Made by a program: the position numbers and the translations under genes. A DNA stretch of 34,258 nucleotides from a virus: positions 1 through 34,258 of the IMG/VR virus record IMGVR_UViG_3300031730_000196. The stretch is one strand, 5' to 3'. The first letter of the stretch is position 1. Every line of letters starts with the position of its first letter. The notes under the pieces are model-generated. The model had not been told where the DNA came from, did no database searches, and saw only the letters and a list, made by a program, of their open reading frames with translations. Positions 1-34,258 of this stretch are shown one piece after another.

Positions 1-435
1 CATTCAGGCTCGGTCTACAACACCGCCGATCCAACGTTGCTGTACCGGTCGATCTTCGATCTGGTGATGCCGGTGGGGCACCTTCTGCACCGCCACGATG
101 AGACGAACCCCGGCACGCTGTATCCCGGAACGATCTGGGGCCGGGTTGCCATGGGCCGCATGCTCGTGGGGCAGGACGCGGGCGACGCGGCGTTCCGCAC
201 CATCGGTCAAGCCGGGGGCGAGAAGACCCATGTGCTGAGCGTTGCGGAACTGCCGGCCCACAGTCACGGCGTGTCGTTCTGGGACGCCGACGATGCGTCC
301 CACCAACGCGTGGCGGGTACAGGCCATGACCATTCCGAGGAGCGGACACAGGCGACCAGCGCCACCGGTGGCGGCATGCCCTTCAGCCTGATGAACCCTT
401 TCCTGGTGGTCGCCATCTGGCGGCGTACGGCGTGA
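1..435 (+). CDS. Tail fibre/collar protein, gp10 C-terminal-like (5' partial)
   Basis: The gene is already open at the first base of the window, so the N-terminus is missing; the TTG at 37 is unlikely to be its start. The visible 144 residues match the C-terminal tip domain found at the end of many phage fibres, called baseplate gp10-like or collar domain. They show NPGT followed by a short strand and G-x-x-x-V-G-x-D-A-G, then GGEKTHVLSVAELPAHSHG, a Ser/Thr/His loop, a glycine cluster (GGGMPFSLMNPF) and the terminal VAIWRRT. In this family the conserved His residues and the closing (Y/W)xW(K/R)RT motif pack a trimeric fibre tip, which contacts the host surface. It lies 30 bp before a baseplate-type gene, so it ends a tail-fibre operon segment. 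Family assignment is confident; receptor specificity cannot be read. Confidence 0.85.
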   Translation, partial: HSGSVYNTADPTLLYRSIFDLVMPVGHLLHRHDETNPGTLYPGTIWGRVAMGRMLVGQDAGDAAFRTIGQAGGEKTHVLSVAELPAHSHGVSFWDADDASHQRVAGTGHDHSEERTQATSATGGGMPFSLMNPFLVVAIWRRTA

Positions 436-465
436 GGGGACATGACTTGGTAGGTCTGGATTGAC

Positions 466-774
466 ATGGCAGGTGAATACGCGCGCATGCGCTTGTTCCA
501 AGCGGTACGCAGGTTCTCCCAAGCCACGCGGGATTGGGAGCAGGCGGTGCGCTACATGACCCTGCCAGATGAGCGCTTCGACCTGACCAAGGTATCGGCA
601 AGGGTGTATGGCACGCGCGACGAGGCGCTGGTCATCCAGGCAGCCGCCGGGCTCGATAGCCCGGAATTGGAGCTGACCGAGCGGCGCCTGGTGCTGCCGA
701 CTGCCGAGCAACTCGCGACGATGAAGCGCGACGCGGGATACGACCTGCCTGACGATCGGCCCGCATATGGTTGA
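466..774 (+). CDS. Putative LysM-like baseplate wedge protein (gp53-type)
   Basis: This 102-residue protein resembles small LysM-like baseplate proteins of contractile phages (T4 gp53 / P2 gpX type). After an N-terminal helix it has the order R-V-Y-G-T-x-D-E, then VIQAAAGLDSPE, then ELTERRLVLPTAEQL. This is the usual pattern of a short LysM-like fold ending in an L-x-x-P strand. Such proteins sit at the tail base. It follows the fibre gene by 30 bp and overlaps the next gene by 8 bp, which suggests translational coupling. The family call is by pattern only; a profile comparison with gp53 and gpX would decide it. Confidence 0.55.
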   Translation: MAGEYARMRLFQAVRRFSQATRDWEQAVRYMTLPDERFDLTKVSARVYGTRDEALVIQAAAGLDSPELELTERRLVLPTAEQLATMKRDAGYDLPDDRPAYG

Positions 775-1798
775 TCTCGACCGGGTTCTGTCCCAGATCC
801 GCAGCGCCGGGCCGCAGGCCAGGGACCGGCACAAGGCTGACACCCGGCGTCGCGAGGCCGCCACAACCATCCTGCACCCCAACGAGGTGACAGGTGAGTA
901 CGACGCCGGTCGGATGCTACAGACGACGCTGGGCGGCACGGGCGCGTTGCGGGCGCTGACGCACGACGACCTGCGCAGCTTCTCGCGCAACGTCAAGACG
1001 GCGGGCCGGGCGTTCAAGGGCGGCATCACCGCCAAGGCGGTCATCGATCGCAGTGACCTGCGCGACCGTGAACTGGCGAATCGCGAGATCCATACGGCCG
1101 TGCCCGTCAGCCACAAGGGCGCGCGCATCCAACTCGTCACCAACGCCGGACCACACAGCAAGGATGTTCGGCATCACGTCCACGTCGAGCTGATGAACTA
1201 CGCCAACGCGATATCGGCACCGGGCAAGGTGGATGCGATCGCCAAGGCCCTGGCCGGCGGGCCGCTCAAGTTCGACTGCGACTGCGGGCGACACACGTTC
1301 TGGTACCGGTTCATCAGCACCATCGGCGGGTTCAACGCCGGGCGCCCGGAACAGGGCTACCCGAAGATCCGCAATCCGAACCTGCGCGGCATCGCCTGCA
1401 AGCATGTGCTGCGCGTGATGCGCCAGCTGAGTCAGCCCAACGTACGAGCGGTGCTGGCCAAGATGATCGTACAAGGCCGGGCGCGGGTGCGGCAGGCGAC
1501 CACGCTTATTGGCAAAGACGTGGTCCAAGACATCGCTCGCCAGCAGTTGCAGCGCAAGCACTGGAAGGCAAGTCAGGTCGAAACCGCCAACGAGAAGGCC
1601 CAGCGCCTGGGCAAGGCGGCAGCCGTTCAGCAAGTCGTTCTGCGCAAACGCGCGGCCTCGGACAGGAGGAGCGCCGGATCGCTCGACACGGACGTCAAGC
1701 GCTTCGTCACCGCCGCCCAGAAGATGGCTGCTGCCGGCGTGCTGAGCGCGAAGCAGCTACAGGACTTGCAGGACCTGATTTCGAAGGCGCGGCGTTGA
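767..1798 (+). CDS. Phage protein with SWIM-type zinc finger
   Basis: This is a 343-residue basic protein. Its clearest feature is a C-x-C...C-x-H pattern: C171 and C173 in FDCDCGRHTFWYRF, then C211 and H213 in GIACKHVLRVM, spaced by 37 residues. That is the SWIM zinc-finger layout, a fold known to bind DNA or protein. The C-terminal third (about 240-343) is helical, Lys/Arg/Gln-rich and probably coiled-coil. It starts inside the preceding baseplate-type gene (8-bp overlap) and is followed by another unknown phage gene, so it is probably a virion or virion-assembly protein. No enzymatic domain is visible. The SWIM pattern is read directly; the role is inferred from position only. Confidence 0.65.
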   Translation: MVDLDRVLSQIRSAGPQARDRHKADTRRREAATTILHPNEVTGEYDAGRMLQTTLGGTGALRALTHDDLRSFSRNVKTAGRAFKGGITAKAVIDRSDLRDRELANREIHTAVPVSHKGARIQLVTNAGPHSKDVRHHVHVELMNYANAISAPGKVDAIAKALAGGPLKFDCDCGRHTFWYRFISTIGGFNAGRPEQGYPKIRNPNLRGIACKHVLRVMRQLSQPNVRAVLAKMIVQGRARVRQATTLIGKDVVQDIARQQLQRKHWKASQVETANEKAQRLGKAAAVQQVVLRKRAASDRRSAGSLDTDVKRFVTAAQKMAAAGVLSAKQLQDLQDLISKARR

Positions 1799-1864
1799 CT
1801 CAGCGACATAGTCTTCGGGCCGAGTGTCGTGCCGATCCCCGCCCCCGACCAAGATCGAGAACCC

Positions 1865-2386
1865 ATGCTCGTCACCGTTTCCAAGTCCGTTACCTATGCA
1901 ACCCGGCAGGTCGTTCTGCGTCACCCTAACGGCTTCCCGTGCGGAGTCTGGCGCAAGAAGGTCACACGCACCGAAAAGGACGACCTGGGCGGCGACTCGA
2001 CGATGGGCGGAAGTCCCACCTTGGGTGGCATGGGCGTGCTGCGGGCCGACGACGAGACTGATATCGACTACCAGGAATTGGGCCAGGCACGCATGCTGTT
2101 GTGCGGCGTGTTCCAGTCTGCGGACATGAACGAGCGCAGCGACGCCCACCTGCAGCCGCAGTTGCAGGAAACGCAGATCGTCAGCGTCGCCGAACCCGAC
2201 GCGGCTGACTACTTCGAAGTGAACTCGGGCGACCTGGTCATCCAGGATCTGGGGCTGGGGGTACTGTTGGCCTACGACGTGGCCACGGTCGTGGGCAGCG
2301 TAAACATCCCGCCCTTCGTGCGCCGGGTAGTGCTGCAGCCCCGCGACGATTTGCACGCGCTGGAGCCGTTTGCGAGCTTGCCGTAG
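1865..2386 (+). CDS. Hypothetical phage virion-type protein
   Basis: This 173-residue acidic protein is not recognised. Its beta-rich sequence contains a Gly/Ser/Asp loop (about 35-50, GGDSTMGGSPTLGGMG) and a C-terminal strand-rich part ending DLHALEPFASLP. A GTG 36 bp upstream (1829) would add 12 residues; ATG 1865 is preferred because the upstream residues are Pro/Asp-rich and look like leader. It closes the run of phage genes that begins at the left edge, 66 bp after the SWIM gene. The position suggests a small baseplate, neck or connector component, but nothing in the sequence proves this. Confidence 0.6.
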   Translation: MLVTVSKSVTYATRQVVLRHPNGFPCGVWRKKVTRTEKDDLGGDSTMGGSPTLGGMGVLRADDETDIDYQELGQARMLLCGVFQSADMNERSDAHLQPQLQETQIVSVAEPDAADYFEVNSGDLVIQDLGLGVLLAYDVATVVGSVNIPPFVRRVVLQPRDDLHALEPFASLP

Positions 2387-2421
2387 GTGCGACGCCCGCT
2401 TGGCGCCGTGGTCAGCGCACC

Positions 2422-2434
2422 GAGCCCGGGGCTC
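2422..2434 (+). terminator. Weak hairpin, possible terminator after 1865-2386
   Basis: GAGCC-CGG-GGCTC forms a 5-bp G/C-rich stem with a 3-nt loop. It is followed by the T-containing stretch TTGCGTTTG, 36 bp downstream of the phage gene that ends at 2386. The T-tract is interrupted, so this is only a candidate. It lies where the high-GC phage block gives way to lower-GC cargo. Confidence 0.3.
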
Positions 2435-2500
2435 TTGCGTTTGCCTGGTTGGGAAAACGGCCCAAATCACCCTCGCGTGCTATCCCTACCTTGAGCCCCT

Positions 2501-2785
2501 TTGAAAATTCGAAGGGAATGGCTCTTGCACGCCATCAGTTCCGTCAGCTCCATTGCTTCCACCAACAAGGTCCGCGCCGATCGACTCGTACCTGGCATGT
2601 TCGTCAGTCTGTTTGGTCCCACCGTGCGAGTGCTGTCTGCCGCACTCTATCGGGATGGGACGGTGTTGTGTCAGTACGACGTAGGTAATGGGTCACTTGA
2701 AGCAGCTGAGCCTAGCGGCAAGATTTGGCTGGACGCCGACGAAACGCTTGAACTCGTGGCGCCCAGTTGCCGGCGCAAGCGGTGA
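2501..2785 (+). CDS. Small hypothetical protein
   Basis: A 94-residue ORF from TTG 2501; no better start with a clear ribosome site is visible, and the true start may be the in-frame TTG at 2525. From about residue 28 the sequence looks like a compact beta-barrel (ADRLVPGMFVSLFG, VRVLSAAL, GTVLCQYDVG, SGKIWLDADETLELV), similar in feel to small SH3/KOW-like proteins. Third-position G+C is lower than in the phage genes. It is the first gene of a low-GC cargo segment (2501-4660). No function can be assigned. Confidence 0.5.
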   Translation: MKIRREWLLHAISSVSSIASTNKVRADRLVPGMFVSLFGPTVRVLSAALYRDGTVLCQYDVGNGSLEAAEPSGKIWLDADETLELVAPSCRRKR

Positions 2786-2924
2786 GCTAAGACTCGATCA
2801 AGGCACGCGTCGCGTCGTTGCCGAACGAAATCGAGCCAAATTTGAGCCACTTGTGTGGCCGACCTAACGGCTGGATTCGTACACTCTCACCGGAATACCA
2901 ATGACGAAGTCAAGGGAGACAGGG

Positions 2925-3359
2925 ATGGAGCAAGTGGTTGAACAGGTGGTCTTCTGGCAGCACAGGATGTCGGCGAGCCAAGCGACGAGACTCGCGCGTT
3001 TGCATCATCAAACGTTTGCCATTGCTGGTTGCCGTCAGTGCGATGGGCGATGCTGCAAGGATTGCGCTGAGAACGAAGGCTATTTCCAAGAGACTGAACT
3101 CACGCGCGCCGGCCTGAAGCGATTGAAGGCCGAGTACGGGTTTGACCGCGAGACGGGGTTTCGTGGCCCGAACGGCTGCCGTGTGCCTCTCGACGAGCGG
3201 TCACCGACCTGCAACACGTTCTATTGCGGATCGGGGCTGAACGCGTTCCCTGAGATGCACACACCTGCGTACGACCTGCCGGCGACACAGCGGTGCGCTG
3301 CGGTCAAGCTGGCCGGACATCTGCTGCGTGCCTTCGAGAAAGCCGACGAGTGGGTCTGA
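2925..3359 (+). CDS. YkgJ-like Cys-rich metal-binding protein
   Basis: This 144-residue protein has nine cysteines in the arrangement of the YkgJ/UPF0153 family, a putative zinc- or iron-chelating domain. C36, C39, C43, C44 and C47 are clustered (CRQCDGRCCKDC); C85 lies in GCRVPLDERSPTC, followed by C96, C101 (NTFYCG) and C124. The paired CC and the later C-x-(L/V)-L...C-x-x-(Y/F) are the family signature. ATG 2925 is chosen over ATG 2901 because AAGGGAG lies 6 nt before it. The biochemical role of the family is poorly defined. It sits in a low-GC cargo block between phage structural genes and is not expected in a virion. A hairpin (3370-3393) follows the stop codon. Confidence 0.75.
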   Translation: MEQVVEQVVFWQHRMSASQATRLARLHHQTFAIAGCRQCDGRCCKDCAENEGYFQETELTRAGLKRLKAEYGFDRETGFRGPNGCRVPLDERSPTCNTFYCGSGLNAFPEMHTPAYDLPATQRCAAVKLAGHLLRAFEKADEWV

Positions 3360-3369
3360 CGAAGGCGAC

Positions 3370-3393
3370 GGTTAGCAGCACACGCTGATAACC
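3370..3393. repeat. Imperfect inverted repeat between two cargo genes
   Basis: GGTTA-g-CAGC-acac-GCTG-a-TAACC forms a 9-bp stem interrupted by one G/A mismatch, with a 4-nt loop. It lies between the YkgJ-like gene and the DUF1851-like gene and is flanked by a second complementary pair, GACGGT/ACCGTC. There is no T-tract, so it is not a classical terminator. It could be a recombination-site remnant or an mRNA-stabilising hairpin. Confidence 0.45.
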
Positions 3394-3412
3394 ACCGTCA
3401 GGTAGGGTGCTC

Positions 3413-4105
3413 ATGCCATCCTGGTCCGAAATCGCAATCAATCCGACAGCAGAAGCCGTCGCTGAACTCCGCGAATCGTGGTCGTGGCTCTTGGGCGACG
3501 ACTGGCGGCCCATGCTTTTCTCGGCAGTCGGCGACGTCTTCCTTCAGCTTCGTTCTGGCACCGTTTGGTGGCTGAGTACTGCCACAGGCTGTCTTGAGCA
3601 CGTCGCCGAGTCGGAGGCAGACTTCATTGCGAAGCTCTCAGGTGAGCAAGTCGACGAGTGGTTTCTGCCCGGACTTGTCGAATTGCTCCGGTCAAGCGGC
3701 AAGCACTTGTCGCCGGGCCAGTGCTACTCGTACACAACGTTGCCTGTGTTCGCCGAGGGTAGCTTCTCCGTCGAAAACATGTTTCAGATTGACGCGAAGG
3801 AGCATTTTGGCGTCACCGGGCAGATCATGAAACAGATCCAAGCCTTGCCCGATGGCGCCAAGGTTTCCATCGAAGTTGAGAAGTGGGCCGTTGCTCGCCC
3901 GCGGAGCGCCCAACCTGTTCGTCGAGGGGATGAAAAGATGTCGGTCCTATGGACGCGGGTCGTCAACAATCGCGATCTTCCGGCAGACCATCCGAACCGG
4001 TACTTCCACAACGTTGGAACCGGGGTTGTCGAACGTCACAACACTTCTTGCCTGACATTTCTGCCTGTTGGCGACGAACGCAGAAGGCCTCTACGCCCTG
4101 AGTGA
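3413..4105 (+). CDS. DUF1851 / T6SS immunity Tdi1-like protein
   Basis: This 230-residue protein matches the DUF1851 family, whose C-terminal domain is shared with the T6SS immunity protein Tdi1. Typical elements are WLLGDDWRPMLFSAVGDVFLQ, then W-W-L-S-T-x-x-G near residue 50, a helix ending WFLPGLVELL, PGQCYSYTTLPVFAEGSF, and HFGVTGQIMKQIQALPDGAKV at about 125-147. ATG 3413 has GGTAGGG just upstream. Homologues usually stop soon after the PDGxKV segment. Here about 80 extra residues follow, basic and low-complexity in character, so the natural C-terminus may have been lost and the frame may run into downstream non-coding DNA. No matching toxin gene is visible. The immunity role is inferred from the family only. 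Confidence 0.7.
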   Translation: MPSWSEIAINPTAEAVAELRESWSWLLGDDWRPMLFSAVGDVFLQLRSGTVWWLSTATGCLEHVAESEADFIAKLSGEQVDEWFLPGLVELLRSSGKHLSPGQCYSYTTLPVFAEGSFSVENMFQIDAKEHFGVTGQIMKQIQALPDGAKVSIEVEKWAVARPRSAQPVRRGDEKMSVLWTRVVNNRDLPADHPNRYFHNVGTGVVERHNTSCLTFLPVGDERRRPLRPE

Positions 4106-4116
4106 CACCCCGGGCC

Positions 4117-4147
4117 GCGCCCCATATATTGAACGTTAAACATCGTC
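4117..4147 (+). other. Integron-type cassette junction (attC 3'-end-like)
   Basis: The segment ends TTGAAC-GTTAAAC-ATCGTC-ATG. GTTAAAC (4135-4141) fits the R' core consensus GTTRRRY of integron attC sites; the preceding TTGAAC resembles the L' box, and cassette genes often begin a few bases after GTTAAAC. A GCCCAAC at 3908-3914 fits the partner RYYYAAC, but it lies about 230 bp upstream, longer than usual attC sites, and I do not see a clean complementary L''. Treat as a candidate only. Confidence 0.35.
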
Positions 4148-4657
4148 ATGCCGTTTTCCTTTCGCTGCGTGTCTTGCGGCCAAGTCCATGAAGGCATGCC
4201 TAGCTTTGGTGCTGAGGCGCCGCTGAACTACTACACAGTCCCAGAAGCGGAGCGCGAACGACGCTGCTTCCTTGGGTCCGACGACTGTGTCATTGATGAA
4301 GAACACTTCTTTGTCCGAGGCTGCATCGAAATTCCCGTACATGGGGAGGCAGAGCCACTCGTGTGGGGAGTTTGGGTATCGCTCAGTGAACAAAGCTTCA
4401 AAGCGTGGGTCGATTCATTTCACGAAGAAAGACGGTCGCACATCGGGCCCTTCTTTGGTTGGCTCAACGCCTGGATCAAGCCGTACCCCGAACCCATGAA
4501 TTTGAAGACTCAAGTTCACCTGCGAGATCACGGAACAAGACCGTACATCGAACTTGAGCCCACCGACCATCCCCTCGCCGTCGAGCAGCGCACTGGAATT
4601 TCGGTTCGTCGAGTTGCAGAGATCTATGCCGCCATGGTTCACGGCGATAGCGCCTGA
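4148..4657 (+). CDS. DUF2199 domain-containing protein
   Basis: This 169-residue protein has the DUF2199 hallmarks. An N-terminal FRCVSCGQVHEGMPSFG holds the paired cysteines (C8, C11) of a small zinc-ribbon-like element. The P-L-N-Y-Y region, the acidic SDDCVIDEEHFFVRGCIEIPV motif, a WGVWVSLS strand and the segment FFGWLNAWIKPYP...MNLKTQVHLRD follow. The family is widespread in bacteria, often on mobile DNA and near immunity-like genes; its biochemical function is unknown. It starts 6 nt after an integron-type GTTAAAC. Its stop codon lies in the loop of a perfect hairpin. Base composition is lower in GC than that of the flanking phage genes. Confidence 0.85.
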   Translation: MPFSFRCVSCGQVHEGMPSFGAEAPLNYYTVPEAERERRCFLGSDDCVIDEEHFFVRGCIEIPVHGEAEPLVWGVWVSLSEQSFKAWVDSFHEERRSHIGPFFGWLNAWIKPYPEPMNLKTQVHLRDHGTRPYIELEPTDHPLAVEQRTGISVRRVAEIYAAMVHGDSA

Positions 4658-4663
4658 GGCGCT
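4649..4663. repeat. Perfect hairpin enclosing the stop codon of the DUF2199 gene
   Basis: AGCGCC-TGA-GGCGCT is a perfect 6-bp stem whose 3-nt loop is the TGA stop codon of the preceding gene. No T-tract follows. It may stabilise the 3' end of the mRNA or be part of a recombination-site remnant. Confidence 0.5.
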
Positions 4664-4700
4664 CATCGATAACCGGTGTAGCCAGCGAACGCCTTACTGA

Positions 4701-4717
4701 TCGGGAAAATCTTCCCC
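4701..4717 (+). promoter_or_regulatory. TCGGGAA...TTCCCC element upstream of polyvalent gene
   Basis: TCGGGAAAATCTTCCCC contains the small inverted repeat GGGAA-AATC-TTCCC and lies about 70 bp before the GTG at 4775. Closely related elements occur at 16327-16341 (about 70 bp before darB) and 25053-25067 (before the portal gene), with a weaker copy at 31284-31298. A shared phage promoter element or operator is possible; this is inference from similarity and position. Confidence 0.35.
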
Positions 4718-4774
4718 GACCACTGACGATCTGCCTTTGACACTGCCGTCCCACCCCTGTGACTGGCAGACCTT

Positions 4775-7700
4775 GTGCAGATTCCCTCGCAGATCATATA
4801 CGACTCCCTGGCCTATGCCCGCATCGATGCGGCAGCGCATGAGGCCGCGACGGGCCACAACTTGCGCCCGCTGCCCAGCCAGGCGCAGCAGCGTGCCGGC
4901 AACTTCAAGAAGGGTCGCGCCGAACTGCACGGCCTTCAACTCGTCATCGAGCACCCGCGAGGCACGTACCGCTGCGGCGTGAGCCCCGATGGCGTGGCCT
5001 GGTCCAGTCGCGTGGCCGCGCACTATGGCTACCTGTCGGGCACCCGTGGCGCGGACGGCGACCCGGTGGACGTGTTCGTCGGTCCCTTTCCCGAATCCGA
5101 ATCCTCGTGGGTGATCAACCAGCGCCACGCGGACGGGGCGTTCGATGAGCACAAGGTCATGCTCGGCTTTCACTCCAAGGACCAGGCGCGCGCTGCCTAC
5201 ACCGGCTCCTACGCGCCGGGATGGGCGAGGCTGCATTCAATCGTTCCCATCCGGATCGACCAACTTCGCGCGTGGCTGCGCGCGGGCCCCAGCGGCGAAC
5301 TCACGTCCGAGCAACTCAACAACCAGAGCGCCATCATGGACCGCGTCAATCAGGCCTCGACCGGCCAACCCGTTCACTTGTCCCCGAATCGCTGGATGTA
5401 CGCGCTGCGCGCCGCCGATGCCGACGAAGGCTTGCTGCTGGATGCGGTCACGATGGACGAGCTGATGGGGGCACCCGAATGGGATGGCCAGCCAGTGCTT
5501 GATGCGCTGGTGGTGGAGGTCGGGCGGCTGCAGCCGAAGATGGACGCCTTGCTGCGCGTGATGCAAGTGGCAGGGCAAACGGTCAAACCGGTGTCGGTCA
5601 GCATCAGCGAGCCGGTCAGGGCGCGGGGCGTGCTGAACGTGATGGCGCTGTTCCTGATGGACGACGGCCAGACGGTGAGCCTGTGGCTGCACAACCCCGA
5701 CGCGACACCCAGTCGGCTGGCACCGATGGATGAGCTGATCAGCTGGAAGTGGATGCTCAACAAGCGCGACGTGACCATCGTTGTCGCTCCCGAGCGAGGC
5801 ATCGAGCTGGACGCCAGGGAAGTGGCCCGCCGCCTGATGCGCCTGGTCGACAAGAACTCGGCCGCGTTCAAGAAGGCCAACGAACGGGCCGCAGAGCACG
5901 CCGGCCAGCTGCGCTCCCTCGACGCCGAAATCGCTCAGCTCACGGGTGAACTCGGTGAGCTGCAGCACAAGATCGAGGTCGCCCGCGTCGCATTCCTCGA
6001 CAACCCCAAACAGGCTCTCGCGCCGATCGAGCCTGGCACGCCTGAGTACGTGGCCTGGGAGGACGCGGTCACCACAAGTGTCGAGGATGGGCTGCAGACG
6101 ACGCGCTCGGATGCTCAAGGGCAGGTGATGCTCTACGCCGATTGGCTCAAGGAAGCCTTCGAGGCTGGCATCACCCCAGAGAATGCGGCCAAGAAGATCG
6201 TCGGCGAGTCGGATGACGACGAGCCGGAGGCTTCGATCAGCGGCAACCCCGGCGACCTCACCGATGCCCAAATGGCGGTTCTGATCGCGACGAAAGGCTA
6301 CAAGCCTGCGTTCCGATTCCAAGCGGCGAACAGGGAAACGCGCAGCCACCGCTTCTCCGGCACAGACGACGGCATCAGCCGTGCGGCGTGGGACGAAGCG
6401 ATCGGGCAACTTAATGCGGCCGGCGTCTACCTGCGCCGCAGCGCCCTGACCGACGCTGGCCGGGCCCTGGTCGATGAGTTCCACCGCGACCTGGTAGGCG
6501 CCGATCGCAAGCTCCAGGTGTTTTCCAGTCGCTTCGCCGTGGATGCGATGCAAACGGCGCCGGACAACGGGTTGCTGGCCGAGCCGACGAGCGCCGTGCA
6601 GCCCGTTGACGCCGCCGAGGGCGCGATGGCGGTCGGCTCGGAAGGGACCCAAACTCCCGCCAGCCCAAGCGACGACGAGCTCGAAGCTCAGGCCATGGCC
6701 GGCCACGAGGTCAACGGGATCCTCGGTAGCGCAGCGCCCGCCGCCGCCGATCACGCCCCTCGTGCGCCCGTGGCGACGCTGGGTTCGATCCTTCTGTACA
6801 CGGAGGAAGATCTGCGCCGAGCTGCCAAAGCAGTCGAAGACGCTGAGACCCAGCGCGACTTCAAGCCCTTCGATGCCAGCAAGGTGCGGATGCCCTCTGC
6901 CGCGCAGCTTGGAGCCACGAAGGACTACGTCGCCACGGTGCTGACCAGAAACGAGGGTCTGGCGATGGCCACGGGCTGGTCCAACGGTTTCCTCCTTGAC
7001 GTGCACCAGATGCCGCGGTTCATCGAGACCGCCATGAAACGACGCCTCGGTGACCTGCTGAATCCGGGCGCTCGCGTGCGCCGCTACGACAAGGAGGTTG
7101 TTCTCAAGCGCTTCATGCCCAAGGCCCAGGCCAATGCGACTGCGCAGGCAGAACCGCTGGCCCAGTGGGACGGCACGGTTACCGAGGACAAGAAGAACAA
7201 GCCGGTCACGAAGGCACGATCGTGCGTAGTGCTCGTGGACCAGGCGCGTGCCGGGGCGTACGTTGTCATTCAATTACCGTTCTTCGCGTACTTCTTCAAG
7301 ACGTATCCAGGCTGCGAGTTCTACATCGGCAACGAGTCCGACATGGTGCTGGTGCGTCACCGTGGCGCAGTGGTCGGCATCGTCATGCCGTTCAACTTCA
7401 AGAATCGCGGCAACGTGTTCGCGCGCGCGGTCAAGGCAGCGTCCTTGCCTGCCACGTCTGACCCGATCGCCGTAGTCGACACGGCCTACCGCTTCGCCAG
7501 CGCGACGTCTGAGTTCAAGCGTGTGGTCGCTAAGACCGTCAACAAGCTCGACTACAGCGCCTTCGCGACGGCAAAGGCCATGGACCGAGAGGCCACCAAG
7601 CGGGGGCTGTTCATCGATTGGGATGTCGCGAGCGACTCGATGCTCGATGCGGTTGGCATGTTCGATTTCATCGGCAGCGATCAGGCGTCGGATACCGAGC

Positions 7701-8323
7701 CTGACGTCGCGCTGGACGCCGTTGCTGCCGTTGGCGGCGACTTGGTCGGAACCATCTACCGCGGCGGCGATGTAATTGGCCGCGCGGAAATCGCCTCACG
7801 TGACGGCAAAGCGATGGTCTTTGTCGGTGAGTCCGGCGACGAACGCGTGTCGTTCAGGAGCGAGGTTGACGACACGGTCCGGAAGGCACTGTGGAGCGAT
7901 GACGACGCGCCGCTGATGATCGGTTGGCTAGACGATCTGCTGAACGCGACTCGAGAAGCGTCGCCGGAGGAACACGAAGTAGCGCAGGCGGTAGAGCCAG
8001 TGGTCGAACCCCAGCCTGTCGCCAAGGAGCCCGCGCAGATCCAGGTGCCGTCCCAAGTGCCGTCTGAACAGGAGTCTGCATTGGAAAATCCGCCACGGAC
8101 GCTGCCAGTTGTGCCTTCCAAAGATGGCGCCATGGAAGAAGACCGGGCCTATCTGCAGACCTTCATTGACGGCAGTGCCGACGTGCTGTCTGACGACATC
8201 CTCGCTCGCATGGAGCCTCTGGTGGGCAAGTACGAAGGACACTCTGATATGGGTCCGCTGCTCGCGCAGGCTATGGACGCGTACAGCGCCCAGGTGATGC
8301 AGATGGCCCAACAAGCCATCTAG
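4775..8323 (+). CDS. Polyvalent protein: pyrophosphatase-fold + DarA-N-like domains
   Basis: This large 1182-residue protein has the build of phage polyvalent proteins, which are co-packaged and injected with DNA. Residues about 38-170 form an inorganic-pyrophosphatase-like domain: FKKGRAELHGLQLVIEHPRGTYR, HYGYLSGT, and the pyrophosphatase acidic signature DGDPVD at 94-99, followed by VFVGP. Residues about 285-360 resemble a Defence-against-restriction A N-terminal domain (VMALFLMDDGQTVSLWLHN...). A coiled coil follows (about 360-405), then a helix-turn-helix-like segment (about 500-570), a Pro/Ala-rich linker (600-680), an unknown globular region (700-900) and a C-terminal helical tail. GTG 4775 is the only early start. 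By analogy it protects incoming DNA or acts in the new host. The catalytic competence of the pyrophosphatase fold is unknown. Confidence 0.75.
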   Translation: MQIPSQIIYDSLAYARIDAAAHEAATGHNLRPLPSQAQQRAGNFKKGRAELHGLQLVIEHPRGTYRCGVSPDGVAWSSRVAAHYGYLSGTRGADGDPVDVFVGPFPESESSWVINQRHADGAFDEHKVMLGFHSKDQARAAYTGSYAPGWARLHSIVPIRIDQLRAWLRAGPSGELTSEQLNNQSAIMDRVNQASTGQPVHLSPNRWMYALRAADADEGLLLDAVTMDELMGAPEWDGQPVLDALVVEVGRLQPKMDALLRVMQVAGQTVKPVSVSISEPVRARGVLNVMALFLMDDGQTVSLWLHNPDATPSRLAPMDELISWKWMLNKRDVTIVVAPERGIELDAREVARRLMRLVDKNSAAFKKANERAAEHAGQLRSLDAEIAQLTGELGELQHKIEVARVAFLDNPKQALAPIEPGTPEYVAWEDAVTTSVEDGLQTTRSDAQGQVMLYADWLKEAFEAGITPENAAKKIVGESDDDEPEASISGNPGDLTDAQMAVLIATKGYKPAFRFQAANRETRSHRFSGTDDGISRAAWDEAIGQLNAAGVYLRRSALTDAGRALVDEFHRDLVGADRKLQVFSSRFAVDAMQTAPDNGLLAEPTSAVQPVDAAEGAMAVGSEGTQTPASPSDDELEAQAMAGHEVNGILGSAAPAAADHAPRAPVATLGSILLYTEEDLRRAAKAVEDAETQRDFKPFDASKVRMPSAAQLGATKDYVATVLTRNEGLAMATGWSNGFLLDVHQMPRFIETAMKRRLGDLLNPGARVRRYDKEVVLKRFMPKAQANATAQAEPLAQWDGTVTEDKKNKPVTKARSCVVLVDQARAGAYVVIQLPFFAYFFKTYPGCEFYIGNESDMVLVRHRGAVVGIVMPFNFKNRGNVFARAVKAASLPATSDPIAVVDTAYRFASATSEFKRVVAKTVNKLDYSAFATAKAMDREATKRGLFIDWDVASDSMLDAVGMFDFIGSDQASDTEPDVALDAVAAVGGDLVGTIYRGGDVIGRAEIASRDGKAMVFVGESGDERVSFRSEVDDTVRKALWSDDDAPLMIGWLDDLLNATREASPEEHEVAQAVEPVVEPQPVAKEPAQIQVPSQVPSEQESALENPPRTLPVVPSKDGAMEEDRAYLQTFIDGSADVLSDDILARMEPLVGKYEGHSDMGPLLAQAMDAYSAQVMQMAQQAI

Positions 8324-8632
8324 TAGTCCAGCGCCGAGAGCTTCGCGCGCTCCGCTGGTCGTGAGCAACGAATCTGGCGGCGTGACCGGGAGGTCCCGAC
8401 CCATTGCGGTCCTTCGAAGATGAACGTCGACCGTCAATGCAGCGGTTGCAGCGCTTTCCGAGGGGTGCCACCGCTCCTGGTCACGTTTCAGTAGTTTTGG
8501 CCGGCGGGCAAGCGCCACGCGAGCAGCAGTTCCGACGGCGCTGACATGGAGTCGCCGGTGAACGTGAAGCCACCTCCCGGCGACACACGGCCGCGTCGTG
8601 GCTGCGAAACCTGCGACGGTCAGCCGGCGAAC
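8324..8632. other. Intergenic region with no supported gene
   Basis: The 309 bp separate the convergent ends of the polyvalent gene (plus) and the kinase gene (minus). I see only a 24-codon ORF and a short CGGGA-GG-TCCCG hairpin near 8390, and no clear T-tract terminator on either strand. It is probably relic sequence. Confidence 0.5.
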
Positions 8633-10171
8633 TCAATTCACGGCGCTCGCAGAAGGCCTCTGATGCTGCTTGGGTAGCGAGAAGTAAAACGTCGCACCTT
8701 CCCCCACCTTACCTTCTGCACGGATGCGCCCTCCGTGACGATCGATCACTGCCGCCACGGTGGCCAAGCCGATGCCATGACCCACGAAGTCACGTTCAAG
8801 GTGCATGCGCTGAAATGGAGTGAACATGTGTCCAGCGAAGGCCATGTCAAAGCCGGCCCCGTTGTCGGCCACCTTGAAATTGACCATGCCGTCGGCTTCT
8901 TCAGCGCTGACCCGGATCTCGGGGTGTTCCATCTTCGACGTGAACTTGAGGGCGTTGCCCAGCAGATTGACCCATACCTGCCGCAGGAGCCCCTCATCGC
9001 CTTCGAAGTCCGGCAGGGGCTCGACGAAGATGCACCGGGCTGCTGCCGGATCTTGTTCGGCCAGCCCGCTCACCACCTGACGCAGCATCGCGTTGCTGTC
9101 CAGCTGGGTCACCTTGAGTGGCCCTTGCCGCAGGCCCGCGAGTCGGATGAAGTCGTCGATCATCCGCGTCATCTGCGCGCTCTTGCTCTGGATGATCTCC
9201 AAAAAGCGCTTGCCCTCGACATCCAGCACATGGGCGTAACGTTCACAAAGCATGGTGCTGAAGCCACTGACCGCACGCAGCGGCGCCCGCAGGTCATGTG
9301 ACACCGAACCAGAAAATGCTGCCAGTGCGACGTTGGCGGCTTCCAGCTCGGCGGTGCGCTCAAGCACGCGATGTTCGAGCTGCTGGTTGAGCATCGCAAT
9401 CGCCTGGTCGGCGAGCCGGCGCTCGGTACCGTCGCGAAACACGATCACCACGCCCGTCACTTCATTGGCGTCATTGCGGACTGGGGCGATGCTGTCGTCG
9501 ATCAGAAGCTCTTCACCCTGGCGCGGCTGCAAGAACACGTTCTCGTCCATGCCGATGCTGAAGCCCTGCAGCAGCGCCCGCTCTATCAAATCGAGAATGG
9601 GCTTACGACTCTCGCCGTCGATCACGCGAAACACTTCGTTGAACCGCCGGCCGATGGCTTCGTGCTCTGTCCACCCCGTCAGTTGCTGTGCCAGCGGGTT
9701 GATGAGCGTGACGATGCCGTTCCGATCGGTGGCCACGACGGCATCGCCCAAGCTTGACAGCGTGGAGGACATCCATCGCTCCACCTTGCGCAGCTTGGCG
9801 TCGTTTCGATGCCGGTAGAGCGAAAACTCGATGGCCGTGTGCAACTCGCGGTCGTTGAAGCTCCTCAGAATGTGGCCGAAAGGCTCAGGCCCTCGCGCGC
9901 TCGGCACGATGGGGGATTCGTCTTCGACCAGGACCACCGGTATGTCGTGTACCTTTCGCAGGCGTTGCGCGGCCTCTTCGATGGTCAGCGTGCCTTGAGG
10001 CAGCCCGCTGATGATCACCAGATCCGGGCGCGTTCGCAACGTTGCGTGCAGTGCTTCGTTGCTGTCGGAGGCGGTCGCGGCAACCGTATGGCCCATTCGC
10101 TGAAGGCGGCGCTCCAGCTCGGCCGCGACTCGGCCTTCGGGTTCAACGACCAGAATTCGAGTTGAGTCCAC
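8633..10171 (-). CDS. Sensor histidine kinase: pseudo-receiver, PAS, HisKA, HATPase
   Basis: A 512-residue cytoplasmic kinase with no membrane segment. Residues 1-125 are receiver-like but degenerate: the phosphoacceptor Asp position is S55 (PDLVIISGLP), the acidic pair is E-P-E, and the usual Lys is Arg. A PAS domain follows (about 132-252, LGDAVVATDRNGIVTLINPLA), then a coiled-coil linker and a HisKA domain with H292 in SVSHDLRAPLRA. The HATPase boxes are N406 (VNLLGNALKF), D436 (VADNGAGF), F452 (TPFQ) and GHGIGLA at 464-470. All kinase boxes look intact, so it should autophosphorylate; its own receiver cannot accept phosphate. GTG 10171 is preceded by AGGGGG. The nearest candidate partner is the receiver protein at 15749-16147, also on the minus strand. 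Such genes are unusual inside a phage structural cluster. Confidence 0.9.
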   Translation of the reverse strand: MDSTRILVVEPEGRVAAELERRLQRMGHTVAATASDSNEALHATLRTRPDLVIISGLPQGTLTIEEAAQRLRKVHDIPVVLVEDESPIVPSARGPEPFGHILRSFNDRELHTAIEFSLYRHRNDAKLRKVERWMSSTLSSLGDAVVATDRNGIVTLINPLAQQLTGWTEHEAIGRRFNEVFRVIDGESRKPILDLIERALLQGFSIGMDENVFLQPRQGEELLIDDSIAPVRNDANEVTGVVIVFRDGTERRLADQAIAMLNQQLEHRVLERTAELEAANVALAAFSGSVSHDLRAPLRAVSGFSTMLCERYAHVLDVEGKRFLEIIQSKSAQMTRMIDDFIRLAGLRQGPLKVTQLDSNAMLRQVVSGLAEQDPAAARCIFVEPLPDFEGDEGLLRQVWVNLLGNALKFTSKMEHPEIRVSAEEADGMVNFKVADNGAGFDMAFAGHMFTPFQRMHLERDFVGHGIGLATVAAVIDRHGGRIRAEGKVGEGATFYFSLPKQHQRPSASAVN

Positions 10172-10477
10172 GGCTTTAGCCCCCTTGGCCTGCCGCGACT
10201 TTCGGCGGCGGCGTTCTATGTACCCCCTTATAGGCCGTTACCCACGACGACACAAGCTGTGATCGACGCCAGGATGCAAACATCTTGGGATGGCGTCCGC
10301 AGGCACGAGACTCAAGGCGGATGTCGACCGATGAGGATTCGTCAACAGAGTGCTCTTGGGAGGCCGCCTTTCGGCGAGCCGGGTCGTCAGCCCGCAAGTG
10401 GCCGCAAGCCGTCGAAACGCTGTATGTGATTCAGTGGGTCCTCACGGCGCCGAATTGCCTGCTCACGACGAAGTGAA
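10172..10477. other. Divergent intergenic region
   Basis: The 306 bp lie between the divergent kinase and adhesin-like genes. Apart from the candidate minus-strand promoter at 10227-10255, I see no gene, repeat or terminator. Regulatory sequence for the plus-strand fibre operon is expected here but I cannot point to it. Confidence 0.4.
10227..10255 (-). promoter_or_regulatory. Candidate sigma-70 promoter for the histidine kinase gene
   Basis: On the minus strand, TTGTGT (10255-10250) and TATAAG (10232-10227) are separated by exactly 17 bp, about 55 bp before the GTG at 10171. The -10 box matches 5 of 6 consensus bases and the -35 only its first three, so it is a moderate candidate. Confidence 0.35.
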
Positions 10478-12721
10478 ATGGCTGCTCACAAGCGCCCGGG
10501 GGCCATCAGCCCCAGTTCGGAAAACCTAGTCCAGACCCTCCTGCAGCAGTTACTAGAGTCTTTGAGTTCAACCGTGCGATCCCTCGCACGGCGTCAACAT
10601 GACCTGGAACGTGGCACTGGAGGGCCGACGCCGATGTCTTTCGAATCACCCGAGTGGTGGGGATTCCATCAAGTGCAGGGCCCCGGCTTCCTGGTCGACG
10701 AGGTGGGCGGCGGCGTTGTTCCAACACGGGGGCGGTTCGATGTGCTCGACGCGGTGCCGTGGGCCGATGGCGATTCCTGGGAGGTTTTGGGAATTTCGGC
10801 CGACGAGTACGGCAGCCAACTGGCGGATGTCCACCCTTACGTGGTGCTGGCCCGCCGCAGGTCCACCCGGGCCGATGGCTGGAAGTTGCAAAGCAGCGCG
10901 CCGAATACTGACACGGGCCACGAGCCGCTGGTGTTCGAGTGGACGCCCGATCCGGACTTCTCTTCTCGCGAAACGGACGCGCCGCAGCTGCAGCCGCTCG
11001 ATGGCAACGACTGGTCGTTGCCGCTGACATGGCGCGGCATCGACGGGGCAGGCGAGGAGCGGGTGATCACGTCCGAGGACGGACTGTGGCTCGTGGTGGC
11101 ACCGATCACGGCGACCGAGTGGTCTGGCGGCACGCTGCGTGTGGCCGATGGCAGAACCGGCGCGCACACGCTCGTGCGCTTCGTGCCCCACACGGCAGGC
11201 GTCGACCCGTGCACCCAGGTGCTGGGGCAGTACGAACTCGTACTGGACGACGACAACGGGTTCAGCTGGGTGGTGTGGCTCACGCACTTCGATGCGGTCT
11301 TCTCCGATGGCACCGCACAGCCCATCGTGCGCGACAGCTCGCCCTTTCGGCGCGACATCCGCACCAACGGTTTCACTCGCACTGCGCAGATCGACGCGGG
11401 CGCCACGTTTGGCAACGCCATCCAGATCGGCAACCACCCGGATGCGCGCGTGTTTGCGGCGAGCATGGACCCGTCACTGAACTTTCGGGGTCGGGCGTTC
11501 ACGATGGAGGCACGCGTGTCGCGCAGAGTGCCCAGTTTGCCACCGGACCAGCCATTGAGCGCCTACAAGGACTGTTGCCTCTTCTACTTCGGTTCCTGGT
11601 CGTTCGTCCTCACGCCCAGCGGTTCGTTGGCCATCAGACTGGGTTCGAACATCAGGCCCGAAAGCGGCGCGCACACCGTGCTGGAGACCGCCGAGGGGCT
11701 GATTGATCTGAGCACTACAGTCATGGCGCAACGCATGATTTCGCTCACGCGAAACGACGCCGGTCTGTGCACCATTTGGCTGGACGGCCAGCCGGTGGGC
11801 TCCGCCGTGTTCAATCCGCCATCGAGCACCGAGGCGGGGCTGTCAGGCCCCGGCAACCGCGAAGGCCTGGCGGCGTTCACGCGCTTCGATGAGGTGCGCT
11901 GGACGAATGGGATGTGCCGATACGCCGAGCCCTACACGCCGGACGTTGAACCGTTCCCCGACGCCGGCAGCGATGTGCCCGCTGCGCCGGGTGTGGTGTT
12001 GGACCTGGCGCCAGCCGACGCGACGGCGCATACGCTGACGGCAATTTGGGCCCCGCCTTTGACTGGCGGTCAGGCGTTGGGCTACGTTATCGAATGGGCG
12101 CTTGCTGGCACTGGCTTCGACGAAGCACTGTCGATCACCGTCACGACCACTTCGGCCACGATCGCTGACCTTGTGTTCAGCACGCGGTACGACCTGCGTG
12201 TGTATGCGGTTAATGCAGCAGGTCCCGGGCGTCCGGCGGCGCTTCTGGAGGTGTCCACCACGGCGCTTGCCCTGTCGAAGGCTCCGACCGCGTTGGCGGT
12301 CGACGAAGTCGCGGCTACCAGCCTGAGCCTGAGCTGGCAAAAGCCCGAGGACTGCGGCGATGCGCCGCTGGCGACCTACGTCATTGAATGCGCCCCAGCT
12401 GGAAGTGACTTCAAGCACCCGCTGGCGGGCCGCACGGCGATGGACGGCGACCAAGGCGGCTCAGGCGTCGTGGACGGGCTGACGCCTGCCAACACCTATG
12501 ACGCACGCATGGCCGCGGTGACGGATGCAGGCCGCGGCGCATGGGGCCTGGTCGAGGGCATCTCCACCGCGACACACCCGATGTCGGCTTCTCTCCTGGT
12601 GGATGGTCAGACCGTGCTGGTCGACCGCCTGCCTCTCATTTGGATCAATTCCGCTCATGACAATCGCACTCCGAGCAAACGACGGCACCGAAGTCCCACT
12701 GTCCGACGCGCAGCGCGTTGA
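10478..12721 (+). CDS. Phage tail-associated protein with lectin-like and two FN3 domains
   Basis: A 747-residue protein. The first ~55 residues are helical and may not be translated: ATG 10634 (MSFESPEWWGF) with GGAGG upstream is an alternative start. About 300-490 is a concanavalin/LamG-like beta-sandwich (FTMEARVSRR...FGSWSFVLTPSGSLAIRLGS, then W-L-D-G-Q-P-V-G and FDEVRWTNGMCRY near the end). Two fibronectin type III repeats follow at about 501-596 (P-G-V-V-L-D-L-A-P...YVIEWALAG...YDLRVYAVNAAGPG) and 600-698. Such domains are typical of surface-exposed adhesive decorations on tails. The last ~20 residues are basic and overlap the next gene by 65 nt, an unusually long overlap that suggests a shifted natural C-terminus. 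Adhesion is inferred. Confidence 0.75.
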   Translation: MAAHKRPGAISPSSENLVQTLLQQLLESLSSTVRSLARRQHDLERGTGGPTPMSFESPEWWGFHQVQGPGFLVDEVGGGVVPTRGRFDVLDAVPWADGDSWEVLGISADEYGSQLADVHPYVVLARRRSTRADGWKLQSSAPNTDTGHEPLVFEWTPDPDFSSRETDAPQLQPLDGNDWSLPLTWRGIDGAGEERVITSEDGLWLVVAPITATEWSGGTLRVADGRTGAHTLVRFVPHTAGVDPCTQVLGQYELVLDDDNGFSWVVWLTHFDAVFSDGTAQPIVRDSSPFRRDIRTNGFTRTAQIDAGATFGNAIQIGNHPDARVFAASMDPSLNFRGRAFTMEARVSRRVPSLPPDQPLSAYKDCCLFYFGSWSFVLTPSGSLAIRLGSNIRPESGAHTVLETAEGLIDLSTTVMAQRMISLTRNDAGLCTIWLDGQPVGSAVFNPPSSTEAGLSGPGNREGLAAFTRFDEVRWTNGMCRYAEPYTPDVEPFPDAGSDVPAAPGVVLDLAPADATAHTLTAIWAPPLTGGQALGYVIEWALAGTGFDEALSITVTTTSATIADLVFSTRYDLRVYAVNAAGPGRPAALLEVSTTALALSKAPTALAVDEVAATSLSLSWQKPEDCGDAPLATYVIECAPAGSDFKHPLAGRTAMDGDQGGSGVVDGLTPANTYDARMAAVTDAGRGAWGLVEGISTATHPMSASLLVDGQTVLVDRLPLIWINSAHDNRTPSKRRHRSPTVRRAAR

Positions 12722-13778
12722 CCTTCGCCAGACCATTGGCGCCGCCGCCAAGCCAGTGGCGTTGACTGCGCAGGAGATTGACACGCCGACCGCGGACGTG
12801 CTGGCCGATGTCGATGCGAACTATCGGTCAGAACTCGCGCCATTCACGCGCTACCGCAGCGACGGCGAGCGCCTGCTCGCACAGTCCGACGAGGGTCATC
12901 AGCACGTCGAGGATGACATCGCCGGTCTGCCTACGCTGCTGGGGCAACTCGCCACGGACAACGCGGCCGCACTGACCGCCTCGTCGCAGGCGCTCATTGC
13001 TGCAACGAACGCCGCCGCAGATGCGACAGCGGCGCAAGCGGCTGCTTCAGAGGCCACGAGTACGGCGACCAGTGCGGAGTTGTCTGCTCTCGATGCCGCC
13101 GCGGCGGCGGGCGCCGCCCAGCGAACTGCAGATAGCGCCCTATTGGCCGCAGCGTCAGCTCAGACCCAGGTGGACACATTTGCGGGCGATGTCAGCGCCG
13201 CGACGAAGGTCGCCGCCGACGCATCGGACACCGCGATCAAGGCCGAGGCCGACGTTGCGGAGGTCGCTGGCGTGCCATTTCTCGTGTTGGGGGCCGTGGG
13301 CGTCGCGGACCAAGCGAGACAGTTGGTCGCTGGTTCACGCATTGCGCTGTCTGACAGCGGTCCGGGTGGCTTGCTGACCGTTGAGGCTCGCACAGACGTG
13401 GCCAGCCAGTTCACTGCGGGTCAGGCGGTTGCATTTATTGATCTGGTCATCGACCAGGATGGAAGGGTTGCCTGGGATGCGCGTTTGTCCAACAACGCCC
13501 GACTAATGCTGACGTCCGACGCGGTGCTGGAATACCCCGAAGGCTTGATGAGTGGGCAGGAGCTCAAGTTGCGTGTCGAACTGGACCTGCGTGGCGGGCA
13601 CGCCCTTGCGTTCGACGGCAGATTCAGCTGGCCTGGCGGCATGGCACCCGTCGTCGATCCCGCGCCGGGAGCGGTGAGCCTGGTGACCTTGCTCTATGAC
13701 GACGCCGAAAACGCTTTGTTGGGCCGCGCCGATCTCGGGTACTCTTTGCCGCCCGCGTCGAACCGGGGCGCACCTTGA
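12657..13778 (+). CDS. Putative tail fibre protein, alanine-rich coiled-coil shaft
   Basis: The 373-residue protein begins MTIALRANDGTEVPLSD. Residues 20-100 are helical. Residues about 105-200 form a long Ala/Thr/Ser-rich segment with heptad-like periodicity (ATNAAADATAAQAAASEA and similar), the usual trimeric coiled-coil shaft of a fibre. The C-terminal 170 residues are beta-rich (GVADQARQLVAGSRIALSDSGPGG..., DLRGGHALAFDGRFSWPGG) and end with Pro/Asn-rich residues. The frame is open further upstream, but ATG 12657 is chosen because upstream sequence is better explained by the preceding gene. It is a structural fibre or fibre-adaptor protein of the same operon as 10478-12721. Confidence 0.75.
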   Translation: MTIALRANDGTEVPLSDAQRVDLRQTIGAAAKPVALTAQEIDTPTADVLADVDANYRSELAPFTRYRSDGERLLAQSDEGHQHVEDDIAGLPTLLGQLATDNAAALTASSQALIAATNAAADATAAQAAASEATSTATSAELSALDAAAAAGAAQRTADSALLAAASAQTQVDTFAGDVSAATKVAADASDTAIKAEADVAEVAGVPFLVLGAVGVADQARQLVAGSRIALSDSGPGGLLTVEARTDVASQFTAGQAVAFIDLVIDQDGRVAWDARLSNNARLMLTSDAVLEYPEGLMSGQELKLRVELDLRGGHALAFDGRFSWPGGMAPVVDPAPGAVSLVTLLYDDAENALLGRADLGYSLPPASNRGAP

Positions 13779-14134
13779 TGCCGGGTACGCAAGATGTTGC
13801 GGTCACCGATTGCGCGCAGCGAACTCGCGTTGTATCGATCCGCGAGCGGCGATCTCGTGGCCCAGGGCCTGCGTCTGATCCTGAGCTGGGCACACAGGGC
13901 CGTCAGCCGCCCCGCTGGCGAGCATGGTGCCGGCCGACGCTGGCGGGCTTCATAGCTGGTGCGCACCGCCTGCAACCGGTGCTGGGTGGGGCCCAAGCCG
14001 TTGAGCTTTGTGCACTGCTGATCCATGACCGTCGAGGTGGCCCTTGATGCGCTCGGCCAGTTCGGCTTCGTCGCGGGCAACGTTGCGGATGCCCAGGTTG
14101 CCCAGGCGCTCGCCCAGCGCGCTACCAACGAGAT
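13779..14134. other. Degenerate region without a confident gene
   Basis: No intact gene is convincing. The stretch 14040-14130 has coding-like third-position bias in both directions: a 38-codon plus-strand ORF (14025-14141) and a minus-strand frame reading GERLGNLGIRNVARDEAE. The minus strand of 13790-13960 also has a short coding-like piece in a different frame. I read this as the remains of one or more decayed genes. Confidence 0.4.
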
Positions 14135-14302
14135 GGTTTGAAGGTCTTCCCGATCATGGAATTTCCCGTTGAGAATGGAACGTTCGACGAGTTGACTGCC
14201 GCGGTCAGAAGAATCTTGAACGATGCCGGCATGCAGTTCGCGGTGGAAGCGATCTATGCGCCTGGCGACCACCGGGTGCGCTTCATCCTGATGCCAAGTT
14301 AG
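14135..14302 (+). pseudogene. N-terminally truncated paralogue of the gene at 14419-14739
   Basis: The frame beginning GLKVFPIMEFPVENGTF and ending RFILMPS at TAG 14300-14302 aligns along its whole length with the last 55 residues of the downstream protein (GLKVSPVMELPVKGGTF...CITLMQG). Similarity starts exactly at the shared bases GATGGTTTGAAGG and is absent upstream, where the frame only stays open to a stop at 14045. No ATG with a ribosome site precedes it (TTG 14138 and ATG 14153 are the only in-frame options). It is therefore best read as a broken tandem duplicate. Confidence 0.7.
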
Positions 14303-14418
14303 TCCTTCGCGGACCGATTTGCTTGGCAGGGGTCGCGGCGCCGGCATTCGTCATCTTGTTTGCGCAATTCAAGTGAACAGTTCATGCTTCGCCCTTGGCA
14401 TTGCCCGTAAGGAATGAC

Positions 14419-14739
14419 ATGGACCTTCCTCTGCCAAATCACATCGACCTCATTGATGATCTATATGAAGGTTTTCGAATCAACCTTTGCAAGGGTCTCG
14501 TCGACTCCATCCGGTCCGCGCTGACAGCTGAGAACTTCGAAGTTGGATCGCCGAAGGACTGCCGCCTGGATGGTTTGAAGGTTTCGCCGGTGATGGAGCT
14601 GCCCGTCAAGGGGGGCACGTTCGGCAGGATGACAACGGTGGTTCAAAGAGCCCTGAGCGATGTGGGCATCACATTCACGGTGGAAACCATCTATGGGTCT
14701 AACGCCCGGCGCGTTTGCATCACCTTGATGCAGGGCTAG
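14419..14739 (+). CDS. Small hypothetical protein, intact copy of a tandem pair
   Basis: A 106-residue protein from ATG 14419, with AAGGA 5 nt upstream, which decides the start over TTG 14395. The N-terminal half (LIDDLYEGFRINLCKGLVDSIRSAL) is helical. The C-terminal half is a beta-alpha-beta unit (LKVSPVMELP, MTTVVQRALSDVGITFTVETIY, RRVCITLM), the part repeated in the truncated copy at 14135-14302. I do not recognise the family. The lower GC and the non-phage neighbours place it in cargo rather than the virion module. Confidence 0.65.
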   Translation: MDLPLPNHIDLIDDLYEGFRINLCKGLVDSIRSALTAENFEVGSPKDCRLDGLKVSPVMELPVKGGTFGRMTTVVQRALSDVGITFTVETIYGSNARRVCITLMQG

Positions 14740-14818
14740 GCCTGCGCAGGAATGCATGCCTGACGGCGCGATCAGTCGTCCAACTCGCAACACTGCCTTG
14801 CCCCCTCGTGCCACTCGG

Positions 14819-15086
14819 TCATCGGGCGAACTGGGTCGCCGTTGAGTGCATCGACCACGATGCGACGTAGCCCAGCGTGGGGTTCACGCCGACCGCGTCC
14901 TGCACGAGTGCCCAAGCGATGCGCGCGTGGTACTCGCAGCTCGCAACTGCCGGCCGTGCTAATGCGCTCCAGCGACAGCAGGGTGCTCGACCGATAGTCC
15001 GTGTCGTGGTTAGCCTGGACGATGGTGCTCTGTCGGACTAAGTGCTCGATGTGGTGAATCAAATCTGATTCGTTCGATTGCTGCAT
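14819..15086 (-). pseudogene. Hypothetical gene broken by a 7-bp duplication frameshift
   Basis: From ATG 15086 (AAGGAG 10 nt upstream) the frame reads MQQSNESDLIHHIEHLVRQS and continues to SCE at about 14943. There a 7-bp near-duplicate, CTCGCAG/CTCGCAA (14933-14946 on the plus strand), shifts the frame. The undisturbed frame would continue YHARIAWALVQDAVGVNPTL and stop at TGA 14821-14819. That continuation has almost only G or C in third positions, whereas the annotated continuous frame past the repeat does not. Removing one 7-bp unit gives an 86-residue protein of unknown family. Either a recent inactivation or a sequencing/assembly artefact. Confidence 0.6.
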
Positions 15087-15156
15087 GGCACCCATGCTCC
15101 TTGATCGACCCGGCACATGTATTCACGCGCTGTGCTGTCAGGAGTCGGCCATCAAC

Positions 15157-15175
15157 CCGCCCCTCTAGGGGGCGG
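15157..15175. repeat. Strong G/C hairpin
   Basis: CCGCCCC-TCTAG-GGGGCGG is a perfect 7-bp stem with a 5-nt loop, followed by CCCTTGGGTT. It lies in the 182-bp gap between a minus-strand broken gene and a plus-strand small gene, and has the look of a dispersed intergenic repeat or bidirectional terminator-like hairpin. It has no T-tract. Confidence 0.5.
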
Positions 15176-15268
15176 CCCTTGGGTTCGTTGCGCCGACTCG
15201 GCGGTTTATGGCAATCTCCAAGCGTCCGCTTCGATGAAGCCAACGAAGGCTAGACAAGGGGATTTTCG

Positions 15269-15538
15269 ATGTGGAAAACCAAGCTGGAACTCAGCCCGGG
15301 AGAGACCGTGCGACCGGCCGACAGCGTTACGCGCCAGGACCCACGCCTCGCCGACGTGCAACGCTACGAGATCGTCAATCAGCGAGGCCAAGTGGTTGGG
15401 GTCTTCGTCTACATCGCCGAGCCTGCAACAGCGCCGCCGTCCGCGCGACGGCATCGCTTGATGCAATGGGATGCGCAGGGCGTCATGCGCCAAGACTTGA
15501 AGTGGACCGACACACTTCAAGATACAGCGCCGCCATGA
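15269..15538 (+). CDS. Small hypothetical protein
   Basis: An 89-residue protein, ATG 15269 preceded by AAGGGG about 7 nt upstream. Motif-like stretches are WKTKLELSPGETVR, DVQRYEIVNQRGQVVGVFVYI (a beta hairpin) and HRLMQWDAQGVMRQDLKW. There is no signal peptide or membrane segment. Codon bias matches a real gene. Family and function are not recognised. It lies in the cargo segment between fibre genes and darB, with the response-regulator gene on the opposite strand downstream. Confidence 0.6.
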   Translation: MWKTKLELSPGETVRPADSVTRQDPRLADVQRYEIVNQRGQVVGVFVYIAEPATAPPSARRHRLMQWDAQGVMRQDLKWTDTLQDTAPP

Positions 15539-15567
15539 GATGCTGCCCGCCTATTTCACTCGGTGGT

Positions 15568-15579
15568 ACCCGTACGGGT
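15568..15579. repeat. 12-bp perfect palindrome
   Basis: ACCCGTACGGGT lies just after the small gene ending at 15538 and is followed by GCGCCAAAATTT. The rest of 15539-15748 holds no convincing gene. It could be a protein-binding site or the remains of a terminator. Confidence 0.35.
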
Positions 15580-15748
15580 GCGCCAAAATTTCGATCGGAA
15601 GCCCTTGTGGCCGATGGTTGCTATCGCCGCTTGGCCTGGAGTGATCTGGACGAGTAGCGCGCCGAGGCTGGCCCAATACTCATGCCTTTCTGATTTCCCT
15701 CTTAGGGCGGTTGCCGCACGACAGTGGGAGCCTTCTTGGCCGATGGTG

Positions 15749-16147
15749 CTATTGACCAGGACGAGCCCAGCGATCAAGCCCAGCCTTTAGAGCTGTGCGA
15801 TCAATTGGCTTTGACAATACGCCGTCCATGTCGTGCTTAGTGCATTCAGCTAGCGACATTGTGCTGGCGGTCAAGGCCACGATGCGCGTCCTTGGCCGGC
15901 CAGTCTGATGCTCCAGAGCGCGAATCTTGTCCGTCAGCTCCAAGCCGCTCATGCCTGGCATACGCACATCCATGAGTACGAGATCGAAGCCACCGTGCTG
16001 CAAAGCGTCGTAGGCCTCGTGCGGGTTGCTCATGGTGACGGGCTCGACGCCAAACGTCTCTAGCAACGCTTCCATCAGGAGGAGATTCCCGGGGTTGTCG
16101 TCGACGACCATAACCCGTAGCGAACGACAGCTCGCTTCTTCGGACAT
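15749..16147 (-). CDS. Single-domain response regulator (CheY-like receiver)
   Basis: A 132-residue stand-alone receiver with all active-site residues: acidic pair D16-D17 (VMVVDDNPGN), phosphoacceptor D60 (FDLVLMDVRMPGMSG), T93 (ALTAS) and K113 (LSKPI). The sequence style, in particular DNPGNLLLMEALLE and IVALTAS...GVLSKPIDRTALKAGLDRW, is that of receiver domains normally fused to the end of hybrid kinases, so it may be a detached one. There is no output domain. ATG 16147 has GGGGGAG upstream. It is on the same strand as the histidine kinase at 8633-10171, whose own receiver is inactive; the two could form a phosphorelay, although they are separated by 5.6 kb. Confidence 0.9.
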   Translation of the reverse strand: MSEEASCRSLRVMVVDDNPGNLLLMEALLETFGVEPVTMSNPHEAYDALQHGGFDLVLMDVRMPGMSGLELTDKIRALEHQTGRPRTRIVALTASTMSLAECTKHDMDGVLSKPIDRTALKAGLDRWARPGQ

Positions 16148-16326
16148 AGCTTTCTCCCCCTTCGGCGCACCGGTCTCATCATTCGTTGGCCACTGTTCTT
16201 CCGCGCAAGGCGAAGTGTGCGCTTATGGCAAGAAATTGGATATCGACGCAGAAAGACCTCATGGCGATGAAGACGCCTAACGGGACAGCGTCACATCTTC
16301 GTGTTGCGATTCGCCTGATGCCCGAT

Positions 16327-16341
16327 TCGGAAAACTTCCCC
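16327..16341 (+). promoter_or_regulatory. TCGGAAAACTTCCCC element upstream of darB
   Basis: TCGGAAAACTTCCCC lies about 70 bp before ATG 16398 and is the closest relative of the elements at 4701-4717 and 25053-25067. With two flanking bases on the left and three on the right it matches the portal-gene copy at 15-16 of 20 positions. Possible phage promoter or operator. Confidence 0.35.
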
Positions 16342-16397
16342 TTGCGCGTCTGAGCGCATGAGAAGAATCGGCGTCCTCTTTCGAGGAATGCCGATCC

Positions 16398-19300
16398 ATG
16401 TTTTCTGCTCAGTCCGCGGCACGGACTCTTGCCCCGGTTCAGTTTCTCGCCCTACTGGACCGCGTCCCTGTTCTGAATGCCGTCGAGCGCATGCGGCTCG
16501 CCGTGGAGTTGGGAGGACTGCTGCGGCAGAAGGTGGCCGCCGAAGCGCAAGGAACGCTCGGCACGCTGCAGCGTCTTCAGATCACCGCCAAGATCGGTGC
16601 GCTGCTGGTGCGTCTGGGCGCCGCGGTGGCCAAGGCAGCGGCACCGGCGATCGTTGAGCCACCTGAGGCTGCGGCTGCTTTCCAGCCGGACGGCGACACT
16701 GAAATCCTGGCTCGCCCGCGTGCGGCGACCGCGCAGTACTTCGATTTCAACCCGAATCGCAAGCACGCCCAGCGCAAGCGCGACAACGCGCAGGCCCTGG
16801 CGCTGCTGACCCAGATCGATGCTGGCGAGGTTGCAGCAGACACTCTGACGACCGAGCAAAAGACCACACTGGCCCGCTACAGCGGCACGGGCGGGAACCT
16901 GGAGCGCGCGGACGGCCTGAAGGGCAGCGCCTACGAGTACTACACGCCCAAGCCGATTGCTCAAGGCATGTGGGACTTGCTGGCCGAACTCGGCTTCAAG
17001 GGTGGCAAGGTGCTCGATCCGTGTGCGGGGGTAGGGATCTTCGGTGCGACCGCGCCCGCGAGCGTCGCCATGCAGGCGGTCGAGCTGGACTCGGTATCCG
17101 GGCGCATCAACCAGTTGGTCAATGGCGGCCCGGGCTATGACGCCGTGGTTTCGCCTTTCGAAGCGGTGGCGAGCCAGACGACCGATGAGTCCTTCGACGC
17201 AGTGGTCACCAACGTGCCCTTCGGTGACAACGGTGCGCGGGGCCGAAACCGCCTGAAGGACGAACGCTACCAGGACGCCTCGCTCGAAACCTACTTCATT
17301 CTTCGCTCGCTCGAAAAGCTCAAACCCGGCGGCGTTGCCGCGTTCATCGTCCCGCCCCGCGTGGTCAGCGGCAAGGGCGGACAAGAGGAACGCCTGCGTA
17401 CGTCTGCGAGCTACCTGGCCGAGTTCATGGGGGCCTACCGACTGCCCAACAGTGTGTTTGGCACGGCAGACGCCGACACCATCACCGACATCATCGTGCT
17501 GCGCAAGTTCGGGCGAGAGGCGGCGACCAAGATCGCCGAAGTGCGCGAACAAGCCCCGGCGATGCTGACCGAGGCCAACGTGCTCTGGCCCGAGTTCGTT
17601 GGAGGTGAGTACTTCAAGGGCGAAGGCGCTCGCTTCGTGCTCGGCGAGTTCGTTGCCAAGGATCCAGCCAAGGTGCGCGACGTAGATCGCGTGGTAAGCA
17701 ACGGCTCGGTGGCTGACATCGCCAAGCTACTGCGCAAGTTCCCAGGATCGCGGATCGACTGGGCCAAGCTCAACGCGACCGAGACCGAGCCCATCGTCTA
17801 CAACGAGGGCGACACCCTCACGATGGCCGGCCAGACCCTCCAATTGCGTGAGGGGCAGTGGGTCGCCTTGCCGAAGAACCAGGACGACAGCACGCTCGAT
17901 GGTCTGGGCCAACGCCTGGGCACACCGCTTCGCGCCGTTGACGCGGCGGTGCGCTGGGAAGACGGCGACGCCTATGTCACCGGGCTGCGCAAACGATCAC
18001 AAGACCTGGATTTTCCGGACTGGCTGCGTGGCGTGCACGCCGATGTGTCCGGGCTGGTCGATGCTGAGCGCGGCGCGGTTTGGAACGCCCTGGTGGCGGG
18101 CCTCGCCGCTGTCGAGGTGCTGAGGGAACACGCAGTCGAAGTCGGGTTCAACTACGCCGAGGAATACCCCAAGCTCAGCGCCGCACTGCAGGAAAACCAC
18201 TCGGTCGCCAAGCGACCCCCAGCGCTGCTGTCGCGATCGTCGAAGCAGGCACTGGAGCAGTCGCGCATCGTCTACTCGCCCAAGGCGGGCTTCTCGGCTG
18301 TCTGGCGTGGCGACGTGCAGGAGGACATCACCAACGGCCGGGTGCTCACGGCGGGCGAGCAGGTCGATGCGCTGAAGTACCGCGCCAAGGGCGTCGCATT
18401 GGAGGTGGCGGCCCTGAAGACCATCTACGGCGATGCGTTCGACCCGCTCACCGATGACGACTGGTGCGTGAGCGCCGACGGCGCACGGGCCACCCGTGCC
18501 GACGACTACTACGTCGGCAACCTGGGGGCGTTCCTCTCGCGCATCGACTCTGAGATCGAATCTTCCGAAGGGCTCCTGCGCGACAAGCTGCTGCGCCAGA
18601 AGACCCGCGCGATGGACCGGGTCCAGCGGGTGAACCCGGGCGAGCTGCGCTTCAACCTGTTCAGCCCTTTCGTGTCGCTGGAAGAAAAGGCCGAGTACCT
18701 GCGTCGCTTCATGCACCCGGCGTTCACCGTGGCGTTCGACAACGACGGCGAGCCTGTGATCATCTGCGACATTTCATCGCCGCAGACCGAGCGGGAGCGT
18801 CAGCTGAAACGCTTTGCCGAGTACTTGAAGCGCGGCAACCTGTCGACGCGCACCCGTGAAGAAGACGCCAAGGCCGATCCGCAGCTGGAAGCGCGTCGGC
18901 GCAAGATGCTGCGCGACATGGCCGCGCAGGCCGGCGCCCAGTTCGACCAGTGGGTCAAGTCGAATCCGGTGATCATGGAGCGCCTGCGCCAGTCAGCCAA
19001 CGACCCGGCAAGCCTGTACTTCACCGAAGTCGACGACTCGACGCCGCTGGCCATCGGCGGGCTGAACCCCGAGTTGACGTTGCACGGCTACCAGAACGCC
19101 TACGTTCGACGTCAGGGGCGAAGCTTCGGCGGCATCAACGGTTTTGACGTCGGGCTGGGCAAGACCTTCACGGCGCTTGCCGCTACGCAGTACGTGCAAG
19201 GAATTGGTGTCAAGAAGAAGACCATGTTCGTCGTGCCGGGTTCGGTGCTATCGAACTGGCGGCGCGAGGCGAGCCGGGCCTACCAGAGTACCGACGATTG

Positions 19301-22300
19301 CCTGTTCGTCGGCTTGAGTGTCAACGACAAGACCGGCAACGCCACGGTGGACCCGGCCAACTATGCGCGTGACTTCGCCCGGGTGCTGGAAAACCGCCAC
19401 GCGAAGATCTTCTGCACGATCGAGGCGTTCAAGAGCATTCCGCTCAAATACGAGACCACGCAGGCCTACGAGCAGTACCTGTCCCAAGTCGATCCGTCCT
19501 TCGATGGCGGCAACCGAACGGCTGACGTGGAGCGCGCGGACGGCAAGCTGGCTGAAGTGACGGCCGCCTCAGGAGCGAAATCGTCGGCGATCCCGTTCTT
19601 CGAAGACATGGGCGTCGATTCACTCGTGCTGGACGAGGCGCACGCCTACAAGAACAGCAAGCAGACGGTGGAGTTCTCGAGTGCGAAGTTCCTGAGCGTG
19701 GCCGACGCATCGCAGCGCGGCTTGGACATCCAGATGAAGGCGTGGTTCGTGCGCGGTCTGTCGCCGCTGGGTGACGGCGTGCTGGCACTGACCGCCACCC
19801 CGATCACGAACAGCCCATTGGAGATCTACTCCATGCTGTGCCTGGCGGTGGGCGAGCGCAAGGTCCACAGCCTGTGCATGGGCGCGCGTGGGGCGGATGC
19901 CTTCATGGAGGTCATGTGCAACGTCGAGGATGACGACGAACTGACGATCGACGGCCGATCGAAGAACTGCCGGGTGTTCAAGGGCCTGCAGAACGTCGAG
20001 TTGCTGCGCCGCACGCTCGGCGCTGTTGCGACGATCAAGAACGCCAAGGATGTGAAGGCGGAGGGCGACGACCTGCGCCTGCCCGAGGCTCAGGAACGCA
20101 AGACCGGTGTGCAGTTGCCCGAAGCGGTGCGCCGACTCCTGGCCGAGTACAAGGACGCCTACTACGCGGCCCGCTACCTGACCGGTGCTCTCGGCAAGAA
20201 CGCGCCCCAACCCACACCAGAACAGTTGGCAGCGGCCGGGCGCGTGCAGCAGCGCCTGGGTGAATCGATGGACTTGATTGCCCACCCGTTCAACCTCATC
20301 AACAAGATGAGCATGCTGATCGCGGACCCGGAGCTGGACGAGCGGGCCACCTTCTACACCTTCGCACCCGCCCAAGGGGACGCGGCACAAGCCACCGTTG
20401 CTGCCTTCAACAAGCTCGGCAAGGTCGAGACACGGGCGCGTCCGGGGCCGCACACGGCCTCCGAAAACGTCATCGGGACGAAATCAGTGCGTGATGGGGA
20501 CGACCTGGTCCTGATGCAGCGCATCCGGGTGGCGGCTCGGATTGATGGCCAGCGCATCGTGCTGGACACGCTGGACTACGCGAATCAGATGGCTTTCGAG
20601 GCCGTGGCCGAAAAAGCAGGCCTGGTGCTGGAGGTGGGCATTCCCCCGAAGTTCGCTGCGTTGCTAGAGAACTTCAAAGGTGAAGAGGCCAAGCCGCGCA
20701 GCCTGTCCGGCCGGGTGAAGCAGCTGATTTTTTGCGACATGCTGCCGCTGCACAACAAGATCAAGCGGCTGCTCACGCGGCACGCCGGCGTGGCTCCCGC
20801 GGCCATTGCCGTCGTCAGCGGCCAGTCGATCAAGGACGCCGAGCAGATGCAGGCGATCCAGGATGGCTTCAATGCCGAAGGCAAGGACAACCGCTACAGA
20901 ACCATCATCGCCAACGAGAAGGCCGAAGTGGGCATCAACCTGCAAAAGGGCACCCAGGCGATCCATCACCTGACGATCGGCTGGACCCCTGACAGCCAGA
21001 TTCAGCGCAACGGGCGCGGCGTACGCCAGGGCAACACAACGGGATCGGTCGCGATCTACCACTACGACGCCGATGGCACGTTCGACGCCTACAAGCGCCG
21101 TCTGACCAGCAAGAAGGGAGATTGGATCGACAGCGTGATGGCCAAGGACGGTGGCAATGAGGTGGCCGTCTCGGGTGGGTTGACAGCGCAGGAGTACGAC
21201 GAGTTGATCGAATCGATGGGCGACGACTCGGCCATCGAGGCCATCCGCGCGCGCAGCGAGCTGAAGGAAAAGCTCGCCCGTGCCGAATCTGCGCAAGCCC
21301 GCCAGGTCATCAACTTACGCACAGCCAGCGCCCAGCAGGCGTTCCTAAAGAAGAACCCGACGGCCAAAGAGTGGGTGCAGACCAAGGTCATGGCCCTGTA
21401 CGACCTGCGCCACGAACTGGCGGCCCTGCAAGTGAGAAGCCCCCGGTCACCGGCCGGCCAAATCAAGCTTGCCACCCGAGTGGCGGAGTTGAAGGCACGC
21501 GCCGATGGCCTGCGGCGGGACATCGGTGAGTCAGCCGAGTTTGTCACTCGCAGCTACAGCGCCTATTCACCGCCAAAACCGTCCAGCCTGGACGCAGCCC
21601 TGACGGTGCCGAGCTACTACGCGCGTTCGGGCCACAGCAGGCAGCGCGAGGCTGTCGAAAGCAACGTCCGGGAGCAGCTGAAAATTCTTGAGGCAGGCCC
21701 TCTGCAAGACGATTGGGCGAGCGAGGTAGCCGCGGCGCAAAAGATGATGGACGAAGCGCTGGCGGACTTCGTGCGTGTGGGGGACAGCTCTAACGGCAGC
21801 TATCCCGCTCGCTTGGTGGAGGCTTTCAAGGAGGGCCAGGCGTCGATCATCGACGGCAGGCTCATCGCCCGTGGCATGCTTCTTCGCGACCCCGATGGCA
21901 AGCTGGCTGTCGTTGACAGCGCCACGACCTTTGTGTCCCCGAGGGAGCGCACGCGCACAGTGGCTGACGTGCTGTCTCGCGGCTGGACGACGATCTACCC
22001 GGGCGGGCCGGACTACGAGGGGGCGGTGGTTGAAGCCGCGCGGCTGGACGACGTCATCAATGAAAAGTCGACCGATGGCCTGTCCGAGCACGAGGCCAAG
22101 ACTCTGTTCTCAGCCCACAGCCCTGAAGTGGCATCGCGGCGCACGACCAAGACGCTGATCATTGCTTCGGCAACCCTTGTGGAACTGCCGGCGCCGCTAT
22201 TTGCCCACCCCATCGATCCGGCTTGGGAAGGGTTGTCGGCGTTTGTGCGATCCATTGCCGAGGCGCAGCGCGTTTCCGTTGTGCGATGGGAGGGCCGTGA

Positions 22301-22979
22301 CGTGCTGTACGCCTTTGGCGAGGCCACGCTCCTGCGACAGTCGGTCGACGGCTACCGAAGAATCGCGGACCTGGCAATGGCGGCCACTGCGGCGGGAATG
22401 AAGCTCAATGGAGCGGACCTGCAGCACCTGTATGGCACCGATGAGCCGGGGGACCAACTATGCACCTTGCTGGCGTCGGTTCGCCCTGACGTCGTCAAGC
22501 GGCCGGGCGACGGTTGGAAGGCCAGGGTCGAGGAGGCCACCACGCAATCAGCGCTCGACGCGGTGGGCCAGGAGATGGCAGTCAGCGCCTATCCCTGGTA
22601 CGAGGTCACGGCGGACAACTGGCGCGCACTGATGCCCGACGAGCCGCTGCGGTGGCTCAACCTGAAAGCGCGGCAGATTCAGCAGCAGGAGACGGCGGAG
22701 GTCTCTGGCGTCGGCGAGATTGGGCAGGTACAGGTGCTGGCGGCGCCGTCGCCATCGCTGTCGTCGTCGACCATCTTGCCTAACAGCTACGGAAGCATCG
22801 GCGTGACCGGCAACACGATGGCGCACAAGGACCGGATCAAGTACGCCGCGCAGGCAACCGGCAAGCGGGCCTACTGGAACGGCAAGCGCAGCATGTGGGA
22901 GATCTCCCCCGCGGCTTGGGATGAACTGGTCAAGCTCTATCCGCAGGCAGCGCAAGAGTTGCAAGTCGTTCCGGCCTGA
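16398..22979 (+). CDS. darB: DarB-like DNA methylase-helicase anti-restriction protein
   Basis: A 2193-residue giant, close in length and order to phage P1 DarB (defence against restriction). After an N-terminal helical part, an N6-adenine-methylase-type domain carries SAM motif I VLDPCAGVGIFG (205-216) and catalytic motif NVPFG (272-276, in place of NPPY/F). A long middle part leads to an SF2/SNF2-type helicase: Walker A GLGKT (919-923), DEAH (1079-1082), TATP (1132-1135) and motif VI GRGVRQG (1539-1545). The C-terminal third is helical with a basic MAHKDRIKYAAQATGKRAYW segment at the end. DarB-type proteins are packaged and injected to shield phage DNA from type I restriction. ATG 16398 has GAGGA upstream. 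All helicase boxes look intact; whether NVPF retains methylase activity is unknown. Confidence 0.88.
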   Translation: MFSAQSAARTLAPVQFLALLDRVPVLNAVERMRLAVELGGLLRQKVAAEAQGTLGTLQRLQITAKIGALLVRLGAAVAKAAAPAIVEPPEAAAAFQPDGDTEILARPRAATAQYFDFNPNRKHAQRKRDNAQALALLTQIDAGEVAADTLTTEQKTTLARYSGTGGNLERADGLKGSAYEYYTPKPIAQGMWDLLAELGFKGGKVLDPCAGVGIFGATAPASVAMQAVELDSVSGRINQLVNGGPGYDAVVSPFEAVASQTTDESFDAVVTNVPFGDNGARGRNRLKDERYQDASLETYFILRSLEKLKPGGVAAFIVPPRVVSGKGGQEERLRTSASYLAEFMGAYRLPNSVFGTADADTITDIIVLRKFGREAATKIAEVREQAPAMLTEANVLWPEFVGGEYFKGEGARFVLGEFVAKDPAKVRDVDRVVSNGSVADIAKLLRKFPGSRIDWAKLNATETEPIVYNEGDTLTMAGQTLQLREGQWVALPKNQDDSTLDGLGQRLGTPLRAVDAAVRWEDGDAYVTGLRKRSQDLDFPDWLRGVHADVSGLVDAERGAVWNALVAGLAAVEVLREHAVEVGFNYAEEYPKLSAALQENHSVAKRPPALLSRSSKQALEQSRIVYSPKAGFSAVWRGDVQEDITNGRVLTAGEQVDALKYRAKGVALEVAALKTIYGDAFDPLTDDDWCVSADGARATRADDYYVGNLGAFLSRIDSEIESSEGLLRDKLLRQKTRAMDRVQRVNPGELRFNLFSPFVSLEEKAEYLRRFMHPAFTVAFDNDGEPVIICDISSPQTERERQLKRFAEYLKRGNLSTRTREEDAKADPQLEARRRKMLRDMAAQAGAQFDQWVKSNPVIMERLRQSANDPASLYFTEVDDSTPLAIGGLNPELTLHGYQNAYVRRQGRSFGGINGFDVGLGKTFTALAATQYVQGIGVKKKTMFVVPGSVLSNWRREASRAYQSTDDCLFVGLSVNDKTGNATVDPANYARDFARVLENRHAKIFCTIEAFKSIPLKYETTQAYEQYLSQVDPSFDGGNRTADVERADGKLAEVTAASGAKSSAIPFFEDMGVDSLVLDEAHAYKNSKQTVEFSSAKFLSVADASQRGLDIQMKAWFVRGLSPLGDGVLALTATPITNSPLEIYSMLCLAVGERKVHSLCMGARGADAFMEVMCNVEDDDELTIDGRSKNCRVFKGLQNVELLRRTLGAVATIKNAKDVKAEGDDLRLPEAQERKTGVQLPEAVRRLLAEYKDAYYAARYLTGALGKNAPQPTPEQLAAAGRVQQRLGESMDLIAHPFNLINKMSMLIADPELDERATFYTFAPAQGDAAQATVAAFNKLGKVETRARPGPHTASENVIGTKSVRDGDDLVLMQRIRVAARIDGQRIVLDTLDYANQMAFEAVAEKAGLVLEVGIPPKFAALLENFKGEEAKPRSLSGRVKQLIFCDMLPLHNKIKRLLTRHAGVAPAAIAVVSGQSIKDAEQMQAIQDGFNAEGKDNRYRTIIANEKAEVGINLQKGTQAIHHLTIGWTPDSQIQRNGRGVRQGNTTGSVAIYHYDADGTFDAYKRRLTSKKGDWIDSVMAKDGGNEVAVSGGLTAQEYDELIESMGDDSAIEAIRARSELKEKLARAESAQARQVINLRTASAQQAFLKKNPTAKEWVQTKVMALYDLRHELAALQVRSPRSPAGQIKLATRVAELKARADGLRRDIGESAEFVTRSYSAYSPPKPSSLDAALTVPSYYARSGHSRQREAVESNVREQLKILEAGPLQDDWASEVAAAQKMMDEALADFVRVGDSSNGSYPARLVEAFKEGQASIIDGRLIARGMLLRDPDGKLAVVDSATTFVSPRERTRTVADVLSRGWTTIYPGGPDYEGAVVEAARLDDVINEKSTDGLSEHEAKTLFSAHSPEVASRRTTKTLIIASATLVELPAPLFAHPIDPAWEGLSAFVRSIAEAQRVSVVRWEGRDVLYAFGEATLLRQSVDGYRRIADLAMAATAAGMKLNGADLQHLYGTDEPGDQLCTLLASVRPDVVKRPGDGWKARVEEATTQSALDAVGQEMAVSAYPWYEVTADNWRALMPDEPLRWLNLKARQIQQQETAEVSGVGEIGQVQVLAAPSPSLSSSTILPNSYGSIGVTGNTMAHKDRIKYAAQATGKRAYWNGKRSMWEISPAAWDELVKLYPQAAQELQVVPA

Positions 22980-23009
22980 TGGCCCGCCGATTGCCCCGAT
23001 CGCTCAGAG

Positions 23010-23618
23010 ATGACCATGTACCAACACTATCAGTTTGACCGCGACGAGATTGCCCGGGCCGCTGCAGACGTTGCGGCATCCTTGGCCGAAGCCCACCCGG
23101 GCGAGAGTCCAGAAGGGTTCGCGGCGCGGGTGATTGCCGAACGGCTGCGCAAGGCGCCCGGCGACTATCTCCAGTACGGGCCCTACTGGTGGTCTGTCAA
23201 GCAGGCCCTGCGGCGCGAGGCACATGTCTTCGGGAACATCGACAGCGAAACGCTGCGCGTGGCGTATGGCCGTGGCCTGACGGTTCTCCAGACGCTCGTG
23301 GCTGGCGAGCAGTTCCGCGACTACTACCGTGCCGAGCGGATGGCCGGCTCCGCGACCTATGCGCTGGGTGGGGAGGACGAAGCGGATGCGGGTGAGTACG
23401 CTCTGTTCGACATCGACATGGAGATCTTGCGTTACGGCCAGATTGACGGGGGATTGACGGGCCTGGGGCAGGCCTACGGGCAGGTCATCCGCGAGCCGGA
23501 TGAGCCGGTCCTTGACGATGTACGGGTTCAGTTCGCAATGGGCAACGAGTTGTGGACTGCGGTGGCGGACGGCGGCTTGGCGGCAAGGTGGGGGCGCTCC
23601 AGAGGCACTGGTGGCTGA
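23010..23618 (+). CDS. Hypothetical protein following darB, probable C-terminal frameshift
   Basis: As read this is 202 residues (ATG 23010; ATG 23016 also possible). The protein is acidic and helical, with WWSVKQALRREAHVFG, VAYGRGLTVLQTLVAGEQFRDYYRAERM and a C-terminal GNELWTAVADGGLAARWG. It begins 30 bp after darB in the same orientation, so it is probably co-expressed and part of the same anti-restriction or packaging set. The last residues after the G-run 23590-23594 look non-coding, while the +1 frame continues with a natural-looking EALVAELQRAGRIGVPSIRA to TAG 23668-23670. Removing one G would give 219 residues. The family is not recognised. Confidence 0.65.
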   Translation: MTMYQHYQFDRDEIARAAADVAASLAEAHPGESPEGFAARVIAERLRKAPGDYLQYGPYWWSVKQALRREAHVFGNIDSETLRVAYGRGLTVLQTLVAGEQFRDYYRAERMAGSATYALGGEDEADAGEYALFDIDMEILRYGQIDGGLTGLGQAYGQVIREPDEPVLDDVRVQFAMGNELWTAVADGGLAARWGRSRGTGG

Positions 23619-23837
23619 ACTGCAGCGTGCGGGGCGGATCGGCGTGCCATCGATCAGAGCAAGGGCATAGCGGCTGCCGTGTCCGATGGCGCCGGGCCGG
23701 TTCTCACGGTCGACCCGCGACGGCACTTGGTGCGCATCGATCGCTGACTGCCAAGAAACTGCGAAGCCTCCGTGGCGTCCGAGTACCGGGCACCACAATT
23801 GCTCAACGAACATACCTTCCGCCAGAGCCACGACCGC

Positions 23838-24155
23838 ATGGATGAACGTCGACGATCGTCAAGGACACAGTTGGCCATCAGCGCGTTCGTCAAGGTTGAG
23901 GACGTCCAGTTGCACGCCAAGACGCTTGACCTGAGCAGCTCTGGCCTCAGCGTTCTGATGTTTCGGAGCCTGCCGCCCGGCACTTCGTGCGAGATTGAGT
24001 TGCGCTGGATGAGCAACCGGCACTCGGAGTTCATCCAGGCGCGTGCGACCGTCCTGCACGCGTCCCTGGCCGCTGAGGGAGGGTTTCGCGTCGGCATGCG
24101 CTTCGATCACATGGATCAGGAATCTCGGGCGATGTTGTCCATGATTTCGGTGTAG
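23838..24155 (+). CDS. PilZ domain protein (c-di-GMP receptor)
   Basis: A 105-residue single PilZ domain. Both c-di-GMP-binding motifs are intact: RxxxR at R5-R9 (ERRRSSRTQ) and DxSxxG at D31-G36 (LDLSSSGLS). The rest has the family pattern: SLPPGTSCEIELRW, ATVLHASLAAEGGFRVGMRFDHM and a C-terminal helix. ATG 23838 places RxxxR at the N-terminus as usual; a longer version from GTG 23772 is possible, though neither start has a strong ribosome site. PilZ proteins convert c-di-GMP levels into changes in motility, pili or exopolysaccharide. It is not a known virion component, and its neighbours are phage genes, so it is cargo that may alter host surface behaviour; that role is inferred. Confidence 0.85.
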   Translation: MDERRRSSRTQLAISAFVKVEDVQLHAKTLDLSSSGLSVLMFRSLPPGTSCEIELRWMSNRHSEFIQARATVLHASLAAEGGFRVGMRFDHMDQESRAMLSMISV

Positions 24156-24465
24156 CGCCGAGGCAGATCGCGCTCTCCGGCGATTGGCTTGGGCGTGCAA
24201 CGCGCAAGTACGTCTGCAGGCACCTCGCAACGTCCAGCCCAAGTCGAGTCTGAGGCCTACCGCACAGCGCCGCATCTGGCTTGTCCGGCCCAATGCGCGG
24301 TACAGGATCTCCCGCTCGTCGCTTGCTTCAGTGCCTCAAGAGCAAACCCGAAAGAGGTGCTGACCGCAAGTGCCATTTTTGACACCTGGTGCGAATCGCC
24401 GGCCGAAGGTAAAACCTCGGTGCGCATCTGTGCGCGTGATTCGCAACCAGTCAGAAAGGGAACTC
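24156..24465. other. Intergenic region with no supported gene
   Basis: The 310 bp between the PilZ gene and a small membrane protein gene contain no ORF with coding-like bias. A TTGACA at 24379-24384 has no matching -10 box at the proper distance, so I do not call a promoter. Confidence 0.4.
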
Positions 24466-24753
24466 ATGGATATGTCGATTGGGTACCTGTCGTTCGCGTT
24501 GGCGTTGACCGCTCCCTTGGTGTACTTGGCCGGCCGTCAGTCTCGACGGCTCGGCGCCTACATCATGAGCGACGAGACGCAAAGGCCGAAGGAACGGGTC
24601 GGCTTCTTCGTGCCAGCGTTTATCGTGTCCGGCTTTGTCCTCGGAAGCTTTGTGCAACCGCTCTGGGATCGCGGGCAAGAGTGCAAAGTCCGAGGAGAGG
24701 CGGTGTTCGTCTGCGTGTTCCTGAAGGCCGGCACGCGGGGCAATGACAAATAG
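24466..24753 (+). CDS. Small two-helix membrane protein
   Basis: A 95-residue protein from ATG 24466, with AAGGGA 6 nt upstream. Two hydrophobic segments are visible: residues about 5-22 (IGYLSFALALTAPLVYLA) and about 48-68 (GFFVPAFIVSGFVLGSFV), joined by a basic and polar loop (GRQSRRLGAYIMSDETQRPKER). Two cysteines near the C-terminus (C-K-V-R-G-E-A-V-F-V-C) could form a disulphide. It is an inner membrane protein of unknown function and may be the first gene of a small two-gene unit with the membrane peptide that follows. A lysis-related role is possible but not shown. Confidence 0.6.
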   Translation: MDMSIGYLSFALALTAPLVYLAGRQSRRLGAYIMSDETQRPKERVGFFVPAFIVSGFVLGSFVQPLWDRGQECKVRGEAVFVCVFLKAGTRGNDK

Positions 24754-24769
24754 CAAGGGAGGCAAATCT

Positions 24770-24859
24770 GTGCGCGCAAAGGCGATAGTAGTGGCGATGA
24801 TTGCCGTCGCAGTATTCGCGATAGTCGCCGTCTTGAAGAGGGCTGGAGGCTGGCAGTAG
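24770..24859 (+). CDS. Membrane peptide, single transmembrane helix
   Basis: A 29-residue peptide: a short basic start (VRAK), one hydrophobic helix (AIVVAMIAVAVFAIVAVL) and a basic tail (KRAGGWQ). GTG 24770 is preceded by AAGGGAGG 7 nt upstream, a strong ribosome site. ATG 24743, overlapping the preceding gene by 11 nt, would give 38 residues. The topology is typical of small phage or toxin-like membrane peptides. It is translated with or just after the two-helix membrane protein. Confidence 0.5.
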   Translation: MRAKAIVVAMIAVAVFAIVAVLKRAGGWQ

Positions 24860-24866
24860 GCCGTCA

Positions 24867-24892
24867 CGGCCGGCAGTTGCGCCCGCCGGCCG
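24867..24892. terminator. Perfect 8-bp hairpin after the membrane protein genes
   Basis: CGGCCGGC and GCCGGCCG form a perfect 8-bp inverted repeat around a 10-nt loop, 8 bp after the stop of the membrane peptide. No T-tract follows, so it is either a weak terminator or an mRNA 3'-end stabiliser. Confidence 0.4.
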
Positions 24893-25052
24893 CGCCGACG
24901 CTGTGGTTCAAGGGCGGCCGATACAGCCGTCTGGTAGTTTCGCTACACCGCCTCGGCGTCAGGATTGCCCGGCGTATGCGCCGTCGCACCGCCCGTGTAC
25001 TTCTCTACATGGGAAATCGTCGCCTCATCTGTTAGTCGGCTTGCGTCAAGAA

Positions 25053-25067
25053 TCGGGATGATTCCCC
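25053..25067 (+). promoter_or_regulatory. TCGGGATGATTCCCC element upstream of portal gene
   Basis: TCGGGATGATTCCCC includes GGGA-TGAT-TCCC and lies about 25-40 bp before ATG 25091. It shares TCGG...TTCCCC with the elements at 4701-4717 and 16327-16341. Possible operator or promoter element. Confidence 0.3.
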
Positions 25068-25090
25068 TTGGCCCTCTGGGTCGACCGTGC

Positions 25091-26764
25091 ATGGCGACGA
25101 ACAGCAACCCGAAGACACCCAGGAAATCGCTCTTTCAAGCGCTCGCTGTGGCGCTCGGCCGGGCCGGTGCTTCGGAGTTCGGCCGCGACCGGATCGACGA
25201 GGTTGATCGCGGCACCGGCGAGTTCGGCTTCAGCGCCGAGCCTCTGTCCACCGCGCCGTTACTGGGGTCAGGAGTGGTGCAGGCGCGCGCTCGCCAGGCC
25301 ATCTATGCCAAGTACCAGCAGATGCTGGCCAATCCGCTGGTGGCCGGGGCTCTGCGTGTCCATGTGATGGCAGCGCTCGGTGGTCACGAGACCACCGGGG
25401 ACATGGTGTTCATCGAGACCCGGCCAGAAGCGCAGAAGGATGCGGCGGCCAAGGCGTTGGTGGCCGAGCTGAACACGGATCTGGGGGCTTTGTTTAACCG
25501 GATCGCGGCAACGGTCGCCTTCAACGGCGTCGCGTACGGCGACAGCTTCGCGCGGCTGTACACCAGCAAGGGCGTTGGTGTAGTCAATGCAATCAGCGAC
25601 GAGATGACGCTGCCGCCTCTCGTACAGCCGTTCGAGCTGGGCGACAAGACGGTGGTTTGTCAGGTGGCTGTGGGGCAGAGATACGTCGACACGCTCGCGA
25701 TGGATCAGATTGCGCGGCTGAAGATGCCCCGCATGATCTATGCACCGCAGCCTATGGCCATTGAGAAGGCCTGGCGCATGCGCATCCGGGAGGACAACGT
25801 GAACGCTCTGCCGCTGATGCCGTCGCTGGCAGGCGGCTCGTTCCTGATCGACGCCGAAGACCAGTTCGACAAGTTCACCGCCGCAATGCTGGGGCTGGTC
25901 GGGCAGCGAGTTCTCGATTCGATCGACGAGTCGATCATGACGGTGAACGTCACCGGCATGACCAAGGAGCAGCGAACGACCTTCCTCGGCTCGGTGACCA
26001 GGATCTTGATGCGTTCCAAAGAGCTGGCCGAGACCGCCGTCAAGTCAGGTGCCTACCTGTTGGGCCGTGTGCGGCACATGCTGCCCGTCTACGGCGACAA
26101 GCAGGTCATGCAATTGCAAGGCGTCAATTCGGCAGGCGGTGCAGGTACGGGCCGGGCCGGCACCGTAAACGTCGACGACGTGATGTTCCACGCGAAGTTG
26201 CTGGGCGGGGCGCTCGGCGTGGACATCTCGATGCTGGGCTTTGCCGATCTGATGAGTGGTGGGCTGGGTGACGGCGGGTTCTTCAGGACATCCATCCAGG
26301 CAGCCGAGCGCTCGCGCACGATTCGCACGGCGCTGTCGGACTTCTTCAGCCACGTCATCGATGTGCACCTGGCGTACAAGAAGGGCGTCAAGTACGAGTC
26401 GGGAAACCGGCCATGGCAGATCAACTTCTACGGCTCGATCTCGGCGCTGGAGACCGAGCGACAGCGCACCACGGCCGACGCGTACAACGCGGGGGCGCTG
26501 CTGGCGCAGACCTTGACGACCTTGAAGGACAGCGGCCTGGACGAGCCGGCGCTGTCGCACCTGTTGACCCATGTCATGAAGCTGGATGAGGCGGACGCGA
26601 AGCTGTACGCCAAGGCGTTGGCTGCGGCCAAGAAGGAGGAGAAGGCCGCAAGCGATGGGATTGGCGGAGATGGTGAGCGCAGTGGCGCGAGCGCCATCAA
26701 CCAGCTGGAGGGCGGTGCCGCGCCGCAGGAGCAGCAGGAGCGGGAGATGGCCGATGCTGTTTGA
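25091..26764 (+). CDS. Putative portal protein
   Basis: A 557-residue protein with the general build of a phage portal. A basic N-terminus and a region of alternating helices are followed by a long stem-type helix pair (FDKFTAAMLGLVGQRVLDSIDESIMTVNV), then KELAETAVKSGAYLLGR, GALGVDISMLGFADLMSGGLGDGG and the helix FFRTSIQAAERSRTIRTALSDFF. The C-terminal tail is Gly/Ser/Glu-rich (SDGIGGDGERSG). The conserved sequence around SMLGFADLMSGG and the following Arg-rich helix resemble the clip/stem region of portals. ATG 25091 is chosen over the longer frame from 24965, whose extra residues are not coding-like. It overlaps the next gene by 11 bp. Profile search is needed to fix the portal subfamily. 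Confidence 0.6.
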   Translation: MATNSNPKTPRKSLFQALAVALGRAGASEFGRDRIDEVDRGTGEFGFSAEPLSTAPLLGSGVVQARARQAIYAKYQQMLANPLVAGALRVHVMAALGGHETTGDMVFIETRPEAQKDAAAKALVAELNTDLGALFNRIAATVAFNGVAYGDSFARLYTSKGVGVVNAISDEMTLPPLVQPFELGDKTVVCQVAVGQRYVDTLAMDQIARLKMPRMIYAPQPMAIEKAWRMRIREDNVNALPLMPSLAGGSFLIDAEDQFDKFTAAMLGLVGQRVLDSIDESIMTVNVTGMTKEQRTTFLGSVTRILMRSKELAETAVKSGAYLLGRVRHMLPVYGDKQVMQLQGVNSAGGAGTGRAGTVNVDDVMFHAKLLGGALGVDISMLGFADLMSGGLGDGGFFRTSIQAAERSRTIRTALSDFFSHVIDVHLAYKKGVKYESGNRPWQINFYGSISALETERQRTTADAYNAGALLAQTLTTLKDSGLDEPALSHLLTHVMKLDEADAKLYAKALAAAKKEEKAASDGIGGDGERSGASAINQLEGGAAPQEQQEREMADAV

Positions 26765-27512
26765 TCCTCGTCGGTTCAGCGCGGCGAACGTTGATCAAGA
26801 GCAGCTGAAAGCTATGGCGCTGCAGACGGCCGGCGCCAAGGCCGCTGGGGCGGTGACGTCGCGGCTGTCGCCGGCACAGGTCAAGCTGGCCTCCCAGATC
26901 GTGCACGCGGGCCAACAACTAGACAACGTCTTTGGGCCGCAGTTCGAGAACGCGCCGAATCCGCTGCTGGGCGGGATGACGCCCCTGCAGGCGATGGAGC
27001 GCATTCGGGAGATACACCGCGCCCGTCCAGCACACAAAGCCAACTTTTACGTACGGATCACCGACCTGAACCCATCACAAGGGCTCAACGCAGAGGGCGT
27101 GCTGCAGTTGCTGGCTGTGGACGTCAGCTACAACCCGGCGACTCTGACAGGCGACAAAGTGGCGATTGGCGGCGCCGTGATGGACCGACTCACGGGCAGC
27201 GAAGCCGTCGAGCTGCGTATCACCACAATGGACGATGAGATCGGAACACTCAAGGCTTGGTTCGACGCCAAGTGCGCCCAAGCCGTTGCACAGGACGGCA
27301 CCTTCGGCCTGCCGCGGGACTACTGCGTCTTGATCGAGGTTGTGCACGGGCTGCCTGACCCCGAGGTGGTGGCCGCATCCGGCAGTGAGCCGTACTCCGC
27401 GCATGTGTGGATGCGACCGGTGACGGTGGAGCATGAGCTGTCTCGGCGCGAGCAGGCGCTGGCCGAGCTGAACATGACCTTCACGCAGTTCGATTCGTTC
27501 GCCGGCCTGTGA
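26754..27512 (+). CDS. Putative tail-tube-like/baseplate junction protein
   Basis: A 252-residue protein from ATG 26754, with GGGAG upstream and an 11-bp overlap with the portal-like gene. The N-terminal 90 residues are helical (SPAQVKLASQIVHAGQQLDNVFG). From about 95 the sequence is beta-rich: NFYVRITDLNPSQGL, EGVLQLLAVDVSYNPATLTGDKVAIGG and ELRITTMDDEIGTLKAWFDAKCAQAVAQ. The latter has the flavour of phage tail-tube or tube-initiator proteins that bind at the baseplate. It lies just before the tape-measure-like gene, consistent with tail assembly. Family assignment is by pattern only. Confidence 0.5.
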   Translation: MLFDPRRFSAANVDQEQLKAMALQTAGAKAAGAVTSRLSPAQVKLASQIVHAGQQLDNVFGPQFENAPNPLLGGMTPLQAMERIREIHRARPAHKANFYVRITDLNPSQGLNAEGVLQLLAVDVSYNPATLTGDKVAIGGAVMDRLTGSEAVELRITTMDDEIGTLKAWFDAKCAQAVAQDGTFGLPRDYCVLIEVVHGLPDPEVVAASGSEPYSAHVWMRPVTVEHELSRREQALAELNMTFTQFDSFAGL

Positions 27513-27538
27513 ACTCGCCAAGCTGATGGAGACACAGG

Positions 27539-29431
27539 GTGGGGACTTTCAAGAGCGATGCGCAGGGATTTCTGGTTGGTGACTTGCTGGACACGAACCG
27601 CGGCCTATTGAGAGCTGCAGCTCTGGACAGAGCAATCTGGCGCAGCATTTCAGCCGATGTGGCGGCCATCGCTCGCGCGCTGGGCGCCAGATCTGGGACA
27701 TCCAAGTCTTCGGCACCGGGTCGATCTGCCGCTGGAACTGTCCAACCGACCGGGCGAGGTGCTGCAGCTGGCGCTCATCGCGCGAGTGGCGGAGCCGTCG
27801 GTCCAGAGTCGGCAAGGCGACAAAGCGCGGCGGCTACCCGCATTGCGTCAGCTGGCCGGACATCGACGGTGACTCCACGCATGCGTGACACCCGAGGGCG
27901 GTATCTTGCCGAGAAGGTGAGGTCCGGTCCGACAACCCAACCCCTGGGCCCAGTGTCTGCGGGCGGCATCACCCGTGCGAGGAACGGCCGCTTTGTTGGC
28001 GGAGACTCGCACGCAGGCGTCGACGACGCGCAACGGAACGGCGGCCGGATGCAGACGATCGCCAAGTCCATCGTCGCCGGGCTGCTGGACGCCTCTGGTG
28101 GGAACGCGTCAAGCGTCGATCCCACCCTGCAAGCCGCCGCGGAAATCAAGGATGTGGTGGCACCTCTGGGCCGCGGTGTCTTCTCGGCCATGGGTGAGCG
28201 ACGCAAGGATGCCAAGCGCGAGCGCTGGTACGGCCGCATCCTGAAGGCGCTGACACCAAAGCGACCCACCGACGGCGACCAGTCCACGAACATGCATGGG
28301 GACACGCCAGAGGCAGGAGGCATCTTCAGCGGCCTCATGGGCATGTTGGGACGGTTTCTGCCGGCAGTCCTCACTGCGCTGCTGCCCATGCTGGCAGGGC
28401 TGGGCACTGCGGCCCTGGGCACATGGCTGGGCGGGCGGATCTACGAATGGCTGGACAAGTCCGGCATCCTCACCAAGGTGTTCGATACCTTCGACAACGT
28501 TCGCTCATTCGTAGACGAAGCGAAGAAGAAGGCGACGAGCTGGGGCAGCGACGTGGCTTCCGGCTTTCGAGAGGGCTTCAACGGGTCGCCGGCACTCGAT
28601 GCCAGTGGGCGTGCCATTGACGATCCCCGCCGGCTGGATGTCAAACCGAAATCATTGCCTCAGCGCATCGGCGATGTGGTGGGCAGCGGTGCCCGCGTCG
28701 CGAAGAACGCCTTCGCGAAGTCGTCCGAAGCGGTGGTGCAGGCGGTTGGCGCCGTAAGCAGTGGCGTTCAGCGCGTGGTTGGTGCGGGCAAGGGTTTCAC
28801 CGACATCGAGCAGGCCGATGGCACGGTGTTGCGGCGCACCGGAACGCGCAACTGGCGCAACAACAACCCGGGCAATCTGGAGTTCAACAAGTACACCAAG
28901 TCCCTGGGAGCTTTGGGATCCGATGGACGCTTCGCGGTGTTCCCGACCCTGAAGGAGGGACGAGCAGCGCAGGGGAAGCTGCTGTTTGAAGGCGAGCGAT
29001 ACAAAGGCCTGGACCTCAAGGCGGCGATCGCCCGCTATGCCCCGCCGAATGAGAACGACACCGAGCGGTATCAGCGGTCGGTGCTTGCGTCCGTCCGCGG
29101 ATCGAACCGAAAGATGTCCGACTACTCAGAGGCTGAGCGAGAAGCAATTCTCGACGCCGTGGCAAGCGTCGAGGGGTTCAAGGTCGGGAAGGTCTCATCG
29201 GTTGCTGTTCCGGCAATTGCATCGGTAACGCAACTATCTGGTGGCGCTTCTGCAGCCGCCCCGTCGATGCCTCCATCACCCGCCTTGCCCCCCATCCCCA
29301 AGGTCGATCTGCCGGTCCGACTGGAGGCGGACAAGTCACGGCCGCAGGTCGTCGTTCTGCGGGAGCCCGTGACGCAAAACGTTCAGGACAGGGGGATCGC
29401 CCATGCCGTCACCGGAGGCCTCGGGAACTAA
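27539..29431 (+). CDS. Tape-measure-like protein with NNPGN muralytic-type domain
   Basis: A 630-residue tail protein starting at GTG 27539 (GGAG 9 nt upstream). The N-terminal 230 residues are polar and low-complexity. A hydrophobic stretch (about 262-304, MGMLGRFLPAVLTALLPMLA) can insert in a membrane, as in tape-measure proteins. Residues about 436-560 carry RNNNPGNLEFN (N441-L447), DGRFAVFPTLKEGRAAQ and DLKAAIARYAPPNENDT, the signature of a NNPGN domain found in phage structural proteins and thought to cleave peptidoglycan. The C-terminus is Pro-rich. It should span the tail and aid envelope penetration; enzymatic activity is inferred from the family, and the length is short for a tape measure. 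Confidence 0.7.
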   Translation: MGTFKSDAQGFLVGDLLDTNRGLLRAAALDRAIWRSISADVAAIARALGARSGTSKSSAPGRSAAGTVQPTGRGAAAGAHRASGGAVGPESARRQSAAATRIASAGRTSTVTPRMRDTRGRYLAEKVRSGPTTQPLGPVSAGGITRARNGRFVGGDSHAGVDDAQRNGGRMQTIAKSIVAGLLDASGGNASSVDPTLQAAAEIKDVVAPLGRGVFSAMGERRKDAKRERWYGRILKALTPKRPTDGDQSTNMHGDTPEAGGIFSGLMGMLGRFLPAVLTALLPMLAGLGTAALGTWLGGRIYEWLDKSGILTKVFDTFDNVRSFVDEAKKKATSWGSDVASGFREGFNGSPALDASGRAIDDPRRLDVKPKSLPQRIGDVVGSGARVAKNAFAKSSEAVVQAVGAVSSGVQRVVGAGKGFTDIEQADGTVLRRTGTRNWRNNNPGNLEFNKYTKSLGALGSDGRFAVFPTLKEGRAAQGKLLFEGERYKGLDLKAAIARYAPPNENDTERYQRSVLASVRGSNRKMSDYSEAEREAILDAVASVEGFKVGKVSSVAVPAIASVTQLSGGASAAAPSMPPSPALPPIPKVDLPVRLEADKSRPQVVVLREPVTQNVQDRGIAHAVTGGLGN

Positions 29432-29476
29432 GGCAGCCGCACCTGTCTGCTGCTTGCAGCGTGCCCAAGATGTGAG

Positions 29477-29680
29477 CTATCCCGAGCGGCGGTTTTTCGC
29501 TTGCAGGTCGAGGGTCTTGCACTCTTCCTGGGCTGCCTTGATCGGATCTTCGTCCCTGGAGCCCCGGCTATGCCATGCCGACAGGCTCATGGCAGCAAGG
29601 AGACGCAGGCTCAGGTGCGGGCGCAGGATGGCCAGTTGGCCCTCGAACGATTCGATCCACTGGGCTTTGTTGAAGGGCAT
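29477..29680 (-). CDS. Small conserved hypothetical protein
   Basis: A 67-residue protein from ATG 29680; longer upstream ORF sequence is not coding-like. MPFNKAQWIESFEGQLAIL, then LRLLAAMSLSAWHSRGSRDEDPIKAAQEE, are typical of a small uncharacterised family that I associate with betaproteobacterial genomes. Helical, with no signal peptide. It lies 14 bp downstream of the PsiF-like gene on the same strand and is likely co-transcribed. Function unknown. Confidence 0.6.
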   Translation of the reverse strand: MPFNKAQWIESFEGQLAILRPHLSLRLLAAMSLSAWHSRGSRDEDPIKAAQEECKTLDLQAKNRRSG

Positions 29681-29694
29681 GCGCGGCAGTCCTG

Positions 29695-30048
29695 CTACTG
29701 GACGACGAAGTCCCTGATGCACTTGTCCACGTTGCTCTTGCGGGCTGCACCGGCCAGCTTCTTGTCGTCGGCGTTGGCGTTGCAAGTAGCCTGTACGTCC
29801 GGCGTCATGTCAGTGATGCACTTCTTCGTGAAGGCAGTCTTCGCCGCGCCGGCGAGCTTCTTGTCGGTGGCCTGACCGTCACAGGTAGCCCGAGAAGCCG
29901 CGACCGCGTCGTTCGTGCATTTCTTCAAGGTACTGGCCTTGGCCGCACCGGCCAGGTTCTTCGCCGCAACCTGGGCAACGCAGGTGTCGCCGGCTTGAGC
30001 GGCGAGGGGGATCATGGCGGCGATCAAGGCAAGGGCGGCGATTCTCAT
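29695..30048 (-). CDS. psiF: PsiF-repeat exported protein
   Basis: A 117-residue protein with a signal peptide (MRIAALALIAAMIPLAAQAG, cleavage after AQA). Three PsiF repeats follow: CVAQVAAKNLAGAAKASTLKKC, CDGQATDKKLAGAAKTAFTKKC and CNANADDKKLAGAARKSNVDKC. Each is bounded by two cysteines with the core KxLAGAA. E. coli psiF is phosphate-starvation-inducible; the family's biochemical role is unknown. The repeats are periplasmic and likely disulphide-bonded. ATG 30048 has no strong ribosome site. It is a host-type gene within phage DNA and shares its strand with the conserved gene downstream (29477-29680). Confidence 0.9.
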   Translation of the reverse strand: MRIAALALIAAMIPLAAQAGDTCVAQVAAKNLAGAAKASTLKKCTNDAVAASRATCDGQATDKKLAGAAKTAFTKKCITDMTPDVQATCNANADDKKLAGAARKSNVDKCIRDFVVQ

Positions 30049-30081
30049 GTGGCATGTCCAGTAGAGGCTGACTGCCGGACT

Positions 30082-30449
30082 CTAGCCCTGCTTGGCCGGA
30101 TTGCGCCAGTCCCAGAATGCCGCCGGGGCAGCAGCCGGCTGATTCACGTTGATCTGTTGTGCCTGGCCCTGATGCGTCGTCCTTCGAGCGGACCGGACCA
30201 CGGGACGCACGTCGCCTTGGCCTGGGTCGGCGTGAACACAAGCCAGCGTTGGTACTTGGCCCGATCGAGGATCACCGGCATGCGCTGTTCTTCTCGTGGG
30301 ACCGTGGTCGCTCCTTGGCCCCGCCACGACTGAACGACGATAAAACGGCCGGACAATCTGGCGGCACAGGAAGCCCCTGCGGCGCCGAAAACAGCGCACA
30401 CCATTCCCATAGCCAGCACCAGGGATGGAAAATCGTCATCCGTCAACAC
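30082..30449 (-). pseudogene. Membrane-anchored hypothetical gene with probable frameshift
   Basis: The upstream frame (to about 30190) reads a short acidic start, one hydrophobic helix (FPSLVLAMGMVCAVFGAAGA) and then GATTVPREEQRMPVILDRAK. Coding-like third positions then switch to another frame ending NVNQPAAAPAAFWDWRNP at TAG 30082. One indel near 30190 would join them into about 120 residues. RMPVIL followed by Y..WL recalls the end of SOS-associated peptidases (SRAP), which would suit the nearby LexA-controlled gene, but the match is only a dozen residues. No ribosome site is seen. Low confidence. Confidence 0.35.
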
Positions 30450-30468
30450 CTAGCAGAAGGGAGCAGTC

Positions 30469-30657
30469 ATGGCGTTGCCACCCGGACTTCTGACCCTTAC
30501 GTTGGGCTTCGCTGCTGGCTTGGCAGTGCTGACCGTCGGATACGTCGTGTATCGCCTGATGGTGCGATGGATCGAGCACAAAGAGCGCAAAGCCGATCTC
30601 AGAGCCCGAGAGCAGCTCCATTGGCCACCGACAGACAAGCCGCCGCGATCAAGCTGA
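30469..30657 (+). CDS. Small single-pass membrane protein
   Basis: A 62-residue protein from ATG 30469 with AAGGGAG 6 nt upstream, a strong start. One transmembrane helix (residues about 5-30, PGLLTLTLGFAAGLAVLTVGYVVYRLM) is followed by a charged tail (KERKADLRAREQLHW). It lies between minus-strand genes and on the plus strand like the phage genes. Unknown function; size and topology are compatible with a phage membrane protein. Confidence 0.6.
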   Translation: MALPPGLLTLTLGFAAGLAVLTVGYVVYRLMVRWIEHKERKADLRAREQLHWPPTDKPPRSS

Positions 30658-30694
30658 AGCCTCACAAACGCAGCGGCCATCGCCAGAGCACATG

Positions 30695-31111
30695 CTAGTC
30701 GTCCCTCTCTCCGGGGATTCTGCATGCGGGACCTGGCAACCACTCCACCACGACGCCAAAGTCTCGCAATCGCTTGTTCATGCGGCCGACGATGCTCTCA
30801 AGGCGCATCACTTCCCGATCCTCAATGGGAGTCAGGTACCAGCCCTGCGCATAGAGCCTCACGTCCTGCAGCGGGCCCTCTGTCGCCTCCTCTGTGCCCG
30901 CCAGCGAGATCCAGTGAGAGGTGCAGCCGAGCAAGACCGCATCGCGCAACGGCGGAATAGGCGTCTTGTCGACGGCCTCAAAGGTGGCCACACGCACCAT
31001 CCGATTTTGGTCGTACTTGTCCTTGACTGAGAGGCGACCGCGGTGCGTGATGCGCTCGATTTGCCACGACAGTTTCCCTCGGTCGCGGAGGCGGGACAGC
31101 AAGAACTCCAT
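30695..31111 (-). CDS. LexA-controlled hypothetical protein
   Basis: A 138-residue protein: MEFLLSRLRDRGKLSWQIERITHRG, RMVRVATFEAVDKTPIPPL, DAVLLGCTSHWISLAG and AQGWYLTPIEDREVMRLES. It is mixed alpha/beta without signal peptide or membrane segment and not recognised. The LexA box 31119-31138 ends only 7 nt before the ATG, so the mRNA would be leaderless or nearly so, or the true start is slightly internal (TTG 31102 has GGAG upstream). This is direct evidence that the gene is SOS-regulated. It is on the same strand as the possibly broken gene at 30082-30449 and the PsiF gene. Confidence 0.7.
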   Translation of the reverse strand: MEFLLSRLRDRGKLSWQIERITHRGRLSVKDKYDQNRMVRVATFEAVDKTPIPPLRDAVLLGCTSHWISLAGTEEATEGPLQDVRLYAQGWYLTPIEDREVMRLESIVGRMNKRLRDFGVVVEWLPGPACRIPGERDD

Positions 31112-31118
31112 AGCGAAA

Positions 31119-31138
31119 TACTGTATTTATCAACAGTA
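31119..31138 (-). promoter_or_regulatory. LexA (SOS) box
   Basis: TACTGTATTTATCAACAGTA matches the enterobacterial/betaproteobacterial LexA consensus TACTGT-N8-ACAGTA, with perfect CTGT and ACAG half-sites (31121-31136). It lies immediately upstream of the minus-strand gene starting at 31111. RecA-dependent LexA cleavage would derepress that gene after DNA damage. Confidence 0.85.
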
Positions 31139-31283
31139 TGCACCAAAGCGCATCCGGCGGACTGGGTGCTGGAGACGGACGCGCGCCTCGCAGAGGAGAC
31201 CCGGTCGTTTTTCACAACGACCGCTCTGCAGGGACAACGACCCGTCGGTCTTCGACAACGGGCAATCGGTTCACGACGCTCGT

Positions 31284-31298
31284 TCGGAAAACGCTCCC
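31284..31298 (+). promoter_or_regulatory. TCGGAAAACGCTCCC element upstream of tail tube gene
   Basis: TCGGAAAACGCTCCC lies about 70 bp before ATG 31359, the same distance as the related elements before the polyvalent gene and darB. It is the weakest of the four copies. Possible shared phage promoter element. Confidence 0.25.
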
Positions 31299-31330
31299 AC
31301 CAGCGACCGTCATGGATCGACAGACTTCGC

Positions 31331-31347
31331 GGCAACGCAACGTTGCC
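31331..31347. repeat. Hairpin just upstream of the tail tube gene
   Basis: GGCAACG-CAA-CGTTGCC is a perfect 7-bp stem with a 3-nt loop, 11 bp before ATG 31359. Its position suggests a role in mRNA 5'-end structure or translation. No T-tract follows. Confidence 0.45.
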
Positions 31348-31358
31348 CTCTAAGTCCT

Positions 31359-31853
31359 ATGTCTGTTCAGACCGCCGCCGTGCTGATGGGGCACTACAAC
31401 GCCGCCCGCCTGCTGGGCGACAAGTCGGTGTCCTCTGACGCCATGTTGGTCATCGATGGTCACGAGGAACTCACGCTGCTGACCAAGCAGTTCCCGTGGC
31501 CTGTCATTGGCGTCATGGGAGAAATCGAAGTCCCCGGGCCGATGGGCATGCAGAGCTGGCAGCCACAGGCGCTGAAGACGGCGCACCAGGGACCGCTGAC
31601 GCTGTCGGAAACTGTCTCCGGTTCGGTGGCCAAGTTCCTGGCCGACGTGGCCATCGGCGGGGCTAAATTCCAGGCGACGGCCTACGAAGGAACACCCGAA
31701 GCCTTCCACTACGCGTGGAAGCTGCGCGACTGCTTCTTTGTGCCGGAAGCGCCGGACCGTGACTGGGAGAACCGCAGCCAGGTGACCAACGTAACCGGCA
31801 CGCTGTTCTTCCACTTCTTCGGTGAGAAGGTCGCCGGCAACATCTTTGTCTGA
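31359..31853 (+). CDS. Putative tail tube protein
   Basis: A 164-residue beta-rich protein with the build of contractile-phage tail tube proteins. After an N-terminal MSVQTAAVLMGHYNAARLLGDKS, the sequence TLLTKQFPWPVIGVMGEIEVPGPMGMQSWQPQAL leads to a strand-helix-strand core (SGSVAKFLADVAIGGAKFQATAY, KLRDCFFVPEAPDRDW) and ends with LFFHFFGEKVAGN. ATG 31359 is chosen over the longer upstream frame, which is not coding-like; the ribosome site is weak. It begins the baseplate/tail operon running to 34258. The function is inferred from the fold pattern and gene order. Confidence 0.7.
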   Translation: MSVQTAAVLMGHYNAARLLGDKSVSSDAMLVIDGHEELTLLTKQFPWPVIGVMGEIEVPGPMGMQSWQPQALKTAHQGPLTLSETVSGSVAKFLADVAIGGAKFQATAYEGTPEAFHYAWKLRDCFFVPEAPDRDWENRSQVTNVTGTLFFHFFGEKVAGNIFV

Positions 31854-31862
31854 GTCAACTTC

Positions 31863-32282
31863 GTGACGCTCGCTGACTTGGTCGCCGAGTTCGTGGCGAC
31901 GCGCTCGCCCGGATGGCTAGTACTGACGGAGGCTGAAGCCGCCGAATGCGCGCTTGCGGCGTTGCGCTTCTATGCGGCCCACGGCGCGGTCGCAAGCCTC
32001 ATGGCTGTCGATCCGGACGGGCTGCCGGTCGACACGTCCGTCGATCTGCGCCCGATCCAGATCGAGGTGGAGTTGACGACCGGCGAGTGGTCGATCGTTC
32101 GGCCGCTGTTTGCGCTGTACGTCGAAAGAGAACAGGCCTTGCGCCTGGAGGCCAGCCGCGCAGCGGGGCTGGATGTCTATGGCCGGCCGGTCAGCGAGAT
32201 TGCCGGGGACATCGCCGTGATGGAAGGTCCAGAGGGCGTCCCCTCTCGTGCATTCGCGGCGGCGGCCGTGACGGTGGAGTAG
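31863..32282 (+). CDS. Hypothetical tail-module protein
   Basis: A 139-residue protein starting at GTG 31863. The N-terminal half is helical (LVAEFVATRSPGWLVLTEAEAAECALAALRFYA). The second half carries VDLRPIQIEVELTTGEWSIVRPLFALYVEREQALRLEASRAAG and ends GVPSRAFAAAAVTVE. This resembles small connector or neck-type proteins of myoviruses but I do not recognise a named family. It lies 9 bp after the tail tube gene and 3 bp before the hub gene, so it is part of the tail operon. Confidence 0.65.
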   Translation: MTLADLVAEFVATRSPGWLVLTEAEAAECALAALRFYAAHGAVASLMAVDPDGLPVDTSVDLRPIQIEVELTTGEWSIVRPLFALYVEREQALRLEASRAAGLDVYGRPVSEIAGDIAVMEGPEGVPSRAFAAAAVTVE

Positions 32283-32285
32283 CCA

Positions 32286-33194
32286 GTGAACGTCTACCCA
32301 CCAGATTCCTCCACGCCTTTGCGTGGCGACCTGATCATGCGGCTGGTGCTGCGCACGGACCTTACGCCGGTTCCGGCCACTGTCGAGCTGACCGTACGCC
32401 AAACCGAGGAGACTCAAGCGCTGTTGACCGAGGGCGCCGTGATCCGAGTTGGATCGGAACAGGTGGCGTTCACACTGGTCAAGGTCCAGCACGCTGACGA
32501 TTCGGGCCGGGCCGGTGGCGCTCATGTGCAGGGGGATCGCCTGCTCAGCTCGATTTCTGCAACGGGGCTGCTGGCGTCCTGTGAACCCATGGCCCGACCG
32601 CTCGGGCGAGCCGTGATCCGTGAGCGAACGACGCTGGGTGCCATCTATCGCGCGTGTGGGGCGCAGGCGCGCATCGACGGAGATTTCACGGCGCCTCTGT
32701 TCTCTGCGTTCGTGGGCATGACACCGTCGTTCGAGGTCGCTAAGGTTCTGCAGGAGGAGGCCGGCGCGTTAGTCTATGACGCTGGCCGGATAGGGTTTCG
32801 AAGGCTCGCCGAGCTGCGCAACGCTAGGGCGACCCAGTTCGTCCGCGGTGACGCCGCCGAGCGCTTGGCCAGTACCTTCCTCGAACGCCAATCCATCCCC
32901 TTCGGTGTCAGCACGGCGCCAAGCAACGCTTTCGTGATCGGCCGGCGGGGCGTCGCAAGGCGCGCGCTCTACCGCCCCCGCGCCGATGCGCGCCTGCTGA
33001 ACAACCTGGGAACGACGTTGGTGATGTCCAGAAAGCTGCGCAACGCGCTGTCGCCCGACATCAACGCGGGTGCTCGCATCGATGTCGATGGCGAGCCCTA
33101 CATCGTCATCACCGCGGCCCATGTGCTGGCATGGGAGCAGCCGGGTCGCCAGGAGACCTATTCGCTGTACTGGCTGGGCGAGGTGAGTGCATGA
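32286..33194 (+). CDS. Putative baseplate hub protein
   Basis: A 302-residue protein starting at GTG 32286, with the layout of gp27/gpD-type hub proteins that join the tail tube to the spike. An N-terminal beta-barrel (DLIMRLVLRTDLTPVPATVELTVR) is followed by a mixed middle with RERTTLGAIYRACG and TPSFEVAKVLQEEAGALVYDAGRIGFRRLAEL. A second barrel ends NAGARIDVDGEPYIVITAAHVLAWEQPG...TYSLYWLGEV. The stop overlaps the next start by ATGA, so translation is coupled to the gpV-like spike gene, as expected for hub-spike pairs. Confidence 0.7.
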   Translation: MNVYPPDSSTPLRGDLIMRLVLRTDLTPVPATVELTVRQTEETQALLTEGAVIRVGSEQVAFTLVKVQHADDSGRAGGAHVQGDRLLSSISATGLLASCEPMARPLGRAVIRERTTLGAIYRACGAQARIDGDFTAPLFSAFVGMTPSFEVAKVLQEEAGALVYDAGRIGFRRLAELRNARATQFVRGDAAERLASTFLERQSIPFGVSTAPSNAFVIGRRGVARRALYRPRADARLLNNLGTTLVMSRKLRNALSPDINAGARIDVDGEPYIVITAAHVLAWEQPGRQETYSLYWLGEVSA

Positions 33195-33745
33195 ACATGT
33201 TGCCCAGCCTCTGGCCCGGGGAGGTGGTCAGCTATGACCCCGCCGCGCGCGCATGCCGCGTCCGAATCGAAGGGATCACGGACGGCAGCGACACCCTTCC
33301 TGAGGCTGTGTTCAACAACGCCCTTGGGGACAACGCGGCGACGACCGAGATTCGCATCCTTCCTGGCGACCCGGTGTGGCTCATGTTCGAAGGGGGTGAC
33401 CCGAGGTTTCCGATCATCATGGGCTACCGCACGCCGCGGACGGCCAACACCAGCGGCTGGCGGCGCTGGCAGCACGCCAACGTGCAGCTGATCGCCGAGG
33501 ACACGATGCTGCTGACGGTCGGTGGCACGCAAGTCTCGATCACCGAAGGCCTCGTGGCGATCACAGGCGCCGACGTCACGATGGACCAGAACCTGACCGT
33601 CAGCGGAAGCATCGTGTCCCAAGCCGATATCACCGCCGCCGGCAACGTTGCCGATGCGGGCGGGGCCAAGACGATGTCCGGAATGCGCGATGTCTTCAAC
33701 GCTCACCGGCACCCCGGCACGGATGGACCTACGACTCAAATGTGA
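33191..33745 (+). CDS. Baseplate spike protein, gpV-like
   Basis: A 184-residue protein starting at ATG 33191, overlapping the hub stop by ATGA. It has the gpV/gp5-type OB domain near the N-terminus (GEVVSYDPAARACRVRIEGI...NNALGDNAATTEIRILPGDPVWLMFEGGDPRFPIIMGYR) and then a repetitive beta-prism (VQLIAEDTMLLTVGGTQVSIT, VTMDQNLTVSGSIVSQADIT). It ends in a tip, FNAHRHPGTDGPTTQM, with the H-x-H that binds an iron in P2 gpV. This is the membrane-piercing tip of a contractile tail. Confidence 0.85.
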   Translation: MNMLPSLWPGEVVSYDPAARACRVRIEGITDGSDTLPEAVFNNALGDNAATTEIRILPGDPVWLMFEGGDPRFPIIMGYRTPRTANTSGWRRWQHANVQLIAEDTMLLTVGGTQVSITEGLVAITGADVTMDQNLTVSGSIVSQADITAAGNVADAGGAKTMSGMRDVFNAHRHPGTDGPTTQM

Positions 33746-33760
33746 GCCAAGACGACCACC

Positions 33761-34258
33761 ATGAAATCCATCCTCTTTGATTTTGAGAAAGCCAAGGACA
33801 AAGCCTTGGTGACGGCAAGCCGGTTGTTTCAGAAGGCGGGCGTGCAGGTCGTCAGCACCGACGTGGCGCAGACGCTGTCCAAGCGAGCCGGGGTTGCGTT
33901 TCGCTCGATCGCTTTCACGTTCGCCGATGGTCAGGTCGTGGTGCTGAACGTCAAGACGACCGGTGATGTCTTCGAGGTAAAGGTCAACGGCTCAACCGTT
34001 CCTCTTAGGCATCAGGACGATCACGGCGAGGCCATCGCCGAAATCGCCGGTTGGCTTGAACGCAAGCGTGCGGCGTTTCTACGAGCGCTGGCCAAGGCTA
34101 ACGTTCCAGTTCCGGTCGGTATTCGCGTATCGGCTGCGAACACGCTGACTGCCAAGATGGCCAGACGCGACGGATTGCTGGAGGCAGTCAGTCTGGCTCG
34201 CGATGAACTCCATCGACTGAACAACCGCCAGAAGGCTGCCGCGGCTCGGCATGGTTGA
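33761..34258 (+). CDS. Defence-against-restriction A (DarA) N-terminal domain protein
   Basis: A 165-residue protein starting at ATG 33761; the TGA is the last codon of the window. Residues about 45-100 match the DarA N-terminal domain: VAFRSIAFTFADGQVVVLNVKTTGDVFEVKVNGSTVPL and then a helix, GEAIAEIAGWLERKRAAFLRALA. The C-terminus is helical (KMARRDGLLEAVSLARDELHRL). The same kind of domain is seen in the polyvalent protein at 4775-8323 and belongs functionally with DarB. In P1, Dar proteins are internal head proteins that protect injected DNA from type I restriction. It follows the spike gene in the same operon, which ties anti-restriction to virion assembly. Confidence 0.75.
   Translation: MKSILFDFEKAKDKALVTASRLFQKAGVQVVSTDVAQTLSKRAGVAFRSIAFTFADGQVVVLNVKTTGDVFEVKVNGSTVPLRHQDDHGEAIAEIAGWLERKRAAFLRALAKANVPVPVGIRVSAANTLTAKMARRDGLLEAVSLARDELHRLNNRQKAAAARHG

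Follow-up and report, generated by a model that had tools for sequence, protein, structure and literature searches.

A gene probably repressed by LexA on a P1-like phage-plasmid, and its relatives on other mobile elements

A perfect LexA box lies almost against the start codon of a gene for an unrecognised protein, on phage-like DNA. Two questions are raised by this arrangement: is the gene under control of the SOS response of the host, and what could its product be? The window, that is, the whole stretch of 34,258 nucleotides analysed here, is a 34-kb contig recorded in IMG/VR. The features at the center of the question are as follows.

30695..31111, minus strand: gene of P138, a protein of 138 amino acids, studied by coding statistics, HMM, hhalign, alignment and a single-sequence model; residues 1-93 carry homology to a PHROG 5560-like family and residues 94-138 form an extension, partly predicted as helix with low confidence.
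31112..31118, minus strand: 7-nt spacer TTTCGCT from the box to the ATG, without Shine-Dalgarno sequence, as read from the sequence.
31119..31138, no strand assigned: LexA (SOS) box TACTGT-N8-ACAGTA, an exact match, the sole one in the window, conserved in homologues.

The exact 20-mer TACTGTATTTATCAACAGTA occupies positions 31119-31138. Read on the minus strand, the arrangement is TACTGTTGATAAATACAGTA-TTTCGCT-ATG, with 7 nt between the box and the ATG at 31111-31109. A preliminary description of this DNA had placed a perfect TACTGT-N8-ACAGTA motif 7 nt from the minus-strand ATG of a 138-residue gene, which is confirmed as exact and unique; the range 31109-31138 that it gave does contain the box but also takes in the start codon. 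The 20-mer remains unique in the 34 kb when up to two mismatches are allowed. With a matrix of E. coli SOS boxes, the box scores 22.7 bits, within the range of known boxes, with the reservation that the LexA motif of the host may differ from that of E. coli; by the same matrix, all the next-best sites elsewhere in the window are below 9 bits. A promoter scan recognised no sigma-70-type promoter at the box or at P138. Imperfect CTG-N10-CAG sites are frequent in the window, as might be expected if the palindrome had arisen by chance beside an ordinary gene. However, the exact motif is expected 7e-5 times in the window (first-order Markov model, 63% GC) and it is conserved throughout a protein family, as described below. 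A chance palindrome is strongly disfavoured and appears extremely improbable.

The DNA that carries this site can be assigned from its gene content. Because a portal protein (phrog_1497, E=3e-143), a tail tube protein, Hdf (E=1e-32) and DarA_N (E=7e-11) markers, and a 2193-aa DarB-like (methylase-helicase) ORF, recognised by reading and placed as in the P1 neighbourhood, are all present, the window is assigned to a P1-like phage-plasmid, of which it is a fragment that may lack the plasmid replication and partition genes. P138 is located in a gap of this backbone that holds cargo.

27539..29431, plus strand: tail/transglycosylase gene that bounds the cargo gap on the left, supported by PHROG matches and by the same position in relatives.
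29695..30048, minus strand: exported 117-aa protein with a psiF repeat, in the gap (Pfam PF07769, E=4e-6).
30144..30449, minus strand: remnant of an SRAP (YedK/HMCES-type) gene, in which only a C-terminal motif (30210-30290) is recognisable.
30469..30657, plus strand: 62-aa ORF in the gap, its ATG preceded by GGAG; a single membrane stretch is predicted and the coding score is weak.
31359..31853, plus strand: tail tube gene that bounds the gap on the right (phrog_1120, E=1.5e-40).

The space separating the tail/transglycosylase and tail tube genes is, in relatives, either empty or occupied by different small cargo. It behaves as a hot spot, with contents that vary in many relatives (L015, L020, L042, L043, L198-L200). 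A search of 125 P1-like relatives did not reveal P138. Over 2.1 Mb of sequence from 125 related loci, a single site reaches 15 bits, and the box is therefore most likely to have arrived together with the cargo rather than with the phage backbone. Other parts of the window also carry genes of bacterial type. A PAS histidine kinase with a receiver-like N-terminus, a signalling gene of bacterial kind on phage DNA (8633-10171, minus strand), a lone response regulator (15749-16147, minus strand) and a PilZ protein (23772-24155, plus strand) have no counterparts in the related loci checked. A protein with a C-terminal domain of the T6SS Tdi1-immunity type (3407-4105, plus strand) adjoins a DUF2199 protein (4148-4657, plus strand), which shares 64-71% identity with genes on the chromosomes of two orders.

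Concerning the SRAP gene behind P138, the match to Pfam SRAP (E=0.0057) is below the cut-off, an SRAP model gives E=3e-4 in the record, and a purpose-built SRAP HMM gives E=3.5e-4. Of 15 plasmid matches to the remnant, 13 are annotated as SRAP genes. The matching part corresponds to profile positions 164-194 of 214, and the N-terminus with the autoprocessing Cys2, like the full domain, is missing. By these comparisons the fragment is a remnant and not a working SRAP.

The frame of P138 itself has coding character (0.23 bits per codon, GC3 0.79) and the longer overlapping frames score negative. Searches with the protein gave no match in viral contigs, genome contigs, plasmids or phages, nor in Pfam (up to E=10), PHROGs, NCBIfam, PADLOC or the PDB. 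The approximately 1,240 whole genomes searched gave no match either, and none of the collections yielded a close relative. Weak matches at L053-L061 were judged to be chance frames. The single-sequence model was too poor for use (pLDDT 45).

A family was found by following the switch instead of the protein. Viral contigs were scanned for near-perfect LexA boxes and the gene behind each of them was inspected. One of these genes, starting 10 nt from its box, encodes a 97-aa protein which shares M-x-F-L-L-x-R, IPxLxDA and YAQxW with P138 and corresponds to PHROG 5560, of unknown function. Against a family HMM built without P138, P138 scores 26.8 bits (E=1.4e-5, 44,000 sequences), to be compared with 10.0 bits for the best of 3000 shuffled controls; these values are from iteration 1, since iterations 2 and beyond took in the window's own locus (L274), a contamination for which they were left unused. 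With hhalign, residues 1-93 of P138 align to the family at 94.3% (E=1e-7), as compared with 0.2-0.4% for two unrelated proteins of the window. All nine invariant columns of a 60-row family alignment (M1, R9, G12, P60, L62, G79, Y88, Q90 and W92) are kept in P138. By sequence comparison, P138 is homologous to the PHROG 5560 family while falling outside the published model: none of the published PHROG models matches P138, and the PHROG 5560 model matches 58 of the 60 alignment rows. P138 and the PHROG 5560 proteins have in common a homologous core, a LexA box by the start and no obvious Shine-Dalgarno sequence. P138 differs by an identity of 26-31% to the rest of the family and by its C-terminal 45 residues, an extension that is unique.

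Among near-perfect boxes in viral contigs, 98 loci with a pickable gene (within L078-L197) mostly have a small gene 10-25 nt away. Several unnamed families recur behind such boxes, for example MARESDI..., MKVEVTIERTKKLPDG... and MGFPSPA....

Looking for homologues and for the box upstream of them had been suggested as a check on the proposed SOS control. Homologues were found, and in them the box is conserved, either at the start of the family gene or one gene before. In a set collected by protein similarity alone, 80 of 81 members of the first lineage have their ATG 10-11 nt behind a strong box. In the second lineage the box stands 200-300 nt upstream, in front of the approximately 80-aa first gene of a two-gene operon (77/80), and among named records, also collected by similarity, it is found 7-21 nt from the start in four of six. 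The exceptions are phages PG1 and pAN, where the family gene directly follows SRAP and no box is recognisable. Over the viral family loci, 157 of 165 strong sites are located just upstream of the family operon. Members found through the box (L122, L161, L134, L120, L131, L162, L189 and L145) were not counted, their boxes being excluded as evidence. Many of the counted members are close relatives and the independent lineages are few: at a level of about 50% identity, two large lineages, phage Medea1, a plasmid pair and inovirus PfAC02b have the box, and PG1/pAN do not. Judged from these sites, the predicted SOS control is conserved in the family. The conservation in homologues collected by similarity (80/81, 77/80, 4/6), all of them distant from P138, supports the SOS control proposed for it, and repression of P138 itself by LexA would appear very probable.

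The near-zero leader had been considered unusual and taken to imply leaderless translation or a slightly internal start. Because a box-to-ATG distance of 10-11 nt prevails among the relatives, a short leader is normal for the family; in PfAC02b the distance is exactly 7 nt, and the 7-nt spacing of P138 falls in the family range of 7-21 nt. An internal start is disfavoured, and the ATG at 31111 is supported, since the family aligns with P138 from its residue 1 onwards. Leaderless translation is not required either, because transcription could begin inside the box. A scan for leaders of the P138 type retrieved no family member. In two remote members (L161 and L122), the likely start codon is located inside the LexA box (ATGTACAGT), so that the operator and the coding start would overlap.

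If the box is an operator, one may ask which repressor reads it. It may be imagined that the palindrome is the operator of a phage-encoded repressor and not of host LexA, given that phages encode their own repressors and that the window represents 34 kb of an element of probably 75-95 kb, with the repressor region absent. However, the window contains no second copy of the palindrome. The identical motif stands in front of recA, imuA-like, radical-SAM and integrase genes, that is, recA and other genes of SOS type, in the host genomes of related phages (genes identified by reading), and the box is common to family members on elements as unrelated as an inovirus, siphophages and plasmids. An operator of a phage repressor is consequently given very little probability.

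It may also be envisaged that the LexA of the natural host does not read CTGT-N8-ACAG, in which case the box would be silent there. Xanthomonadales would be such a case, their LexA reading a different motif. The DUF2199 cargo is almost equally near to Burkholderiales and Xanthomonadales genes; moreover, related phages occur in Xanthomonas and in Luteibacter, and no perfect LexA site is present in the Luteibacter genome. On the other hand, Burkholderiales and similar bacteria are the hosts of most relatives of the phage, and of 13 genomes of this kind that were searched, 9 contain the motif. Betaproteobacteria in general mostly use CTGT-N8-ACAG as LexA motif (PMC6595937). On balance, a silent box seems improbable, and a box read by the LexA of the host remains the preferred reading.

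What, then, is the family under this control? Its members are found in viral contigs, in Pseudomonas phages Medea1, PG1 and pAN, in inovirus PfAC02b and on plasmids of P. syringae and P. cerasi; two scans gave 204 and 390 viral stretches encoding a relative, sets that may overlap. In the PfAC02b inovirus locus (L403), the family member is 7 nt behind its LexA box and near a Gabija defence system. The core of the family is predicted to be a small six-stranded beta-barrel, as modelled for member L162 from the family alignment (pLDDT 95). Its fold neighbours are weak PH-/RanBD-like barrels, the best VIA-align Z scores, 5.4 for PH domains and 5.0 for EndoMS, being in the common range, and Foldseek gave no match to the model with E below 0.04. 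Because these structural matches are too weak, no function is drawn from the fold.

Gene neighbours bring further indications. A gene for a small helical protein stands after the family gene in the first lineage, and in the second a homologous helical protein comes first (reciprocal E of about 1e-8, hhalign 96%). HMMs of these partners gave nothing convincing in the window. The partner gene characterises the two main lineages; other members have SRAP or S24 neighbours. SRAP is divergent from the family gene and shares its box on the P. syringae and P. cerasi plasmids and in several viral contigs, and it is upstream of the family gene in phages PG1 and pAN. Downstream of the family gene, the same plasmids encode an S24 (UmuD-like) peptidase. 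Within the first set, SRAP is nearby in just 9 of 91 members, most of them closely related. At thirty Burkholderiales SRAP loci, the surrounding 1.5 kb or so contained no LexA box and no P138-like gene. A parallel between these SRAP neighbours and that of P138 is weakened by the arrangement, since the SRAP of P138 is broken and in tandem whereas the other lineages have it divergent or upstream. In two viral contigs (L136 and L189), a perfect LexA box precedes an SRAP gene by 50-60 nt, and the box of L189 is common to SRAP and a divergent family gene.

Phage genes under the control of LexA have precedents, and several known systems may be compared with P138. Phage P1 carries a near-identical LexA box, TACTGTATAAATGAACAGTA, between lxr and humD, so that P1 and the window are alike in having a LexA box at accessory genes of a P1-type phage-plasmid; the genes and their location are different. 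The possibility that P1 lxr is a homologue of P138 was rejected, tblastn on the P1 record giving no match at lxr or humD. Both genes are nonessential in P1 as assessed by CRISPRi (PMC10695390). The N15 antirepressor and GIL01 likewise illustrate the control of a phage or phage-plasmid gene by host LexA (PMC11652158); unlike in these cases, nothing indicates that P138 is a regulator of the lysis-lysogeny decision. SRAP genes are already known from SOS operons and from temperate phages (PMC3765255). The present family recalls these operons, SRAP standing beside it in several lineages and as a remnant behind P138, with the difference that the SRAP of the window is broken. The passages of that account consulted here make no mention of the small beta-barrel family. 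The same account describes a standalone ImuB-C domain next to SRAP, which is likewise small, mostly beta, linked to SOS and endowed with a conserved C-terminal tryptophan (PMC3765255). The two differ in that the family has no sequence match to it, with no Pfam match up to E=10 and weak PH/RanBD-like fold matches.

Considering these data together, P138 is likely a LexA-repressed accessory gene, induced by DNA damage, on a P1-like phage-plasmid. In such a model, host LexA bound at the box would block transcription because it would cover the site required by RNA polymerase. RecA filaments formed on damaged DNA would then trigger self-cleavage of LexA, and P138 would be made. A role of P138 in damage tolerance has about an even chance. 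The beta-barrel core of about 95 residues might act there as a protein- or DNA-binding adaptor, which would probably work with SOS proteins such as SRAP, a UmuD-like protein or the small helical partner; for P138, this precise mechanism is rather doubtful.

The box may, alternatively, be read by LexA while P138 is a relic of a decaying mobile SOS cassette (box, family gene and SRAP), degrading alongside SRAP and of no more importance to the phage. The reduction of SRAP to a C-terminal fragment, the divergence of P138 with its unusual tail and the variation of the cargo gap between relatives are all in line with such decay. In contrast, the frame of P138 is intact with coding bias, the nine invariant family residues are kept and the box is perfect, and a relic is held to be unlikely, if worth bearing in mind.

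Beyond P138, the only label of this family is "unknown function", although a LexA box precedes almost all of the members examined. The present case illustrates how a search for the regulatory site may place a gene that protein searches leave as an apparent orphan. More tentatively, and with some reserve, it may be hypothesized that an as yet unnamed LexA-controlled module, made of a PH-like beta-barrel and a small helical partner, often with SRAP or a UmuD-like peptidase, has spread across mobile elements and tunes damage tolerance or the SOS response. If so, the module would extend over tailed phages, an inovirus and plasmids, would adjust damage tolerance or SOS in infected cells, and P138 would be its C-terminally extended form on a P1-like phage-plasmid. 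The link with SOS, the helical partner, SRAP and the UmuD-like peptidase may offer an entry to what mobile elements make first upon damage to the DNA of their host.
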